A DNA stretch of 64,000 bases. Origin: Cellulomonas sp. P24 (GTDB lineage: Bacteria; Actinomycetota; Actinomycetes; Actinomycetales; Cellulomonadaceae). The first letter of the stretch is position 1. Each line of letters starts with the position of its first letter. A program made the position numbers and the translations under genes. The notes below the pieces were generated by a model. The model ran no database searches. It had not been told where the DNA came from and saw only the letters and a list, made by a program, of their open reading frames with translations. Shown here one piece after another: positions 1-64,000 of the stretch. The stretch spans positions 4,092,001-4,156,000 of the forward strand of contig NZ_JAJDFX010000002.1 of assembly GCF_024704385.1 (NCBI RefSeq), written 5' to 3'.

Positions 1-2
1 GC

Positions 3-122
3 GCCGAGATCCCACCGGCCATGCTCGCCGGGGTCCTGGGCCTGAAAGCCTCCCAGGTGGTCCGGCACACCACACGCGCCGGCGGCGACTGGGCGCAGTA
101 CGCTGCCGACCGGGCAACCTGA
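3..122 (+). CDS. C-terminal tail of a probable tyrosine recombinase (5' end outside window)
   Basis: The frame is open from the window edge and stops at 120-122. It gives about 39 residues, with LLGLKASQVVRHT-like helix residues followed by GGDWAQYAADRA. Tails of this form (an LGL helix followed by DW..Y...R) are common at the C-terminus of actinobacterial tyrosine recombinases found in mobile DNA; the catalytic residues would lie upstream of the window. Too little is visible to be sure of the family. It suggests that other mobile DNA abuts the left side of the window. Confidence 0.45.
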   Translation, partial: AEIPPAMLAGVLGLKASQVVRHTTRAGGDWAQYAADRAT

Positions 123-329
123 ACCGTCACGGGTGAGCGGGGGTGGTCACGAGTTCCATATGCGGAGCCATGCGGTGTGGATGCGCGCCGCAGGGCCGAT
201 GCCAGCCTGCCAGCCAACCCCAGGCCGGCCAGGAACCATTAGAGAAGACTGATCAGGGGTCGACGCCAGAGGGTCAGGATTCAGCCGACGTTGAGAGTGG
301 TCGCCGGTGCGAAACTCGGGTAACCTGTG

Positions 330-505
330 CGCGCAAGGTGCCAGTCGTTAGCTGAGGCTCCTTCGCGGAAACAAGCCAGCGACCCCGAACGTCCAGAGAC
401 GCCCCGGGTCAGGACAGGCTACCCCGACCTAAGGGGTAGTCCCGATTGGCTCCCGCTATGGCGGGTTGACGCCGCGAAGTGCCAAAGGTCTTACGAGGAC
501 GAGGA
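330..505 (+). promoter_or_regulatory. M-box (ykoK leader) magnesium riboswitch
   Basis: The conserved M-box blocks occur in the right order: GTTAGCTGAGGCTCCT at 347-362, CGTCCAGAGACGCC at 390-403 followed by GGGTCA, a variable arm at 420-445 (TACCCC / GGGGTA), CGCTATGGCGGG near 454-465, and AGTGCCAAAGGTCTTACGA at 478-496. In the known family this RNA folds on Mg2+ and shuts off downstream Mg2+ transport genes. It sits about 260 bases before an NRAMP-related transporter on the same strand. GC-rich hairpin sequence at 525-570 could be the expression platform, but I cannot tell whether it acts on transcription or on translation. Confidence 0.88.
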
Positions 506-766
506 ACCCCTGACCGTTCGGTCGGACCTCGCGCGTGCGCCCCGCGAAGCGAGGGGAGCGCGTCGATGAACGAAGGCCATAGTCCGCGTCTCCTGCTCAG
601 TCCAGCCGCCCTCTAGGCGTGCCGGGCCTGTTGCCCCTGGGTTGTCGCTGCGACACTCGGCCATGTCGAGTTCGCAGGGACTTTCTGGCGCACGAACGCA
701 GGAGAACCGCCAGCCCGCTTCACTTCCGTAGACCAATCCGCACACCAGCGCGGAGGGCAGGTTGAG

Positions 767-2410
767 ATGACCAGCGACACGAGCCCCACACCAGCACAGC
801 GGGAGACCGCGGTTCTTGACTCCGCGCACGTCGGCGACATCGAAGGCGCATTTGGAACGATCCGTCTAGGTGACGACGCTCCGCGTCCGCGGCTCTCGAT
901 GAAGCTGCGCACGCTGCTCGCGATCGTCGGCCCCGGGCTGATCGTCATGGTCGGTGACAACGACGCCGGAGCCTTCGGCACTTACACCGAAGCCGGTCAG
1001 AACTACGGGACGCGCCTGCTGTGGACCCTGCTCCTGCTGGTGCCGGTGCTCTACGTAAACCAGGAGATGGTGCTGCGCCTGGGCGCGGTCACCGGGGTTG
1101 GCCATGCGCGGTTGATCCTGGAGCGGTTCGGCAAGTTCTGGGGCGCGTTCAGCGTGATCGACCTGTTCATCCTCAACGCGCTCACGATCGTCACCGAGTT
1201 CATCGGCATCAGCCTGGGTCTGCGCTATCTGGGGATCGCCCAGGTCCCGGGGGTGATCATGGCTGCTGTCGTGGTCATCGCGGCGGTGAGCACCGGGTCG
1301 TTCAAGCGGTTCGAGCGCGTGAGCATGGTCCTGGTCGCCGGATCGCTGCTGCTGGTACCGATCTTCTTCATGGTGCACCCGGGCATGGGTCAGATCGCTC
1401 ACGACGTCCTGATCCCCGGCATGCCACCGGGGGCCGAACTGTCGACCGTGATGCTGCTGATCATCGGGATCGTCGGCACCACGGTTGCCCCGTGGCAGCT
1501 GTTCTTCCAGCAGTCCTACGTCATCGACAAGCGGATCACACCTCGGTTCATGAGCTATGAGAAGGTCGATCTGTGGATCGGGATCGTCATGGTGATTGTC
1601 GGCGCCGGGGCGATCATGACGTTCACCTACACGACGTTCGCGGGACATCCCGAGTTCGGCGCCTTCACCGACGCGCTGGGGGTCGCGAAGGGACTGGGCA
1701 CCTACGTGAGCCCCGTGGCCGGTGTCCTGTTCGCGATCGCGCTGATCGATGCGTCGATCATCGGGGCGGCTGCGGTCGGGCTCTCGACGTCGTACGCCCT
1801 TGGTGACGTGCTCGGGCTCAAGCACTCGCTGCACCGCAAGCCACGTGAGGCCAAGGGCTTCTACGCGGTTTTTGCTGGGTTGCTTGTGGTCGCCGCCACG
1901 GTCGTGCTGATCCCGGGCAGCCCGCTCGGCCTGCTCACCGTGGGTGTCCAGACCCTTGCTGGGGTGCTGCTTCCGTCTGCGACGGTGTTCCTGCTGCTTC
2001 TGTGCAACGACAAGCAGGTCCTCGGACCGTGGGTCAACGGCCGGTGGCTGAACCTGTTCACCGGGCTAGTCATCGCCGTGCTCGTGATGATGTCCATCGT
2101 GCTCACTGCGAGCGTCCTGTACCCGAACATCACGGCGGTGACGATTCTGTGGATACTAGGAGGTGGCAGCGCAATCGCCATCGCGGTCGGAGTCGGTCTC
2201 GCGGTTCACAGGCGTCGCCATCCGGCTGCGACGGTGGCACCGGTCGACAAGAGCCTTCGGGCCAGCTGGCGGATGCCCCCACTGAACCTCCTTGCGTTGC
2301 CGGAGCTCTCAGCAAGCAGGCGCGCGGGACTTTCCGTGCTGCGCACGTATCTGTTCATCGCGATGGCGCTCGTGGTCGTGAGGGTTGTGCAGCTCGCGCT
2401 CGGTCGCTGA
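767..2410 (+). CDS. NRAMP-family transporter of the magnesium (NRMT) type
   Basis: A 547-residue polytopic membrane protein with about eleven hydrophobic segments, starting at ATG 767. The first helix carries GDNDAGAFG (residues 63-71) where classical NRAMP proteins have DPGN. The helix-6 signature reads GTTVAPWQ (237-244), so the metal-binding Met and the His of MPH are replaced by Ala241 and Trp243. Loss of that Met is the hallmark of the NRAMP-related Mg2+ transporters, so Mg2+ rather than Mn2+/Fe2+ is the likely cargo. The M-box upstream and the MgtE-N/CBS gene downstream support this independently. The cytoplasmic C-terminus is short. The assignment to NRAMP is firm; the substrate is inferred. 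Confidence 0.85.
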   Translation: MTSDTSPTPAQRETAVLDSAHVGDIEGAFGTIRLGDDAPRPRLSMKLRTLLAIVGPGLIVMVGDNDAGAFGTYTEAGQNYGTRLLWTLLLLVPVLYVNQEMVLRLGAVTGVGHARLILERFGKFWGAFSVIDLFILNALTIVTEFIGISLGLRYLGIAQVPGVIMAAVVVIAAVSTGSFKRFERVSMVLVAGSLLLVPIFFMVHPGMGQIAHDVLIPGMPPGAELSTVMLLIIGIVGTTVAPWQLFFQQSYVIDKRITPRFMSYEKVDLWIGIVMVIVGAGAIMTFTYTTFAGHPEFGAFTDALGVAKGLGTYVSPVAGVLFAIALIDASIIGAAAVGLSTSYALGDVLGLKHSLHRKPREAKGFYAVFAGLLVVAATVVLIPGSPLGLLTVGVQTLAGVLLPSATVFLLLLCNDKQVLGPWVNGRWLNLFTGLVIAVLVMMSIVLTASVLYPNITAVTILWILGGGSAIAIAVGVGLAVHRRRHPAATVAPVDKSLRASWRMPPLNLLALPELSASRRAGLSVLRTYLFIAMALVVVRVVQLALGR

Positions 2411-2476
2411 GTGATCTCCCCCTACTCTCAACTCATGCGCGGCCCGCGCTCGCTACGTTCCGGAAAGGGTCTGGTC

Positions 2477-3748
2477 GTGAACAACATCGTCGTCGAGGAC
2501 GCTGAGCTTCCCGTCGTCTACCTGTCGTCTTTGCTCAGGCACCCGGTGGTCGACATGAAGGGCAAGCCGCTCGGCAAGCTTGCCGATGCGATTGTCAGAC
2601 TCAGAGCCGGTGAGTACCCCCAGGTCAGCGCGCTGGTCGTGCAGGTCTCTTCGGGCGTCGTCTACGTTCCGATTGCTGACGTCTCGGCGATGAGCGGGGA
2701 GAGGATCGAGCTCTCCACAGCGCGGTTGGACGTGCGTCCGTTCGAGCGCCGGGCCGGTGAGGTCCTGTTGCGAGCGGACGTGCTCGGCCACCGGTTGATC
2801 GACGTTGAGCACGCGGCTCTCGTGAGGGCCAACGACATTTTGCTGACCCGGGTCCAGGATCAGTGGGTCGTCACGGGTCTCGACGTACGCGGGAGGGCCT
2901 GGTGGGGCGGGGCGAAGAGCAACGGAAGTCACCACTCGCGTGACTGGCGCTCGTTCGAAGCCTTGATCGGGCATGAGCCTTCGGTGCTCGTACGATCCAC
3001 GTTCGGTCAGCTGCAGCGCCTCAAAGCCGCCCAGATCGCCGACCTGATCGAGACGGCCTCGGTGAAGGAGCAGGACGAGCTCCTGACTCAGGTCCATGAG
3101 GACCCCGAGCTTGAGGCCGACGTCTTCGAGGAGCTCGACGAGGACCGGCTCACGCAGCTCTTGCGGACTCGCAGCGCAGCGGACGTTGCATCCGTCCTTG
3201 ACCGCATGCGTGCCGATGACGCGGCCGATGCCGTCACGGACCTGCCCCAGGACCGCCGTCAAGCAGTCCTGGACCTGCTGAACGAGCCCCAACGCGTCAA
3301 GGTCATGAGTCTCCTCGGCTACCACGACGCCACGGCAGGTGGGCTGATGGGGGTGGAGTTCATTCGGATCTCCGAGAATGGGACCGTTGATGACGCGATC
3401 TCCCTCGTGCGCGCGGCGACCGGGCATCAGCCCGAGGCCCTGACCAGCATCTTCAGTGTGGATGACGAAGATCGACTGGTCGGCGCGATCAGCCTGGTTC
3501 GGGCGCTCCAGGTCCCCCCGAGCTCTCTGCTTCGCGATGTCGCGGAGTCCGACCCCGTGCACGCCGCGCCCCAGGATGACATCGTCGACGTGACGACCCG
3601 GATGGCCGACTTCAACCTCCTGGTGCTGCCCGTGGTTGACGACCGCGGACGCATCATCGGTGTCGTCACCGTCGACGACGCGCTCGAAGCGGCCCTGCCC
3701 CAAGACTGGCGCCGCAGGGAACCACAGTCACACGTGTCATCGACCTGA
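2477..3748 (+). CDS. Soluble MgtE N-domain / CBS-pair protein, probable Mg2+ sensor
   Basis: Domains in order: a PRC-barrel-like N-terminus (HPVVDMKGKPLGKLAD), a second barrel-like segment, the superhelical MgtE N domain (ELLTQVHEDPE...DDAADAVTDLP), the AGGLM junction, and a CBS pair ending VVTVDDALEAAL. The membrane channel domain that follows the CBS pair in true MgtE is absent, so this cannot transport by itself. In MgtE these domains bind Mg2+ and gate the pore; here they may sense Mg2+ for the adjacent NRAMP-type transporter. GTG 2477 is preferred because GGAAAGGG lies just upstream; the frame is open back to GTG 2411, right after the transporter stop. Confidence 0.82.
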   Translation: MNNIVVEDAELPVVYLSSLLRHPVVDMKGKPLGKLADAIVRLRAGEYPQVSALVVQVSSGVVYVPIADVSAMSGERIELSTARLDVRPFERRAGEVLLRADVLGHRLIDVEHAALVRANDILLTRVQDQWVVTGLDVRGRAWWGGAKSNGSHHSRDWRSFEALIGHEPSVLVRSTFGQLQRLKAAQIADLIETASVKEQDELLTQVHEDPELEADVFEELDEDRLTQLLRTRSAADVASVLDRMRADDAADAVTDLPQDRRQAVLDLLNEPQRVKVMSLLGYHDATAGGLMGVEFIRISENGTVDDAISLVRAATGHQPEALTSIFSVDDEDRLVGAISLVRALQVPPSSLLRDVAESDPVHAAPQDDIVDVTTRMADFNLLVLPVVDDRGRIIGVVTVDDALEAALPQDWRRREPQSHVSST

Positions 3749-3849
3749 ACCCGGACGACCGATCAGCAAGCAGCCCGACCCAATCGGTGAGTTCGCGCAA
3801 CTTGTGGTGCATTCTGAAGGCACGTGGCAGTTTCACTGAGGGGGTGCGC

Positions 3850-4104
3850 ATGTCTTCCACGTCGAAGCGTGTTGGGTCGCGACCGGCAACCGTCGCGGCC
3901 GGGGTGGTGGCGTTCGCTGACGTTGTGTTCACCGCGACCAGATCGGGGTCACTTGGCGGGTCGATGGCATGGGTGCCGCTCGTCGTGGCAGCCGGATGTT
4001 CGCTGACGCTGGCGTGGCAGGCGCATCTTGTTCGCGCGGCACAGCACCTGGGTCTCGTCGACCCCCAGGGGTCCGCAGCGCCACGAGACGCCGCCGACCA
4101 GTAG
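3850..4104 (+). CDS. Small membrane protein, function unknown
   Basis: 84 residues from ATG 3850, preceded by CTGAGGGGG as a ribosome binding site. It has one or two hydrophobic stretches (ATVAAGVVAFADVVFTA and MAWVPLVVAAGCSLTLAW) and a polar C-terminus ending RDAADQ. It lies about 100 bases after the MgtE-N/CBS gene on the same strand and may share its transcript. I recognise no family. The case for a gene rests on the ribosome binding site, the hydrophobic layout and the position. Confidence 0.5.
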   Translation: MSSTSKRVGSRPATVAAGVVAFADVVFTATRSGSLGGSMAWVPLVVAAGCSLTLAWQAHLVRAAQHLGLVDPQGSAAPRDAADQ

Positions 4105-4311
4105 TCGAGGAGTTGTCAAGCAGCGGCGCAGGTAACATGTCATCAACACCAGCGGCAGACCCCACAGCGCCCCGCACACACCCGACGACGACCGTGCGCG
4201 CTCGGCGACCAGCCCCCCGCCCGTGCCACATGAAGGACCGAACGGTGAGGGCACCGATCGTGGGACGATATGGCACCGTAACCGGCGGCAGGCACTGCGC
4301 GTCAACGGGTG

Positions 4312-4455
4312 GTGGTGGTCAGGGACCTCACCGGGATCACTCTGGCCCTGGCCGCCTACAACCCCCTTGTCCCACCGGTCCTGGACCACCATGACCACCT
4401 CATCGCCGTGTTGACCATCGACGATGTCCCGGAAGCCGCCGTCGCGCCCGAGTGA
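4312..4455 (+). pseudogene. Fragment of a CBS-domain C-terminus
   Basis: The frame ending at the TGA of 4453-4455 reads AAYNPLVPPVLDHHDHLIAV followed by LTIDDVPEAAVAPE. It aligns residue for residue with the end of the CBS pair of the gene at 2477-3748 (ADFNLLVLPVVDDRGRIIGV then VTVDDALEAALPQD). There is no start codon context and no N-terminal domain. It looks like the decayed 3' end of a second, related MgtE/CBS gene. Confidence 0.6.
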
Positions 4456-4576
4456 CGACGCAGGCGCGGCTAGCCCGACCCGACACATCACTCCGCCGTG
4501 AACGCCGCAGGCGGGTCGGGCCCCTTGCGTGGACGGTTGCGCTACCTCGCCCCGCGGTCGTGAACCCGCCATCTCA

Positions 4577-4786
4577 CTACTTGACGGCCACCGCCGCCTG
4601 TCGCGCGTCGACCTCCAGCGCGAGCACGTAGCTCGCCATGGCAGCGTGGTAGATCGCGACGCTGAGGAGTTCGGCCCGGTCCGCCGGTTCGGGCGAGTCG
4701 ATCGCTCGCCCGTACGCGGCCTCGGCTTGGACGAAATGGTCCTGATGTGTCGACTTGCCCATGACTGCATCATTCTCTGTTCGCAT
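4577..4786 (-). CDS. Small hypothetical protein
   Basis: 69 residues if translation starts at 4786; a shorter 61-residue form would start at ATG 4762 (MGKSTHQDHFVQAEAAYGRA). The sequence is alanine-rich and predicted helical (ELLSVAIYHAAMASYVLALEVDARQAAVAV), with no membrane segment. Composition looks protein-like, but there is no recognisable family and the ribosome binding site is weak. It lies alone on the minus strand between gene fragments. Confidence 0.4.
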   Translation of the reverse strand: MRTENDAVMGKSTHQDHFVQAEAAYGRAIDSPEPADRAELLSVAIYHAAMASYVLALEVDARQAAVAVK

Positions 4787-5169
4787 GCGCGGTCAACGAA
4801 ACCCCGCTGGATGGTGCAGCGTGTTTCGCGTCGTGCACTGCGCTGGCGCGGGCTCTGCCGCGTGGCGGACGATGTCGTCGCTCGTCTCCGGATCGGTCCA
4901 TCTTGGTGTGATCGCGGACGGGTCCGGTCGGGTGAGCTGGGGCTATGGCGGCCTCGGACCGGTAGCGGCGCTCGAAGGCCTGCGATTGGTGCGGGCCTCG
5001 AGCAGGACGCACAGCACGATGGCGGCCCCGTCAGGTACTGGAAGGGTGTCCGCCAGACCCAGATCGTCGCCCGCGCCGTCGTCGCCCACGGGCCCGAGAC
5101 CGTCCACGCGGGCGACGCGGTCAAGTTCTGCGGCCGCTGGTGGGTGGTCGTGTCAACGCCGGGCCAGGG
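4787..5169. other. No recognisable gene; probable decayed DNA
   Basis: No frame across this stretch gives a convincing protein. A plus-strand segment at about 5030-5155 reads YWKGVRQTQIVARAVV then GDAVKFCGRWWVVVSTPG, protein-like in composition but without a start or a known family. It lies between the small gene and the truncated ATPase and is probably remnant sequence. Confidence 0.4.
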
Positions 5170-5628
5170 TCAGTTTTCACCGCGGCATCGACACACCAGG
5201 ACGCGGTCGGCCACGGCGACCTCGTCGACCGAGATCTCGACCACACCCCCGTCCACGAGACGCCGCGCGGTGCGGGGCGCGCGCTCGAGGAGCAGGCTCA
5301 GCTCTCGCCGCGCGCGGACTGCCGCCCGATCCTCGAGCAGCTGACCCGTGGCGAGCATCACCGTGATCACTGCACCCGCGAACGGCTCGCCCACCCACAA
5401 GGCACCGGCGAGCGCGAGCAGGGCGATCACGTCGACGCTGAGCCGACCACCCCGGATCGCGATCGCCGTCCACGCCACCGAGAACACCAGCCCCAGCACT
5501 GTCCCGGCAACCCAGAGCGCCTCACCCCACTCGCCCGGTCCCACCAGCCAGAAGACCCCGCCGACGAGCAGCAGCCCGGTGGAAACGACAAACAGCAACA
5601 GCTCGACTCGTTCTCGTACCCACGTCAT
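5170..5628 (-). pseudogene. Truncated heavy-metal (P1B-type) ATPase, N-terminal part only
   Basis: From ATG 5628 the frame encodes MTWVRERVELLLFVVSTGLL, further membrane helices, and then RGGRLSVDVIALLALAGALW and the actuator-domain start RRELSLLLERAPRTARRL...VDEVAVADRVLV. These are typical of Zn/Cd/Co P1B-ATPases. The frame then turns to unrelated residues (CRCRGEN) and stops, where a full protein continues for about 450 more residues with TGE and DKTGT. Neither motif is present, so it cannot pump. A 3' deletion is the simplest cause. Confidence 0.78.
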
Positions 5629-5899
5629 GAAGCCACCCTGACGACACCCCCCCGCCATGTGTCTACGCGCACGTCAGGGTGTGGCACGCCTCATCCTCCT
5701 TCGCTGCTGGGGATGGGCGGCGCGCGGCAGCGAGCCCAAGGCGCAACCTGACTGCCCATCGATCAGGACCGCGATCAGCGCGAGAGGCAGCGTGACGTTC
5801 TGCAACGTGGTGCGCCGAGCCTGTCTGGCGGCGATGCGATCCCGGCTCGAGCCGGTCGCCGAGGCATCGATGTGCCGCCGGAACGCGCACGAGCCGCGG

Positions 5900-6072
5900 A
5901 TGGCCGACTTGCGGCTGAATCGAGACCGGATTCGCCGAGCAGCTCATCGGCACGGGGCGTCGAACGTCCGGATCTTTAGTGCCGGGTCGCGTGGTCCGGA
6001 TCGGTCTGAGTCAGATATCGACCTGCTTGGTCAACCTCGACTTTTCGCCCGCGCCGGCGCGCTGCCGGGACC
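5900..6072 (+). pseudogene. Frameshifted MNT-type nucleotidyltransferase (antitoxin-like) fragment
   Basis: The frame from ATG 5900 reads LRLNRDRIRRAAHRHGASNV then RIFSAGSRG...SDIDLL, matching the N-terminus of minimal nucleotidyltransferases (expected GSVARG...SDIDLLV). After SDIDLL the continuation LVNLDFSPAPAR lies in another frame, so a frameshift sits near 6026. The GS..RG motif is also damaged. Such proteins usually act as antitoxins beside a HEPN toxin; no HEPN gene is visible next to it. The 3' end runs into the PAP2 gene. Confidence 0.6.
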
Positions 6073-6074
6073 GA

Positions 6075-6905
6075 CTACGGAGCGGGCACCAGCCAGCGGA
6101 TGGCCGGCAGTGCGATTACCACACCGATCATCCAGCCGGCCACAGCATCGGAAAGCCAGTGGTAGCCGAGTACGACGGTGCACACCCCGACCACCGCGCT
6201 GCCGGCGCTCGCCGCACCGAACATCGCCCGCCCCCGCCGGCTGAGCACCTGGGCTGGCCCGGCTCCCAGCGCAACGCCCAGCAGCAGACACACCGTCGCA
6301 GTCGCTGCATGCCCGGACGGGAACGACATCCCACCGTCCAGGACCTCGTTGGCCCCCGAATGGGGCGCCGTTCGCCCCACCAGAACCTTCACGAGCCAAA
6401 GCGAGACGCTCATCGTCATGATTGCTGCGCCTGTCACGGCGGCCGGGCGCAGGTTGCGCGCCTGGATGCTGCGATAGACCGCCAGCAGCACGACCACGCT
6501 GCCGGCCAACCAGAACTGGCCGCCCATCACCAAGATCCGCGCCACCCCGTGCCCGATCTCGGTGTGGTCCAGCCAGGTGAACCACGGCAGGGTGCGGGCG
6601 TCGAATCGAAGGGTGGCACCGGTCATGACCACCACGGTCAGCACCACGGTTGCGGTCGTGACCAGCTTCCAGGCAACGGTGAGCACGCGCCTGCCCGGGC
6701 GCATGGCGGCCACCGCGCGCAGCAGCGCCCGCCGTCTGGCCGGGGCCGACCTGGCAGAGCGGCGGGGGCGAGGCGAAGCTGTCGGGTCCTTGATGAACTG
6801 CGCTAGCCGCAGTTCGGCGACGACTGCCGCGAACACCAGCGCCATAATCCCGCAGAAGGACAGCAGCAGGACCTCGCCGATGTCGTCGAATTCGGTCAGG
6901 TCCAC
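6075..6905 (-). CDS. PAP2-family membrane phosphatase
   Basis: 276 residues from GTG 6905, with a long N-terminal region containing one or two helices and then the PAP2 core. Signature elements are KVLVGRTAP (where KX6RP is usual), SFPSGHAA and GYHWLSDAVAG with the catalytic His and Asp. PAP2 enzymes dephosphorylate lipid phosphates such as undecaprenyl pyrophosphate or phosphatidic acid at the membrane. The Arg of motif 1 is replaced by Ala, which may lower phosphatase activity or alter substrate. It is divergent from the P-type ATPase. The hexamer TACGCT lies six bases before the GTG, which suggests a leaderless message. Confidence 0.82.
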   Translation of the reverse strand: MDLTEFDDIGEVLLLSFCGIMALVFAAVVAELRLAQFIKDPTASPRPRRSARSAPARRRALLRAVAAMRPGRRVLTVAWKLVTTATVVLTVVVMTGATLRFDARTLPWFTWLDHTEIGHGVARILVMGGQFWLAGSVVVLLAVYRSIQARNLRPAAVTGAAIMTMSVSLWLVKVLVGRTAPHSGANEVLDGGMSFPSGHAATATVCLLLGVALGAGPAQVLSRRGRAMFGAASAGSAVVGVCTVVLGYHWLSDAVAGWMIGVVIALPAIRWLVPAP

Positions 6906-6911
6906 TCCGCC

Positions 6912-6917
6912 AGCGTA
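6912..6917 (-). promoter_or_regulatory. -10 element for the PAP2 gene (leaderless)
   Basis: On the minus strand TACGCT is followed by exactly six bases and then the GTG at 6905. It fits TANNNT-N6-start, the pattern of leaderless actinobacterial genes. No Shine-Dalgarno sequence could fit. Confidence 0.5.
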
Positions 6918-6935
6918 GATCCCCGCTTGTCACAG

Positions 6936-6962
6936 CCGTAACAACACGGTGAGATGTTACGG
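6936..6962. promoter_or_regulatory. Perfect inverted repeat between divergent genes, probable operator
   Basis: CCGTAACA (6936-6943) and TGTTACGG (6955-6962) form a perfect 8-base inverted repeat with an 11-base spacer. It lies between the PAP2 start (6905) and the P-type ATPase ATG (6973), where a dimeric regulator could control both. The binding protein is unknown. Confidence 0.55.
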
Positions 6963-6972
6963 TTGTTTCATC

Positions 6973-9582
6973 ATGCGTACCGGCACTGGGGAACACGGCA
7001 TCCGCGAACCGCGGACCTCCGCCATCGAAAGGGACCGCGCTGCGTGGCATGCGCTGCCACCAGGTGATGTCGCCACGATGCTCGGAGTCGACGACCAGGG
7101 TCTGAGCAGTGCCCGCGCCGAGCAGGTGGCCTTGGAGCACGGTCTCAACCTGGCCGCCCCACCCCGACGCGAGTCGTGGCTGAGGGCGCTCGTCGAGTCG
7201 TTCATCGAGCCGCTTCAGCTGTTGCTCGTCGCGGTCGCAGTGCTCAGCTTTGTCTTCGGCGAAGCGGTCGACGGGCTGGCCATCCTCGGCGTCATCGTGC
7301 TCAGCGCTGCCGTCGAGACCGCGTCCGAACTGCGAGCCGCCCGGTCCATCGAGGCCCTTCACGACCTGACCGCCCCGAGCGCGCACGTGCGCCGCGACGG
7401 GCGGCCCATCACCGTTCCGGCCACGCAGGTGGTCCCCGGGGACGTGCTGTTGCTGGAGCCTGGCGACATCGCTCCCGCCGACGCTCGCATTCTGGACGCC
7501 CACTCGCTGAGCGCCGCGGAGGCTTCGCTGACTGGCGAACCGGTCCCGGTGCACAAGAGCGTCCACCCCGTGCCCGCGGGTACACCGCTGGCCGAACGCT
7601 CCAGTGTTGTGCACGCCGGCAGTGTCATCACCTCCGGCACCGGCACCGCCGTGGTGTTCGCGACTGGGCAGAACAGCGAGCTCGGGCAGATCGCCGCGCT
7701 GGCCGCAGCCCAGCGCGAACCGGCCACTCCGCTGCAGATCGGAATGGGACAGTTGGCACGCATTGTCTTGGTCGCCGCCGTCGTGGTGTCGGTCGGTGTG
7801 CCCGCCCTCGGGCTGCTGCTGGGGCAACCGGTCAAGGAGATGCTACTGACTGGGCTGTCGATGGCGTTCGCGACAGTCCCAGAGGAACTGCCCATCTTGG
7901 TGACCGTCCTGCTCGCCGTCGGCGGCCGGGGACTGGCCCAACGCGGCGCACTGCTGCGCTGGCTTTCCGTGGGTGAGGCCATGGGCTCAGTGACCAGCCT
8001 GCTGACCGACAAGACCGGCACCCTGACCCGCAACGAGCTGAGCGTGGCCCGTATCGACGGCGGCATCGCCCCCGTCCTAGCGGTCGCCCTGGCCGCCCAG
8101 GGCACCAGCCACACCCGCGGCGCGCGGAGCCGCGAACCGCTGGAACAGGCCGTCGCCGCCAAGGCCGCCGAGCTCGGCATGGGCAGCGCCCTGGCCGGAC
8201 CCGGCACCCGAGTGGTGGCGAGTTGGCCGTTCGATCAACACACCCGCCTGCGAGCCACCGCTTGGGCGGACATCGACGGGAACACCCAGGTTGCGGTCGC
8301 GGGGGCCCCCGAAGCTGTCCTGGCCGCGTGCGCCGCCGCCGACCAGGCGGCATGGCGGGAGCGGGTGGAGTCCGCGCTGCGGTCCGGTGAGCGCACCCTG
8401 GCGTATGCCACCGCCGCCTACGAGCCCGAAAGCCGGACCATCCCACGCGAGGTCGGGACCGATGGTGCGCCGATACCTGCGACCGGGCTGCAGCTGGTTG
8501 GCCTGGTCACGTTCGTCGACCCGGTCCGCGAGGGGGTGCCGGCGGCGGTGGCCGAACTTCACCGGGCCGGGATCGCCACGCTGGTGGTGACCGGAGACCA
8601 CCCGGCCGCCGGCCGCGCCGCCGCCGCCGCCGCCGGGCTGCCCGAGGGGCACACCCTCACAGGTGGCGACGCCCTGGCAGCACGCAGCGACGACGACCTC
8701 GCCCCGGACCTGGTGCACGGGACCGTCATCGGTCGCTGCACCCCGGCCGACAAGCTGAGGCTGGTGCGGCTACTGCAGAGCCGCGGCGAGGTCGTGGCGG
8801 TCACCGGTGACGGTGTCAACGACGCGCCGGCGCTGTCCGCGGCCGACGTCGGCATCGCGATGGGGCGGCGCGGCACGCAGATGGCGCGGCAGGTGGCCGG
8901 CCTCGTGCTCACTGACGACGCGTATCCCACCGTCGCCGCGGCCGTGGAGACGGGGCGCAGCATCTTCTCCCAGCTCCGTCGCGCCGTGTCGTTCTACTTG
9001 GGCGCCAAGCTTGCACTGGTCGCGGCCATGGTCACCGCCATTGTTGCCGGGTTGCCGATCCCGTACGCGCCCGTGCAGATCGTGGTGCTTGAGCTGTTCA
9101 TGGACATCGGCGCATCTATGGCGTTCGTGTCCGAGCCCGCGGCACCCGCCGCGATGCGGCGGCCGCCGCGGCCCCGGACCGCGTCCCTGGTCGACGGCGC
9201 GTTCGCCACGGCGACCATCTTGGTGGGCGCCGTGCTGGGCGCAGCAGCGACCGCCGCGTACCTGCTCGTGCACTCCGGTGGTGCCAGCACCGGGCAGGCA
9301 CGGTGCGCCGCGCTGGTGGTGTGGCTGGCCGGGCACGTCGCTGTGGCCTGGTCGCTGCGGGCCCGCCCGGGGTTGTCGTGGCGCGCCAACCCCTACTTCC
9401 CGCTGTGGGCCGGCTCAGCCGTCGCCCTGGCAGCCGCCGCCGCCCTGACCCCCGCCGCCGTCCTGGTCAGGGTTGAACCGCTGGTCGGGGTGCAGGTCGT
9501 CATCGTCGGCGCGTGTGCGGCCGCATGCGCGCTGGTCGCGTGGCTCGCTCGACCCCTGCTTCGCATCGGCACGGCGCTCTAG
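6973..9582 (+). CDS. Cation-translocating P-type ATPase
   Basis: 869 residues from ATG 6973; an upstream in-frame GTG (6949) would put the inverted repeat inside the coding region. It has an N-terminal cation-ATPase segment, two helices, an actuator domain with LTGEPVPVHK, helix 4 with VPEELPILVTV, phosphorylation site DKTGTLT (Asp near 346), hinge TGDGVNDAPAL (near 610) and about six C-terminal helices. The layout is that of P2-like transporters (Ca2+, Mn2+, Mg2+ or Na+), not of P1B metal pumps. PEELP and the helix-6 sequence LELFMDIGASMAF are non-standard, so the ion is uncertain. It is intact, unlike the ATPase fragment at 5170-5628. Confidence 0.87.
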   Translation: MRTGTGEHGIREPRTSAIERDRAAWHALPPGDVATMLGVDDQGLSSARAEQVALEHGLNLAAPPRRESWLRALVESFIEPLQLLLVAVAVLSFVFGEAVDGLAILGVIVLSAAVETASELRAARSIEALHDLTAPSAHVRRDGRPITVPATQVVPGDVLLLEPGDIAPADARILDAHSLSAAEASLTGEPVPVHKSVHPVPAGTPLAERSSVVHAGSVITSGTGTAVVFATGQNSELGQIAALAAAQREPATPLQIGMGQLARIVLVAAVVVSVGVPALGLLLGQPVKEMLLTGLSMAFATVPEELPILVTVLLAVGGRGLAQRGALLRWLSVGEAMGSVTSLLTDKTGTLTRNELSVARIDGGIAPVLAVALAAQGTSHTRGARSREPLEQAVAAKAAELGMGSALAGPGTRVVASWPFDQHTRLRATAWADIDGNTQVAVAGAPEAVLAACAAADQAAWRERVESALRSGERTLAYATAAYEPESRTIPREVGTDGAPIPATGLQLVGLVTFVDPVREGVPAAVAELHRAGIATLVVTGDHPAAGRAAAAAAGLPEGHTLTGGDALAARSDDDLAPDLVHGTVIGRCTPADKLRLVRLLQSRGEVVAVTGDGVNDAPALSAADVGIAMGRRGTQMARQVAGLVLTDDAYPTVAAAVETGRSIFSQLRRAVSFYLGAKLALVAAMVTAIVAGLPIPYAPVQIVVLELFMDIGASMAFVSEPAAPAAMRRPPRPRTASLVDGAFATATILVGAVLGAAATAAYLLVHSGGASTGQARCAALVVWLAGHVAVAWSLRARPGLSWRANPYFPLWAGSAVALAAAAALTPAAVLVRVEPLVGVQVVIVGACAAACALVAWLARPLLRIGTAL

Positions 9583-9598
9583 CACGTGCCCGCTGTGT

Positions 9599-10231
9599 AT
9601 GGTCACGCCATGGCCCCCCGCACGACCCCACTGGCTCCTGGTTGCCTTGTCCACCGCCGGCGCCCCCGCGTCGACCCGAGTGACCGCGTGGCGGCGACTT
9701 CGCTCGCTCGGAGCCCTGTACCTGCAGCAGTCCGTGTGCGTGCTCCCCGCGAGCACGCAGGCCCGCGCGGCGGTCGAGGCGCTGGCCGCCCGGGTCCGCG
9801 GCGAGGGCGGGTCGGTGCGCATCGTCGAGATCACGGTCACCGACCCGGCCGAGCACGATGCCCTGGTCGCCGAGCTGCAGGACGCGCGCAACACCGAGTA
9901 CGGCGAGGTTCTCGAGCGGTTCGGTGCCTTCTTTGCCGAGCTCGAGCACGAGACCGCGCGTGGCCGCACCACCTATGAGGAGCTCGAGGAGAGCGAGGCC
10001 GACCTGGACCGGTTTCGCACCTGGCTCGCCAAGATCGAGGCTCGCGACTACTTTGCAGCAGCCCGTGGGGAAGCTGTTCGCGCGGAACTCGCCCAGGCAG
10101 AGCGCGCCCTGGCCAACTTCGCCGCCCTGACGATGGACGCCGAGGACGTCGGGGCCAGGCCACCGGCCTCCGAACCGCGCCAAACCAGCCGGCCAGACCT
10201 CGAACCAACACACGGCGCGGGCCGTGACTGA
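9599..10231 (+). CDS. ChrB N-terminal-domain protein (chromate-resistance-like regulator)
   Basis: 210 residues from ATG 9599. WLLVALSTAGAPASTRVTAW, then LGALYLQQSVCVLP, DARNTEYGEVLERFGAFF and RARDYF-like residues (EARDYFAAARGEA) match the N-terminal domain of ChrB, a chromate-responsive protein, over its full length; the C-terminal rhodanese-like part of some ChrB proteins is missing. The gene begins 17 bases after the P-type ATPase stop, so they may be cotranscribed. No ChrA chromate pump is in the window, and a chromate role is only inferred from family. Confidence 0.68.
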   Translation: MVTPWPPARPHWLLVALSTAGAPASTRVTAWRRLRSLGALYLQQSVCVLPASTQARAAVEALAARVRGEGGSVRIVEITVTDPAEHDALVAELQDARNTEYGEVLERFGAFFAELEHETARGRTTYEELEESEADLDRFRTWLAKIEARDYFAAARGEAVRAELAQAERALANFAALTMDAEDVGARPPASEPRQTSRPDLEPTHGAGRD

Positions 10232-10583
10232 CCCGGCGCCAAGCCGCCCACAACTGGAGCATGTCCGTCGGCCGCGGGCGGCACCGTCGCGGCTCGACCG
10301 CCGCCGGAAGAGTGATGGCGCTCCAGGCCACCTGCTCCACCCGCCCAAGACCGGTGTGGACCTGGCCAACGCGGTCAGGACCCGGGCGACGACCGCGACG
10401 AGCCGGCGCACATGCCGCAACCGGTGGGCCCGCAGATGCGCCCCGAAGTCGTGGGCGCCGGCGTCCCGCGCAGCAACCGATCCATGCCCTGTGGCTGAGC
10501 ACGGCCGGGTCCTTGAAACTGTCCGCCCCGCGACCATCGCGGCGATCCCGCCCAGCGCATGCCCGCCCGCTGACCCGCGCACA
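10232..10583. other. No recognisable gene
   Basis: Long open frames exist here only because of GC bias. None shows a known domain, and the minus-strand frame that runs in from the IS30 remnant loses all transposase similarity after TDLSV near 10586. Probably debris left by the insertion and later deletion. Confidence 0.4.
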
Positions 10584-10996
10584 GACGCTCAGGTCGGTGC
10601 CCTTGGGGAAGTACTGGCGCAGCAGTCCGTTGCTGTTCTCGTTGGTGCCGCGCTGCCACGGGGAGTGGGCGTCGCAGAAGCAGATCGGGGCACCCAGGTC
10701 GGCGGTGATGGTGCGGTGGCGGGCCATCTCGGTTCCCTGGTCCCAGGTGATCGAGCGCACGAGGTGGTTGGGCAGGTCGTTCATCCTCGCCAGGTCGGCC
10801 GCGTGCAGGGTGTCGGCGTCTCTGGCCGGCAGGTGCAGCAGTCGGATCGTGCGGGTCTGTCGTTCCACGAGGGTGCCGATCACCGAGCCCTGTGCCCGGC
10901 CCACGATCAGGTCACCTTCCCAGTGGCCACCCTCGGAGCGGTCGTCGGGGGCGAATGGGCGCTGGTGGATGGAGAGCATCGGCTGCTCGAACCGTG
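10584..10996 (-). mobile_element. IS30-family transposase remnant (catalytic core only)
   Basis: The minus strand encodes RFEQPMLSIHQRP, then GHWEGDLIVG, SITWDQGTEMARH, DAHSPWQRGTNENSNGLLRQ and YFPKGTDLS. This is the IS30 DDE core with Asp, Asp and Glu present (in WEGD, WDQG and NENSNG). The N-terminal HTH domain and the C-terminal end are missing, and no terminal inverted repeats are apparent. It cannot be an active element. Its upstream edge abuts a cut antirestriction gene. Confidence 0.8.
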
Positions 10997-11089
10997 GTTG
11001 GGCCGGTGATGACCCGCACCCACGCAGCCGCGAACCTCGCGCCCGGTCAGTTGGCATCCACGGAATTCGAATACCCCAACTCCGCCACT

Positions 11090-11236
11090 TGAGTAGTCCG
11101 GGAACCGGGCGGCGACCTGCAGCATCCGCATCCACGCGTCGGAGGATGCGAGGTCCTCGACGGCCGTGACGAGCTTGTCGTGCAGGGCGGCGAGCCGCTC
11201 CTCCGGTGTGGGCCAGTCTGCACGCCGGCTGGTCAT
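11090..11236 (-). pseudogene. 5' fragment of an ArdC-like antirestriction gene, cut at the IS30 remnant
   Basis: From ATG 11236 the frame encodes ERLAALHDKLVTAVEDLASS then DAWMRMLQVAARFPDYS. This matches the start of ArdC-type ssDNA-binding antirestriction proteins of actinobacterial plasmids and ICEs, which continue with YS.NN..LI. After YSS the frame becomes unrelated (GGVGVFEFRG). The remaining 250 or more residues are not seen on the other side of the IS30 fragment. It follows the lytic transglycosylase gene (4-base overlap) as the last gene of the conjugation operon. Confidence 0.62.
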
Positions 11237-12495
11237 GGTCGTTCACCGCCCGCTCGCGGTGGGTTGGGCTGGGTGGCGCCGGGGGCCTGGAGGGCGCCGC
11301 GGCAGATGGGGTCGGACCAGCCGAGGTACCCGGCGCCGTGGACGAAGCCGGCGTTGATCTGGGCCAGGGAGATCAGGTAGACCCCGCCGTGGTTGCCGGT
11401 GGCGGAGTCGAAGACCTCGTTGGAGGTGACCAGGGTCTTAGCCGGGTCACAGCCCGGGTCGGCCTGCACCACGATCGAGGCGTGTCCGAAGGGGCGCCCG
11501 GTGGCCCAGAACACGAACGACCCCAGCGGTGGGCAGGTGTCGCCGGGGTGGGCGTGGCCGGTCAGGAGCATGGCGTCCCAGTGCGCCGCGGCGGAGGTGT
11601 ACCCGGAGTTGGTGTACCCGTAGGCGCGGCACGCGAGCTTGTCGCACAACCCCGCCCACCCGGAGGTGGCCCCGACGTAGGACATCGCCGTCTGCACCGC
11701 GGCGGCCCTGTCGGCGGGTGTGCCGGGTGGGACGACGACGTCCCCGCTGGTCCCGAGGCCCGGCAGGCAGCCGGTCGCCGCGGCCGATGGCGATGGACCC
11801 GCGTCGGTTGCTGGGCTGGCGGTGGGCCCGGTGGTCGCGACCGGGCCCAGGGGTTCGCGTTGGGCGCCGGCCTGGTCGGGGATCGACCACGCGGCCACGC
11901 GCTGATCGACGGTGGTGATGAACCGGGCTGTGACGTCGGGGATGGCCGGGTAGGTACGGAGCCGGGATTCCCCGGCGTTGTGGGCGATGATCAGCGCGTC
12001 CAGGACCGGTAGCCGGGAGGACGCCCAGTCCGGGTGGGTGGCGCGGATCGCCCTGACGGCGTTCAGCCGGTTGCACAGGTATTGTCCGGCGACGCGGGCG
12101 TGGATGTCGGGGTCTTTGACGTCCCAGGTGCCGTCGTTGTTCAGGTCCGCCGACCACGGGTGAGCGTAGGTGGCGGCCCAGATGCTGGCGTTGAGCTGGA
12201 ACAGCCCCCAGGTGCCGCCGTTGGCGTCGTTGGCATGCGCGTCGGGCCGAAACCCGGACTCTTGGGCCATGACGGCGGCGATCCACGTCTCGGGCAGGTC
12301 CGGGCACGCGGCCTTCGTCTCACCCACCCATGCCCGTGCGGCCGCGGGCACGGGTGCGGCCTGGGACAGGGCCCCGCCGGCGGAGGATTCGATGCACGCC
12401 ACTGCGGGGCCGCCCACGTTCAAGGCCGCCAGGACCGCGATGACCGGCGCGGCCAGGAACCCGAGCCCGCTCGCGGCCAGGAGTGCTCTCATCAT
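11233..12495 (-). CDS. Secreted lytic transglycosylase / cysteine-peptidase-like cell-wall hydrolase (VirB1-like)
   Basis: 420 residues with an N-terminal hydrophobic segment (ALLAASGLGFLAAPVIAVLA). An SLT-like domain follows with MAQESGFRPDAH (Glu79 the likely catalytic acid) and WGLFQLNASIW. A Pro/Ala-rich linker leads to a C-terminal CHAP/NlpC-like domain with GLCDKLACRAYGY and PFGHASIVV as candidate Cys and His. Such bifunctional hydrolases open peptidoglycan for conjugation machines in Gram-positive bacteria. It overlaps the coupling-protein gene by 4 bases, so it is translated with the transfer operon. Confidence 0.82.
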   Translation of the reverse strand: MMRALLAASGLGFLAAPVIAVLAALNVGGPAVACIESSAGGALSQAAPVPAAARAWVGETKAACPDLPETWIAAVMAQESGFRPDAHANDANGGTWGLFQLNASIWAATYAHPWSADLNNDGTWDVKDPDIHARVAGQYLCNRLNAVRAIRATHPDWASSRLPVLDALIIAHNAGESRLRTYPAIPDVTARFITTVDQRVAAWSIPDQAGAQREPLGPVATTGPTASPATDAGPSPSAAATGCLPGLGTSGDVVVPPGTPADRAAAVQTAMSYVGATSGWAGLCDKLACRAYGYTNSGYTSAAAHWDAMLLTGHAHPGDTCPPLGSFVFWATGRPFGHASIVVQADPGCDPAKTLVTSNEVFDSATGNHGGVYLISLAQINAGFVHGAGYLGWSDPICRGALQAPGATQPNPPRAGGERP

Positions 12496-14345
12496 CGGAG
12501 CCCACCGCCGGTCGCCATGTCGTTTGGCGTGGCCACCCTGGCGGCGGCTGCGGTGGCCGCCTCGACGGCCAAGCGCCCATTGATCAGGTCTTGGGCGTCG
12601 GGCCGGTCGGGCCAGCGGCGCAGGTCGATGACCACGGGTCGGGTCTGGCGCAGCAGCAGGACCGCGGTGCCGAACGGAAGGGTCCGCAGTACCGAGGGCG
12701 GCATGACCGGGACCATGCGCATCGAGGTGGACGTGGACCTCTCGCCGCCGCGTCCGCGGTTGCGGGTTTCGGTGAGCTCGTCGATCTCCCCGAGCAGACG
12801 GGCGACGTCGTCCAGGTCCCGGTACTTCGCCAAGCCCCCCAGGATGATCTTGACGGTGGCGGCGTCCCAGATGGCGTCGGCGGCGTGGTCACCCCACCGG
12901 TTGCGGGCCTGGGCCAGAGACTGCAACACCGCCAACGTGGTGATCCCGGTGCCCCCGCCCTCGGCCATCAGCTGCGGCAGGGACGGCAGCGGGGTGAGGT
13001 TGGCGATCTCGTCCAACGCCAACAGCAACGGTGGGTCCAACCGGGCGCCCGGGGACCGGGCTGCCAGGCCCCGGGCGGTTTCGGTGATGTCTTCGACGAA
13101 CGCGGCCACCAGCGGCGCGCACGACCCGGACGTCACGGCCGCGGCAAGCAGGTACAGGGTCCCGGACTCACGCAAGAACCGTGCCGGGTCGAACGTGTCG
13201 CGTGGTCCGGGGTCCACCGAGTCCAGGACGTCGGGGTCGGCCAGGGCGGCCAGGGACTGGCGGACCCCGAGCCACACGGAGTCCCGGGTCCGCGGGTCGG
13301 CGTGGACCGCGGCCTCCAACGCGTCCGCCCACCCGGACGCGGCACGCGAGTCCCGGTTGAGGATGGTCACGGCGTCTTCGGCGAGCACCGGGTTCAACGA
13401 CCACCGGTACAGGTCCACCGCGCGGCGCCCGTCCAGGGCGGCGGCGTGCAGCAGGCACCGCAGGGCGGTCTCGGTCTGCCCGGCCCAGAAGTCCGAGTCC
13501 GACACGGTGCGCCCGAACCCGACCCCCGCGGCCAGGCCCCTTGCCCGGACCAGGGCGGTGCGCGGGGTCTCACACCCGCGCACCGGGGACCAGCGCAGCC
13601 CGCCGGGCAGCCCGGCCAGGCGTTGGGGGTCGAAGATCGCCACCGGGCCGTGATCCTCCCGGGCGGACATCGTCACCGCGAGGGTGTCGGGGCGGGTGGA
13701 GGTGGCCACGACGGGGCCGGGGGCGTCCAGGACCCACGGGATCACCACGTGCAGGCCCTTGCCCATCCGGGGCGGGCCGACCAGCAGCGCGGAGTCCTCC
13801 ACCGAGCACCACAGCTCGCGGCCACCGGCCCGCCCGAGCAAGAACCCGACATCACCCGCCGTAGCGCCACCACCGGCTGAGGGCCGCACGACGTCGGCGC
13901 GGCGCAGCAGCGCCTTGCACCCGGCCGCCTTCTGCGCCTCGGCCGGGGTCGCTAGGCCTGGTAGGGCCCGCAGCCGGTTGCTGGTGGTTGTCCCATCCCC
14001 GGTGAGGGTGGACCGAAGGTGGACCGCGAGGGCGACGACACCGACCACCGCGGCGATCACTACCCCGGTGGCGGCCCAGTAGACGATCGGTCCCGGGAGA
14101 TGGCTGGGCGCGGGCCACTCCGCCGCGGGGTCGGAGACCGCGCCGAGTGCCCGCAGCGCGGACAACGGCCCGCCGTCGGGGGCGCCCCGGCCGGTGACCA
14201 AGCATGCCAGTGCGGCACCGCACCACAGCACGACCCCGAAACCGAGCACGGCGCCACCGGCGATCAGTGCCCAGTCCGTTAGCTCGGGCGACGACGACCC
14301 AGGGCCCGCACCGTGCCGAGTGGGGCGGTGGGCCGGGGGTTTCAT
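12492..14345 (-). CDS. Type IV coupling protein (VirD4/TraG-like ATPase)
   Basis: 617 residues from ATG 14345, the start being fixed by a 4-base overlap with the upstream gene. Two N-terminal membrane helices (about 28-50 and 86-108) are followed by an ATPase domain with Walker A GPPRMGKG (190-197) and Walker B LLLALDEIANL; the segment GITTLAVLQSLAQARNRWG is characteristic of TraG/VirD4. These hexameric motors deliver DNA to the conjugation channel at the membrane. Neighbours are the VirB4-like ATPase and the cell-wall hydrolase. The usual KST lysine lies in PPRMGKG, so the motor is probably active. Confidence 0.88.
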   Translation of the reverse strand: MKPPAHRPTRHGAGPGSSSPELTDWALIAGGAVLGFGVVLWCGAALACLVTGRGAPDGGPLSALRALGAVSDPAAEWPAPSHLPGPIVYWAATGVVIAAVVGVVALAVHLRSTLTGDGTTTSNRLRALPGLATPAEAQKAAGCKALLRRADVVRPSAGGGATAGDVGFLLGRAGGRELWCSVEDSALLVGPPRMGKGLHVVIPWVLDAPGPVVATSTRPDTLAVTMSAREDHGPVAIFDPQRLAGLPGGLRWSPVRGCETPRTALVRARGLAAGVGFGRTVSDSDFWAGQTETALRCLLHAAALDGRRAVDLYRWSLNPVLAEDAVTILNRDSRAASGWADALEAAVHADPRTRDSVWLGVRQSLAALADPDVLDSVDPGPRDTFDPARFLRESGTLYLLAAAVTSGSCAPLVAAFVEDITETARGLAARSPGARLDPPLLLALDEIANLTPLPSLPQLMAEGGGTGITTLAVLQSLAQARNRWGDHAADAIWDAATVKIILGGLAKYRDLDDVARLLGEIDELTETRNRGRGGERSTSTSMRMVPVMPPSVLRTLPFGTAVLLLRQTRPVVIDLRRWPDRPDAQDLINGRLAVEAATAAAARVATPNDMATGGGLR

Positions 14346-15454
14346 CGGGCCACCCGCCGTGGTGCGGCCTCCAGTGACCGGACCACCGCCAGGTCCGGGG
14401 CTGCGGGTTCGCCGAGGTGTTCGGGCAGCGCGCAGGCGATCTGGCGCAGGGCTCCGGTGATCAGCCGGCCGGCGTCGACGAGGTCCGGTGGGAGCAGCCC
14501 GGGATTGCGTGCACCGGCCAGGAGCTGGTGGGAGCCGGTCTCGGCCAGGCGTCGCAGCTGATCGGCCGCGACGACGGTGGCGGCGTGGTGGGGGACGGCG
14601 AAGCGCCCTGCGTCGACAACTTCGCGCAGGTCCGCCAGTGTCGGGCACTGTTGTTCGTGGTGGCTCAGTCGCATGGTGGCCCAGGTGACGGTGACCAGGT
14701 CGACCGGTTGGCCGAGCTCGGCGAGTTCGACGGTGGCCGCGTAGACGGTGCGCCAGATCGGTGTCGTGATGCGGGTGGGGGCCAGCCAGGCGGCGACGGC
14801 GGTGATCTCGTCAGGGTGGGCGATCAAGGCCCCGACCAGGGTCGCCTCGTGGGCCTGTTCGGCGACCTGGTCGCGGCCGGGGTGCACGCTCAGCAGCTTG
14901 TCGGCGCTCAGTCGCAGCCCGGGGTTTCGCAGCGCGGCCCGCAGCGGGACCGGCGCGTCTGCGGCCACGGGCGCCGGAATGCCGGTGGCCTGGGCCCACC
15001 GGTTGGCGACGGCGTCAAGGCCCGCGTCGACCAGGGCGCACGTGGCCGCCATCGGCACGGACTCACCGGACAGTGCGGACTGCAGGGCCCCGGCGCGCAG
15101 CAGCACCCCTTGGCCCGCGACCTCACGGCGCAGCGCGGCGTCGAGCACCATGCGCCCGTAGACCGCGGGCTCGGGGTGAGGTGGGGTGGATTCGAGCAGG
15201 TCGTGGATCTGCACGATGGCGGCCTGGCGTGCCCCGAGACGCTCGAGCAGGTGGGTGGCGATGGTTTGGGGGTCGACCGGTTGCCCGGCGATGTGCTGCT
15301 CGCGGATGAGGTTGTAGACCTGGGCGTGCCAGGGGTCGGTGAAGTCCGCCGGTCGCAGCCACCCCTGAACCCGGTCGATCTGGTGCGGGGCCAGGAGCAG
15401 GGCGCCGACGGTCGCTTGCTCGGCCAGGTGGATGCCACTGTCGGAGTCGATCAT
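14342..15454 (-). CDS. DnaB N-terminal-domain-like protein of the transfer operon
   Basis: 370 residues from ATG 15454, with GGAGGTGGCGTG upstream. Two copies of a DnaB-N-like helical domain are visible: LAEQATVGALLLAPHQIDRV with DPWHAQVYNLI, and EQAHEATLVGALIAHPDEIT with TPIWRTVYAATVELAE. No helicase ATPase domain or Walker motif follows, so it is not a helicase itself. The DnaB N domain mediates primase and hexamer contacts; here it may recruit replication proteins to transferred DNA. It overlaps both neighbours by a few bases. Confidence 0.75.
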   Translation of the reverse strand: MIDSDSGIHLAEQATVGALLLAPHQIDRVQGWLRPADFTDPWHAQVYNLIREQHIAGQPVDPQTIATHLLERLGARQAAIVQIHDLLESTPPHPEPAVYGRMVLDAALRREVAGQGVLLRAGALQSALSGESVPMAATCALVDAGLDAVANRWAQATGIPAPVAADAPVPLRAALRNPGLRLSADKLLSVHPGRDQVAEQAHEATLVGALIAHPDEITAVAAWLAPTRITTPIWRTVYAATVELAELGQPVDLVTVTWATMRLSHHEQQCPTLADLREVVDAGRFAVPHHAATVVAADQLRRLAETGSHQLLAGARNPGLLPPDLVDAGRLITGALRQIACALPEHLGEPAAPDLAVVRSLEAAPRRVAR

Positions 15455-16803
15455 CACGCCACCTCCGTGGGGCGCGCCGGGGTGTCGCGCATGGCGGCGT
15501 CGGTGTCGAAGACGGCGAGCTCGGACGGGTGAAGGCGGTGGTGCGCGATGTGGGTGCGGCCGGGCATCTTCCACAGGCCGGTCCCGCGGGGCAGGGCGGG
15601 CAGCAGGTCCTGTTCGGGGCGGGTCAGCCCCAGGGCGGTGCCGGTGGCGGCGACCTGGTCGGCTTCCTGGCGGTAGATCACCCGGGTGGAGCAGTCGGCG
15701 AGCAGCCCTTCGGCCAGGGAGCGCGCTTCGGACCCGGCGCCGCCGACAGCACCGAGATCGCTCAGGCGGTGCAGGACGAGCAGGTTCGCGATGCCGTAGG
15801 CGCGCGAGAGCTTCCACTGGGCCTGCATGCGCCGGATTAGGGGGACGGATCGCAGCAACCGCCAGGCCTCGTCGTAGATGACCCACCGCCTGCCCCCACC
15901 GGCCGCCAGTGTGCCTTCGAGCCACCCGGACGCGCATGTCATCGCCAACGCGAGGGCGTCGTCGTTGGACCCGAGCCGGGACAGGTCCAGCACCACCATC
16001 GGGGCATTCGCGTCCAAGGCCTGGGTGGAGGGGCCGTCGAACAGGCCCGCGAGGTCGCCGCGGATCAGGCGCCGCAGCCCGTGGGCCAGGTCGCGCCCGT
16101 CGGTGACCCGTTCGGCGACGCTTGCCCCGTCTGCCCGGGCGGCCGCCCGGTCGGGTGCGGTCAGGGCGTCCACGACGTCGGGGATCGTCGGGACCGGACG
16201 GTGGCCGGCTTCGGTGAGGGCGGCGTCCAGGGCGCCGTGCTCGACGGCGTCCAGGTCTCGTCGCAGCGTGGTCTGCGCCAGCGCGGCCAGCAGTCGCAGA
16301 CGTTGCCCGTGAGCGATGGCGGGTTCGGTGTGCCCGGTGTCCAGCGGGTTGAGCCGGGTCGCCAGGCCCGGGCCGAGGCGCACGACGACCCCGCCGACCG
16401 CGTCGGCGACCGGCGCCCATTCGCCCTTGGGGTCGCCGGGCACGTACACGCGCCGCCCGACCGCGATCGATCGCACCGCCAGTGACTTGGCCAGGGCGGA
16501 CTTGCCCTGCCCGATCACCCCGGCGAGCACCATGTTGGGGTTGGTCAGCTCCCCGGCGCCGTACATCGCCCACGGGTCGAAGCAGAACGGGCCGCCGGTC
16601 AACGCATCGGTACCAACGAGTACCCCGGTTGTGGGCGGGGGCGCGACCAGGAACGGGTAGACGCCGGCCAAGGTGGCCGACGACGCCCGGTGCGCGGGCA
16701 GTCGCAGCGGCAGGCACGAAGTGAACCCGCCGGGGGAGCGGCGGTAGGCCGCCCCTCGCAGCGTCGTCGACCGCACCGCACGCGGCGCCCGAACGAGGTT
16801 CAC
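15454..16803 (-). CDS. VirB4-like conjugation ATPase (ATPase half)
   Basis: 449 residues from GTG 16803, overlapping the previous gene as GTGA. It begins almost directly at the ATPase part: GGPFCFDPWAMYG, NPNMVLAGVIGQGKSALAKS (Walker A near 95-102), GDPKGEWAPVA, and Walker B WVIYDEAWRLL. This is the VirB4/TraC motor that powers pilus or channel assembly. The N-terminal VirB4 domain of about 200 residues is absent, and its counterpart appears to be encoded by the gene just upstream, making VirB4 a two-gene protein here. Cytoplasmic or membrane-peripheral. Confidence 0.85.
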   Translation of the reverse strand: MNLVRAPRAVRSTTLRGAAYRRSPGGFTSCLPLRLPAHRASSATLAGVYPFLVAPPPTTGVLVGTDALTGGPFCFDPWAMYGAGELTNPNMVLAGVIGQGKSALAKSLAVRSIAVGRRVYVPGDPKGEWAPVADAVGGVVVRLGPGLATRLNPLDTGHTEPAIAHGQRLRLLAALAQTTLRRDLDAVEHGALDAALTEAGHRPVPTIPDVVDALTAPDRAAARADGASVAERVTDGRDLAHGLRRLIRGDLAGLFDGPSTQALDANAPMVVLDLSRLGSNDDALALAMTCASGWLEGTLAAGGGRRWVIYDEAWRLLRSVPLIRRMQAQWKLSRAYGIANLLVLHRLSDLGAVGGAGSEARSLAEGLLADCSTRVIYRQEADQVAATGTALGLTRPEQDLLPALPRGTGLWKMPGRTHIAHHRLHPSELAVFDTDAAMRDTPARPTEVA

Positions 16804-18230
16804 AGGACACCCCTGGCAAGCGCCAGGGTCGCGGCGACGTGGGCCAGGCCCTGTTGACCGACCAGGCGCCGGATCTCGCACATAGACTGCGCCGCGGCGG
16901 ACTCGGTCGCCGCACACGCCCCGTCCAGCTCCTCGAGCGTCGCCGCGGTGACGGTGATCAGCCCGGTGAAGCGCAGGTCCCCGTGCCCGGCGATGAGCTC
17001 CTGCTCTCGGCGGGCCAGGTCGGCGACCTGCGCCCTGATCAACTCGTCCTCAACGCGCCCGACCCGGGCCCGCTGCGCCGCGTCGGCCGCGTGCTCGACC
17101 TTCGCCCGACGGATCTCCCGCAACGCCTTGGCCGTCGGCAGCGGCTCGGCGATCAACGTCACGGTGCGAAGTCCGGTCGGAGCCAGCAGCAGCGGTTGCA
17201 GGAACGAGGGGTGGACCTCGTTGCGCGGCCACTGGGTCACCCAGTACGTCGCGTGCACCGCGCTGTCGGTCCGCAGGTACGACCAGTGCTCCTGGACACC
17301 CATCGGGCCCAGCAGCCGCTTGGTCGCCACCTCACCCGGGTCACCTGCGCGGGCCGCGCCAACAGGGTCATACGCAGGGCGCAGCGTCGCACCGAGGCGA
17401 TCGAGGCTGACCCAGTGGTCCACGGTCAGCTCGGCGCCGCGCAGAGCATCGGTCAGGGCCACCAGCTCCTGCTCGAAGCGTTCGCCGCCGCGTGCCGTCA
17501 ACCGTCGCCGGTGGCCTCGCGGGTCTCGCAGGGCGATCGCGACGAATGCGTCCTGGCGGCGGGCCGTGTAGTAGGCCTCGTCGATCAGGTCCGCGAGCAG
17601 GCCCGCCGCCCACGACGTTTCCGCCCGGGCGTTCTCTCGCCACCAGCGGCGTGCGCCAGCCGCCCCGTCCGGCACCGTGCGCAACACCAGCTGGACGCGC
17701 ACCACCATGGGCTGCTGACACAAGGACGCCAGGACGCGTCCCCAGGCGGCGACCTTGTGCTCCTGGGCCGAAGCATCATCGAGCACGAACCCCTCGCCGC
17801 GCACGCCGGCGATCGCGGTGAGCGTCCCGGCGCGGCGATCGTGGATCAGTGCCGCCGCCAGGTTCGGCGTCTCGGTCACACGCAGGCTCCCCGGCACGCC
17901 CGGGATCTGCAGGTCCCGCGCCTGCGCGCCCACCCGGGTCACCAGCGTCGTCTTGCCCAGCAGACGGCGAGCGTGCCAGTGGGCGATCAGCGGCACCCAC
18001 TCGACGACCGGGCGCCCGCGAACACTGGCCGTTCCCGCAATGGCGAGCGGCAGCCAGACGACAGCGCCCGCGACCAGGCCACTCAAACCGGCCGAGTACA
18101 CCCCGCCGACAGCAATCACCATGGCGATCGTCAACAGCGCCAGCTGTGCGGCGCCCAAGCCCAGCAGGATCCCGCGGTGTTCCAGTCGCCCGAACCGGGT
18201 GGTCGTTGTCTGCACGCTCGGGGTGGTCAT
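16800..18230 (-). CDS. SCO6880-family conjugation protein (membrane anchor plus VirB4 N-like domain)
   Basis: 476 residues from ATG 18230. Two membrane helices lie near the N-terminus (LGAAQLALLTIAMVIAVGGV and LSGLVAGAVVWLPLAIAG), as in PrgI-type proteins. A large cytoplasmic part ends with LRFTGLITVTAATLEELDGA and RRLVGQQGLAHVAATLALARG. That ending resembles the end of the VirB4 N-terminal domain, which normally leads straight into the ATPase encoded by the next gene. The family is typical of actinobacterial conjugative plasmids and ICEs. It overlaps both neighbours by 4 bases. Confidence 0.78.
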   Translation of the reverse strand: MTTPSVQTTTTRFGRLEHRGILLGLGAAQLALLTIAMVIAVGGVYSAGLSGLVAGAVVWLPLAIAGTASVRGRPVVEWVPLIAHWHARRLLGKTTLVTRVGAQARDLQIPGVPGSLRVTETPNLAAALIHDRRAGTLTAIAGVRGEGFVLDDASAQEHKVAAWGRVLASLCQQPMVVRVQLVLRTVPDGAAGARRWWRENARAETSWAAGLLADLIDEAYYTARRQDAFVAIALRDPRGHRRRLTARGGERFEQELVALTDALRGAELTVDHWVSLDRLGATLRPAYDPVGAARAGDPGEVATKRLLGPMGVQEHWSYLRTDSAVHATYWVTQWPRNEVHPSFLQPLLLAPTGLRTVTLIAEPLPTAKALREIRRAKVEHAADAAQRARVGRVEDELIRAQVADLARREQELIAGHGDLRFTGLITVTAATLEELDGACAATESAAAQSMCEIRRLVGQQGLAHVAATLALARGVL

Positions 18231-19384
18231 GACCGGCCACCTGCACCCGGTCGCGGTGCGGTCACACGCGCCGGAGCCGGGCGCAGCGCCGGTGCACCGG
18301 GACCGGAACCAGTGGCCCTGGTGCCTGCCGCAGCTGCGGTCTTGCCCGCAGCGGCGGCTGCGCCGGCCCCGCTCAGGATCGTGGAGGTGACGGCCTGCTG
18401 GGCGGCGTAGCGGGTCTGGGTCCCGGCCCCGCGCGCCCCGCGCAGGATCGGGTTGGCGGCCACCGCGGAGTTCATCACGGTGGCGGCTTCCATCCCGGAC
18501 CAGTGCACGAAACGCCACGTCAACCACGGGGCGAACACCGCGATGGTCAACAGCAGCAACCCGACCAGGGCGTTGGACAAGGTTTCGGTGATCCCCGGAG
18601 TGGAACCTCCCGAGGGCTGGGCGGTGACGGGTCCGGTCCCGGTGAACGCGGAGGCGCCCACGACGAACACCACCACGATGACGACCTTGCAGAACACCAA
18701 CGCGGCCACGATCTCCAGCCACCGCCGGGTCCACACGCGGGTCTGGTCCCACGCCGACCCGGCGAACGCGACCGGTGCGAACACCGCGATCAGCACCAGG
18801 GCGGCCTTGCGGAACAGCAGCACCCCCCACAGCAGCAAGAACCCCGCCGTCAGGGCCAGACCGATCAGGATCTGCAACGCCGGGGACAGCCCGGACAACA
18901 GGGCGGCGAACGCGAAGAACTCCCCGGCCGCCACGACGACCGGGACCCCGGCGGCCGCGGCGATGTAGGCGCAGACCTCGTCCACCGCGGTCAACGCCAG
19001 CTGGGTCAGGGCCAGAGCCACCCCCGCACCCAGCAGGGCCTTGGCGACCCCGACCACCGCGCGCACCAGGCCGCCCGGCTCGCGGCGCAGCACCGAGCCG
19101 ATCACCTGCACCACGAACAACCCGACCAGCACCGGCAGGGTGATCGCGGCAATCACCGCGACGTTCGCCCGAAACCACGACGCCGTCAGGTCGATCGACG
19201 TCGTGGAGTCCAGGGCGCCCACGGCCATCTGCCCAACCTGGGCGGCGGCCCTGATGAACGCCGCACCGAGGCCGCCCAGCACGTAGTCCGAGGCCGTGGC
19301 CGACGCGGACCCGGCGGCGTTGCTCGTCAGGTCACAGACGAACGAAACCGGCCCCGGGCACGCTGCGAGCACGAGGGTGCCCAT
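18227..19384 (-). CDS. TrbL/VirB6-like polytopic conjugation protein
   Basis: 385 residues from ATG 19384. About seven hydrophobic segments lie between residues 50 and 320, with WFRANVAVIAAITLPVLVGL, LILIGLALTAGFLLLWGVLL-like helices, WDQTRVWTRRWLEIVAALVFCK and a Pro/Ala-rich cytoplasmic tail. The conserved W.R.W..I..AL...K stretch is shared by TrbL/VirB6-like channel components in Gram-positive conjugation systems. It starts one base after the stop of the preceding small membrane protein and overlaps the SCO6880-like gene by 4 bases. Confidence 0.8.
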   Translation of the reverse strand: MGTLVLAACPGPVSFVCDLTSNAAGSASATASDYVLGGLGAAFIRAAAQVGQMAVGALDSTTSIDLTASWFRANVAVIAAITLPVLVGLFVVQVIGSVLRREPGGLVRAVVGVAKALLGAGVALALTQLALTAVDEVCAYIAAAAGVPVVVAAGEFFAFAALLSGLSPALQILIGLALTAGFLLLWGVLLFRKAALVLIAVFAPVAFAGSAWDQTRVWTRRWLEIVAALVFCKVVIVVVFVVGASAFTGTGPVTAQPSGGSTPGITETLSNALVGLLLLTIAVFAPWLTWRFVHWSGMEAATVMNSAVAANPILRGARGAGTQTRYAAQQAVTSTILSGAGAAAAAGKTAAAAGTRATGSGPGAPALRPAPARVTAPRPGAGGRS

Positions 19385-19385
19385 G

Positions 19386-19661
19386 TCAGATCCCCGCACC
19401 CAGACCGGAGAAGAACGCCACGATCGCGTTCGCCCCACCGATCAGCAGCGCCCCACCGGCCGCCACCATCACCCCGGTCTTGCCCGACGCCGCGTACTGG
19501 TAGTTGCCCTGGTGATGGCCCAGCGCCCACACGATGACCGAGACCACCAGGCCCGCCACGCACGCAACCAGGCCCCACGTCAGCAACGCCCCCACGATCG
19601 ACCTCACGACCGGCAGACCCGGCAGACCGGTCTGGTTCGGACTGATCCCCGGATCCGCCAT
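19386..19661 (-). CDS. DUF6112-like small membrane protein (possible pilin or channel subunit)
   Basis: 91 residues if translated from ATG 19661; an in-frame ATG at 19697 would add 12. It has two helices (IVGALLTWGLVACVAGLVVSVIVW and GVMVAAGGALLIGGANAIVAFF) joined by a polar loop with ASGKTG. The prototype family sits immediately before the TrbL-like and SCO6880 genes in actinobacterial transfer operons, as here. Size and topology recall VirB2-type pilins, but a pilin role is inference. It is the first gene of the T4SS part of the minus-strand cluster. Confidence 0.72.
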   Translation of the reverse strand: MADPGISPNQTGLPGLPVVRSIVGALLTWGLVACVAGLVVSVIVWALGHHQGNYQYAASGKTGVMVAAGGALLIGGANAIVAFFSGLGAGI

Positions 19662-19697
19662 CGGCAGCACCCGCGCCGCCACCTGCGATGCCCACAT

Positions 19698-20056
19698 GCC
19701 CCGTACCCCCGACCGAATCGGTCGGGCACCTGTCGCTGCTGACGAGGTGCCTCACTAGGAGGTATGCGGAACTGACTGCAACACGCGAGGCTCGTCGTCG
19801 CTGAGCGGGAATTCTTCGAGCCGAGTTCCCCGGTGGTGGGCCATGGTGGTTGCGAACGATCTGCACGCCAGCCCGGGCAATGCCTGGACCGAGTCGTTTT
19901 GGAACCCGCGGGCCACCGGCCACTGCGGAGACCTGACCACCAGCCCCAACCCTCGGCGTGAGCCAGGAACCTCTGGCTGCGGTGTCGCATCTCCCTCCTC
20001 GTGCTCGCCAGCCGTCGCCATGGAGTACAACGGAGAGGTCAGAGGGGAATCACGTC
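19698..20056. other. Intergenic region splitting the T4SS and Tad halves of the element
   Basis: 359 bases with no convincing gene. It separates the minus-strand T4SS genes from a small plus-strand gene, so it probably holds divergent promoters. A short interrupted inverted repeat (GGGAA...TTCCC at about 19808-19831) is the only structure noticed. It is a plausible location for a transfer origin, though nothing in the sequence proves this. Confidence 0.4.
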
Positions 20057-20296
20057 ATGAAGCTGTTCCGGTACCGCCGACCCTCGTTGAACACTGTCCT
20101 GGGCGTCACCAAGGCCAAGCGGCGCGTGAAGCGGTCGCTTGGCATTTCGCAGGTTCAGGCGTGGACCAAGCCGAGCCGGGTCAAGCAGAAGGTGAAATCT
20201 CGCGCCGGTCTGTATTCCCCTGTTGCGCGCGCGGTTCGACAGACTTCCAGAGGCAAGGTGCCGACGCTGTTCGGGCTGTTCGGCCGCAAGCGGTAG
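20057..20296 (+). CDS. Small basic protein, function unknown
   Basis: 79 residues from ATG 20057, with AGAGGGGA 10-12 bases upstream. Very rich in Lys/Arg: MKLFRYRRPSLNTVLGVTKA, KRRVKRSLG, KPSRVKQKVKSRAG, GLFGRKR. No membrane segment. The composition suggests nucleic-acid or membrane-surface binding. It is the only plus-strand gene between 11.2 and 33.1 kb and converges on the LysM-BTAD gene. The good ribosome binding site and biased codons make it likely to be real; I do not recognise the family with certainty. Confidence 0.65.
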   Translation: MKLFRYRRPSLNTVLGVTKAKRRVKRSLGISQVQAWTKPSRVKQKVKSRAGLYSPVARAVRQTSRGKVPTLFGLFGRKR

Positions 20297-20391
20297 CTGG
20301 CTTGGGTGTTGGCCCGGTACCGAGAGGTTGACCGTAGCGCTCGAATTCGCGGCCGACCTCGGGGTCAGCCGGTCGGTCGCAGACGAGCGAG

Positions 20392-23300
20392 TTACTGGCT
20401 GAATGCGTTGTTGTCGACGGTCTCGTCGTCGAAGTCGGGGTCGAGCTCGGCGAGCAGAGCGTGGCGGCGGGCAGTGAGCCGGTCCGCTTCTGCGTTGTCG
20501 CCGTGGGCGAGGGCAGCGGATATTGCGTCACGGTGGAGCAGGTCCGAACAGGGCTCGACCAAGAGACCCTTCGTGGCGGCCTCGATCGCTCCGCGGTGGT
20601 CTCCGGCCGCGCGGCGGAGTTGCGAGAGGACGTGGGCGACGTCGGTGATGGTCTCGATCATGTGTTGGATGTCGTTCTCGGCCCAGGTGTAGTCGCAGTC
20701 GCGGGTCCCGAGCAGGGGTCGGTTGCGCACAAGGTCCAGGGCTGCCTGGAGTTCCGCGGCTCCCGCAGTTCCGGCTGACAGCCCAGCACGGGCGAGGCGC
20801 TGGAATTCGGTCCAGTCCGATACGACGTCGGGGCCGAGGCGGTAGGTTCCGTCGGCGTCGACGACGGGGAGGTTGGCTTCTCCGAGGTGTTGGCGGGTTC
20901 GATAGATGAGGCTGTTGCGGGCTTGGTTGTCGACGCGTTTGCCGTGCCAGAGGGCTTCGACGAGCTCTGGTCCGTTGGCGCTGTGGCGCAGCGCGAGGTA
21001 GACGACGAGTTCGGTCCCGCGCTTGCTCAGCCGAGTGGCGGACCCGTGGGGGATGCCGTCGATCTGGATCGGTCCGAGCACGTTGACGCGGACGGCCTGT
21101 GGCGAGCGATCCAGACCCTGCGCCGGAGCCTGGGGATCGGGCGCGGGGCGCGCGGGTAGCGCGGCGAGGGCGTCGGCGATTTCGTTGTCGAACGGGCGGG
21201 GAGCGGTGAGAACGTCCAGGTCCGGGCTCCGGTGCGGTCCGTCGGCCGTGCGAAGCATCGACACGAGGGTGTCGAGATCGTTTCGCGAGAGCCGCTGGGG
21301 TCGCAAACGCAGCCCGAGGGGTTCGATCAGGGCACTCAAGTCGCTTTCGATCATGAGTGACCATCCGACGCCGTTGCTGGGTCCCGCGCCGATCACGGCG
21401 GTGCCGGACCACGGCGCACAGTGCTGGTGTGGCGTTTCGGCGTCGTTGGTCGCCACGTAGACGATCGGTAGCCAGACGTCGCCTACGGCGCGATCGGACC
21501 GGGCTTGGAGAGTGTCGTCGGCGCCGATGCCTCCCAGCGTGCTGGCGACCTGTTTGTTGCGGCTGGCGATCTGGCCGTTGACGGCGCCTGGGTCGGCGAC
21601 GATTTGCAGGCGTGCCAGGTCGCAGACCTCCGCGAGGCCGGTGAAGGCCTCGCCTGCGATCAATCCGATGCGTCCGGTGAGGTCGCTTGTAGCGAGCTCA
21701 GCCACCACCGCTCGAAGGGTGGCGCCCGCGGCGTCGGGGTTTCCGGTCAGGGTGAGGGTTCCAGCGGCTTCGAGGTTGACGAACACGACGGCGTCATCGG
21801 TGTGCCCGAGGGTGACCAGAGCGGGGTACGGCTCGGGCCGATCCGGGTCGTCGTCGATCGTGGCGTCGGCTGTGATGGCGTCGTTCGGCGCGGACCAGGT
21901 TCGGGGTGAGGTGCTAGTGAACGGGGCGACCGGGGTGTAGTCGTCCACGGTGAGGTGCAGGTCGAGGGTGGTTTCTGTCAGGAGGATGGCTCCGACTCGT
22001 GGCAGGTCGCGTTCGGCGGCGTAGCTGCGAGACGCCAAGGTGAGCAAGGCGGCCTTGACCTGGGGGATGGTCAGCGGGCAGGTGGCGCTGCGAAGGGTGC
22101 GTTCGGCGGCGTCCTGCTGGGAGCCGGGCTGGGGCAGTGCGATGGGTTGTCCGACGCGTCGCCTGCGGTGCTGCAGGTGGCGGCGCCGGGAGAGCTCACC
22201 GATCACGCCGACGGCTGCCAAGGCGCTCAGGCCGAGGTAGAAGTCCTGCGCGAATGGTCGTTCAGCCGTTTCGTCATCGGTTTTGCTATTGGCGCCGCCG
22301 ACCGTGACGGTTTCGTCATTGGCTCCGCGGCCCGCCGTTCCGGATCCGACCTGTTCGTCCTGTTCGGCTCCCGTAGGACGGAGCGAACGTGGTTCGACCA
22401 GGCCCGCTGGGCTCGTCGGCTCCGGTCGCGGCGCGGTCGAGAGGGTTTGCGGCGCGCTTGGCGCAGGGTGCTGAGCCGGTACGGCAGCCGGGGCGGGTGC
22501 GGCGGACGGGGTGGCAGGGGCGCTGGGGATGGTCAGGCGCCAGCCGGGGCGGATGACGTCAGGGTCGGTCAGGGTTTGTCCATCGGGTTGAAGTGTGTGG
22601 GCGCTCAGGTCGTAGATCTCTCGGTAGCGGGCACCGTCGCCGAGTTGCTGAGCGGCGATGTCCCACAGTGACTCGCCCGCGGTCACGTCGTGACTTCTGG
22701 CTTCCGTCGGTGCGGGGGTCGCCGTGCTGTTGGCGGTGGTGACGGGCGCGGGTAGCGCGGTCGCGTCGAAAGGCAGCCGCAGCTGCCAGCCGGGATAGAC
22801 CCAGTGGTCGTCGGTCAGGGTGCGCCCATCGGGCTGGGGTCGGCCGAGGTTGAGGTCACGGATCTCGGCGTAGCGGGCGCCGTCGCCGAGGTGTCGTTCG
22901 GCCAGGGACCACAGGGTGTCACCGCGGGCGACGGTGATGACCGGATGACGGTCGACCGGCTCGGCCGTCGAGGAACTCGTCGCCGCCGACGTCGCCGGGG
23001 CTGTCGCCGCACCGCTTGCGGTGGCCGCTGTTGAGTTCCCGGCATCGGTGAAGGGGTGTTGGGGTGCGGTGTCGACCAGGACCGCTGCGCGGGCGGCCGG
23101 GGCGCCCAGAAGCGGGGCGGAGGTGACGACAAGGAGCCCGGCGGCGGTGATCAGGGTGGCGGCGGCGCGTTGGGTCAGCCCGAGCAGCGGGATCGAGGGG
23201 ACGGTGATGTGCCGGGCGGCGGCTGCCAGCTCGGTCAGGACGCTGAGGGTGAAGGCGGCCCAAGCCCCCCAGGCGACCAGGGTGACCGCGCCGAAGAACA

Positions 23301-23508
23301 GGGTGCCGTCGTCGGGTCGACTCAGCGTGGTGAGAACGGTGTCCCAGGTGGGCCAGGTGCGCGGCCACCCCAGGGGCGCCACCACCACCAGGGCTGCGGG
23401 CACACCGAAGACGAAGCCGGCCAGGGCGACGATGGCGGCCAGGGCGCGGGCGACATCGCCCGTGGTGCGGGCACGCCGGGTGGGGGTGGGTGCGTGGGTG
23501 GGGTTCAT
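20392..23508 (-). CDS. Large membrane protein with two LysM domains and a C-terminal BTAD (SARP-like) regulator domain
   Basis: 1038 residues. Three helices lie in the first 135 residues. Two LysM repeats follow (about 193-250, ITVARGDTLWSLAERHLGDG; about 275-333, HDVTAGESLWDIAAQQLGDG), then a Pro/Ala linker and a fourth helix near 430-450. A large middle domain leads to a C-terminal winged-helix unit (RVNVLGPIQIDG, LSKRGTELVVYLALR, NSLIYRTRQHLGEA) and a BTAD helical repeat. LysM binds peptidoglycan; BTAD occurs in SARP activators. It may couple cell-wall state to transcription. It overlaps the TadG-like gene by 4 bases and begins just before it in no known pathway. Widespread beside Tad genes of actinobacterial conjugative elements. 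Confidence 0.82.
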   Translation of the reverse strand: MNPTHAPTPTRRARTTGDVARALAAIVALAGFVFGVPAALVVVAPLGWPRTWPTWDTVLTTLSRPDDGTLFFGAVTLVAWGAWAAFTLSVLTELAAAARHITVPSIPLLGLTQRAAATLITAAGLLVVTSAPLLGAPAARAAVLVDTAPQHPFTDAGNSTAATASGAATAPATSAATSSSTAEPVDRHPVITVARGDTLWSLAERHLGDGARYAEIRDLNLGRPQPDGRTLTDDHWVYPGWQLRLPFDATALPAPVTTANSTATPAPTEARSHDVTAGESLWDIAAQQLGDGARYREIYDLSAHTLQPDGQTLTDPDVIRPGWRLTIPSAPATPSAAPAPAAVPAQHPAPSAPQTLSTAPRPEPTSPAGLVEPRSLRPTGAEQDEQVGSGTAGRGANDETVTVGGANSKTDDETAERPFAQDFYLGLSALAAVGVIGELSRRRHLQHRRRRVGQPIALPQPGSQQDAAERTLRSATCPLTIPQVKAALLTLASRSYAAERDLPRVGAILLTETTLDLHLTVDDYTPVAPFTSTSPRTWSAPNDAITADATIDDDPDRPEPYPALVTLGHTDDAVVFVNLEAAGTLTLTGNPDAAGATLRAVVAELATSDLTGRIGLIAGEAFTGLAEVCDLARLQIVADPGAVNGQIASRNKQVASTLGGIGADDTLQARSDRAVGDVWLPIVYVATNDAETPHQHCAPWSGTAVIGAGPSNGVGWSLMIESDLSALIEPLGLRLRPQRLSRNDLDTLVSMLRTADGPHRSPDLDVLTAPRPFDNEIADALAALPARPAPDPQAPAQGLDRSPQAVRVNVLGPIQIDGIPHGSATRLSKRGTELVVYLALRHSANGPELVEALWHGKRVDNQARNSLIYRTRQHLGEANLPVVDADGTYRLGPDVVSDWTEFQRLARAGLSAGTAGAAELQAALDLVRNRPLLGTRDCDYTWAENDIQHMIETITDVAHVLSQLRRAAGDHRGAIEAATKGLLVEPCSDLLHRDAISAALAHGDNAEADRLTARRHALLAELDPDFDDETVDNNAFSQ
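22273..22291 (+). repeat. Copy of the element's 19-base heptamer-pair motif inside the BTAD gene
   Basis: GTCATCGGTTTTGCTATTG matches 17 of 19 bases of the intergenic copy GTCATCGGTTCTGCTATCG at 32803-32821. It is AT-rich compared with the surrounding DNA. It may be a binding site within the regulator's own gene, or chance constrained by the encoded residues. Confidence 0.4.
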
Positions 23509-23960
23509 GTGCCGCCTCCGGTGACGCCGTGGACAAGGTCGACCTGGGCATGGCCGGTCACGGTCAAGGTCGTGATGCCGATCAGGCCCAGGAAGACCGT
23601 CGGTGCGCTGGTGGTCACGGTGACCTGCAGGCTTTGCCCGTTCGGGGAGACGGCTGCGGTCCCGGTCGCACCCGCGGCGGTGAGGTAGGCGTTGGCCGCA
23701 GCGACGGCGCCCTGCCGGTCGACGCGGATGTTGCTGGAGGAGACGGCGGCGGGCAGGTCGATCACTTGACCGGCAGTGCGGGCGGCTTCAGCGGCGATGG
23801 CGTCGGCCCGTTGGGCCGCGCGCAGCTTCGCGCCGCCGTCCGCCACAAGTCCGACCAGGACCAGCAGGCCGACCATCGTGATCGCCACGAACACCGTCAC
23901 CGACCCAGCCTCCCGATCGATGCCGGCGGGCGGGCGCAGCCGTGCGCGCAGAGTGGTCAT
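23505..23960 (-). CDS. TadG-related pilus assembly protein
   Basis: 151 residues from ATG 23960. The N-terminus has the pseudopilin-like REAGSVTVFVAITMVGLLVL helix with Glu at the position after the cleavable Gly-type junction, followed by DGGAKLRAAQRADAIAAEAA, the standard start of TadG/RseP-like 'putative Flp pilus assembly' domains. The short C-terminal domain is extracytoplasmic. Overlaps both neighbours by 4 bases within the Tad gene group. Confidence 0.72.
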   Translation of the reverse strand: MTTLRARLRPPAGIDREAGSVTVFVAITMVGLLVLVGLVADGGAKLRAAQRADAIAAEAARTAGQVIDLPAAVSSSNIRVDRQGAVAAANAYLTAAGATGTAAVSPNGQSLQVTVTTSAPTVFLGLIGITTLTVTGHAQVDLVHGVTGGGT

Positions 23961-24397
23961 CGGGTGCGCCACGAGTCGAGGGGCGAGGTGGCGTGGGCGG
24001 TGAGGGTGTGTGCTCCTGGCAGACCGGGTAGGGCCAGGTCGGCGAATGTCACGGTGCAGGTGATCGTGGCGGTGACCGTGGCGGGTTGCCCGACCGGAGT
24101 ACCGAACCCTGAGGTGTCGATGACCACGGTGGTCGGTGCGCAGCGCAGGTTCTGGGCGGTCAGCTCCCGATCAGCGGCGAGGGTGCCGGTCATCTGGGCG
24201 GCGGCTGGGGTGCGGGCCAGGGACGCGTCGCGGGCTGCGACGGCGGCGGCGTGCTCGACGGCCCCGGCGGCGACCTGCACTCGCCCGGCCAGGACCACCA
24301 GGCCGAGCAGGAGCAGCAGGGCCGGGGCCAGGATCGCCAGCTCTAGGGTCGCCGAACCGCGCTGGCGGTCGGTGGTCAACTGCGCTAGGTGGTTCAT
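23957..24397 (-). CDS. TadE-like pseudopilin
   Basis: 146 residues from ATG 24397. DRQRGSATLELAILAPALLL is a classic TadE N-terminus: basic leader, Gly, then a hydrophobic helix with Glu. The C-terminal domain has two Cys (LRCAPTT and ITCTVTF) that could pair. Minor pseudopilins of this type are processed by a prepilin peptidase, which is not seen in the window. Overlaps both neighbours by 4 bases. Confidence 0.75.
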   Translation of the reverse strand: MNHLAQLTTDRQRGSATLELAILAPALLLLLGLVVLAGRVQVAAGAVEHAAAVAARDASLARTPAAAQMTGTLAADRELTAQNLRCAPTTVVIDTSGFGTPVGQPATVTATITCTVTFADLALPGLPGAHTLTAHATSPLDSWRTR

Positions 24398-24849
24398 GGT
24401 GCACCTGGCGTGGTGAAGCGTTCCCGGGGTCCGGTGGCGGACTGGGTGACGGTGGGGCCGGGCACACCGGGCAGGATTGACAGGGACCGGCCGGTGACCT
24501 GGACCCCGACCTGCCCGCCGCCGGGCGTGGTGGCGGTCACGGTCACGTCGGTCAGGGTGCCGGCGCCGTGGGCACTCAGGAACTGCCGGGCCCGGGCGGG
24601 TCCGGCGGCGGGTTCGGCGGTGTAGGTGCGGGCGGCGGTGACGCCTTCTTGGGCGGCGGCCAGGGCCAGGGAGCGGGCGTGGAACCACAGCCCGTACTGC
24701 ACGATCGCGACGATCAGGGCCAGCAGCACCGGGAACAGGACTGCGATCTCCACGCTGACCGAGCCCGCGTCCCGCCTCGCCCACCCGGCGCGCCACCGTG
24801 CCCGGGCCTGCGGGGCCCGGGGGCAAGGTGCCAGCGTCGTCGTGGTCAT
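24394..24849 (-). CDS. TadE-like pseudopilin
   Basis: 151 residues from GTG/ATG 24849. It has a basic, Arg-rich leader, then RDAGSVSVEIAVLFPVLLAL, again the TadE pattern with Glu within the helix, followed by a short exported domain (TDVTVTATTPGGGQVGVQVT). Second of two consecutive TadE-like genes. It overlaps the next gene by 4 bases. Confidence 0.75.
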   Translation of the reverse strand: MTTTTLAPCPRAPQARARWRAGWARRDAGSVSVEIAVLFPVLLALIVAIVQYGLWFHARSLALAAAQEGVTAARTYTAEPAAGPARARQFLSAHGAGTLTDVTVTATTPGGGQVGVQVTGRSLSILPGVPGPTVTQSATGPRERFTTPGAP

Positions 24850-24864
24850 CGGCTCGGGGTTGGG

Positions 24865-25095
24865 TTAGTTGACCTGGTTGACGCGGCGGGTGACGGCGGC
24901 GGTGATCGCCACGACAAGCAAGGTGGCGACCGCGATCAGCCCCAGGACGATGATGACCAGCTCCAACGTATTGGACCCCGCGTCGCCGGCACCGGCGCCG
25001 CCCGGTCCGGTGCGGATGCTGCGCGTGCGGTCTCCGATGAGTCGGCGGGTGGTGGCCAGGTACCCGGTCAGCAGGATCCAGGCGGTGGTGGGCAT
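24865..25095 (-). CDS. Small single-helix protein of the Tad cluster, candidate Flp-type pilin
   Basis: 76 residues. The mature-like part begins GDAGSNTLELVIIVLGLIAV with Glu inside the helix, which resembles a prepilin N-terminal segment, and ends VTRRVNQVN. The leader of about 45 residues is longer than in typical Flp pilins. It sits between TadC and the TadE-like genes, where the major pilin would be expected. The pilin role is inferred from position and the helix. Confidence 0.58.
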   Translation of the reverse strand: MPTTAWILLTGYLATTRRLIGDRTRSIRTGPGGAGAGDAGSNTLELVIIVLGLIAVATLLVVAITAAVTRRVNQVN

Positions 25096-25117
25096 GGCGT
25101 GCTCCGATCTGATGGGG

Positions 25118-26026
25118 TTAGCCGAACAGGATGCGGGTGAAGGCGGGGTAGGCGATCAGGGCCATGAACGCGACCCCGAGCAGGGCGACGGGCACGACCA
25201 TGTGCTCAGAGGCGGAGTTGGCCTTGGCGGTGGTGGCGGTCAACAGCTGGGTGCGCAGCGACGTGGCGCGGGCCCGCAGGGTCGCATAGACCGCGGCGCC
25301 GTCCTGTCCGGACAGGGCCATGATGTCCGCCAGGTCGCCCAGCTCGGGAACCCCGGTGGCCTCGGCGAGGTCGGTCAGGCCCTGCCAGGGTGGCAACCCG
25401 GCGAGCTCGGCGCGCAGCAGGGCGTCGCGGATGCGGTCGAACTCCCTCGAGCCGCCGATGGCCGCGGCGCGGTCCAGGGCCTCGGTGGTGCCCGCATCGG
25501 CCGCGCGTTCCAGGGCGACGAGCTCGAGGAACACGCACGCCGCCCGGCGCATCGACTCCCGGGCGAGGCCGACCCGCCGGCGCAGGTCGACGTCGGGCAC
25601 CACGAACCCCGCCCCGGCCAACACGGCGGCGGCCGCGGCCGGGATCGCGACCGACGTGCCCACGCCCGCCGCAGCCGCAGCCAGGGCCAGCAGCGTGGGG
25701 GTGGCCAGGCCGAGCAGGGCGAAGGTGGTCTTGCGGGTGGCCAGGTCTTCCGTGGTCTGGTCGACCATGTGCAGGTCGGCTGTGTACCGGGCCAGGCCCA
25801 GGGACTCCACGAGCTGCGGGAGCACCCGGCGCCGGACACCCACCCACAGCTGCGGTCCCGGCGCCGTGGGGGTCGGGTCGGTGCGCGGCCCCGGGTCGGT
25901 GGCGCGCGGGTCCAGCCGGGCCAGGGCGGCGTGCAGGTTCGGGCGGGTCGGCACCAGCCCGGCGATCAGGACGCTGACGCCGGCGCCGACCATTGCGCCG
26001 GCGAGCAGGATCTGCCAGGTGATCAC
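25118..26026 (-). CDS. tadC: TadC-like inner-membrane platform protein
   Basis: 302 residues from GTG 26026 (GTGA overlap with tadB). One N-terminal helix (ILLAGAMVGAGVSVLIAG), two helices near the middle (ALLGLATPTLLALAAAAAG and SVAIPAAAAAVLAGAGFVVP), the T2SSF domain (RRAACVFLELVALERAADAG...AELAGLPPWQGLTDLA) and a C-terminal helix. TadB and TadC form the membrane platform on which the TadA ATPase acts. Confidence 0.78.
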   Translation of the reverse strand: MITWQILLAGAMVGAGVSVLIAGLVPTRPNLHAALARLDPRATDPGPRTDPTPTAPGPQLWVGVRRRVLPQLVESLGLARYTADLHMVDQTTEDLATRKTTFALLGLATPTLLALAAAAAGVGTSVAIPAAAAAVLAGAGFVVPDVDLRRRVGLARESMRRAACVFLELVALERAADAGTTEALDRAAAIGGSREFDRIRDALLRAELAGLPPWQGLTDLAEATGVPELGDLADIMALSGQDGAAVYATLRARATSLRTQLLTATTAKANSASEHMVVPVALLGVAFMALIAYPAFTRILFG

Positions 26027-26938
26027 CGCTCCCACCCTCTCGAGTTCGCGACCCCGTCGCCTTCGGTATTGGTGAACCCATGTGAAACGGTGAGGAAGCG
26101 GGGTTCGGGTGGGGAAAGGGTCAGTGCCCGCATCCACGCCAGGCAGCCGATGAACCCGGTGGCGATGATGGCCAGGACGACCTGGCCGATCGGGTCGCCG
26201 TAGGGGGCGAGGTAGGTGCCGTTCAGGGCCCCGGCGCCCGCGACGCCCAGGGTGATCAGGGTCACCGCGCGGGCGGTGGTGCGGGGTTTGGCGCGTTCGG
26301 CCTCGACCTTGCGGCGCACGGCGACGTCGTCGGCGACCGAGTCCGCGACCGCGGTCAGCACCCGGGCCAGGCCCGGTCCCCGGCGCCGCGACGCCAGCAC
26401 CAGTGCGGCGACCACGAGGTCGGCTTCGGCGTCGTCAAGGTCGTCGGCGAAGGCTCGCAACGCCTGTTCGGTGGGCCACCTGGCCGCCAGCCTTGCGACC
26501 AGGGCGGTGACCTCGAGGCTGATCGGTGGTGGGCAGGTGCGCAGGCTGGTGGTGATCCCTTGTTCCAGGCCCACCCCGGCCAGCAGGATGTCCGCCAGGC
26601 GCCTCGTCCATTCCTCGATGGCCTCAATCCGGTCGATGCCCCGGGCTGCGACCTGGGTGGTGCCCAGCAGGACCGGCAGCCCGATCAGCGTCGCGGACAC
26701 GATCGCCCCGGCGACCGGCCACCGTGAGACCACCCACACCACCGCGCCCGCACCCAGGGCGACCGGCCAACGCCAGCGCGCCCACCCCGTGCGCAGCGCG
26801 ACCGGTGTCGGCCTGGCGGGCCGACGCCGGCGCGGCCGTCTCACGGGCGGTGTCGTTGTGCGCCGGGCGCCCACCAGGATCGCCAGGACCCCCCACCGCC
26901 ACGAGTGCGCCGGTGACCCCGACCAGCAGCGCGCTCAC
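26023..26938 (-). CDS. tadB: TadB-like platform protein, frame interrupted at a G6 run
   Basis: The long frame from 26874 gives 283 residues with helices near the N-terminus, the T2SSF domain (GIDRIEAIEEWTRRLADILL, GLEQGITTSLRTC, PRTTARAVTLITLGVAG) and a C-terminal helix. The expected first helix lies upstream in another frame: GTG 26938 reads VSALLVGVTGALVAVGG. Removing one base from the run of six G (minus strand; 26889-26894) joins it as VAVGVLAILVGARRTTTPP. GTG 26938 also makes the GTGA overlap with tadA that this operon uses everywhere. Either the sequence has a homopolymer error or the gene is frameshifted. Confidence 0.75.
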
Positions 26939-28509
26939 CGGAAGCCTCCCGTGTCCCGATGGCTGGGGGCGGTGCGGGGAGCGGGTGGGTTCAGTCGGGT
27001 GGTCCAGGTTCCGCCCGGGTGGTCCAGGAATGCGGCGTCAAACCCGGCCCGCACCAGGTCGGGCAGGCACTGCGGGCGGTGCAGCGGGACACCTCGACCG
27101 TCCGGGCCCGGGCCGAAGACGGCCGTGGTGGTGGGGCGGGAGCCTTCACCGAGGCCGTTGATCTCCACGACCTGGGACACGAACCGGTGCTTGGGCCCAC
27201 CGGCAGCGGACTCGTCCACCAACGTCAAGTGCACCAGCAGGTCCACGGACCCGGCCAGGAGCCGGTAGGCGAACGTGTCGGTCATCCCCAGCCCGGTCGA
27301 CAGGCACAACGTCACGATGCGGTCGATCGCGTGCTGGGCGGTGCGGGCGTGGATCGTGCACAAGGATCCGTCCCCGGTGGACATCGCCTCCAGCATCGGT
27401 AGGACCTCACCGCCGCGGACCTCCCCGACGATGATCCGGCGCAGGTTCATCCGCAGCGCGTCGGTGACCAGGTCCGTGAGGGTGATCTCCCCGGCGCGGT
27501 GCCCGCCGGGACCGGTCTCCGCCGAGCCCTCGCGGGCTTCCATGGCCACCACTCGCGGGTGGCGGACGGGCAGGTCGTGCAGGTGCAGCTCGTACTCCTT
27601 CTCGATCGTGGCGAAGCGCTCCAGGGGGGCGAACTCGTTCGCCAGGGCGCGGATCAGGGTGGTCTTGCCGGCGTTCTGCAGTCCGGTGACCACGATGTTC
27701 TTGCCCGCACCGATCGCCGCCCGCAGGAACCCGGCCAACGCGGTATCCAAGGTGCCTAGATCCACGAGGTCGTCCAGGTCGACGTCGCGGACCCGGTGGC
27801 GGCGGATCACGACGTGGGGCTTGGGGGTGGTCCAGGCCATCGCGGCCAGGCGCGACCCGTCATCCAGGCGCAGGTGCAACGCCGGGTGGGCGGAGGAGAA
27901 CATCCGCTCCGATGTCCCGGTGCGCGCGGCCAGCAACTGGAGGATCTCGATGAGCTCCTCGTCGGAGTCCGCGACCGGTGGGCCCTGGCGGTCGTGGCCG
28001 TCGGCGTAGGAGATCCACACCCGGTCGTGCCCGTCGACCTCGATGTTCTCCACCCCCGGGTCATCAACCAACGGCTGCAACCGGCCCAACCCGAACAAGG
28101 CCGCCATCACCGCCCCGGCGACCGCCATCTCGTGCTCGACCGGCCACGGGTCCAACCCCGCCCGCACCCGCGCACCGGAACGGTCCGCGAGCTCTTGTGC
28201 CACCAGGGCCCGGGCCAGCTCCCGGCGGGCCGGCGCACCGGAAACCGGGGCGCCCTGCAACCGGGTCGCCAGGTGCGCGGCCACCACCTTGCGCACCTCG
28301 CGCACCAGCGACGGGTCCACCACCGCCGGACCAGGCAAGACCTCCACGCCAGGCGAGGCCGCAGTCAGTGTCTCGGGCACTTCAGCCGGGAAGCGGCCGC
28401 CGGAACGGTCGAGGTGCACGGCCGGAGCCGGCGCCAGAAAGGTCTGCCCGTTTGCCGTGTGCCCGTCGGAGAGGTGCAGCGATGCGAGGGTCGGGTCGGC
28501 GGCGTTCAT
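26935..28509 (-). CDS. tadA: TadA/CpaF-like secretion ATPase
   Basis: 524 residues from ATG 28509. An N-terminal domain of about 200 residues precedes the ATPase with NIEVDGHDRVWISYADG, Walker A VTGLQNAGKTTLIRAL (near 278), the Asp box region RFATIEKEYELHLH, Walker B-like LRRIIVGEVRGGEVLPMLEA and the His box STGDGSLCTIHARTAQ. This is the motor of Tad pili, and in actinobacterial plasmids such genes are also linked to conjugation. It overlaps tadB and the CpaE-like gene by 4 bases each. Cytoplasmic, membrane-associated. Confidence 0.88.
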   Translation of the reverse strand: MNAADPTLASLHLSDGHTANGQTFLAPAPAVHLDRSGGRFPAEVPETLTAASPGVEVLPGPAVVDPSLVREVRKVVAAHLATRLQGAPVSGAPARRELARALVAQELADRSGARVRAGLDPWPVEHEMAVAGAVMAALFGLGRLQPLVDDPGVENIEVDGHDRVWISYADGHDRQGPPVADSDEELIEILQLLAARTGTSERMFSSAHPALHLRLDDGSRLAAMAWTTPKPHVVIRRHRVRDVDLDDLVDLGTLDTALAGFLRAAIGAGKNIVVTGLQNAGKTTLIRALANEFAPLERFATIEKEYELHLHDLPVRHPRVVAMEAREGSAETGPGGHRAGEITLTDLVTDALRMNLRRIIVGEVRGGEVLPMLEAMSTGDGSLCTIHARTAQHAIDRIVTLCLSTGLGMTDTFAYRLLAGSVDLLVHLTLVDESAAGGPKHRFVSQVVEINGLGEGSRPTTTAVFGPGPDGRGVPLHRPQCLPDLVRAGFDAAFLDHPGGTWTTRLNPPAPRTAPSHRDTGGFR

Positions 28510-29279
28510 GAACCCGCCCCCGGGACCAGGACGTCCACACCTGCCATGAGGCCGGTCGCCAGCGCGCGGGCGCTGCGCAGCAGCGCGGAGCGTTCGAACC
28601 GCCACCCCAGACCCCCACCGGTGGACAGCACACCGGCCGCCCAGGTGTCATGCGCCACGACCGGCAGATGCTGAAGACTTAGCTCGCGGGCGATCTCACC
28701 CGGGGTGTACGGGTCGGATCGGCCCACCACGACCGCGCCTGTCGAGGGACCGGGCCCGCGGGTGTCCCTCAACGCCCGCAACCCCGAGACTGCCCCGGAG
28801 ACCGACGCCAAGGTTGAGCCCAGCACGACGGCGACCACGTCGGCCTGCTCCACCAGCAGGGTGGGCTCGTGGCGGTGACCCAGGCGTCCAAGGTCGACCA
28901 GCACATCCACACCGGACGCCCCCAGGTCGCGGGCGGCCTCCACAAGACCGGACCACACCGGCCACAACGCCCGCGCCTGCGCAGGGTCCGTGATCCCCGT
29001 TAGAACCAGCCGGTCCTCGCTGGGGTCCAGGGCGACACAGTGCTCGAGCACGGCGTCGGGGGTGATCGGGGCCCGCTCGGCCGCCAACCCCAGCACGCCC
29101 ATACCCGCGGGCACACCGGCCTGCAGGTACCCGGGCAGGATGCCCGACCCGGCGACGTCGGCGTCCACCACCAGCACCCGCCGGGCCGGAAAGACCAACG
29201 GCCACACCCACCCCAACGCCAACACCGTGGTTGTGACCCCGGGGGCGCCGGTCGCTGAGCACAACACGATCAGGCTCAC
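28506..29279 (-). CDS. CpaE/MinD-like P-loop ATPase
   Basis: 257 residues. The start MSLIVLCSATGAPGVTTTVL has the deviant Walker A of ParA/MinD proteins, but with Thr-Thr where GK(T/S)T is usual, so the catalytic Lys appears to be missing. VLVVDADVAGSGI, then DVLVDLGRLG (Walker B region) follow. CpaE-type proteins localise Tad pili at the membrane. Overlaps tadA and the SAF gene by 4 bases. Confidence 0.72.
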   Translation of the reverse strand: MSLIVLCSATGAPGVTTTVLALGWVWPLVFPARRVLVVDADVAGSGILPGYLQAGVPAGMGVLGLAAERAPITPDAVLEHCVALDPSEDRLVLTGITDPAQARALWPVWSGLVEAARDLGASGVDVLVDLGRLGHRHEPTLLVEQADVVAVVLGSTLASVSGAVSGLRALRDTRGPGPSTGAVVVGRSDPYTPGEIARELSLQHLPVVAHDTWAAGVLSTGGGLGWRFERSALLRSARALATGLMAGVDVLVPGAGS

Positions 29280-29962
29280 GACGTCCCCCCGCGTGCCTGG
29301 ACGACCAGGGCGAAGCGTCCGGTCGCCGCGCGCGCCGCCACGCCCGGCCCGTCGCCGTCCTGGGCGATGACGTCGATGACCACGACTCCGTTCAGGTCGG
29401 GTGCGCCCACGCGCGCCACCGTCACCCCGATCGTGTGCAAGGCGCCCGCGGGCGGGTCCGCATCCGCTGGTGGGGTGTCCACGATCAACAACCGGTCACC
29501 GGCCAACAGCCCACCGGCGGGGACCTTCTTGGCAGCCACAGCAAGGGGGACGAGCACCTCGCCGGGACCGGGCGGCCCCGCAGTGGTCACCTGGCCCGGC
29601 GCGAGCAGCGACCCGGCCACCAGGTCGGTCGCCGCGACCTTCCCCACCAGGCCCGCCGAGTCCCCGGCCGGCACCGTGGCCACCGACGAGTCGACAGACA
29701 CGGCCGCCCGGGTGAGGTCCGCGGCGGTAATGACCGTCCCGTACGGGACATCACGGGCCACGGCCACCACGGGGGTCCGGTTACCCGCCGCGGTCACCAG
29801 CCACACCGCGACCAGCGCCCCCAGCATCACCAACCCGACACCAGCGGTGATCAGACCTGGGCGGCGCCGGCCCCGGGGAACCACCAGCGTCGGGGCCGCG
29901 AGCGGCCCGCGCCCGCGAGCGTTCAGGGTGAAGGTCCTGGTCGTGTCGTTCGTCGTCGTCAT
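29276..29962 (-). CDS. SAF-domain (CpaB/RcpC-like) membrane protein
   Basis: 228 residues from ATG 29962, with GGAGAACCGCC upstream. Basic cytoplasmic N-terminus, one helix (GLITAGVGLVMLGALVAVWLV), then an SAF domain (VVAVARDVPYGTVITAADLT...GLVGKVAATDLVAGSLLAPG) and a C-terminal beta-rich part. CpaB proteins are periplasm-facing Tad assembly factors; the actinobacterial forms are anchored to the membrane facing the wall. Cotranscribed with the CpaE-like gene (4-base overlap). Confidence 0.75.
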   Translation of the reverse strand: MTTTNDTTRTFTLNARGRGPLAAPTLVVPRGRRRPGLITAGVGLVMLGALVAVWLVTAAGNRTPVVAVARDVPYGTVITAADLTRAAVSVDSSVATVPAGDSAGLVGKVAATDLVAGSLLAPGQVTTAGPPGPGEVLVPLAVAAKKVPAGGLLAGDRLLIVDTPPADADPPAGALHTIGVTVARVGAPDLNGVVVIDVIAQDGDGPGVAARAATGRFALVVQARGGTS

Positions 29963-29991
29963 GGCGGTTCTCCACCCACGCTCGAGGTCGA

Positions 29992-30903
29992 TCAGCCAGT
30001 CACGAGCACCTGCAGCTCGCCGATGCGCACGGTCGTCGACGAGGAACGGGTGACCGTCAACGTCCCCGAAGTCCCACCCCCGGTCCAGGTCACCTCCCAC
30101 GTCGCCGTCGCCGTCACGCGGAACGCGTCATTCGGCTGACCCGCCGAAGACGCCACATAGACGTGCTCACACGTGGGCGAATGAACCCCGCCCGCGACAT
30201 ACGCGGTCCCCGGCCCCTTGCAGACCTTCACGGTCCCATCGCCCATGTCCCACGCGATCTGCGTGGCCCGCGCGGTCGCCGTCACCGACAGCCCTGGGAC
30301 CGACGCGGTCGCCGTGTTCGGGCCCCACGTCGTCGGGCTCACCGCCGTCCACAACCACACCGGCACACCCACCAGCCCTGTCTTGTCCGGGGTGACCGTG
30401 ATCCCGATCGCCGGACCAACCAGCGCCATCTGGTCAACCGCCCGCGCCGCCACGTCGCCCGGCGTCGTCGCGGTTGCCCCGAAGCCCTCCGGCGCGGACG
30501 CCAACCACGTCCAGCCGCCGCTCGTGGCCGGGCCATTCGTGGGGTCGAGGCATGAAACGTCGTACACCGCGCCGTCGGGGTAATGCCCTGCCCACACGGC
30601 TTCGGTGGGAGCAGGTTGCGGGTCGCGGAGCCGGTAGTAGCAGCCGTCGTGATTGCTGAACCATCCCCAGTTCGCGTCGAAACACGGCACTGCCACACCC
30701 GTCCGCGCGATCACACACACGCGCGCTCCAGACGTCGCAGCAACCGGTGTCGTCGGGGACTGTGCGGGTGTGCCGGGTGTTTCCACCGTGACGACGCACG
30801 CTGGCAGGTCGGGCGGGCAGCTGACCGACCCGGTCGCATAGGCGGGAGTCGCACCGATCATTGCCAGCCCCAGGACAGCCGTGCCCAGGGCCCGTCTCAG
30901 CAT
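29992..30903 (-). CDS. Exported protein with PKD-like C-terminal region
   Basis: 303 residues. Signal peptide MLRRALGTAVLGLAMIGATP with a likely cut after AYA. The mature part has several Cys (VSCPPDLPACVVTVE, YDVSCLDPTN), Trp-rich WTWLASAPEGFG, and a PKD-like WDMGDGTVKVCKGPGTAY...CEHVYVASSAG. It resembles proteins encoded beside Tad genes in actinobacterial transfer elements; a surface role in mating is possible. It overlaps the lipoprotein gene by 7 bases. Confidence 0.65.
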   Translation of the reverse strand: MLRRALGTAVLGLAMIGATPAYATGSVSCPPDLPACVVTVETPGTPAQSPTTPVAATSGARVCVIARTGVAVPCFDANWGWFSNHDGCYYRLRDPQPAPTEAVWAGHYPDGAVYDVSCLDPTNGPATSGGWTWLASAPEGFGATATTPGDVAARAVDQMALVGPAIGITVTPDKTGLVGVPVWLWTAVSPTTWGPNTATASVPGLSVTATARATQIAWDMGDGTVKVCKGPGTAYVAGGVHSPTCEHVYVASSAGQPNDAFRVTATATWEVTWTGGGTSGTLTVTRSSSTTVRIGELQVLVTG

Positions 30904-31490
30904 GTCTGATCCCGGTGCACGAGCGACGTCCGAATGAGCCAGCGGCCCTCCGCCACGAATGCCGTCGACTCCGTGACCACCCGCATGGGTTGGCCCGGTG
31001 CGGCGGCACTCTTCCCCGTCGCGGTGTAGATCGGTTGCCAGCCCGTAGCGTCGACGCAGTCGGTGATCTTCGCGGTTGCGGACGCGCCGAGCTGGACCTC
31101 TGAGACCACAGGCGAGAGCTCGGGTTGGCCCGGGATCGAGATGCCGTTGCTGCGGAGAGTGAAGATCGTCGACTGTGCGTCCGCAAGTGCGGTGTCATCA
31201 GCGAAGCGCGCGAGGTTCGGGTCCTGCGCCTTCGTCGGGTCCGAGTACGAGACGACCTTGGCGGCCCAGTACCCGCGGTATGCCTCCAGAATCGCCGCCT
31301 CGGCTTGCGCGACCGCCGGGTCGACGCTCGGTGTGGAGGTCCGCGACGGGGTCAGGTTTGGCGACGACGCTGTGACACTCGGGAATGGCGACGGGTCGCT
31401 GTTGGTCGATGTGCACGCGGCGAGGCTCGCACCGAGCGCGACGCAGGCTACCAACGTCGTCACTCGGGCGAAGAAGTATCGAGTTCTCAT
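30897..31490 (-). CDS. Lipoprotein, first gene of the Tad/conjugation cluster
   Basis: 197 residues. Signal sequence with lipobox LAAC (VACVALGASLAACTSTNS), then a Ser/Thr/Pro linker and a domain with EAAILEAYRGYWAAKVVSYS, ATAKITDCVDATGWQPIY and a C-terminal WLIRTSLVHRDQTC. The layout is that of a small NTF2-like extracellular domain. Its start lies at the upstream edge of the long minus-strand gene run, so the promoter is probably in 31491-31723. Function unknown. Confidence 0.68.
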   Translation of the reverse strand: MRTRYFFARVTTLVACVALGASLAACTSTNSDPSPFPSVTASSPNLTPSRTSTPSVDPAVAQAEAAILEAYRGYWAAKVVSYSDPTKAQDPNLARFADDTALADAQSTIFTLRSNGISIPGQPELSPVVSEVQLGASATAKITDCVDATGWQPIYTATGKSAAAPGQPMRVVTESTAFVAEGRWLIRTSLVHRDQTC

Positions 31491-31723
31491 CGGCGATCAC
31501 CCGTTCCCCAACGGATCGCGCGCCACCCCTGACCGCTGCCGCTAGGCGGCAAGTGGACCCATTGGACACCCATCGAGTGAATGGCGACAACCGAAAGCCA
31601 GTCCGGATCTCCGAGCGTCCTTGCCCGCGCGTCGGGCACTGTGGAGTGAATTGACCTCATGCCAACAGGTATGCGGCTGTGGGTACAACACGCGAGGCAA
31701 CCCTGGGGCTTCGGTGGAGAACT

Positions 31724-32599
31724 TCAGCTCGCGGCACGCTGTGGACGGTCCTCGATGGCCCGGGTCGCGCGCTGGGCGGCCAGGACGGGGGAGCGGTGCG
31801 AGCGGTATCGGGTCGCCAGCAGCGCGCTGCGCATCCCGACGTCGTCCACCAGGTCGAGGTCGTCGGTCAGCAGCCGGGCCAGCAGGCCCGGCCATTGGTC
31901 GGTGCCGCGCAGCGCGACGGTCAAGCGGCGCGCCTGCCAGGCCGGCAGGTCCAGGGCACTGGACAGGGACCGCCAACCCAGAACCGTGCTGCGTGGGTCG
32001 TCGGTCGGATCGGTGAGCGTCATCACCGCAGCGACGATGGCGTCGGCCTCCGATGTCTCCCAGCCGACGGCCACCAGTGCGTCTCGGGCCAGGGTGCAGA
32101 CGTCGTGCATGATCAGCTGGGCAGCTTGGTCGGGCGTGTCACTCGGTGGGTCCCATCCGCGGCTAACGAGAGCCTCGAGGCTCAGCGGGACACGGACCGC
32201 GCCGTCGCGTGCGACCAACGCCAGTTCCCAGGCGCGACGGTCGTTGGTGGCGAATCGGGATGTGAGGATCTCAGTGATCACGGCGCGACGGGCGGATTGC
32301 CACAGCACACCCCACGGGGAGCGCGCGGCGCGCAGGCTCGGGTTGCACAGAGCGATCCACACGGCCTCCCATCCGGAGGCCTCGGCCTGGGAGGCCATCG
32401 CACCGCGCAGGCCGACGTCGATCGTCAGGGGTCGCACCATCGTGGCGCGCAGCTCGTGAAGGAGAGCCGAGCCCGTGGGGCCGTTCCAGCCCTCGCGGTC
32501 AATACGAGTGAGTGCCTCGAGGAGTCGTCCGCGGTCGCGGTCGGCACCGCGTCGGCGTCGCTTCTCGGCGTCGGGTACTTCTTGTCGGGTGTCTTCCAT
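31724..32599 (-). CDS. Conserved hypothetical protein of mobile elements
   Basis: 291 residues from ATG 32599, chosen because GGGAGG precedes it at the right distance and because longer versions (to 32782) would run through the operator-like repeats. Helical and polar with no membrane segment: MEDTRQEVPDAEKRRRRG, LREALTRIDREGW-like, PWGVLWQSARRAVITEILTS, WELALVARDGAVRVPLSLEA, WRSLSSALDLPAWQARRLTV. Comparable genes lie near integrases of actinobacterial ICEs, but I cannot name a function. It is divergent from the excisionase-like gene. Confidence 0.62.
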   Translation of the reverse strand: MEDTRQEVPDAEKRRRRGADRDRGRLLEALTRIDREGWNGPTGSALLHELRATMVRPLTIDVGLRGAMASQAEASGWEAVWIALCNPSLRAARSPWGVLWQSARRAVITEILTSRFATNDRRAWELALVARDGAVRVPLSLEALVSRGWDPPSDTPDQAAQLIMHDVCTLARDALVAVGWETSEADAIVAAVMTLTDPTDDPRSTVLGWRSLSSALDLPAWQARRLTVALRGTDQWPGLLARLLTDDLDLVDDVGMRSALLATRYRSHRSPVLAAQRATRAIEDRPQRAAS

Positions 32600-32645
32600 G
32601 GCGGCCTCCCGGTGTCGTTCGGACACCGGAGACGCTGCTCGGAGG

Positions 32646-33107
32646 CGATAGTAGGCACGATGACGGTCGCGTTCTCGCAGGTCGGAAGTCTGCCGGGGCA
32701 GAGAGCGGCGGCGAGCGTCATCGGGTTTCGTCATCGCGTAGCTGGCTTGCCGCGAAATCGTCATCGCGCGCACGGCGTTCACCGGTCATGGGCGAGGCCG
32801 CCGTCATCGGTTCTGCTATCGACATTCTCGGTGCGGACGTACTCCAAGGGCGCGGTTGCAGTGGGCCCTCCCAAACTTCGGAGTCGATCACAGCGAGGGC
32901 TTCAGGTGGACCCTTGAACCGCCTCTTCCCGGCTCATGATCGATAGCTGGAGGGATGACGCAAAGAGAACGTGCAGATCAGACCACGCGATGACGCGCTG
33001 ACCGACAGATCGCGTCATCGGTTCGGCGCAGGTGACGGGCGGACCCGCCTTCGGAAGTTCGACAGCGTGCGTCGAGCGCGGGCAGACCGTCATCGTTCCG
33101 GCTATCG
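32646..33107. repeat. Heptamer-pair repeats in the divergent control region
   Basis: Three copies of a 19-base unit GTCATCG-N5-(G/A)CTATCG: 32803-32821 (+), 33089-33107 (+) and 32646-32664 (minus orientation). Further GTCATCG heptamers lie at 32717, 32730 (pair spaced by 6), 32760 and 33014. The two arms of each unit are imperfect direct repeats (GTCATCG / GCTATCG) 12 bases apart, about one helix turn. They cover the 551-base gap (32600-33150) between the divergent hypothetical gene and the excisionase-like gene, which otherwise has no gene. Operator or iteron; the binder is unknown. Confidence 0.6.
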
Positions 33108-33150
33108 GCTCCAGACATCGTGGCCAGCATCCGTCCGTCAGGAGGTCACC

Positions 33151-33441
33151 ATGTCTACTGGCACGCAGTTCCGCCTGGCTGTTCCGGTTCCGGAGAACCG
33201 CATTCTGCGCTCTGGCGCGACCGACGAGCAGATCATCAATGTCACCGTCAATACCGAAGACAAGCTCTTGCTCACGGTGATGGAGGCCGCACGTCGGCTC
33301 GGAATCGGGCGCACGCTCATGTACGAACTGCTCGACGCCGGTGAAATCTTGTCCGTCCACATCGGCAGACTGCATCGCGTGCCGGCGGAGGCGCTTGATG
33401 ACTTCGTCTCCCGACACCGCACTCGACGAAATGAACTCTAG
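33151..33441 (+). CDS. Excisionase-like helix-turn-helix protein
   Basis: 96 residues from ATG 33151 with GGAGGT eight bases upstream; the frame is open further back but the ribosome binding site fixes this start. The C-terminal half is a MerR/excisionase-type HTH: LTVMEAARRLGIGRTLMYEL, LDAGEILSVHIGRLHRVPAE, ALDDFVSRHR. Such proteins direct recombination of the neighbouring integrase or regulate it. It is 126 bases before the integrase on the same strand. Confidence 0.82.
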   Translation: MSTGTQFRLAVPVPENRILRSGATDEQIINVTVNTEDKLLLTVMEAARRLGIGRTLMYELLDAGEILSVHIGRLHRVPAEALDDFVSRHRTRRNEL

Positions 33442-33566
33442 CCGCCGAGCGTCGCCCACAACGCGGTGTGGTCGCGCGATGTCCACAGGCTGCCTGACCC
33501 CCGGCGGCGAGGATCGCGACAGGTCCGATCATGAGGGACCGCTCGCGCCACGGAGGGGGTGAAGAC

Positions 33567-34754
33567 ATGGGCAAACGCGCCAACGACGAAGGCTCGATCT
33601 ACCGGCGTCGCAGCGACGGGCGCTACGTCTCCGCAGTGACGTGGACCGATCCGAACACGGGAGCGCGCCGGCGTACGACCTACTACGGGGATACCCGTTC
33701 GGAAGTTCGAGCCAAGCTCGACGCTGCCATGGATCGTCGGCGTCAGGACCTTCCGGTCAAGGACGCGACGATGACCCTCGCCTCCTGGGCGCAGCACTGG
33801 ATGGAGACGACACTGCCCGCCAGCCCGCGCAAGGCGACGACGAAGGAGTTGTACGTGAGCCTCATCCGCTCGCACATCCTCACGAGCGCCATCGCCAAGC
33901 GTGGCCTCGACCAAGTTCGGGCCTCCCATATCGACGCCTTCGTGATGGAGCTCGCGCGCAAGCCGAAGCCAGGTACCCGGCGACGCGGATCAGCGATCAA
34001 CGCCCCTGTGCTTGCCGACGCGAGCGTCCAGCGAGTCTTCTACGTGCTGCGCCAGATCCTGGACGGCGCGGTGCGTGATGGGCTGATCGCGAGGAACCCC
34101 GCGAGCGGCGTCAAGCCCCCGGCTATTGCGGCGAAGGAGGCCCGCTTCTTGTCCTCGGCGGACGTTGCCCGTCTGCTCAATGCGGCGCGCGGCTCTCGGT
34201 ATGCGGCCATCTTGACGTTCATCGCCGCCACGGGTGCGCGCAAAGGAGAGGCGATGGCCCTCGCGTGGAAGGACCTGGACTTCGATCGTGCCGAGATCCG
34301 AATCGTCAGCACGCTCTCGCGCATCGGCGGGCGCCTGGTGGTCACCTCGCCCAAGACCGCGAGATCCCGCCGAGTGCTCCCGTTGAGCGAGGGTATGGCC
34401 GAGATGCTGCGCGAGCTGCAGGCTCAGCAGCTGCGCGAGCGCAAAGCCGCCCGTGACCTGTGGCAGGAGTCCGGGCTCGTTTTCACGTCAGAGAGCGGGG
34501 CGCCCCTGGACCCGCGCAACGTCCTGCGAGCGATGACCACGGCCGCGAGGAAGGTCGGCCTCGAGGGAGTGACAGTCCACACCCTGCGCCACTCCGCGGC
34601 CACCGCAATGCTCGAGGCCGGCATCCACATCAAGGCGGTCTCCGAGCTTCTGGGGCACTCCGACATCCGCATCACCGGCGATGTCTACGGGCACGTCAGC
34701 ACCGAGACCGCCAAGGCGGCGATGGACTCGCTGTCCGGGCGCCTGGGCATCTGA
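33567..34754 (+). CDS. Tyrosine-type site-specific integrase
   Basis: 395 residues from ATG 33567 behind GGAGGGGGTGA. The N-terminal arm-binding domain (DEGSIYRRRSDGRYVSAVTW) and SAM-like core-binding domain are followed by the catalytic domain with Arg in AATGARKGEAMALAWKDLD, HTLRHSAATAMLEAGI, LLGHSDIRITGDVYGHVS; the nucleophile Tyr is in DVYGH. All R-K-H-R-H-Y elements appear present. The gene ends 213 bases from the 3' end of tRNA-Val(GAC), the presumed target. Confidence 0.93.
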   Translation: MGKRANDEGSIYRRRSDGRYVSAVTWTDPNTGARRRTTYYGDTRSEVRAKLDAAMDRRRQDLPVKDATMTLASWAQHWMETTLPASPRKATTKELYVSLIRSHILTSAIAKRGLDQVRASHIDAFVMELARKPKPGTRRRGSAINAPVLADASVQRVFYVLRQILDGAVRDGLIARNPASGVKPPAIAAKEARFLSSADVARLLNAARGSRYAAILTFIAATGARKGEAMALAWKDLDFDRAEIRIVSTLSRIGGRLVVTSPKTARSRRVLPLSEGMAEMLRELQAQQLRERKAARDLWQESGLVFTSESGAPLDPRNVLRAMTTAARKVGLEGVTVHTLRHSAATAMLEAGIHIKAVSELLGHSDIRITGDVYGHVSTETAKAAMDSLSGRLGI

Positions 34755-34871
34755 CCCGCCAGTGCTCTGAGCAGCGTCGACGCGCACCGGCCGCAAACCT
34801 ATGTACACGGGCGAGAGTCCACGCGCCGGGATCTTGGACTCCATCAGGCGCTGCCGGGACCGCGCTTCAAC

Positions 34872-34895
34872 CGCGTTGCTACACGCGTTGCTACA
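34872..34895. repeat. Tandem 12-base repeat, possible integrase arm sites
   Basis: CGCGTTGCTACA occurs twice back to back (34872-34883 and 34884-34895) between the integrase stop and the tRNA. Short direct repeats at this place often are arm-type binding sites of the integrase; that is inference here. Confidence 0.5.
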
Positions 34896-34914
34896 TTTCA
34901 TCCCATGACTGCCG

Positions 34915-34949
34915 AGAAGGCCGCTTCGGATTCCTCCGAAACGGCCTCT
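34915..34949 (-). terminator. Hairpin downstream of tRNA-Val(GAC)
   Basis: AGAAGGCCGCTTCGGA pairs with TCCGAAACGGCCTCT around a TTCC loop, with one internal mismatch. On the minus strand it lies 19 bases past the tRNA 3' end and is a likely terminator of the tRNA transcript. There is no long U tract. Confidence 0.55.
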
Positions 34950-34967
34950 GACCTGCCCAATCGCTGG

Positions 34968-34998
34968 TGGGCGATACTGGGATCGAACCAGTGACCTC
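34968..34998 (-). other. Probable attachment site in the 3' part of tRNA-Val(GAC)
   Basis: The T-arm and acceptor 3' strand of the tRNA face the integrase, and the tRNA is complete, as expected if the element carries the displaced 3' end. The matching repeat at the other end was not found in the window, so the exact core is unknown. Confidence 0.5.
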
Positions 34999-35039
34999 TT
35001 CCGTGTCAGGGAAGCGCGCTACCGCTGCGCCAATCGCCC
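34968..35039 (-). tRNA. tRNA-Val (GAC)
   Basis: The minus strand folds as a cloverleaf: acceptor GGGCGAT pairs with ATCGCCC, D arm GCGCAGCGGTAGCGC, anticodon stem CTTCC/GGAAG with loop CTGACAC (anticodon GAC), and T arm ACTGGTTCGATCCCAGT. Discriminator A. CCA is not encoded. Integration target of the element. Confidence 0.95.
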
Positions 35040-35052
35040 ATGCTGCCTTGCG

Positions 35053-35123
35053 AGGTGGAGATGGGATTCGAACCCACGTATACGGCTTTGCAGGCCGCTG
35101 CCTAGCCACTCGGCCACTCCACC
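35053..35123 (-). tRNA. tRNA-Cys (GCA)
   Basis: Acceptor GGTGGAG pairs with CTCCACC, with U at the discriminator as usual for tRNA-Cys. The anticodon loop contains GCA between GCGGC and GCCGT, and the T arm is GTGGGTTCGAATCCCAT. It is 13 bases upstream of tRNA-Val(GAC) and is probably in one transcript with it. Confidence 0.95.
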
Positions 35124-35172
35124 GCGAGAACCTTGTCTGCGGGGCCGAGGCCCTGCAGGAAGGAGATCTCCG

Positions 35173-35244
35173 AGCGGACGACGGGATTCGAACCCGCGAC
35201 CCTCACCTTGGCAAGGTGATGCTCTACCACTGAGCCACGTCCGC
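35173..35244 (-). tRNA. tRNA-Gly (GCC)
   Basis: Acceptor GCGGACG pairs with CGTCCGC; anticodon stem CACCT/AGGTG with loop TTGCCAA (anticodon GCC); T arm CGGGTTCGAATCCCG. First gene of the Gly-Cys-Val minus-strand tRNA cluster. Confidence 0.95.
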
Positions 35245-35378
35245 GCGGCACATCGCGCGGGTTCCCGTTTCCGGTTCCCCGTGCTTGGTGCGCGTCCCAG
35301 ACTGTAGCCGACCGAATCCGGGTGAGTCCAACCGGCTCGCGCGGGCGGTGCGTGCGCGAGCCGGACCGGGCGGCTGGG

Positions 35379-35384
35379 TAGCGT
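35379..35384 (+). promoter_or_regulatory. -10 element for pabB (leaderless)
   Basis: TAGCGT is followed by six bases and GTG at 35391. The TANNNT-N6-start spacing favours this GTG over the in-frame GTG at 35385. Confidence 0.55.
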
Positions 35385-35390
35385 GTGGGG

Positions 35391-36542
35391 GTGACGACGG
35401 GTACCGGGACGGCCGATGCGACCGACATCGCAGGTCAGGCATGGTTCGCCGGACGTCGTGCGTCGACGGTGGTCGAGTGCGTCGATCTTCGGGTCGATGC
35501 GGCACGGGTCGCTGCCGGAGGTTTCTGGGCGGTGGTCGGGGACTTCTCGGGCGCGGTGCGCGCGTGGCGGTTCGGTTCCGTCGAGCGCGAGGCCGCCGGC
35601 GGCCGCGGATCGGACGGGGCGGCCGCGCCAAGCTGGCAGGGCCCGCAGCCCGACGCCTGGTCGAGCTCGCTCGACCGGTCCTCCTACGTGGCTGCCGTCG
35701 ACGAGGTCCGCGCGGCGATCAGGGACGGCGACGTCTACCAGGCGAACATCTGCCGCGTGCTGTCGGCACGGCTCGCCGTCGCCGCGGACGGCACCGAACC
35801 GTCGGCGGAGGGGCTCGCTGCCGTGCTGGCTGCCGGCAACCCGGCTCCGTACGCCGGCGGCGTCCACGTGCCTGCCGCGAGCAGGTTCCCGCCGGTCTGG
35901 GTCGTCACGGCGTCCCCCGAGCTGTTCGTGCGGCTCGACCACGGCTTCCTCACGTCGGGCCCGATCAAGGGGACCGCGACGACACCCGAGGGGCTCACCG
36001 AGAAGGACGAGGCCGAGAACGTCATGATCACCGACCTGGTTCGCAACGATCTTCAGCGCGTGTGCGTGCCGGGCACGGTGGAGGTGGTCGACCTGCTCGC
36101 CCGTGAGCAGCATCCGGGGATGGTGCACCTGGTCTCGCGCGTGCGAGGTCGCCTCTCCGGGTGGGTGGCGGCATCGCCGGAGCTCTGGGCGCACGTCCTG
36201 GACGCCACGTACCCGCCGGCCTCGGTGTCCGGAGCCCCGAAGCACGCCGCGCTGGAGATCATCGAGAGGCTCGAACCCGTCGACCGGGGGCCGTACTGCG
36301 GTGTGGTCGGGTGGATCGACTCCGATGCGGGGCGCGCAGAGCTGGCGGTGGGCATCAGGACGTTCTGGTGGGAGGGGCCGTCGGGCAGTGCGAGCGGCAC
36401 CCTTCGCTTCGGCACCGGGGCGGGGATCACGTGGGGGAGCGAGGCCGGTGCCGAGTGGGCGGAGACCGAGCTGAAGGCCCGCCGACTCGTCGCACTGGCG
36501 TCCGGCGCACCGGTCGCCGATGCAGGAGACTGGCGGTCGTGA
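35391..36542 (+). CDS. pabB: Aminodeoxychorismate synthase component I-like chorismate-binding enzyme
   Basis: 383 residues. The C-terminal chorismate-binding domain is clear: DVYQANICRVLSARL, FLTSGPIKGTATTPEGL, EKDEAENVMITDLVRNDLQR, HLVSRVRGRL, ASVSGAPKHAALEIIERLEP, RGPYCGVVGWID. PIKGT is the motif of PabB-type enzymes; with PabA it makes aminodeoxychorismate for folate. The N-terminal domain is short. pabC follows 58 bases later, consistent with p-aminobenzoate synthesis. No glutamine amidotransferase gene is adjacent. Confidence 0.86.
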   Translation: MTTGTGTADATDIAGQAWFAGRRASTVVECVDLRVDAARVAAGGFWAVVGDFSGAVRAWRFGSVEREAAGGRGSDGAAAPSWQGPQPDAWSSSLDRSSYVAAVDEVRAAIRDGDVYQANICRVLSARLAVAADGTEPSAEGLAAVLAAGNPAPYAGGVHVPAASRFPPVWVVTASPELFVRLDHGFLTSGPIKGTATTPEGLTEKDEAENVMITDLVRNDLQRVCVPGTVEVVDLLAREQHPGMVHLVSRVRGRLSGWVAASPELWAHVLDATYPPASVSGAPKHAALEIIERLEPVDRGPYCGVVGWIDSDAGRAELAVGIRTFWWEGPSGSASGTLRFGTGAGITWGSEAGAEWAETELKARRLVALASGAPVADAGDWRS

Positions 36543-36600
36543 CGGACCAGCAGATCAGGCTCGCGTCGTGCGAGCGTCGGAGCGAGGCGGAGGCGAGCTG

Positions 36601-37470
36601 ATGTCGGCGGGTGTGGTGATCTGGTCCGGTGGGCGACTGGTCGACCCGAGAGAGGCCGTGGTGACCGCGGTCGACCACGGCCTCACGGTCGGCGACGGGG
36701 TGTTCGAGACCTGCACGGTGCTGCGGGGTCAGGCGTTCGCGCTGACGCGGCACCTGCGGCGACTCCAGCGATCGGCGTCCGGGCTGGGCCTTCCAGCCCC
36801 GGACGAGGACCTCATCCGGGACGGGGTCCGTGCGGTCCTCGCCGCTGCCGGCGACGGCGCGGGTCGGGTCAGGGTCACGGTGACGGCCGGTCCGGGCCCG
36901 GTGGGATCGAATCGGGCGGCGCCCGGGCAGGAACGGCCGACGGTGGTCGTCGTGGCGGCACCGGCGGCCCGTCCGGTGCGGGCCCGGGTCGCCCGGGTGC
37001 GCTGGGTGCGGAACGAGCGGTCGGCCGTCGCCGGGCTCAAGACGACGTCGTACGCGGAGAACGTGGTGGCGCTCGCCGCTGCGGTGACGCACGGTGCCGA
37101 CGAGGCGATCATGGCCAACACGGTCGGCGACCTCTGCGAAGGCACCGGCTCCAACGTGGTCGTCGAGGTGGGCGGGGAGCTGATCACCCCGGCGTTGTCG
37201 AGCGGCTGCCTTGCCGGGATCACCCGTGAGCTGCTTCTCGAGTGGGCTCCGGAGGCCGGCATCGTGGTGCGTGAGGCCGGGCCGGGCGAGCTGCCGTTCG
37301 CGGTGCTCGACGACGTCCTCGCGGGGCGGGCGCAGCTGGCCCTGACCTCCAGCACGCGCGAGGTCGAGCCGGTTGCCTGGCTCGACGGCTCCGACGTCCT
37401 GCCTGGGCCGGTGAGCATCGAGGCGCAGGCGGCGTTCCGGGCGCGGGCGGAGGACGACCTCGACCCGTGA
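36601..37470 (+). CDS. pabC: Aminodeoxychorismate lyase-like class IV aminotransferase
   Basis: 289 residues from ATG 36601 with GGCGGAGGCG upstream. Class IV fold: DHGLTVGDGVFETCTVLRGQ, the PLP lysine in AGLKTTSYAENVVALAAAV, EAIMANTVGDLCEGTGSNV, and TPALSSGCLAGITRELLLEW. PabC releases pyruvate from aminodeoxychorismate to give p-aminobenzoate. Its position after pabB supports this over D-amino-acid or branched-chain transamination, which use the same fold. Confidence 0.85.
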   Translation: MSAGVVIWSGGRLVDPREAVVTAVDHGLTVGDGVFETCTVLRGQAFALTRHLRRLQRSASGLGLPAPDEDLIRDGVRAVLAAAGDGAGRVRVTVTAGPGPVGSNRAAPGQERPTVVVVAAPAARPVRARVARVRWVRNERSAVAGLKTTSYAENVVALAAAVTHGADEAIMANTVGDLCEGTGSNVVVEVGGELITPALSSGCLAGITRELLLEWAPEAGIVVREAGPGELPFAVLDDVLAGRAQLALTSSTREVEPVAWLDGSDVLPGPVSIEAQAAFRARAEDDLDP

Positions 37471-37525
37471 CCGGGCGGGGCGCGAGACGTGCTGGCGGCC
37501 CGCGCCTGGCGCGCCGACGTGACGT

Positions 37526-37563
37526 GGCGAGGACCCCGACCGGATCCGGTCGGGGCCCTCGCC
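37526..37563. terminator. Strong bidirectional terminator hairpin
   Basis: GGCGAGGACCCCGACCGGAT pairs with ATCCGGTCGGGGCCCTCGCC with a single mismatch. It lies between the converging pabC and SsgA-like genes and could end both transcripts. No U tract on either side. Confidence 0.75.
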
Positions 37564-37570
37564 AGTGGTG

Positions 37571-37999
37571 TCAGGCCGTGAGGAGAGCGGCGATCAGCGC
37601 GCTGATCTCCGGGTCCATCTGATCGCTCTCGTTGCCGAACGGCACGAGCGCCTCGGTCTTGGTGATGAAGCGCTCGAGCGGCTCGGCGGGTGCCGCGAGG
37701 AGGGCGTTGCCCTCGACGCCGTTGAGCGAGATGAGCACGTAGCTGCGGTCCTCGTCGCGCCACACCTGGACGTCGCCGGTGCCGGCGCACGAGTCCTGGT
37801 CGGCCTCGAGCCCCTGGGCGATCAGCTCGCGGCCGAGCAGCCAGGTCGACATGGTGTGTGAACCCGTGAAGACCGCCCGGACCGTGTAGGGGTCGCAGAC
37901 CCGGTAGGAGAGTTCTGCCAGGACCGGCATGACGCTCTCGTCGGGGCCGATCAGCTGCATGGTGATGACGTCGACGATGTCGGGTGCCCCAGTGGTCAT
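37571..37999 (-). CDS. SsgA-family cell-division/sporulation regulator
   Basis: 142 residues from ATG 37999 with GAGGAGGACG upstream. MQLIGPDESVMPVLAELSYR, CDPYTVRAVFTGSHTMSTWL, LGRELIAQGLEADQ, and GDVQVWRDEDRSYVLISLNG are typical of SsgA/SsgB-like proteins, which are limited to actinobacteria and position FtsZ in sporulating species. Length matches the family. In non-sporulating Micrococcales the role is presumably in division. Confidence 0.85.
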   Translation of the reverse strand: MTTGAPDIVDVITMQLIGPDESVMPVLAELSYRVCDPYTVRAVFTGSHTMSTWLLGRELIAQGLEADQDSCAGTGDVQVWRDEDRSYVLISLNGVEGNALLAAPAEPLERFITKTEALVPFGNESDQMDPEISALIAALLTA

Positions 38000-38174
38000 G
38001 TCCGGCGTCCTCCTCACGGTCGAAACATCATGCCAGCAACACGGTGGATCGGCGACGGGACCTGCTCGCACGATCGGTTGAGCCGGGCGGACGCCTGCTC
38101 GGTTCGGAATATCGGCCCTGCTTCTGTAACATCCTCAGAAGCGTCGTCCCGGTGAGCCTCTCGCCGGAACAGAC

Positions 38175-38246
38175 GGGCGATTGGCTCAGTGGTAGAGCGC
38201 CTCGTTCACACCGAGGAGGTCACTGGTTCGAACCCAGTATCGCCCA
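38175..38246 (+). tRNA. tRNA-Val (CAC)
   Basis: Acceptor GGGCGAT/ATCGCCC, D arm GCTCAGTGGTAGAGC, anticodon stem CCTCG/CGAGG with loop TTCACAC (anticodon CAC), T arm ACTGGTTCGAACCCAGT, discriminator A. Its 3' half differs from tRNA-Val(GAC) at one position in the T loop region. Confidence 0.95.
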
Positions 38247-38251
38247 CGTAC

Positions 38252-38285
38252 ACGACTCCCGGCCAGTGCTCTGGCGGGGAGTCGT
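38252..38285 (+). terminator. Terminator of tRNA-Val(CAC)
   Basis: ACGACTCCCGGCCAG pairs with CTGGCGGGGAGTCGT around TGCT, starting five bases after the tRNA. Long GC-rich stem with one mismatch. Confidence 0.75.
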
Positions 38286-38514
38286 CGCCGTTTCCGGGGT
38301 GAAGTTGTCCGGCGAATGCGCTGGTCAGCAGCCAGGTTTGCCCCGCTGCATCCCGGTTTGTCCGGATGTTGCCGCGGTGAAGTCCACCCATTCGGGCGTA
38401 TGACGTGCGCAGCAGTTCGCCCGAGCAGGCGACGCGAGCCGACGGCGGCCGGACCTCGGTAGCATCGACCTGCGTGCCGGCCGGTGCGTTCACGATCACG
38501 AGGAGGCCATCGAC

Positions 38515-40524
38515 GTGCCCGCACCGGAGCAGCTGACCATCACGGTCGAGGGGACCAGCACCCAGGTGGCACCGGGGACGACGTCCGCGGACCTCTTCGC
38601 GACTCGGCGCGAGGTCGTCGTCGCCCGGGTCGACGGCGTACTGACGGACCTCTCCGCGCCGCTCCCTGACGGTGCCGTGGTCGAGCCGGTCACGATCGAC
38701 TCCCCGGACGGCCTGCAGGTCCTCCGGCACTCGACCGCGCACGTGCTCGCCCAGGCCGTCCAGCAGGTGAACCCGGACGCGAGGCTCGGGATCGGGCCGC
38801 CGATCACCGATGGCTTCTACTACGACTTCGACGTCGAGACCCCGTTCACCCCGGAGGACCTCAAGGCGCTCGACAAGGCGATGGTCCGGATCATCAAGGA
38901 GGGGCAGACCTTCCGCCGCTGGGACGTCACCGAGGACGAGGCGCGCGAGGCCCTCGCATCCGAGCCCTACAAGCTGGAGCTCATCGGCCTCAAGGGCACC
39001 CCCGGTGCGCAGGACGACGGCGCAGGTGTCGAGGTCGGACTCGGCGGGCTGAGCATCTACCAGAACGTGCGTCGTGGTGGCGAGGTCGCCTGGCAGGACC
39101 TGTGCCGCGGCCCGCACCTGCCCAGCACCCGGCTGATCGGCAACGGCTTCCAGCTCATGCGGTCCGCGGCGGCGTACTGGCGCGGTTCCGAGAAGAACCC
39201 TCAGCTCCAGCGCATCTACGGCACCGCCTGGGCGACGAAGGACGCGCTCCACGCCTACCTGGACCGTCTGGTCGAGGCGGAGCGTCGCGACCACCGTCGG
39301 CTGGGGAGTGAGCTGGACCTCTTCTCGTTCCCGGACGAGATCGGGTCGGGGCTCGCGGTGTTCCACCCCAAGGGCGGGATCGTGCGGATGGAGATGGAGG
39401 ACTACTCCCGGCGCAAGCACGTCGAGGCGGGGTACTCGTTCGTCACCACCCCGCACATCACCAAGGCCAAGCTCTTCGAGACGTCCAAGCACCTCGACTG
39501 GTACGCCGACGGCATGTACCCGCCGATGCGGCTGGACGCCGAGTACCACGAGGACGGCACGCTCAAGCGTGAGGGGCAGGACTACTACCTCAAGCCGATG
39601 AACTGCCCGATGCACAACCTGGTGTTCTCCTCGAGGGGACGCTCGTACCGGGAGCTGCCGCTGCGGCTGTTCGAGTTCGGCACGGTGTACCGCTACGAGA
39701 AGTCGGGTGTCGTGCACGGGATGACCCGCGCGCGCGGTTTCACCCAGGACGACGCCCACATCTACTGCACGCGCGAGCAGATGCGCGACGAGCTCGGGTC
39801 GCTGCTGACCTTCGTGCTCGACCTCCTGCGCGACTACGGGCTCGGCGAGTTCTACCTGGAGCTGTCGACGCGGGACCCGAAGAAGTCGGTCGGCGACGAC
39901 GCGACCTGGGACGAGGCCACCGAGACGCTGCGTGAGGTGGCGACCGCCTCCGGTCTCGAGCTGGTCGACGACCCGGGCGGGGCGGCCTTCTACGGGCCGA
40001 AGATCTCGGTGCAGGCGAAGGACGCGATCGGCCGCACCTGGCAGCTCTCGACGATCCAGCTCGACTTCTTCGAGCCGGAGCTGTTCGAGCTCGAGTACAC
40101 CGCGGCCGACGGCAGCAGGCAGCGACCGGTGATGATCCACCGCGCGCTGTTCGGGTCGATCGAGCGGTTCTTCGCGATCCTCGTCGAGCACTACGCGGGG
40201 GCGTTCCCCGCCTGGCTCGCGCCCGTCCAGGTCGTCGCGGTCCCGGTCGCCGAGCCGTTCAACGACTACCTCGCGGACGTCGTCGCGCAGCTCCGGGCCG
40301 CGGGCATCCGTGCGGAGCTGGACCTCAGCGACGACCGGTTCGGCAAGAAGATCCGCAACGCGAGCACGCAGAAGGTGCCGTTCGTCCTCATCGCCGGTGG
40401 TGAGGACGTCGAGGCCGGCGCGGTCTCGTTCCGCTACCGCGACGGTCATCAGGACAACGCGGTCCCGGTCGCCGAGGCGGTGGAGCGGATCGTGGCGGTC
40501 GTGCGCGACCGGGTCCAGGTATGA
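38515..40524 (+). CDS. thrS: Threonyl-tRNA synthetase
   Basis: 669 residues from GTG 38515, with AGGAGG 9-14 bases upstream. Domains: TGS ([14 protein letters not shown] to about 65), editing domain with [14 protein letters not shown] and [11 protein letters not shown], catalytic class II core with [28 protein letters not shown] and [16 protein letters not shown], and the anticodon-binding domain ([15 protein letters not shown]). Zinc-binding Cys and His residues are in place. First gene of the conserved thrS-HIT-PIM block. TAGCAT at 38460-38465 may be the -10 element. Confidence 0.97.
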
Positions 40525-40549
40525 CGCGTCTGACGACCGGTACCTGATC

Positions 40550-41134
40550 GTGGCCGCGCAGGAGCCGCTCCTCGAGAGCGCAGGCGGTCTCGCCGGCGAC
40601 CCGGACGGGTACGAGCGCCTGTGGACGCCGCACCGGATGGTGTACATCGGAGGACAGGACAAGCCCACCGACGACGCTCCTGGTGACGGCTGCCCGTTCT
40701 GCCGCATCCCGGGGCTCTCCGACGAGGAGGGTCTCGTGGTCGCGCGCGGGACGCTCGCGTACGTCGTGATGAACCTGTACCCGTACAACTCCGGTCACGT
40801 GCTCGTGTGCCCCTACCGGCACGTCGCGGACTACACCGAGCTGTCGCTCGAGGAGACCCTCGAGCTCGCCGAGCTCACCCGGACGGCGATGCGGGTCATC
40901 AGGGACGTGTCCGCCCCCGCCGGCTTCAACATCGGCATGAACCAGGGAGCGGTGGCGGGCGCCGGCATCGCCGCGCACCTCCATCAGCACATCGTGCCGC
41001 GGTGGGGTGGTGACTCGAACTTCCTGCCGATCGTCGCCCGGTCACGGGCGCTGCCCGAGCTTCTCGCGGACACGCGCGACGCTCTGGCGGGCGCGTGGCC
41101 GGTCCCACCGCAGCACGACTCCACGAGAGGATGA
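40550..41134 (+). CDS. HIT-family nucleotide-binding protein
   Basis: 194 residues from GTG 40550; the frame is open further up, but homologues begin just before this point. DGYERLWTPHRMVYIGGQDK, CPFCRIPGL (metal-site cysteines), MNLYPYNSGHVLVCPYRHVA and the HIT motif AHLHQHIVPRW. Enzymes of this class hydrolyse or phosphorolyse dinucleotides such as Ap4A. The gene is regularly found between thrS and pgsA in actinobacteria. Intact catalytic His triad. Confidence 0.88.
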   Translation: MAAQEPLLESAGGLAGDPDGYERLWTPHRMVYIGGQDKPTDDAPGDGCPFCRIPGLSDEEGLVVARGTLAYVVMNLYPYNSGHVLVCPYRHVADYTELSLEETLELAELTRTAMRVIRDVSAPAGFNIGMNQGAVAGAGIAAHLHQHIVPRWGGDSNFLPIVARSRALPELLADTRDALAGAWPVPPQHDSTRG

Positions 41135-41141
41135 TCGAGAC

Positions 41142-41774
41142 GTGCTGAAGCGATTGCGCGCGGTCATGACGAGGCTCTGGACCCCGCTCGCCGATCTGCT
41201 GATCCGGCGCGGCGTCTCGCCGGACGCGGTGACGATCACCGGGACGGTGGCGGTCGTCGTCGCTGCGCTCTGGCTCTACCCGACCGGGCACCTGCTCGCC
41301 GGCAGCCTCGTGATCGCCCTGTTCGCCCTCACGGACTCGCTCGACGGCGTCATGGCCCGCAGGTCCGGACGCGCGGGGAGCTGGGGGGCGTTCCTCGACT
41401 CGACGCTCGACCGGTTCGGTGACGGTGCGATCTTCGCCGGCCTCGTGCTCTGGTACACGGGCGGCGGGAACGACCGGACGACGGCCGTCCTCGCCCTCGC
41501 GTGCCTCGTGATCGGGTCGATCGTCCCGTATGCGCGAGCGCGCGCCGAGGGCCTCGGGATGACCGCCGCCGTCGGGATCGCGGAACGCGCCGACCGTCTC
41601 GTCGTGGTCCTGACCGCGGCCGCGCTCGTCGGGATGGGCCTGCCGCGGGTCGTCATGACGGTGGCGCTCGGTCTCCTCGCCATCGCCGGTCTGATCACGG
41701 TGGTCCAGCGGATGCAGACGGTCCGGGCGCAGGTGGCCGCAGCCGGCGGCACCCGGGGACAGGCCGACGCATGA
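41142..41774 (+). CDS. pgsA: Phosphatidylinositol-phosphate synthase (CDP-alcohol phosphatidyltransferase)
   Basis: 210 residues from GTG 41142. The CDP-OH-P signature DSLDGVMARRSGRAGSWGAF then LDSTLDR fits D..DG..AR........G...D...D. Five or six membrane helices. Given the PIM acyltransferase and PimA genes that follow with 4-base overlaps, it most likely makes phosphatidylinositol phosphate from CDP-diacylglycerol and inositol phosphate, the actinobacterial route. Confidence 0.88.
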   Translation: MLKRLRAVMTRLWTPLADLLIRRGVSPDAVTITGTVAVVVAALWLYPTGHLLAGSLVIALFALTDSLDGVMARRSGRAGSWGAFLDSTLDRFGDGAIFAGLVLWYTGGGNDRTTAVLALACLVIGSIVPYARARAEGLGMTAAVGIAERADRLVVVLTAAALVGMGLPRVVMTVALGLLAIAGLITVVQRMQTVRAQVAAAGGTRGQADA

Positions 41775-42742
41775 GCGGCGGATCGTCGCTGACCCTCGCG
41801 TGGCGGATCGGCGCGCACGTCCCTGGCGGCGTGGTGCGCGCGGCGGGCGCCCTCGTCGCCGACGCGGCCTGGGTCCGTCGCGGGAAGGGCGTCCGCCAGC
41901 TCGAGCGGAACCTCCGTCGGCTTCGCCCCGATGTCTCGCGCCGCGAGCTGCGGGCGCTCTCCCGGGCGGGGATGAGGTCGTACATGCGCTATTACGGCGA
42001 GGCGTTCACGTTGTCGACGCTGACCGAGGCGCAGATCGCCGCGCGGGTGCGGACCGTGGGCGAGGAGCACGTCAGGCTCGTCCTCGCGCGCGGGGAGAGG
42101 ATCGTGGTCGCACTCGGGCACCAGGGGAACTGGGACCTCGCCGGCGCGTGGGCGACCGCGAACCTCGCCCCGGTGACGACCGTGGCCGAGCGGCTCGAGC
42201 CGGAGGAGCTGTTCCAGGAGTTCCTGGCGTTCCGGGAGGGTCTCGGGATGACGATCCTCCCGCTCACGGGCGGCCCCGACGTGTTCCGCGAGCTGCTCCG
42301 CGTCGTGGGCGGCGGGTCGGGGGCCGGCCTGGTCCCGCTGGTGGCCGACCGTGACCTCACGCACCGCGGCATCGAGGTCGATCTTCTCGGGCACCTGGCG
42401 CGGGTCGCGGCGGGGCCGGCGGCTCTCGCGGTCTCGACCGGGGCGCCGCTGTTCGCCGCCTCGATCTGGTACGAGCGTCTCACCGGTGAGCGGCGCCGCC
42501 GTGCCGGGTCGCCGTGGGGCATCGTGGTCGAGTTCCTCCCCGTCGCCACGGCCTCGGACGGTGTCCCGCGCGCCGAGCGGGTCGCCGTGACCACCCAGGC
42601 CTGGGTCGACGCGATCGCCACCGGCATCGCCGCGCACCCGGCGGACTGGCACATGCTCCAGAAGGTGTTCGTCGCCGACCTCGACCCGGCACGCGATGCC
42701 GAGGTCGCGGCGACGGCCGAGACCCGTGGCGGCACGGCATGA
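41771..42742 (+). CDS. Phosphatidylinositol mannoside acyltransferase (LpxL/HtrB family)
   Basis: 323 residues from ATG 41771 (ATGA overlap with the previous stop). VVALGHQGNWDLAGAW has the catalytic HX4D, followed by LVPLVADRDLTHRGIEVDLL and AGPAALAVSTGAPLF. The fold is that of lipid A acyltransferases; the mycobacterial counterpart PatA acylates the mannose of PIM1. It sits between pgsA and pimA as in mycobacteria. Peripheral inner membrane. Confidence 0.88.
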   Translation: MSGGSSLTLAWRIGAHVPGGVVRAAGALVADAAWVRRGKGVRQLERNLRRLRPDVSRRELRALSRAGMRSYMRYYGEAFTLSTLTEAQIAARVRTVGEEHVRLVLARGERIVVALGHQGNWDLAGAWATANLAPVTTVAERLEPEELFQEFLAFREGLGMTILPLTGGPDVFRELLRVVGGGSGAGLVPLVADRDLTHRGIEVDLLGHLARVAAGPAALAVSTGAPLFAASIWYERLTGERRRRAGSPWGIVVEFLPVATASDGVPRAERVAVTTQAWVDAIATGIAAHPADWHMLQKVFVADLDPARDAEVAATAETRGGTA

Positions 42743-43956
42743 CGGCCGACCAGCGCCGGCTGCGCATCGGGATCGTGTGCCCGTACTCGTTCGACGTGCC
42801 GGGCGGTGTGCAGTTCCACGTGCGGGACCTGGCGGAGTCGTTGATCGAGCGCGGACACGAGGTCTCCGTCCTCGCCCCGGCCGACGACGACACCCCGATC
42901 CCCGACTACATGACGTCCGCCGGGCGCGCGGTACCGGTCCGGTACAACGGGTCGGTCGCCCGGATGACCTTCGGCCCGCTCACGGCCGCCCGGGTCCGGC
43001 GATGGCTCGCGGCCGGCGAGTTCGACGTGCTGCACCTCCACGAGCCGGTGACGCCGAGCCTCGGGATGCTTGCGCTGTGGATCGCCGACGGGCCGATCGT
43101 CGCGACGTTCCACACCGCGCTCATCCGGTCCCGCCCGCTGCAGATGGCCTACCCGTTGGTCCGCCAGAGCATGGAGAAGATCTCGGCCCGTATCGCGGTG
43201 TCGGAGGACGCTCGGCGGACGTTGATCGAGCACCTGGGCGGCGATGCGGTGGTCATCCCGAACGGGGTGAACGTGGCGAGCTTCCGGGACGCCGTCGCGG
43301 ACCCGCGCTGGACGGGCACGGCCGACGCACCGACGATCGCGTTCCTCGGCCGCCTCGACGAACCACGCAAGGGGCTCCCGGTCCTGCTGGGGGCCGTCCC
43401 CGAGGTGCTCCGTCACCATCCCGGCGCGCGGTTCCTGATCGCCGGGCGCGGCGACACCGGTCCCGAGGAGGCCCGGGAGCTGCTCGGCGACGACGCGCGC
43501 GCGGTCGAGTTCCTCGGGCCGCTCACGGACGCGGAGAAGGCAGCCCTGCTGAGCTCGGTGACCGTGTACTGCGGGCCGCAGACGGGTGGCGAGAGCTTCG
43601 GGATCGTCCTCGTGGAGGCGATGAGCGCGGGGGCCTGCGTGGTGGCGAGCGACCTGGGTGCGTTCCGTCGCGTCCTCGAGGACGGCGCGTCCGGTGTGCT
43701 GTTCACCACCGGCGACAGCCACTCCCTCGCGCAGACGCTCAGTGCGACGCTCAGCGACCCGGCGGCTCGTGCCACGGTGGTCGCCCGGGCCGGCGAGGCG
43801 GTCATCCGCTACGACTGGTCCTCCGTGACGACCGAGGTGCTCACGGTCTACGAGATGGCGGTCGCGGTCCAGGGCGCGACGAGCGTGCGTGAGGACCCGA
43901 CGTCCGTCCGCGGCTCGCGTGGCCTCGGCGCGGTCACCCGAGGGGTCCGCCGATGA
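42739..43956 (+). CDS. pimA: PimA-like phosphatidylinositol alpha-mannosyltransferase (GT4)
   Basis: 405 residues from ATG 42739 (4-base overlap). RIGIVCPYSFDVPGGVQFHV is the PimA N-terminal glycine-rich loop; DVLHLHEPVTPSLGMLAL, VATFHTAL, IPNGVNVASF, IAFLGRLDEPRKGLPVLL and the donor EX7E region GGESFGIVLVEAMSAG follow. It transfers the first mannose from GDP-mannose to phosphatidylinositol. Compared with the usual 370-390 residues there is a slightly longer C-terminal tail. Confidence 0.92.
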   Translation: MTADQRRLRIGIVCPYSFDVPGGVQFHVRDLAESLIERGHEVSVLAPADDDTPIPDYMTSAGRAVPVRYNGSVARMTFGPLTAARVRRWLAAGEFDVLHLHEPVTPSLGMLALWIADGPIVATFHTALIRSRPLQMAYPLVRQSMEKISARIAVSEDARRTLIEHLGGDAVVIPNGVNVASFRDAVADPRWTGTADAPTIAFLGRLDEPRKGLPVLLGAVPEVLRHHPGARFLIAGRGDTGPEEARELLGDDARAVEFLGPLTDAEKAALLSSVTVYCGPQTGGESFGIVLVEAMSAGACVVASDLGAFRRVLEDGASGVLFTTGDSHSLAQTLSATLSDPAARATVVARAGEAVIRYDWSSVTTEVLTVYEMAVAVQGATSVREDPTSVRGSRGLGAVTRGVRR

Positions 43957-44630
43957 CGACCTCCGACGTCGGGCTTCTTCTCGTCGCGCTGGTCGCGCTG
44001 CTCGCCTGGTCGGCCTGGGTCGCGGCGTCCCGGCTGGACCGGCTGCACCGGAAGGTCGCCGCGCTCCGCGCCGTCCTCGACACCCAGCTGGTCCGGCGTG
44101 CGTCGGCGGCAGCGGAGCTGGCGGCCTCGGGACTGCTCGACCCGGTCAGCGCGGTCCTGGTGGGGGAGTCCGCGTGGGCGGTGCTCGCGGCCGGTGGCCT
44201 CGACGACGGCGAGCTGGCACGGCTGCTGCCGGACCACGGCGGGGACGACGCCCGCGCGATGCTGGTGTCGGCGTCCGACGGCCCGGTGCTCGACCGTGGT
44301 CTCGCGGAGAGCGAGCTCTCGGCGACCCTGCGGGCCGCTCTCGGGGATCCTGACGAGGTCGCCGTCCTCTGGGCGGAACCGGGCGGCCACGAGCTCCTCG
44401 GCTCGCTGTCGGCCGCCTGGTACCGCGTCCAGCTGTCACGTCGGTTCCACAACGAGGCCGTGGCGCAGGCGCAACGCATGCGTCGCACGTTCATGGCACG
44501 TGTGCTGCGCCTCGCCGGCCATGCGCCGGTGCCGCAGACGGTCGAGCTCGACGACGGCTGGCCGGACGCCCTCGGCCGGCCCGGTTCCGGCATCCAGGCA
44601 GGCGGGTCCGAGGCGCAGACGCCGGTCTAG
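43953..44630 (+). CDS. Conserved membrane-anchored protein of the PIM operon
   Basis: 225 residues with one N-terminal helix (VGLLLVALVALLAWSAWVAA), then SRLDRLHRKVAALRAVLDTQLVRRA and a helical soluble part ending in an Arg-rich YRVQLSRRFHNEAVAQAQRM. It overlaps pimA by 4 bases and is the last gene of the block. A homologue of unknown function follows pimA in many actinobacteria; a role linked to PIM synthesis is inferred only from position. Confidence 0.75.
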   Translation: MTTSDVGLLLVALVALLAWSAWVAASRLDRLHRKVAALRAVLDTQLVRRASAAAELAASGLLDPVSAVLVGESAWAVLAAGGLDDGELARLLPDHGGDDARAMLVSASDGPVLDRGLAESELSATLRAALGDPDEVAVLWAEPGGHELLGSLSAAWYRVQLSRRFHNEAVAQAQRMRRTFMARVLRLAGHAPVPQTVELDDGWPDALGRPGSGIQAGGSEAQTPV

Positions 44631-44699
44631 GATGGCCGCACCGGGCCGCTGAGGTCTCAGGCGCGGGACACCCCTCCTCTTCGATCAGTGAGGTCTGCA

Positions 44700-45602
44700 G
44701 TGAGCAGCGAGAACACCGAGTCCGTCGTCGGCACAGCCAAGGTCAAGCGCGGCATGGCCGAGATGCTCAAGGGCGGCGTCATCATGGACGTCGTCACGCC
44801 CGAGCAGGCGAAGATCGCCGAAGACGCGGGCGCCGTCGCGGTCATGGCTCTCGAGCGGGTACCGGCGGACATCCGCGCGCAGGGTGGGGTCGCGCGGATG
44901 AGCGACCCGGACCTGATCGACGGCATCATCGCGCAGGTCTCGATCCCGGTGATGGCGAAGGCCCGGATCGGCCACTTCGTCGAGGCCCAGGTGCTGCAGT
45001 CGCTCGGTGTCGACTACGTCGACGAGTCCGAGGTCCTCACCCCGGCCGACTACGCCCACCACATCGACAAGTGGCGCTTCACGGTGCCGTTCGTGTGCGG
45101 TGCGACGAACCTCGGCGAGGCGTTGCGCCGCATCACCGAGGGCGCTGCGATGATCCGCTCCAAGGGTGAGGCCGGCACGGGTGACGTGTCGAACGCCACG
45201 ACGCACATGCGCACCCTCCGTGACGAGATCCGCCGCCTGACGACCCTTCCGGAGGACGAGCTCTACCTTGCGGCCAAGGAGCTCCAGGCGCCGTACGAGC
45301 TGGTCAAGGAGGTCGCCGTGGCCGGGAAGCTGCCGGTCGTGCTGTTCACGGCCGGCGGCATCGCGACCCCCGCGGACGCGGCGATGATGATGCAGCTCGG
45401 CGCCGAGGGTGTGTTCGTCGGGTCGGGGATCTTCAAGTCCGGCAACCCTGAGCAGCGCGCCGCGGCCATCGTCAAGGCGACCACGTTCTACGACGACCCC
45501 GACGTGATCGCGAGCGTCTCGCGCGGCCTCGGCGAGGCGATGGTCGGGATCAACGTGGACGACGTGCCGGTCCCGCACCGGCTGGCCGACCGGGGCTGGT
45601 GA
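44700..45602 (+). CDS. pdxS: Pyridoxal 5'-phosphate synthase subunit PdxS
   Basis: 300 residues from GTG 44700; GAGGT lies at 44689-44693, so the upstream GTG at 44688 is not used. [69 protein letters not shown], and [20 protein letters not shown] are diagnostic; the Lys residues forming the substrate imine are in place. With PdxT it makes PLP from glutamine, ribose 5-phosphate and glyceraldehyde 3-phosphate. Candidate -10 TAGGAT at 44628-44633. Confidence 0.97.
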
Positions 45603-46174
45603 CGGCGGCGGCGCCGAGCCCGGCGCACGGTCTGGGCCCGGACTGGGTTCCGGGCCCGGACGGGCTGCCGTTCCGGCGCGCGGCGCGCGTGATCCTGGTC
45701 GACGCGTCCGACCGGGTGCTGCTGATGCGCGGTCACGACGTCGACCAGCCGTCGCGCTCGTGGTGGTTCACGGTGGGTGGCGGCATCGACCCGGGGGAGG
45801 ACGCGAGGTCGGCTGCGGTCCGCGAGCTCCGCGAGGAGACCGGGCTCGAGGTCGACGTCGCGTCGCTCGTCGGACCGGTGGTGACCCGGTCGGCGGTCTT
45901 CGACTTCCTTGCGGTGACGTGCCGGCAGGACGAGGAGATCTTCCTCGCACGGCTCGACGAGCACGGTACGCACGAGGACGACCTCAGCCGCGACGGCTGG
46001 ACCGACGTCGAGAGACGGATCCTCGACGAGCTGCGCTGGTGGCCGCTCGACGCCCTCGCGGGCGTGACCGAGGAGGTCTTCCCAGAAGGGCTCGTCGACC
46101 TCGTCCGCGGCCTGCTCGCGGGGTGGGACGGCGTGACCCGGCACCTCGGCGGGACGGACCGTACCGGTCGGTAA
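45599..46174 (+). CDS. Nudix hydrolase
   Basis: 191 residues from GTG 45599 (4-base overlap with pdxS). The Nudix box is complete: [20 protein letters not shown] followed by ETGL, matching GX5EX7[22 protein letters not shown] suggests an ADP-ribose or nucleotide-sugar type, but the substrate cannot be told. Inserted between pdxS and pdxT together with the aminotransferase. Confidence 0.88.
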
Positions 46175-46196
46175 CCTGCGTGTCATCTGGGCCGGG

Positions 46197-46202
46197 TAGC
46201 GT
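46197..46202 (+). promoter_or_regulatory. -10 element for the aminotransferase (leaderless)
   Basis: TAGCGT, then six bases, then GTG 46209. Same spacing as at pabB, pdxT and the MBL gene. Confidence 0.55.
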
Positions 46203-46208
46203 CGAGAC

Positions 46209-47402
46209 GTGCCTCTCTCCACATCTCCCGTCGTCCACATGCAGCGTTCCGGCATCCGTACTCTCATGGAGCTGGCCATGAGAGATCCCGAGTGCCTGCG
46301 CCTCGAGATCGGCGAGCCCGACGTGCCCACACCGGCGCACGTCGTCGAGGCCGCGGCGGCCGACGCGCGTGCGGGGTACACGCACTACACGTCGAGCGTC
46401 GGGGCACCTGAGCTCCGCGCCGCCCTGGCGGCCCGGGTGACGGCGACGACCGGTATCCCGGTCGAGCCGAGCGAGGTCGTCGTGACCCACGGGGCGATGC
46501 ACGGGCTCGCGATGGCGATCAACGCGACGATGGGCCCCGGCGACGAGATCCTGCTCCCCGACCCGGAGTTCCCGAACTGGCGGATGGCCGCCGTCGCCGC
46601 GGGTGTGGACGTGGCGACGTACCCGGCCCGTGCGGCGAACGGTTTCGTGCCGACGCTCGAGGACATCGAGGCCGCGATCACCGCGCGGACGAAGGTGATC
46701 CTCGTCAACTCGCCGAACAACCCGACCGGCGCCGTCTACCCCGCGGAGCTCCTGGCGGGCATCGTCGAGATCGCGCGCCGGCACGACCTGTGGGTGTTCT
46801 CCGACGAGTGCTACGAGGCGATCACCTTCGAGGTCCCGCACGTGAGCCCGGCGGCCTTCGACACGGACGCACGGGTGCTCGCGTTCCACAGCTTCTCGAA
46901 GACGTACGCGATGACCGGCTGGCGCCTGGGGTACGTGGTGACCCATGACCCGGTCGTGGCGGGTCTGCTCGGGCAGGTGGCCGAGGCGACGATCGCCTGC
47001 CCGTCGTCGATCAGCCAGCGGGCTGCACTGGCGGCGCTCACGGGGCCGCAGGACGCGGTGCACGCCGCCGTGGCCTCGTACCGCGAACGTCGTGATGCCG
47101 CGATCGCGCTGCTGACGGCGCGCGGCATCCCGTGCGCCCGGCCGCAGGGCGCGTTCTACCTGATGGTCGACGTGTCCGCCGCCACCGCGGACGGTCACGC
47201 GTTCGCGCTGCGCCTGATCAGGGACGCGCACGTCGCGGTGTCGCCCGGTGAGGCCTTCGGACCGGGTGGCGCCGGCATGGTCCGGGTCTCGCTCGCGAGC
47301 GAGCGCACGATCCTGCTGGAGGGGCTGACCCGGCTCGCCGACCTGGTCGACGCGTGGCGTGCGGAGGCCGATCGCGGTGCGGTCGTCGGTGCCGACGCGT
47401 GA
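46209..47402 (+). CDS. Class I/II PLP-dependent aminotransferase
   Basis: 397 residues from GTG 46209. Fold-type I features: ECLRLEIGEPDVPTPAHVVE, VTHGAMHGLAMAINATMGPG, NSPNNPTGAVYPAELLAGIV, FSDECYEAITFE and the PLP lysine in FHSFSKTYAMTGWRLGYVV. Similar to aspartate/aromatic aminotransferases; the substrate is not determinable. It lies between pdxS and pdxT, so a PLP enzyme is encoded inside the PLP-synthesis locus. Confidence 0.88.
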   Translation: MPLSTSPVVHMQRSGIRTLMELAMRDPECLRLEIGEPDVPTPAHVVEAAAADARAGYTHYTSSVGAPELRAALAARVTATTGIPVEPSEVVVTHGAMHGLAMAINATMGPGDEILLPDPEFPNWRMAAVAAGVDVATYPARAANGFVPTLEDIEAAITARTKVILVNSPNNPTGAVYPAELLAGIVEIARRHDLWVFSDECYEAITFEVPHVSPAAFDTDARVLAFHSFSKTYAMTGWRLGYVVTHDPVVAGLLGQVAEATIACPSSISQRAALAALTGPQDAVHAAVASYRERRDAAIALLTARGIPCARPQGAFYLMVDVSAATADGHAFALRLIRDAHVAVSPGEAFGPGGAGMVRVSLASERTILLEGLTRLADLVDAWRAEADRGAVVGADA

Positions 47403-47413
47403 CGGCTTGTTCG

Positions 47414-47419
47414 TAGGAT
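47414..47419 (+). promoter_or_regulatory. -10 element for pdxT (leaderless)
   Basis: TAGGAT, six bases, then GTG 47426. Gives pdxT its own promoter apart from pdxS. Confidence 0.55.
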
Positions 47420-47425
47420 GACCCG

Positions 47426-48037
47426 GTGAATCCGACGATCGGTGTGCTGGCGCTGCAGGGTGATGTCCGTGAGCACGTGGCGGCGCTGGAGGCGAGCGGG
47501 GCGAGCACCGTGCTCGTGCGCCGGGAGCGCGAGCTCAAGGACCTCGACGGGATCGTGCTGCCGGGCGGCGAGTCGACGACGATCGACAAGCTGCTGCGCG
47601 CGTTCGACCTCGCGGAGCCGCTGCGCGGGCGGATCGCGGAGGGGTTGCCGGCCTACGGCTCGTGCGCCGGGATGATCCTGCTCGCGGACCGGTTGCTCGA
47701 CGGCATCCCCGGTCAGCAGACGCTCGGCGGGCTCGACATCACGGTCCGACGCAACGCGTTCGGGCGGCAGGTCGACTCGTTCGAGACCGACCTGACGATC
47801 GAGGGCATCGACGACAGCGCGACCCGTCCGATGCACGGCGTCTTCATCCGTGCCCCCTGGGTCGAGGAGGTCGGACCGGCCGCGACGGTGCTGGGCGCGG
47901 TCGCGACGGGTCCCGCCGCCGGTAGGATCGTCGCGGTGCGCCACGGTCGACTCCTGGCGACCTCCTTCCACCCGGAGGTCACCGGCGACACGCGCGTGCA
48001 CCGAATGTTCGTGCGGATCGTCCGCGAGAGCCTCTGA
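47426..48037 (+). CDS. pdxT: Pyridoxal 5'-phosphate synthase glutaminase subunit PdxT
   Basis: 203 residues from GTG 47426. [51 protein letters not shown] with the nucleophile Cys, and [16 protein letters not shown] with the catalytic His and Glu. It supplies ammonia from glutamine to PdxS. Confidence 0.96.
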
Positions 48038-48128
48038 GTCTGTCCAGGCGGACCTGCAGCTGACCTGCAGGTCGTCCACCTGGCGCTGCGTCGGGTCTCG
48101 ACTGGGCGCGGATGAAGGAGATCGAGCG

Positions 48129-48887
48129 ATGTCGGGTCACTCCAAGTGGGCCACCACCAAGCACAAGAAGGCTGTCGTCGACGCCAAGCGGAGCAAGCTC
48201 TTCGCCAAGCTCATCAAGAACATCGAGGTGGCGGCGCGGACCGGCGGCGGTGACCTCGCCGGCAACCCGACGCTCTTCGACGCGGTGCAGAAGGCCAAGA
48301 AGTCCTCCGTGCCGATCGACAACATCAACCGCGCGGTGAAGCGCGGGTCCGGCCAGGAAGCCGGCGGTGCCGACTACCAGTCGATCACCTACGAGGGCTA
48401 CGGCCCGGGCGGTATCGCGGTCCTCGTGGAGTGCCTGACCGACAACAGGAACCGTGCCGCGTCGGACGTCCGGGTGGCGTTCACGCGCAACGGCGGTCAG
48501 ATGGCCGACCCGGGGTCGGTGTCCTACCTGTTCACCCGCAAGGGTGTCGTCGTCGTGCCGAAGGAGGGCGCACTCACCGAGGACGACATCCTCATGGCGG
48601 TCCTGGACGCGGGGGCGGAGGAGGTCAACGACCTCGGCGACGTGTTCGAGGTGATCTCCGAGGCGACCGACATGGTGCCGGTGCGCACCGCGCTGCAGGC
48701 GGCGGGGATCGAGTACGACTCGGCGGACAGCCAGTTCGTCCCGGCCACCCAGATCGAGGTGGACGTCGACGGGGCACGCAAGATCCTGCGCCTGATCGAC
48801 GCGCTCGAGGACAGCGACGACGTCCAGAACGTGTTCGCGAACTTCGACGCCTCCGACGAGGTCCTCGCCGCGCTCGACGAGGAGTGA
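48129..48887 (+). CDS. YebC/PmpR (TACO1-like) family protein
   Basis: 252 residues from ATG 48129. [58 protein letters not shown] and [20 protein letters not shown] are family signatures. Formerly seen as transcription regulators; more recent work links the family to translation of difficult sequences. It sits between pdxT and ruvC, the standard actinobacterial order. Confidence 0.95.
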
Positions 48888-48981
48888 CTCGCCGGTCGCG
48901 CCGGACGGTGGTCACCGCGTCGTCGGCCGGCTGGCTGTGTCGCAGTCGTCGGCGCGACGATCGGCCTGAGATGCTGACGGC

Positions 48982-49554
48982 GTGCGCGTCCTCGGAGTCG
49001 ACCCAGGCCTGACCCGGTGCGGTCTGGGTGTCGTCGACGGTCTGCCGGCCCGGAAGGTGCGGCTCGTCGACGTCGGGGTGGCCCGGTCGGACCCGGGGGC
49101 CGACATCGACCAGCGGCTGCTCGCCATCGCGACAGAGCTCGATCGATGGATCGAGGAGCACGCGCCCGACGCGGTCGCGGTCGAGCGGGTGTTCGCGCAG
49201 CACAACCTGAGCACGGTGACGGGGACCGCACAGGTGGCGGGGGTGGCGATGCTCGCCGCCGCACGGCACCGGATCCCGGTCGCACTGCACACGCCGAGCG
49301 AGGTGAAGGCGGCGGTGACCGGCTCGGGGCGTGCGGGCAAGAGCCAGGTGCAGACGATGGTCGCGCGGATCCTCGGGCTCGACGAGCGCCCGGAGCCGGC
49401 GGACGCGGCCGACGCCCTTGCACTGGCGATCTGCCACCTGTGGCGCCCGGCCGGCGCGGTCGGGGCGCCGCAGCGGGCCCCGGGTTCTCTGACGTCGGCA
49501 CAGCGCGCGTGGGCGGCGGCCGAGCAGGCGGCGCGTCGTGGGTCGCGTGCCTGA
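48982..49554 (+). CDS. ruvC: Holliday junction resolvase RuvC
   Basis: 190 residues from GTG 48982. [19 protein letters not shown] with the first catalytic Asp, [20 protein letters not shown] with Glu, and [19 protein letters not shown] with the paired Asp residues. It cuts Holliday junctions with RuvAB. GATGCT six bases before the GTG resembles the leaderless -10 pattern but lacks the first T. Confidence 0.95.
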
Positions 49555-49580
49555 GGGCGGTTGCTAGCCTTGGCGGCGTT

Positions 49581-49594
49581 CGTACAGGTGTTCG
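49581..49594. promoter_or_regulatory. LexA (SOS) box-like site upstream of ruvA
   Basis: CGTACAGGTGTTCG fits the actinobacterial SOS box CGAACA-NN-TGTTCG with one mismatch. It lies 110 bases before the ruvA start and just after a TAGCCT -10-like element (49565-49570), so LexA could block a ruvAB promoter. Confidence 0.5.
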
Positions 49595-49703
49595 GGAGTC
49601 GGTGGCGACCAGGGCTCTGCCGGTCGCAGCTGTTGCCCGGCACGGTCGTGTCGGCCGTGGCACCGGCACCTGTCGTGCTCGACGCTCATGGTGAGGAGAA
49701 CCG

Positions 49704-50333
49704 ATGATCGCCTCGGTCCGCGGAACGGTGCAGGCGGTCCGTCTCGACGGTGCGGTGGTCGAGGTGGGCGGCGTGGGCCTGCTGGTGCATGCGACGCCGG
49801 CGACGCTCGCGACCCTCAGGGTCGGTGCCACGGCCTTCCTGGCGACCTCGCTGCTGGTTCGTGAGGACGCGCTGACGCTGTTCGGGTTCGCCGATCCCGA
49901 CGAGCGCGAGGTCTTCGAGACGGTGCAGACCGTGAGCGGGGTGGGGCCTCGGCTGGCGCTGGCGATGCTCGCGGTCCACAGCCCGGACGCGCTGAGGCGT
50001 GCCGTCCAGGACGAGGACCTCGCCGCGTTGAAGCGCGTGCCCGGCATCGGGCACAAGGGGGCGCAGCGGATCGTCCTCGAGCTCGCCGGCCGACTCGGTG
50101 CGCCGTCGACCTCGGCGTCCGACGGCGGTGCGCGGCCTGACGCCTCCGACACCACCGGCGCACGGCCGCGCGAGCAGGTGACGGAGGCGCTCGTCGGGCT
50201 CGGCTGGACCGCGAAGGCCGCGCAGGACGCCGTCACGGGTGTCGCCGACGCCGTGGAGGCCTCAGGCGAGATCCTCGAGGTCGCGTCGCTCCTGCGGGCG
50301 ACGTTGCGGGCGCTCGGCGGCGGTCGTGGCTGA
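49704..50333 (+). CDS. ruvA: Holliday junction DNA helicase subunit RuvA
   Basis: 209 residues from ATG 49704. [22 protein letters not shown] fold, [20 protein letters not shown], two HhH motifs in [14 protein letters not shown] and [20 protein letters not shown], an acidic/Ser linker and a C-terminal UBA-like domain [19 protein letters not shown]. Overlaps ruvB by 8 bases. Confidence 0.96.
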
Positions 50334-51444
50334 GGGAGCCGGGCGGGACCTGACCGGTGTCGAGGGCGCAGGTTCGCTCGTGCCGAGGACGTTCGAGCGG
50401 GCGGAGCGTGAGGAGATCGTCACCGAACGCGTGGTCCGGCCCGGTGCGGACGACGTCGAGCGTGCGGCGGAGGCCGCCCTCCGCCCGCGCAGCCTCGACG
50501 AGTTCGTCGGCCAGCGCGTCGTGCGCGACCAGCTGTCGCTGGTCCTCCACGCCGCCCTCGGGCGGGGGAAGGCGCCGGACCACGTCCTGCTGTCCGGCCC
50601 TCCGGGTCTCGGCAAGACGACTCTGGCGATGATCATCGCCGCGGAGCTCGGAACCTCTTTGCGGGTCACCTCCGGCCCGGCGATCCAGCACGCGGGTGAC
50701 CTCGCCGCGGTGCTGTCCTCCCTCGAGGAGGGCGAGGTGCTGTTCCTCGACGAGATCCACCGGATCGCACGCCCGGCGGAGGAGCTGCTGTACGTCGCGA
50801 TGGAGGACTTCCGGGTCGACGTCGTCGTCGGCAAGGGTGCGGGGGCCAGCGCCATCCCGCTCGCGCTGCCGCCGTTCACGGTGGTCGGGGCGACCACGCG
50901 GGCGGGGCTCCTCCCGGCACCGTTGCGTGACCGGTTCGGGTTCACGGGGCACCTCGACTTCTACGCCGACGACGAGCTCGAGCGTGTCCTGGTGCGATCG
51001 GCGGGGCTGCTCGGTATCCACCTCGACGCCGACGCGGCGGCCGAGATCGCCTCACGCTCCCGGGGGACGCCGCGGATCGCCAACCGCCTGCTGCGCCGGG
51101 TGCGGGACTGGGCCCAGGTCCGTGGTGACGGTCGGCTCTCGCTGTCGGCGGCCCATGCGGCTCTCGAGGTCTACGAGGTCGACGTGCTCGGCCTGGATCG
51201 GCTCGATCGTGCGGTGCTGACGGCGCTGTGCACCCGGTTCGGCGGTGGACCTGTGGGTCTGACCACGCTCGCGGTGGCCGTCGGCGAGGAGCCGGAGACG
51301 GTCGAGACGGTTGCCGAGCCCTTCCTGGTGCGCGAGGGGCTGATCGGTCGCACCCCACGGGGGAGGGTCGCCATGCCGGCGGCGTGGGAGCACCTCGGGC
51401 TCGAGGTGCCACCGTCCGCAGGCCTCGGGACCCTGTTCGGCTGA
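50326..51444 (+). CDS. ruvB: Holliday junction branch-migration ATPase RuvB
   Basis: 372 residues from GTG 50326. [20 protein letters not shown], Walker [21 protein letters not shown], Walker [20 protein letters not shown], sensor [19 protein letters not shown] and arginine finger region [20 protein letters not shown], then the winged helix. Forms the RuvAB motor. Confidence 0.97.
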
Positions 51445-51595
51445 GTCGTCGGGACGGGGCCGGTCGCTCGCGACGGGTGAACACGGCCCAGCCGTCGGCG
51501 TCGGGTGCCGCGCCGCCGGGCCCCGCGCGTTAAGGTACGCAGGGTCCGCCACCGCGACGGCGGCCGCCACCACACGAGATCCGGAGTGCGACACC

Positions 51596-51991
51596 GTGGG
51601 AAGCAACACCAGCCTGTTCCTGATCCTCATCCTGGGCGTCGGCGCCATGTTCCTGATGTCCCGGAACCAGCGGAAGCAGCAGAAGGCCCAGCAGGCGTTC
51701 CGCGCCAACCTCGCCGTCGGTCAGCAGGTCATGACGGGCTCCGGGATGTTCGGCGAGGTCGTGGGTGTCGACGGTGACGAGATCACGATCGAGTCGACGC
51801 CGGGCAACCGCAGCCGCTGGCTCCGCGCCGCGATCGCGAAGGTCGTCGAGCCGCCGGTGGACGACGAGGAGCTCGAGGACGACGAGGACGAGGAGCTCGA
51901 CGACGACATCGAGGTCCCCGACGACCTGTCCTCGCTCGACGACGGCCCCACGACGCCCGAGTCCGACACGGAGGATCCCGGACACAAGTAG
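51596..51991 (+). CDS. yajC: Preprotein translocase subunit YajC
   Basis: 131 residues from GTG 51596. One N-terminal helix (LFLILILGVGAMFLMSRNQR), RKQQKAQQAFRANLAVGQQV, GMFGEVVGVDGDEITIESTP, and a highly acidic C-terminal tail (EELEDDEDEELDDDIEVPDD) typical of actinobacterial YajC. Partner of SecDF, which follows. TAAGGT at 51531-51536 is a candidate -10 element. Confidence 0.93.
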   Translation: MGSNTSLFLILILGVGAMFLMSRNQRKQQKAQQAFRANLAVGQQVMTGSGMFGEVVGVDGDEITIESTPGNRSRWLRAAIAKVVEPPVDDEELEDDEDEELDDDIEVPDDLSSLDDGPTTPESDTEDPGHK

Positions 51992-52086
51992 GCTGGCCCG
52001 GGCCCGCCGTCGAGCGTCGGGCACCGTCTGGACCTCCCACGGTTCCCCTGATCGGGAGCCGTGCGCGCACGAGAGAAGAAGATCTG

Positions 52087-53928
52087 TTGGCTGCCAATTC
52101 CCGTGGTTCCCGTCCGGTCCGGACGTTGGTGACCCTCGGAGTCCTGATCGTCGCCCTGTTCGCCGCCCTGTTCGCCGGCGTGCAGTGGTCGACCGCGACG
52201 GCGACACCGAAGCTCGCCCTCGACCTCGAGGGTGGCACGCAGATCATCCTGACCCCGACGACGACAGACGCGTCCAAGGTCACGAGCTCGACGATCACCC
52301 AGGCGATCGACATCATCCGGCAGCGGGTCGACTCCTCCGGTGTCTCCGAGGCGCAGATCACCAGCCAGGGTGGCAACAACATCGTGGTGGCCCTTCCGGG
52401 CAAGCCCAGCGAGGCGACGCTGAACCTCGTGCGCGAGTCCGCACAGATGCGGTTCCGCCCCGTCCTGATGACCGGCGCGCCGACGCCGACAGCGAGCTCG
52501 ACCCCGGGATCGGGCCCGACGGTCGCACCGACCCTCAGCAGCACCCCGCCCGCCGCAGGCACCGACCCGAGCGACCTCTCCTGGGTGACGCCGGCCCTCA
52601 AGGCGGAGTATGACGCGCTCGACTGCACCAAGCCCTCGAACCTCGTCGGCGGTGGCGGTGACAACCCCGACGTCGGGCTGGTCGCATGCGCCAAGGACGG
52701 CTCGGCGAAGTACGCGCTGGGTCCGGTCGAGATCGAGGGCACCGAGATCACGAACGCGAGCTCCGGCCTGAAGACCGGTGCGAACGGTGTCGTGACGAAC
52801 GAGTGGGTCGTCAACATGACGTTCAACTCGGCCGGGGCGACGCAGTTCGCGAAGACGACGGCACGGCTCGCGAAGCTCACGTCGCCGTTGAACAGGTTTG
52901 CGATGGTCCTCGACAGGCTCGTGATCTCGGCACCGTCGGTGAACGAGACCATCCCGGACGGCCGCGCCGAGATCTCGGGCAGCTTCACCCGCGCGACAGC
53001 CGCGACGCTGGCGAACCAGCTGAACTTCGGTGCACTGCCGTTGACGTTCACGGTGCAGAGCGAGAACCAGGTGTCGGCGACTCTCGGGACCGAGCAGCTC
53101 CAGAAGGGCCTGCTCGCCGGGCTGATCGGCCTCGTCCTGGTCGTCGGCTACTCGCTGCTCCAGTACCGGACCCTCGGCCTCGTGACCGTCGCCTCGCTGG
53201 CCCTCGCTGCCGTGATCTCCTACGGCGTCATCACCCTGCTGTCCTGGACGCAGGGCTACCGCCTCAGCCTTCCGGGTGTCGCCGGTCTGATCGTGGCGAT
53301 CGGTATCACCGCTGACTCCTTCATCGTGTACTTCGAGCGCGTCCGTGACGAGCTGCGTGACGGCCGGACCCTGGTCGGCGCGGTCGACAAGGGCTGGAAC
53401 CGCGCACGTCGGACCATCCTCGCCTCGGACGCCGTGAACTTCCTCGCCGCGGCGGTCCTCTACGTGCTCGCGGTCGGCGGTGTGCGTGGGTTCGCCTTCA
53501 CGCTCGGCCTCACCACCCTGATCGACCTGCTGATCGTCTTCACGTTCACGCACCCGGTGATGATGCTGCTCGCGAAGACCTCGTTCTTCGGAGACGGGCA
53601 CCCGGCGTCAGGTCTCGACCCTCGTCGCCTCGGCGTGCGCGGTGCGCGGTACGTCGGGCGGGGTCGCGTGGTCATGGGGGAGACCGCGTCGAGTGCGGTC
53701 CCCGACGACGCCCCGGTGGTGTCGAGCCTGCGCGCCGCTGCGCCCACGCTGACGATCGCCGAGCGGCGCAAGGCCGCAGCCGACGCCGCAGCGGCCGCGC
53801 AGGCCGCGCTCGCCGAGGGCGCTGACGGCACCTCGGGCGCTGTCGATCCTGAGGATGCCGCGGGCTCCGGGGGAACACCGGACGGAGAACCGGCGCAGTC
53901 CAGCTCGACCGAGAGGAACGAGTCCTGA
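52087..53928 (+). CDS. secD: Protein translocase subunit SecD
   Basis: 613 residues from TTG 52087, with AGAGAAGAAG upstream. First helix VTLGVLIVALFAALFAGVQW, LDLEGGTQIILTP, the large extracytoplasmic P1 domain (FNSAGATQFAKTTARLAKL), then the RND-like helices with GLIVAIGITADSFIVYFERV and RDELRDGRTLVGAVDKGWNR. The Ala/Glu-rich cytoplasmic tail (about 80 residues) is longer than in E. coli and usual in actinobacteria. Overlaps secF by one base. Confidence 0.95.
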   Translation: MAANSRGSRPVRTLVTLGVLIVALFAALFAGVQWSTATATPKLALDLEGGTQIILTPTTTDASKVTSSTITQAIDIIRQRVDSSGVSEAQITSQGGNNIVVALPGKPSEATLNLVRESAQMRFRPVLMTGAPTPTASSTPGSGPTVAPTLSSTPPAAGTDPSDLSWVTPALKAEYDALDCTKPSNLVGGGGDNPDVGLVACAKDGSAKYALGPVEIEGTEITNASSGLKTGANGVVTNEWVVNMTFNSAGATQFAKTTARLAKLTSPLNRFAMVLDRLVISAPSVNETIPDGRAEISGSFTRATAATLANQLNFGALPLTFTVQSENQVSATLGTEQLQKGLLAGLIGLVLVVGYSLLQYRTLGLVTVASLALAAVISYGVITLLSWTQGYRLSLPGVAGLIVAIGITADSFIVYFERVRDELRDGRTLVGAVDKGWNRARRTILASDAVNFLAAAVLYVLAVGGVRGFAFTLGLTTLIDLLIVFTFTHPVMMLLAKTSFFGDGHPASGLDPRRLGVRGARYVGRGRVVMGETASSAVPDDAPVVSSLRAAAPTLTIAERRKAAADAAAAAQAALAEGADGTSGAVDPEDAAGSGGTPDGEPAQSSSTERNES

Positions 53929-55019
53929 TGGCCGCCGGATTCGCCCAGTGGGGCAACGACCTCTACACCGGACGACGGTCGTACGACATCGTCGGCCGAC
54001 GCAAGATCTGGTTCACGATCGCGGCGCTCCTCGTCGCGGTGTCGGCGGTCCTGCTCGTCGTGCCGGGGCTCAACCCGGGGATCGACTTCCGTGGCGGTTC
54101 GGAGTTCACGATCTCCGGCGTCGCGACCTCGAACCGACAGGCGGCGATCGACGCCGTCGCCTCGGTGGCCCCGAAGGAGGTCCCGCTCGTGTCCGCGGTG
54201 GGGACCAGCTCGATCCGGGTGCAGACCACGAACCTGGCCAACACGCAGGTCGAGCAGGTGCGTCTGGCCCTCGCCGACGCGTACAAGGTGTCCAAGGACG
54301 CCGTCGCAAGCTCGTTCGTCGGCCCCTCGTGGGGTGCGGACGTCTCGAGCAAGGCGATCCGAGGCATCGTCGTCTTCCTGATCCTCGTCACCGTCGTCAT
54401 GGCGCTGTACTTCCGTGCCTGGCGCATGGCCGTGGCCGCGCTGGTGGCCCTCGGGCACGACCTCGTCGTGACCGTGGGGTTGTACGCGGGGATCGGCTGG
54501 GAGGTCACGCCGGCCACGGTGATCGGGTTCCTCACGATCCTCGGGTACTCGATCTACGACACGGTCGTCGTGTTCGACAAGGTGCGCGAGAACACCCAGG
54601 GAGTGCTCGACCAGACCCGGTTCACGTATGCGGAACAGGCGAACCTCGCGGTGAACCAGACGCTCGTGCGCTCGATCAACACGACCGTCGTCGCCCTGCT
54701 CCCGGTCGGATCGATCCTGTTCATCGGGGCGTTCATCCTCGGGGCCGGGACGCTGCGAGACATCGCTCTCGCGCTGTTCGTGGGTCTCGTCGTCGGCGCC
54801 TTCTCGTCGATCTTCCTGGCCACCCCGCTCGAGGTCGCGCTGCGGATGCGCGAGCCGGCGATCGCCGCGCACGACGCCAAGGTCCTGGCCGCACGGGCGG
54901 CGTCCGGCGACGAGGGTGGCGTGGCGGTGGGTGCACCGTCCCATGCCGTCCAGCTGCTGCCGGGCGGGCATCTGGGCAACCAGGCGCAGCCGCGACGGCG
55001 CAAGCAGGGACGGCGGTGA
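53928..55019 (+). CDS. secF: Protein translocase subunit SecF
   Basis: 363 residues from ATG 53928. YDIVGRRKIWFTIAALLVAV, LNPGIDFRGGSEFTI, RAWRMAVAALVALGHDLVVT, GFLTILGYSIYDTVVVFDKV and RENTQGVLDQTRFTYAEQAN then NQTLVRSINTTV are diagnostic. Works with SecD to drive protein export with the proton-motive force. Confidence 0.95.
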   Translation: MAAGFAQWGNDLYTGRRSYDIVGRRKIWFTIAALLVAVSAVLLVVPGLNPGIDFRGGSEFTISGVATSNRQAAIDAVASVAPKEVPLVSAVGTSSIRVQTTNLANTQVEQVRLALADAYKVSKDAVASSFVGPSWGADVSSKAIRGIVVFLILVTVVMALYFRAWRMAVAALVALGHDLVVTVGLYAGIGWEVTPATVIGFLTILGYSIYDTVVVFDKVRENTQGVLDQTRFTYAEQANLAVNQTLVRSINTTVVALLPVGSILFIGAFILGAGTLRDIALALFVGLVVGAFSSIFLATPLEVALRMREPAIAAHDAKVLAARAASGDEGGVAVGAPSHAVQLLPGGHLGNQAQPRRRKQGRR

Positions 55020-55555
55020 CGACGATGGCCGGAGATCTCGCAGCTCGGTGCGCGGCGCTCGTCCGCGACGTTCCCGACTACCCCACGGACGGGGTGATGT
55101 TCAAGGACATCACCCCCCTCCTCGCAGATGGTCCGATGTTCGCCGAGGTGGTCGAGCACATCGCGTCCTACGTGCAGGGGCGCGTGGACCTGGTCGCCGG
55201 GATGGAGGCGCGTGGGTTCATCCTCGGTGCACCGGTCGCGGTGGCGCTCGGCGCCGGGTTCATCGCGGTGCGCAAGGCCGGCAAGCTTCCCGGGCCGACG
55301 CTCGCGGCCGAGTACGAGCTCGAGTACGGATCGGCGACCGTGGAGCTGCACCCGTCGACGATCCGTCCCGGGGACCGGGTCCTCATCGTCGACGACGTCC
55401 TCGCGACGGGCGGTACCGCCGCAGCGACCGTGAAGCTGCTCGAGTCGGCCGGCGCGGAGGTCGTCGGCCTCGCATTCCTGCTCGAGCTGGACGCGCTCGG
55501 TGGCCGGGAGCGGCTCGCCGGGGTGCAGCTCGACTCGCTGCTCCACGTGGGCTGA
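55016..55555 (+). CDS. apt: Adenine phosphoribosyltransferase
   Basis: 179 residues from GTG 55016 (GTGA overlap with secF); ATG 55025 is an alternative start three codons later. RDVPDYPTDGVMFKDITPLL, GMEARGFILGAPVAVALG, AVRKAGKLPG and the PRPP loop VLIVDDVLATGGTAAATVKL. It salvages adenine to AMP. The secDF-apt-relA order is standard in actinobacteria. Confidence 0.94.
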   Translation: MTTMAGDLAARCAALVRDVPDYPTDGVMFKDITPLLADGPMFAEVVEHIASYVQGRVDLVAGMEARGFILGAPVAVALGAGFIAVRKAGKLPGPTLAAEYELEYGSATVELHPSTIRPGDRVLIVDDVLATGGTAAATVKLLESAGAEVVGLAFLLELDALGGRERLAGVQLDSLLHVG

Positions 55556-55656
55556 CCGCCGCGCACCGTAGACTAGGTCGGATCAGCCCATGACTCCGAC
55601 GGCGCGGACGCACCTCTGACCTGGGCACGGTCGATGATCCAGCGGGGGAGGCGCGC

Positions 55657-57978
55657 ATGAGCGAGAACACGATCACTCCGAACGAGACCGACGCGCGCAC
55701 CGAACCGCCGGCGACAACGGGCCGAGTCCGGTCACGACTTGTGCGCTTCGGAGCGCGCGGAACCGCGGGCTCGCCGGTCCTCGAGCCACTGCTCCAGGTC
55801 ATCAGGGCGAACCACCCCAAGGCCGACCTCACGGTGATCGAGCGTGCGTACGCCGTGGCCGAGCAGGCGCACCGGGGCCAGCTCCGCAAGAGCGGTGACC
55901 CGTACATCACCCACCCCGTCGCGGTGGCGACGATCCTCGCCGAGCTCGGCATGACGCCGTCGACGCTGGTCGCGGCACTGCTGCATGACACGGTCGAGGA
56001 CACGGACTACTCGCTCGAGACGCTCCGGGCCGACTTCGGGCCTGAGGTCGCGATGCTCGTCGACGGGGTCACGAAGCTCGACAAGGTGACGTTCGGTGAT
56101 GCTGCGCAGGCCGAGACCGTGCGCAAGATGGTCGTCGCGATGTCGCGCGACATCCGGGTCCTCGTGATCAAGCTGGCGGACCGGCTCCACAACGCACGGA
56201 CGTGGAAGTTCGTGCCGGCGGAGTCGGCGCAGCGCAAGGCCCGCGAGACCCTCGAGATCTACGCCCCGCTGGCCCACCGACTCGGCATGAACACGATCAA
56301 GTGGGAGCTCGAGGACCTCTCCTTCGCGATGCTCTACCCGAAGGTGTACGACGAGATCGTCCACCTCGTCTCCGAGCGTGCGCCGGCGCGCGAGGAGTAC
56401 CTCGCGGTCGTCCGTGAACAGGTGTCCGCTGACCTGCGCAATGCGAAGATCAAGGCCGTCGTCACCGGACGCCCGAAGCACTACTACTCGATCTACCAGA
56501 AGATGATCGTGCGGGGTCGCGACTTCGCGGACATCTACGACCTCGTCGGTGTCCGGGTGCTCGTGGACAGCGTCCGCGACTGCTACGCCGCCCTCGGATC
56601 CCTGCACGCGCGATGGAACCCGGTTCCCGGCCGGTTCAAGGACTACATCGCGATGCCCAAGTTCAACCTCTACCAGTCCCTGCACACCACGGTGATCGGT
56701 CCCGGCGGCAAGCCGGTAGAGATCCAGATCCGCACCCACGACATGCACCGGCGCGCCGAGTACGGTGTCGCGGCGCACTGGAAGTACAAGGAGAGCGCCA
56801 AGGGGCACCCTGCGGTCACCGACTCGGCCGGGAACGACATGACGTGGCTGCGGCAGCTCGTCGACTGGCAGAAGGAGACGGCGGACCCGAGCGAGTTCCT
56901 CGACTCGCTCCGGTTCGAGATCGCAGGTGCCGAGGTCTACGTGTTCACCCCCAAGGGCGACGTGATCGCCCTCCCGGCCGGGTCGACTCCGGTCGACTTC
57001 GCCTACGCGGTGCATACCGAGGTCGGTCACCGGACGATGGGTGCGCGGGTCAACGGGCGCCTCGTCCCCCTCGACTCGACCCTGGAGAACGGCGACGTCG
57101 TGGACGTGTTCACGTCCAAGTCCGAGAACGCGGGTCCGAGCCGCGACTGGATGACCTTCGTCAAGAGCCCCCGTGCCCGGAACAAGATCCGGCAGTGGTT
57201 CTCGAAGGAACGCCGTGAAGAGGCGATCGAGCACGGCAAGGACGCGATCGCGAAGGCGATGCGCAAGCAGAACCTGCCGATCCAGAGGCTGCTCTCCCAC
57301 GAGGCTCTCGTCGCCCTCGCCAACGAGATGCGGTACGCGGACGTGTCGGCGCTGTACGCCGCGATCGGCGAGGGCCAGGTGTCGGCCACAACCGTCGTGC
57401 AGCGGCTCGTGCAGTCGATGGGGGGCGAGCCGGCAGCCGAGGAGGACCTCGCCGAGGTCGCGCGACCGGGCCGCACGAGTCGGCGCGTGCGCACCGGCGA
57501 TCCGGGCGTGGTCGTCAAGGGAGTCGACGACCTGTGGGTCAAGCTGTCGAAGTGCTGCACCCCGGTTCCCGGAGACGACATCATCGGCTTCGTCACGCGG
57601 GGGAACGGGGTGAGCGTTCACCGGACCGACTGCGTGAACGTGGAAGCGCTGCGTTCGCAGCCGGAGCGCATCGTCGAGGTCGCTTGGACCTCGGGTGGCT
57701 CGTCGCTGTTCCTCGTCCAGATCCAGGTCGAGGCGCTGGACCGGAGCCGGCTGCTCTCGGACGTCACGAGGGTGCTGTCCGACCATCACGTCAACATCCT
57801 CTCGGCGACGGTCTCCACCTCGCGCGACAGGGTCGCGATGTCACGCTTCGTGTTCGAGATGGCCGAGCCGTCCCACCTCGCGTCGGTGCTCGCCGCCGTG
57901 CGCAAGGTCGAGGGTGTGTTCGACGTCTACCGGATCACCGGTTCCCGTAACGCTGACGAGCCCGCCATCCGGGTGTGA
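55657..57978 (+). CDS. relA: Bifunctional (p)ppGpp synthetase/hydrolase (Rel)
   Basis: 773 residues from ATG 55657 with GGGGGAGG upstream. HD hydrolase domain with [20 protein letters not shown] and [20 protein letters not shown]; synthetase domain with [20 protein letters not shown] and [23 protein letters not shown] ([20 protein letters not shown]); zinc-finger-like [23 protein letters not shown] domain at the C-terminus. The HD residues are present, so both activities are likely. The last 52 bases overlap the convergent AbiEi-like gene. Confidence 0.97.
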
Positions 57979-58589
57979 GACCGCCGCGCCGACGGTGACC
58001 CGGTCGGCAGAGCGTGTCGTTCGACGAGGAGCTGGAGAGTCTCGCGTGCGGCCCGAAGGCCCCGCTGCCCGCTGAGGCCGTCGAGCTCGTCGAGCGCGGT
58101 GCGTGGGTCGAAGCCGAGATCGAGCAGGGCCGCGATCTCGGCCAGGAGCTCGGGGTCGGACGGCGCTCCCCACCGGGCGAGGTCGAGCCCGGTCCGCTGG
58201 ACCGAGGTGACCCGGACGTCGCTGACGGTGTCGATGTCGGCCTCCGGCAGCGGGCACTCGCGTGTTCGGCGCGCAGGATCGGGTGAGAGCCTGCGGCGGC
58301 CTGGTTCGACGAGCAGGTCGAGAGTCGTCGGTGGGGTGCGGCCGGTGTGCACCCACGCTGCCGCCATCCGTCCCACGACCGCGCGGGCCGGGACGTGAGG
58401 GGCGAGGGCGATAGCGCGCTCGGCGCGACCCGAAGGATGGTTGGCGGGAATCGCGACCTCTCCCCAGACGTGGTCGAGGGCGCCGTCGCGCAGGAGCACC
58501 TGCCAGCCGATCGGACCGACGTCGTCGAGTCGGACGACCGTGGAAGGGTCGCGGCGGGCGGGGAGCAACCAGTCCAGGGGAGACGTCAT
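57927..58589 (-). CDS. AbiEi-like antitoxin-family protein without a visible partner
   Basis: 220 residues from ATG 58589. [60 protein letters not shown], and [14 protein letters not shown] resemble the type IV antitoxin AbiEi family or the DUF559-type proteins often linked to it in actinobacteria. No AbiEii nucleotidyltransferase toxin is adjacent. It converges on relA with a 52-base overlap. GATGCT lies six bases before the ATG, so it may be leaderless. Confidence 0.6.
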
Positions 58590-58748
58590 GGCCCCAGCAT
58601 CGAGGCCGGTCAGGGGTCCGAACGACGGCGCAGCTGACCGGTGGACAGGCGTTGCGCCCAGCGGACCTGGGGACAGGGTCGCCGGCTGCGGGGCACGGTT
58701 CGCTGAGCGAGGGGCTCGCTGAGCGAGGGGCACGCCCCGCAGCTGCGG

Positions 58749-60509
58749 TCAGGACTCCCGTGCGGCGCGCTCGACCTGCTCGAGCCACGACCGTCGGGCG
58801 TCGAGTGCCGCCTGGGCCTCGGCCGTCTTGCGGGCGTTGCCAGAAGCCTTCGCCTTCGCCAGGTCGGCCTCGAGCCCGGCGATTGCGGCCTGGAGCTGCG
58901 CGGCCGCACCCTCGGCGCGGGCGCGTGTCTCCGGGTTGCTCCGGGTCCACACCGCCTGGTCGGCTTCGCGGATGGCCGTCTCGACCGCCCGCAGGCGTGC
59001 CTCGATTCGCTGGAGGTCGCCGCGTGGCACCTTCCCGGCGGCATCCCACCTGTCCTGGATCGTCCGGAGCGCACGCTTGGCCGCGCCGAGGTCGGTGACC
59101 GGCAGGAGCCGCTCGGCCTCGACGAGCAGGGCCTCCTTGACGTCGAGGTTCGCCCGGAACTCGGCATCGGTGACCGTCGCGGCGTTGTCGCGCGCGGCGA
59201 AGAACGTGTCCTGGGCGGCACGGAATCGTGCCCAGAGCGCGTCGTCGTCGTGCCGGCTGGCGCGCCCGGCGCCCTTCCAGGCAGTCATGAGGTCTCGGTA
59301 GGCGCCTGCCGTCGCCGCCCAGTCGGTCGAGGAGCTGAGGGCCTCCGCCTGGGCGACGAGCCCTTCCTTGACCGTCTTCGCCTGAGAGTTGCGCTGCTCG
59401 AGCTCGGCGAAGAAGTGCCGGCGCTCACGGTCGAACGTCGTCCGGGCGTGGCTGAAACGCTTCCAGAGCGACTCTTCGATCGGCCGGTCGAGGCGCGGGC
59501 CGGTGCGCTGCGACTCCTTCCACTGCTCGAGGAGGACTCGGAGCTGCTCACCGGCCGGCCGCCACTGGATCCGCTCGGGATCTGTCCCGGAGATGCGCTC
59601 GGCCGCCTCGACGATCTCGGTGCGCACCTTGAGCGCGGCCTCCTTCGCGGCTGCGCGCTCGGCGTCCGCGATGGCGCGGCGTTCCTGTGCGATCGGCCGG
59701 AGCGCGTCGAGCCGGGCCCGGAGCGCGTCGAGGTCCCCGACCGCAGCGGGTTCGGCGAGCTCCTCGGTCAGCTTGGCGAGAGTCTGGTCGATCTCCTTGA
59801 CGGCAAGGTCGGTCGCGGCGAGACGCGTCTCGAACACGACGACCTTCGCCTGCAGGTCGAGGAAGCGACGCACGTAGAGCGCCAGCGCCTCGTCGCTCGA
59901 GGCGCCGGGGAACTGCCCAACGGCGCGTTCGGCCGTCCCCTCGCGCACGTAGACCGTCCCGTCGTCGTCCACGCGGCCGAAGGTCGCTGCGAGAGCTGCC
60001 TCGGCCGCGTCCGACGGCGCGGGCACCGCCGCGGCCGGCCCGCCGGTCGCAGTCGTCGACCGGGCTGGAGGGATCGACGCCGGGGTGATCGACGGCGGCC
60101 GGGGGACTGCCCGAGGGATCGGGCGCGGGATCGGGCGAGGACTGGGGGCGGGCAGAGGCGTGACGGCGGGCTCGGGTTCGGCAACGGGCTCGGGCTCGGC
60201 GACGGCCTCGGGTGCGGTCTCGGTAGCCGGTTCGGCCTCGGCGACGGCCTCGGGTGCGGTCTCGGTAGCCGGTTCGGCCTCGGCGACGGCCTCGGGTGCG
60301 GTCTCGGTAGCCGGCTCGGGCTCGGCGGCCTCGGCCATGACCGACGGGTCAGGAGACGACGAGGGCGTGGCGACCGAATCCTCTGCGGCGGGATCGGGGG
60401 TCGAGGGGTCGCCGACCTGGGCCGGAGCCTCAGGAGCTTCGGTCGACTCGTCCGGAGCCGGGTCCGCGACCGTGGGCTCGGTCGGGGTGGTGGCGTCGTT
60501 CTCGGTCAC
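58749..60509 (-). CDS. DUF349-repeat protein with low-complexity N-terminus
   Basis: 586 residues from GTG 60509 (GTGA overlap with the cyclophilin gene). The first 165 residues are Glu/Pro/Ala-rich, including a 14-residue unit repeated three times. The rest is coiled DUF349 repeats: GRVDDDGTVYVREGTAERAV, EQWKESQRTGPRLDRPIEES, LWKRFSHARTTFDRERRHFF, LMTAWKGAGRASRHDDDALW, RTIQDRWDAAGKVPRGDLQR. Function unknown, though the family is widespread in actinobacteria between relA and hisS. Cytoplasmic. Confidence 0.88.
   Translation of the reverse strand: MTENDATTPTEPTVADPAPDESTEAPEAPAQVGDPSTPDPAAEDSVATPSSSPDPSVMAEAAEPEPATETAPEAVAEAEPATETAPEAVAEAEPATETAPEAVAEPEPVAEPEPAVTPLPAPSPRPIPRPIPRAVPRPPSITPASIPPARSTTATGGPAAAVPAPSDAAEAALAATFGRVDDDGTVYVREGTAERAVGQFPGASSDEALALYVRRFLDLQAKVVVFETRLAATDLAVKEIDQTLAKLTEELAEPAAVGDLDALRARLDALRPIAQERRAIADAERAAAKEAALKVRTEIVEAAERISGTDPERIQWRPAGEQLRVLLEQWKESQRTGPRLDRPIEESLWKRFSHARTTFDRERRHFFAELEQRNSQAKTVKEGLVAQAEALSSSTDWAATAGAYRDLMTAWKGAGRASRHDDDALWARFRAAQDTFFAARDNAATVTDAEFRANLDVKEALLVEAERLLPVTDLGAAKRALRTIQDRWDAAGKVPRGDLQRIEARLRAVETAIREADQAVWTRSNPETRARAEGAAAQLQAAIAGLEADLAKAKASGNARKTAEAQAALDARRSWLEQVERAARES
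60199..60324. repeat. Three tandem 42-base units inside the DUF349 gene
   Basis: The units are 60199-60240, 60241-60282 and 60283-60324. The first two are identical and the third differs at two bases. Each encodes 14 residues of the form AEAEPATETAPEAV. The period is a multiple of three, so copy-number change keeps the frame. Confidence 0.9.
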
Positions 60510-61276
60510 TTGACCTCAACTCCTTCGATGGTGACAGCGGTTGCGGGGGCGCCGTCAGAGCCGCCACCCTTCACGCCCGCGGCCGCGACTGCCTGGACGA
60601 CGTCCAGACCAGATGTGATGTGGCCGAACACGGTGTAGCCACCGGCGGAGTCCGCCGGGATCGTGGAGTCCTTGTAGACGAGGAAGAACTGGCTGCCCAT
60701 CGACGAGCCGTTGCCGGAGGCCCTGGCCATCGCGATGGTCCCGGCTGGGTAGATGTTGTTCGCCGGCGCGTTCTCGATCGGACCCCACGTGTAGCCGGGT
60801 CCGCCGGTGCCGGTGCCGGTGGGGTCGCCGCACTGGAGCACGAAGATGCCCGCCGTCGTCAACCGGTGGCACGGCGTGGAGGCGAAGAACCCGTGCTGCG
60901 CGAGCGAGACGAAGTTCGCGACCGCCTGCGGGGCCGCGGCACCGTCGAGCGAGATGCCGATCGCGCCGGCCGATGTCGTGATGGTCCCGGTCCACAGCCG
61001 AGCCTCGGCGAGTGAGGGGGACGGCAACGTGTAGGTGGCGGTCGGGCTCGGCGTGGCGCCGGGAGCGGTCACGTTCGACGTGGGTGGCGTCGACGGCGTG
61101 CCGTTCGTGGCGCTCGAGATCGCGGCTGCGGCACCGAGCGCGACGACCAGGACCCCGACGACGGAGCCGGCGACGATCTGCTGGCGACGCTTCCGTGCGT
61201 GAGCCGCCGCCTTGCGCCGCTGCCACTCCTCGTAGCGGCGTCGTGCGTACTCCCGCTCACGCTTGTTCGGGGACAC
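60506..61276 (-). CDS. Membrane-anchored cyclophilin-type peptidyl-prolyl isomerase
   Basis: 256 residues from GTG 61276, with GAGGAGGAGACCGG upstream. Basic N-terminus (NKREREYARRRYEEWQRRK), one helix (IVAGSVVGVLVVALGAAAAI), a Thr/Pro linker and a cyclophilin domain: VANFVSLAQHGFFASTPCHR, FVLQCGDPTGTGTGGPGYTW, GTIAMARASGNGSSMGSQFF and FGHITSGLDVV. The Arg of the active site is in CHRL. Likely faces the outside of the membrane. Confidence 0.92.
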   Translation of the reverse strand: MSPNKREREYARRRYEEWQRRKAAAHARKRRQQIVAGSVVGVLVVALGAAAAISSATNGTPSTPPTSNVTAPGATPSPTATYTLPSPSLAEARLWTGTITTSAGAIGISLDGAAAPQAVANFVSLAQHGFFASTPCHRLTTAGIFVLQCGDPTGTGTGGPGYTWGPIENAPANNIYPAGTIAMARASGNGSSMGSQFFLVYKDSTIPADSAGGYTVFGHITSGLDVVQAVAAAGVKGGGSDGAPATAVTIEGVEVK

Positions 61277-61448
61277 CCGGTCTCCTCCTCGTCGACAGCC
61301 GCGGCGTTCGGCGATGGGCCGCGTGCTCGACCCCCGCGGGGCCGAGCACAGTCTAGGCAAACGCGAGCCGCTGACCGCGCCGATCACCTGTTCCGGAGGT
61401 ACCGATGACGTCACGGTCGCTGCCTCCGGAGGGCAGTCGCTGCATCGA

Positions 61449-61454
61449 TAGGGT
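61449..61454 (+). promoter_or_regulatory. -10 element for the MBL-fold gene (leaderless)
   Basis: TAGGGT, six bases, then GTG 61461. The gene is divergent from the cyclophilin gene. Confidence 0.55.
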
Positions 61455-61460
61455 GGGTGC

Positions 61461-62177
61461 GTGGCCTCACCTCTCGTCCTGCACACCGTCGTCGCGCCCG
61501 TGTTCGGGACCAACTGCTACGTCCTGGCGTCCGCCGGTGGGGAGTGCGTGGTCGTCGACGCCGGCGCCGGGACCGCCCAGGCCGTCGCGACCGTCGTCCA
61601 CGGTCACGGACTCGCGCCGATCGCCGTGCTCGCGACGCACGGGCACGTCGACCACACCTGGGATGCCGCCGCTGTGTGCGACGAGTTCGACGTCCCGCTG
61701 CTCCTGCACGAGGCCGACGCGTACCGGATCGACGACCCCTTCGGCTCGCTCGGGCTCGGGACAGCCGACGGGTCCACGTCCGGACCGTTGGCGCAGGCGC
61801 TCCGGGGGATGGGGATCGATCCGCGCAGCTACCGCGCACCCGGCCGGGTCGTGACGTTCGCGACCCGCCCCGGCGTGGTCGGCGACCTCGGCCTGCGCAG
61901 CCTCGAGATCGGCCTGCTGCACGCTCCGGGCCACACCGAGGGCTCGACGTTCTACCTCGTCGCGCTCGAGGGCGGTCCAGCGGTGCTGACCGGCGACGTG
62001 CTGTTCGCCGGCACCATCGGTCGCACCGACCTGCCCGGTGGCGACGCCGGGCTGATGGCGCGCACGCTGCGCGACGTCGTGCCCCTCGTCGACGCGGACG
62101 CGCGCGTGCTCCCTGGCCACGGCCCGGCGACGAGCATCGCCGCTGAACGTCGGTCCAACCCGTTCCTGGCAGGATGA
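61461..62177 (+). CDS. MBL-fold metallo-hydrolase (glyoxalase II-like)
   Basis: 238 residues from GTG 61461. NCYVLASAGGECVVVDAGAG, the metal motif ATHGHVDHTWDAAAV (HXHXDH), LHAPGHTEGSTFYLV with His, TGDVLFAGTIGRTDLPGGDA with Asp and ARVLPGHGPATSIAAER with His. The set fits glyoxalase II-like thioester hydrolases. It overlaps hisS by 4 bases; the pair is conserved in actinobacteria. Confidence 0.9.
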   Translation: MASPLVLHTVVAPVFGTNCYVLASAGGECVVVDAGAGTAQAVATVVHGHGLAPIAVLATHGHVDHTWDAAAVCDEFDVPLLLHEADAYRIDDPFGSLGLGTADGSTSGPLAQALRGMGIDPRSYRAPGRVVTFATRPGVVGDLGLRSLEIGLLHAPGHTEGSTFYLVALEGGPAVLTGDVLFAGTIGRTDLPGGDAGLMARTLRDVVPLVDADARVLPGHGPATSIAAERRSNPFLAG

Positions 62178-63558
62178 CGCCCATGGCCCGCCCCACCCCG
62201 CTGTCCGGATTCCCCGAGTGGCTGCCCGCCGGCCGCCTCGTGGAGCACCACATCATCGAGACGCTCCGACGCACGTTCGAGCTGCACGGCTTCGCCGGCA
62301 TCGAGACGCGCGCCGTCGAGCCGCTCGACCAGCTCCTGCGCAAGGGGGAGACCTCTAAGGAGGTCTACGTCCTGCGCCGGCTCCAGGAGGAGTCCGGTGC
62401 TGCGGAGGAGCGCGCGGGTCAGCTCGCGCTGCACTTCGACCTCACGGTGCCGTTCGCGCGCTACGTGCTCGAGAACGCCGGCCACCTGTCCTTCCCGTTC
62501 AAGCGCTACCAGATCCAGAAGGTCTGGCGGGGGAGCGACCGCAGGACGGCCGTTTCCGCGAGTTCGTGCAGGCGGACATCGACGTCGTGGGCGCAGGTGA
62601 GCTGCCGTACCACTTCGAGGTCGAGCTGCCGCTCGTCATGGCCGAGGCCTTCGCGGCGCTCGCGCCCATCGGTATGCCGCCGGTGCGGATCCTCGTGAAC
62701 AACCGCAAGGTCGTCGAGGGCTTCGCGCGGGGGCTGGGGCTCACGGATGTCGAGGCCGTGCTGCGATCGGTCGACAAGCTCGACAAGATCGGGCCTGCTG
62801 CGGTAGCCGAGCTCCTGGTCACGGACGCCGGCGCGACCGACGCGCAGGCGTCGGCGGTGCTGGAGCTGGCGTCGGTGCACGGCGAGGACGTGACCGTCGT
62901 CGACCGGGTGCGCGCGCTGGCGGTCGCGCACGGCGCGTCGACAGAGCTCCTGACGGCAGGGTTGGCGGAGCTCGGTGCGCTGATCGGCGCGGCGAGCGAG
63001 CGTGCCCCCGGGGTCGTCGTCGCGGACCTGAAGATCGCCCGCGGTCTCGACTACTACACGGGCTCGGTCTACGAGACGGTCCTGGTGGGCCACGAGCAGC
63101 TCGGGTCGATCTGCTCGGGCGGACGCTACGACACGCTCGCGTCGGACGGCTCGACGACGTACCCGGGCGTCGGCCTGTCCGTCGGGGTGTCGCGCCTGGT
63201 GTCCCGCCTGCTGTCCGTGCCGCTCGTCCGTGCCTCCCGGGCCGTGCCGAGCGCCGTGGTCGTCGCGGTGACCTCCGAGGACACCCGCGCGCAGAGCGAG
63301 CAGGTGGCGACCGCGCTGCGTGCCCGCGGCATCCCGGTCGAGGTCGCGCCGACGGCGGCGAAGTTCGGCAAGCAGATCCGGTACGCCGACCGCCGCGGCA
63401 TCCCGTTCGTCTGGTTCCCGGCCGCCGCGGCCGACGAGGCCGAACCCGACCAGGTCAAGGACATCCGCTCGGGCGAGCAGGTCCCGGCAGATGCCGCGAC
63501 GTGGGCGCCGCCGGGTGAGGACCTCTGGCCGCGCGTGCTCCCGGTGGCGTCGTCCTGA
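62174..63558 (+). CDS. hisS: Histidyl-tRNA synthetase, frame broken at a G run
   Basis: The first frame (from ATG 62174) gives PLSGFPEWLPAGRLVEHHII, LHFDLTVPFARYVLENAGHL (motif 1 and DLT), and FPFKRYQIQKVWRGSD, then goes wrong. A second frame continues with VQADIDVVGAGELPYHFEVE, LKIARGLDYYTGSVYETVLV, GGRYDTLASDGSTTYPGVGL and the anticodon domain to 63558. Adding one G to the run of five at 62529-62533 restores RGERPQDGRFREFVQADID. This gene is normally essential, so a sequencing or assembly error is the likeliest cause unless another hisS exists. Confidence 0.88.
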
Positions 63559-63625
63559 CGAACCGCGGTGACGGTACCGACGACGGCGCCGACACCGGGG
63601 CGCCCGGGCGTGCCACCATGCGCAC

Positions 63626-64000
63626 ATGGACACAGCTGCCCCCGATGACCACGACGTCGACGTCCTCGTCATCGGTTCCGGCTTCGGAGGGTCGGTCGCG
63701 GCCCTGCGCCTCACCGAGAAGGGCTATCGGGTCGCGGTCCTGGAGGCCGGACGACGCTTCGCCGACGACGAGTTCCGGACGTCGTGGCACCTTTGGACGT
63801 TCCTCTGGGCGCCGGCGATCGGGTGCTACGGCATCCAGCGGATCCAGCTGCTGCGCGACTCGCTGATCCTCGCCGGCGCGGGCGTCGGGGGTGGCTCCCT
63901 CGTGTACGCGAACACGCTCTACCGGCCGCTCGCGCCGTTCTTCGCCGACCCGCAGTGGGCGCACCTGACGGACTGGGAGGCCGAGCTGTCCCCGCACTAC
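63626..64000 (+). CDS. GMC-type FAD oxidoreductase, cut by the window end
   Basis: The first 125 residues are visible from ATG 63626. [20 protein letters not shown] is the FAD Rossmann motif, followed by [20 protein letters not shown] and [20 protein letters not shown], the GMC GGGS segment close to cholesterol oxidase-like enzymes. The substrate domain lies beyond the window, so the substrate is unknown. Confidence 0.85.

Follow-up and report, generated by a model that had tools for sequence, protein, structure and literature searches.

M-boxes ahead of Nramp-related genes, with an MgtE-N gene noted as neighbor, were reported by Shin 2014, where Mg2+ transport was shown for the C. acetobutylicum proteins and a riboswitch-free relative beside an MgtE-N gene was assigned a probable role in Mn2+ uptake (PMC4072509). 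EleNRMT, from the actinobacterium Eggerthella lenta, has been solved and assayed, and carries both Mg2+ and Mn2+ (PMC8806188). The M-box, NRMT and MgtE-N arrangement is not new, having been reported in 2014 (PMC4072509). Two short leader ORFs are also relevant. The M. tuberculosis uORF2/Rv1805A, located past the pe20 M-box, is described in PMC12810186 as mycobacteria-specific and of unknown role, and MgtL precedes the Mg2+ importer gene mgtA (PMC11282234, PMC11552253, PMC6460261).

An earlier note on the DNA analyzed here had suggested that its M-box locus would supply genetic evidence for the NRMT function in actinobacteria, a claim overtaken by what PMC4072509 and PMC8806188 report. Since M-box control of NRMT was already known, the locus as first noted adds a member. 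What appears new is the short ORF between the M-box and the transporter gene, its relatives beyond mycobacteria, and their use of AGU, a rare serine codon.

The M-box operon and its transporter

We analyzed a 64-kb stretch of DNA (the window). Performing cmscan, we found the M-box (ykoK leader) Mg riboswitch aptamer at 337-507 of the + strand, where RF00380 matched significantly over its full length (model 1-169/169; 118.4 bits, E 7.4e-26), above its gathering score of 44 bits. This is the sole M-box match in the 4.42-Mb genome (E <= 0.001). Behind it, the gene at 767-2410 (+ strand) encodes a 547-aa protein with a PF01566 Nramp match of 255.3 bits. Directly after follows a gene at 2411-3748 (+ strand) for a soluble PRC-MgtE_N-CBS protein (PRC 22.9 bits, cut-off 21.2; MgtE_N 63.4 bits; CBS 44.8 bits), whose product matches the MgtE cytosolic domain 2yvy (E 2.4e-23). 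Its start codon is uncertain, because relatives align from differing residues: the nearest from residue 4-9, and the partners of paralogues from 31-35. These results bore out the earlier note, which had marked M-box blocks at 347-496, an NRAMP-type transporter from 767 and an MgtE-N/CBS gene right after it. The locus is best read as one operon running from the M-box through a short leader ORF and an NRMT-clade transporter gene to an MgtE-type cytosolic sensor protein, and we hold with high confidence that this NRMT operon is under M-box control.

Simple scans of window positions 100-900 found no sigma-70-like promoter near the leader. An unusually stable leader fold was not supported, as the folds had no clear advantage over shuffled sequences (z -1.00 and 0.60).

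By sequence, the transporter groups with NRMT and not with canonical NRAMP. EleNRMT (7qia) is the closest solved structure (183.6 bits), compared with 74 bits for the next chain and at most 49.3 bits for MntH structures. In a tree of 107 of 183 rows, which omitted L019, L020 and L022, the three nearest relatives, as well as many of the hold-out rows, the protein fell among NRMT rows, far from the MntH of the same genome, a long single outgroup branch that leaves the root not firm. Its ion-site letters are DAGA/TTVA. Like EleNRMT, it has the helix-1 D and the helix-6 TxxA (PMC8806188; 7qia), and the helix-1 letters are DAGG in EleNRMT versus DAGA here. Of the NRMT signature DxxG-TxxA/T, the TxxA is thus present and the DxxG position is Ala. 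DxxA occurred in 140 and DxxG in 42 of the 182 relatives collected, and we file the window protein in a variant NRMT subclade with DxxA-TxxA, not as a strict signature member.

This ion-site difference fits a transporter that is chiefly a Mn2+ importer under Mg2+ control. EleNRMT also carries Mn2+ (PMC8806188), and the riboswitch-free A. capsulatum relative fully rescued a Mn2+ defect but needed low millimolar Mg2+ to rescue a Mg2+ defect (PMC4072509). Against this, Shin 2014 proposed that an M-box marks the Mg2+-specific members of the clade (PMC4072509), and the genome encodes a separate canonical MntH with the ion site DPGN/ATVM. We consider a chiefly Mn2+ role rather unlikely.

A short ORF between the M-box and the transporter gene

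A short upstream ORF, MNEGHSPRLLLSPAAL, lies at 566-616 of the + strand, between the M-box and the transporter gene; the earlier note did not mention it. Its presumed ribosome-binding site is GAGGGGAG (551-558, + strand). The best hexamer, at 554-559, matches AGGAGG at 4/6 positions, below the 5/6 cut used for ribosome sites in our survey. The core of the ORF reads GGC CAT AGT CCG (G-H-S-P) with Pro at residue 7, and the nearest relatives carry MNEGHSPRLLLVPVAL, MKESHSPRLLLVPTAF and MSESHSPRFRLSTMTA at the corresponding position. The pattern RTGN6GGNCATAGTC occurs twice in the genome, each time ahead of an NRMT gene. With a single acidic residue (E3) and P7, and no EPDP-type acid/proline alternation within 566-616, the window ORF only weakly resembles an MgtL-like acid and proline N terminus.

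Similar ORFs occur in the NRMT leaders of actinobacteria, both those that carry an M-box and those that lack it, and in M-box-less leaders of Burkholderiaceae. They share a conserved frame, a start region, an acid/Pro N terminus and AGU serines. The MgtL-like acid and proline N terminus is pronounced in many Burkholderiaceae leaders. Many Burkholderiaceae ORFs start MPDPEP, MTDPDP, MPDSDSYP or MNDSDSCP, and part of them contain a DPEP/DPDP run. A permissive Rfam search of six loci of M-box-less relatives found no hidden M-box in them, and nhmmer returned weak partial 3' matches alone (in L068, L043 and L081). Here 'Burkholderiaceae' is the family of the L062 genome, Paraburkholderia nodosa; 'Streptomycetaceae' (the G477 family) and 'mycobacteria' (family f22) are labels inferred from gene content and from the names of near relatives.

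Because we drew up the 'core' motif and the acid+Pro rule with the discovery loci already in view, the discovery counts are descriptive; their control segments could also overlap leaders. The acid+Pro rule was fixed ahead of both hold-outs. In the first, an acid+Pro uORF was present in 28/29 and 20/29 leaders, against 5.4% and 4.7%, respectively. In the second, 16 of 18 new Streptomycetaceae leaders (7.7% in antisense controls) and 16 of 20 new Burkholderiaceae leaders (0% in antisense controls) carried one. Some hold-out rows repeated discovery leaders (L249, L250, L293, L233, L234, L242, L243), and L241 and L244 were also previously sampled loci; we excluded L223 at a contig end, L240 with too little upstream sequence, the own paralogues L239 and L245, and L283 (the L062 locus). 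Among canonical MntH leaders, the core motif was found in 0/29 and acid+Pro in 4/29. In a mixed class sample most leaders lacked it: of 12 newly examined leaders, 1 had an acid+Pro uORF (L225 only). In four loci of this sample (L227-L230), NRMT seems to lie downstream of an MgtE-N gene. Among the 34 discovery leaders with proteobacterial titles, 12 had acid+Pro, and 17 were without any uORF with a Shine-Dalgarno match of at least 5.

AGU serine codons in the leader ORFs

The pN/pS values of the leader ORFs were 0.63-0.83 in frame versus 0.80-1.21 in the other frames, and in-frame values were lowest in three of four groups. This lends selection mild support, and none in the fourth group; it is too weak to stand alone, and it led us to a codon test. 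Of 170 distinct leaders, 90 had TAGT within 36 nt past the start codon, and in 89 of these 90 it was in frame, giving an AGT codon (offsets of 8, 11, 14, 17, 20, 23 and 35 nt); the only criteria for choosing starts in this frame test were the Shine-Dalgarno match, the start codon and the length of the ORF.

Within codons 2-10, Ser was written as AGT in 201/280 cases in the actinobacterial M-box group (97 distinct leaders), compared with 30/1317 in the NRMT genes of that group (leaders having one). The values were 31/45 versus 10/459 for 19 M-box-less actinobacterial leaders, and 18/43 versus 31/544 for 25 Burkholderiaceae leaders; these three sets (97 + 19 + 25 leaders) omit the named proteobacterial discovery leaders. 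Controls gave 3/151 for codons 2-10 of NRMT itself, and 44/657 and 32/235 for other short ORFs under an equal ribosome-site cut. As the pattern first arose from mixed discovery and first hold-out data, the second hold-out is the sole fresh test. There, Ser was AGU in 44/57 Streptomycetaceae uORF positions versus 10/436 in transporter genes, and in 15/26 versus 26/388 for Burkholderiaceae; AGU was in frame in 46/46 and 15/16 cases, respectively. Leaders within one family are kin, and p values computed from them overstate their independence. Taken together, the leader ORF is very probably translated and under codon-level selection.

A bioactive small peptide, such as a transporter regulator or subunit, is among the suggestions for Rv1805A. 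It would account for the conserved N-terminal residues, the M-box-free homologue Rv0115A (reported in PMC12810186) and the length changes by whole codons in Streptomycetaceae ORFs. A peptide has no need of AGU over AGC or UCN, and the C-terminal half of the ORF differs among groups, which makes this explanation improbable. Some leader ORFs hold two or three AGU codons. AGU use far above the codon usage of the genes, at times with such multiple codons, would suit a serine/tRNA-Ser(GCU)-dependent attenuator that senses AGU decoding and not Mg2+, coupling Mg2+ uptake to translation capacity. We find this very improbable, given that the downstream gene and the M-box indicate Mg2+ and that Pro and acidic residues are conserved too.

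Proposed control and comparison with known systems

Because the leader ORF also stands ahead of NRMT genes without a riboswitch, it may provide a further level of control that works through the ribosome. We put roughly even trust in its being a cis-acting Mg2+-responsive attenuator, and lean slightly towards two-stage Mg2+ control, in which the M-box would be joined to an MgtL-like, codon-dependent leader ORF. In plentiful Mg2+, the folded M-box would turn the leader off. In low Mg2+, the leader ORF would be translated, and the ribosome would slow or drop off at the AGU-Ser/Pro codons (in Burkholderiaceae, at acid-Pro codons), keeping the downstream RNA from a Rho-terminable state in the manner of MgtL/mgtA. 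The transporter would then import Mg2+, possibly also Mn2+, and the MgtE_N/CBS protein would feed the cytosolic Mg2+ level back to the transporter. In leaders that lack the M-box, the ORF would act alone.

Alternatively, this could be an ordinary M-box operon, whose short ORF only supplies a ribosome site masked by the M-box and whose translation repels Rho (the uORF2 model, D'Halluin 2026), with signal-free codons. Masking of the uORF start by the mycobacterial M-box, with Rho-dependent termination, has been proposed (PMC12810186), and a simple scan of window positions 100-900 found no intrinsic terminator (0 vs 0.4 in shuffles). The masking helix was, however, unsupported in our pairing test: in 42 leaders hand-picked from 105 M-box leaders, pairing of the upstream segment with either ribosome site did not exceed that in shuffled sequences (mean z 0.27 and -0.01), although anti-Shine-Dalgarno pairings do occur in single leader sequences. 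This explanation also leaves unexplained both the preference for AGU over other Ser codons and the uORF in M-box-less leaders, and we regard it as unlikely.

Returning to two-stage control, a broader reading can be offered tentatively. NRMT genes of Actinomycetota and Burkholderiaceae might share an undescribed Mg2+-responsive leader ORF, with the M-box as an optional second sensor gained or lost while the ORF stayed. As selection appears to act on specific codons (AGU Ser beside Pro and acidic residues) and not only on residues, the sensor here would be the decoding of wobble-read AGU by the Mg2+-starved ribosome. If true, the regulated feature is codon identity and not the peptide, and Mg2+-controlled NRMT genes without an M-box can be recognized in sequence by the ORF. 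It would also link two Mg2+ controls studied separately, aptamer sensing by the M-box and ribosome sensing by MgtL.

The C. acetobutylicum M-box/nrmT operons share with this locus the M-box, the NRAMP-related transporter and, in most members, the MgtE-N-like gene; they have a terminator-type expression platform, and their description in PMC4072509 mentions no short leader ORF in the portions that concern these operons. MgtL is like the window-type ORFs in that it is a short reading frame in the leader of a Mg2+ importer gene and has acidic residues and prolines near its start, but its leader has no M-box, the window ORF has no EPDP-type run like that of MgtL, and the relevant portions of the MgtL accounts give no part to AGU serine codons (PMC11282234, PMC11552253, PMC6460261). 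A further counterpart is uORF2/Rv1805A, together with the mycobacterial 'Mn2+-type' M-boxes, where a Shine-Dalgarno-bearing short ORF with a conserved N terminus and Pro7 follows the M-box (PMC12810186). The window likewise has an ORF and ribosome site between M-box and gene, Pro7 and a conserved N terminus; the ribosome site of 566-616 is weak (4/6). This link rests on position and motif. The word 'serine' is absent from the main text of PMC12810186. Finding such ORFs in other actinobacterial families suggests that Rv1805A-type ORFs extend past mycobacteria, and the reading proposed for the leader ORF gives their purpose an explanation that can be tested. As a difference from the published account of uORF2, the Pro7-core ORFs described here are also seen in M-box-less leaders and contain AGU serine codons.

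The M-box and its Nramp-family gene

The Rfam M-box model matches the window at 337-507 over its full length (118.4 bits), and this is the single M-box match in the 4.42-Mb genome (E ≤ 0.001). The first gene 3′ of it encodes an Nramp-family protein (767-2410), followed by a gene for a PRC, MgtE_N and CBS domain protein (2411-3748). The coordinates and description in the earlier note, which had pointed to the covariance model as a check on the M-box, hold.

The closest solved relative of the transporter is EleNRMT (183.6 bits; the next chain scores 74). The ion-site letters of the window transporter are DAGA/TTVA. Since DxxA replaces the DxxG of the published NRMT signature (DxxG-TxxA/T), its sequence places it in a variant NRMT subclade; the collected relatives exhibit DxxA in 140 and DxxG in 42 of 182 cases. 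In a tree of 107 rows, from which the three nearest relatives (L019, L020 and L022) were omitted, the transporter clusters with that of a Leifsonia M-box locus. The distribution of the M-box on this tree, rooted on one long outgroup branch, needs 13 changes, at least 8 of them forced by well-supported branches.

An M-box was detected in 5 of the 99 relatives. For genomes sampled from the class the count is 26 of 394, and for those sampled from the phylum 34 of 396; these two samples overlap, and the large-set filters lose weak matches. Pairs of M-box and NRAMP gene, which the earlier note proposed to look for in actinobacterial genomes, do recur. At 27 of the 77 M-box loci with downstream DNA read (L223, at a contig end, was excluded, and contig ends cut several others), the stretch also contains an NRMT-like gene in the orientation of the M-box. 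An M-box precedes the gene in 28 of 80 named transporter relatives (the best 80 of at least 578), and among these 80 all M-box bearers except L019 carry actinobacterial titles. L019 is titled Proteobacteria, but its contig matches one assigned to the window's genus. Whole-genome Rfam scans of Paraburkholderia, Paludibacterium, Magnetospirillum and Bradyrhizobium gave an M-box in 0 of 4 genomes. Actinacidiphila oryziradicis (L041) exhibits three matches, two opposite-strand M-boxes (1778-1946 (-) and 3485-3656 (-)) lying upstream of the one preceding NRMT (4497-4666 (+)).

The window's own genome holds a third NRMT copy, broken into two frames (L015, G000:C2:3976000-3986000), within 8.76 kb of DNA that shares 99.9% identity with Cellulomonas denverensis (L023); in L023 the match continues through the NRMT gene. 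This near-identity suggests a recent transfer or a shared island. A 769-aa P-type ATPase adjoins the broken copy; a fragment at 5170-5658 (-) of the window exhibits 74% identity over 145 aa to its first part and looks like a remnant of an L015-type island. The window's P-type ATPase at 6949-9582 (+) scores above the general P-type cut-off (TIGR01494) and under the cut-offs of the best specific models, Mg2+ type included, with the PMR1-type Ca2+ model ranking first. Upstream of NRMT, L015, L016, L023 and L049 carry a divergent ArsR-like regulator (L015 protein: PF01022, 24.2 bits, cut-off 22) and a TTGCGCAA palindrome beside the putative promoter. Streptomyces NRMT genes, whether or not they have an M-box, are preceded by a related palindrome, TTGCG...CGCAA.

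A leader ORF upstream of NRMT genes

Between the M-box and the transporter lies a short leader ORF (566-616; ATG AAC GAA GGC CAT AGT CCG CGT CTC CTG CTC AGT CCA GCC GCC CTC TAG). At the equivalent place, the nearest relatives exhibit MNEGHSPRLLLVPVAL, MKESHSPRLLLVPTAF and MSESHSPRFRLSTMTA, Streptomyces MDCSSSSPGHSRP... and similar ORFs, Arthrobacter MNDGHKPSLPS..., and family f22, taken for mycobacteria, MSPGDSPYPKS.... The leader ORF is also present before NRMT genes without a detected M-box, including both further NRMT-clade copies in the window's genome (MNPGHSRLPRT... and MNPGHSCPPSD...). The Streptomyces-like loci L225, L036 and L047 kept the leader ORF and a similar promoter stretch, the M-box being absent. 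The start pattern RTGN6GGNCATAGTC occurs twice in the genome, each time before NRMT, with 0 control matches.

To count as a uORF, a frame had to have a Shine-Dalgarno match of 5/6 or better, encode 8-60 aa and start 500 to 60 nt before NRMT; it scored as acid+Pro when an acidic residue stood at 2-6 and Pro at 2-9. Among discovery loci, 20/28 with M-box, 11/20 M-box-less actinobacteria and 12/34 proteobacterial titles scored (controls, 3.7-7.6%). The first hold-out gave 28/29 for Streptomycetaceae (28 with M-box; control 5.4%) and 20/29 for Burkholderiaceae (none with M-box; control 4.7%), or 26/27 and 19/28 once leaders that repeat a discovery locus are removed. In a mixed sample from the class, 4/18 scored; six of these leaders came from previously seen loci, and among the other 12 the leader ORF was found in L225 only. 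New leaders of the second hold-out scored in 16/18 Streptomycetaceae (antisense control 7.7%) and 16/20 Burkholderiaceae (antisense control 0%). Canonical MntH leaders exhibited any uORF in 10/29, acid+Pro in 4/29 and the core motif in 0/29.

Burkholderiaceae exhibit a second conserved small ORF of about 45-50 aa between leader ORF and NRMT (e.g. MNFGLLLSNLPHVTESRPHYDAML...), about 230-265 nt before NRMT in L281, L291, L293-L296, L301, L302, L360, L362-L365 and L367. Loci L168, L171, L173, L177 and L181 carry a distinct small ORF (...LTPQERANLYVSRMPIAVV...). Neither type gave a Pfam match among the representatives tried.

Serine codons in the leader ORF

For the frame test, start codons were picked without regard to the peptide. 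Within 36 nt downstream of the start codon, TAGT occurs in 90 of 170 distinct leaders and puts AGT in frame in 89 of the 90, at several start distances. Such a frame would not be preserved by a pure RNA motif. In the M-box group, AGT encodes Ser at codons 2-10 in 201/280 cases, compared to 30/1317 in NRMT genes; the values are 31/45 versus 10/459 for leaders without M-box and 18/43 versus 31/544 for Burkholderiaceae. Fresh leaders of the second hold-out gave 44/57 versus 10/436 (Streptomycetaceae) and 15/26 versus 26/388 (Burkholderiaceae), with AGT in frame in 46/46 and 15/16. The first codons of NRMT itself exhibit AGT in 3/151, and other short ORFs with the same ribosome-site cut in 44/657 and 32/235. 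Because of this excess over NRMT genes, NRMT first codons and other short ORFs, selection seems to act on the codon in the leader ORF. A leader ORF making a bioactive peptide would not require the AGT preference, whereas decoding-dependent control in cis would require it.

Comparison with known Mg2+ systems

At the EPDP motif of MgtL, ribosomes fall off under low Mg2+, and this drop-off prevents Rho-dependent termination ahead of mgtA (PMC11282234). Many Burkholderiaceae NRMT leaders, in which no M-box was found, start with MPDPEP, MTDPDP, MPDSDSYP or MNDSDSCP, close to EPDP. The window's leader ORF has a weaker motif than these (E3, P7 and two AGU codons) and a poor ribosome site. The uORFs of L197, L199 and L204, phylum loci with M-box and NRMT outside the class, open with MDSEPG or MESDPG, nearer to EPDP than the window's ORF. 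We infer that the NRMT leader ORF may act as a ribosome-based Mg2+ checkpoint, which would be joined to the M-box in many actinobacteria. The masking helix of the mycobacterial proposal was unsupported by a simple test here.

Shin et al. 2014 describes M-boxes before Nramp-related genes, chiefly in Clostridia and Deltaproteobacteria, Mg2+ transport by the C. acetobutylicum proteins, and an MgtE-N-like neighbour gene in most members of the group (PMC4072509). EleNRMT, from an actinobacterium, transports both Mg2+ and Mn2+ (PMC8806188). D'Halluin et al. 2026 sets out a 'Mn2+-type' M-box class in mycobacteria and a short uORF2 3′ of the M-box, termed mycobacteria-specific and of unclear role (PMC12810186). 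Among the matches listed in open-licence literature (titles and abstract openings), we found no description of the leader ORF outside mycobacteria. The Pro at residue 7 of many of the leader ORFs listed above agrees with the printed description of uORF2 (PMC12810186), a comparison with the description and not with the peptides themselves. Given these three reports, the window's M-box/NRMT pair is one more case of an already known arrangement.
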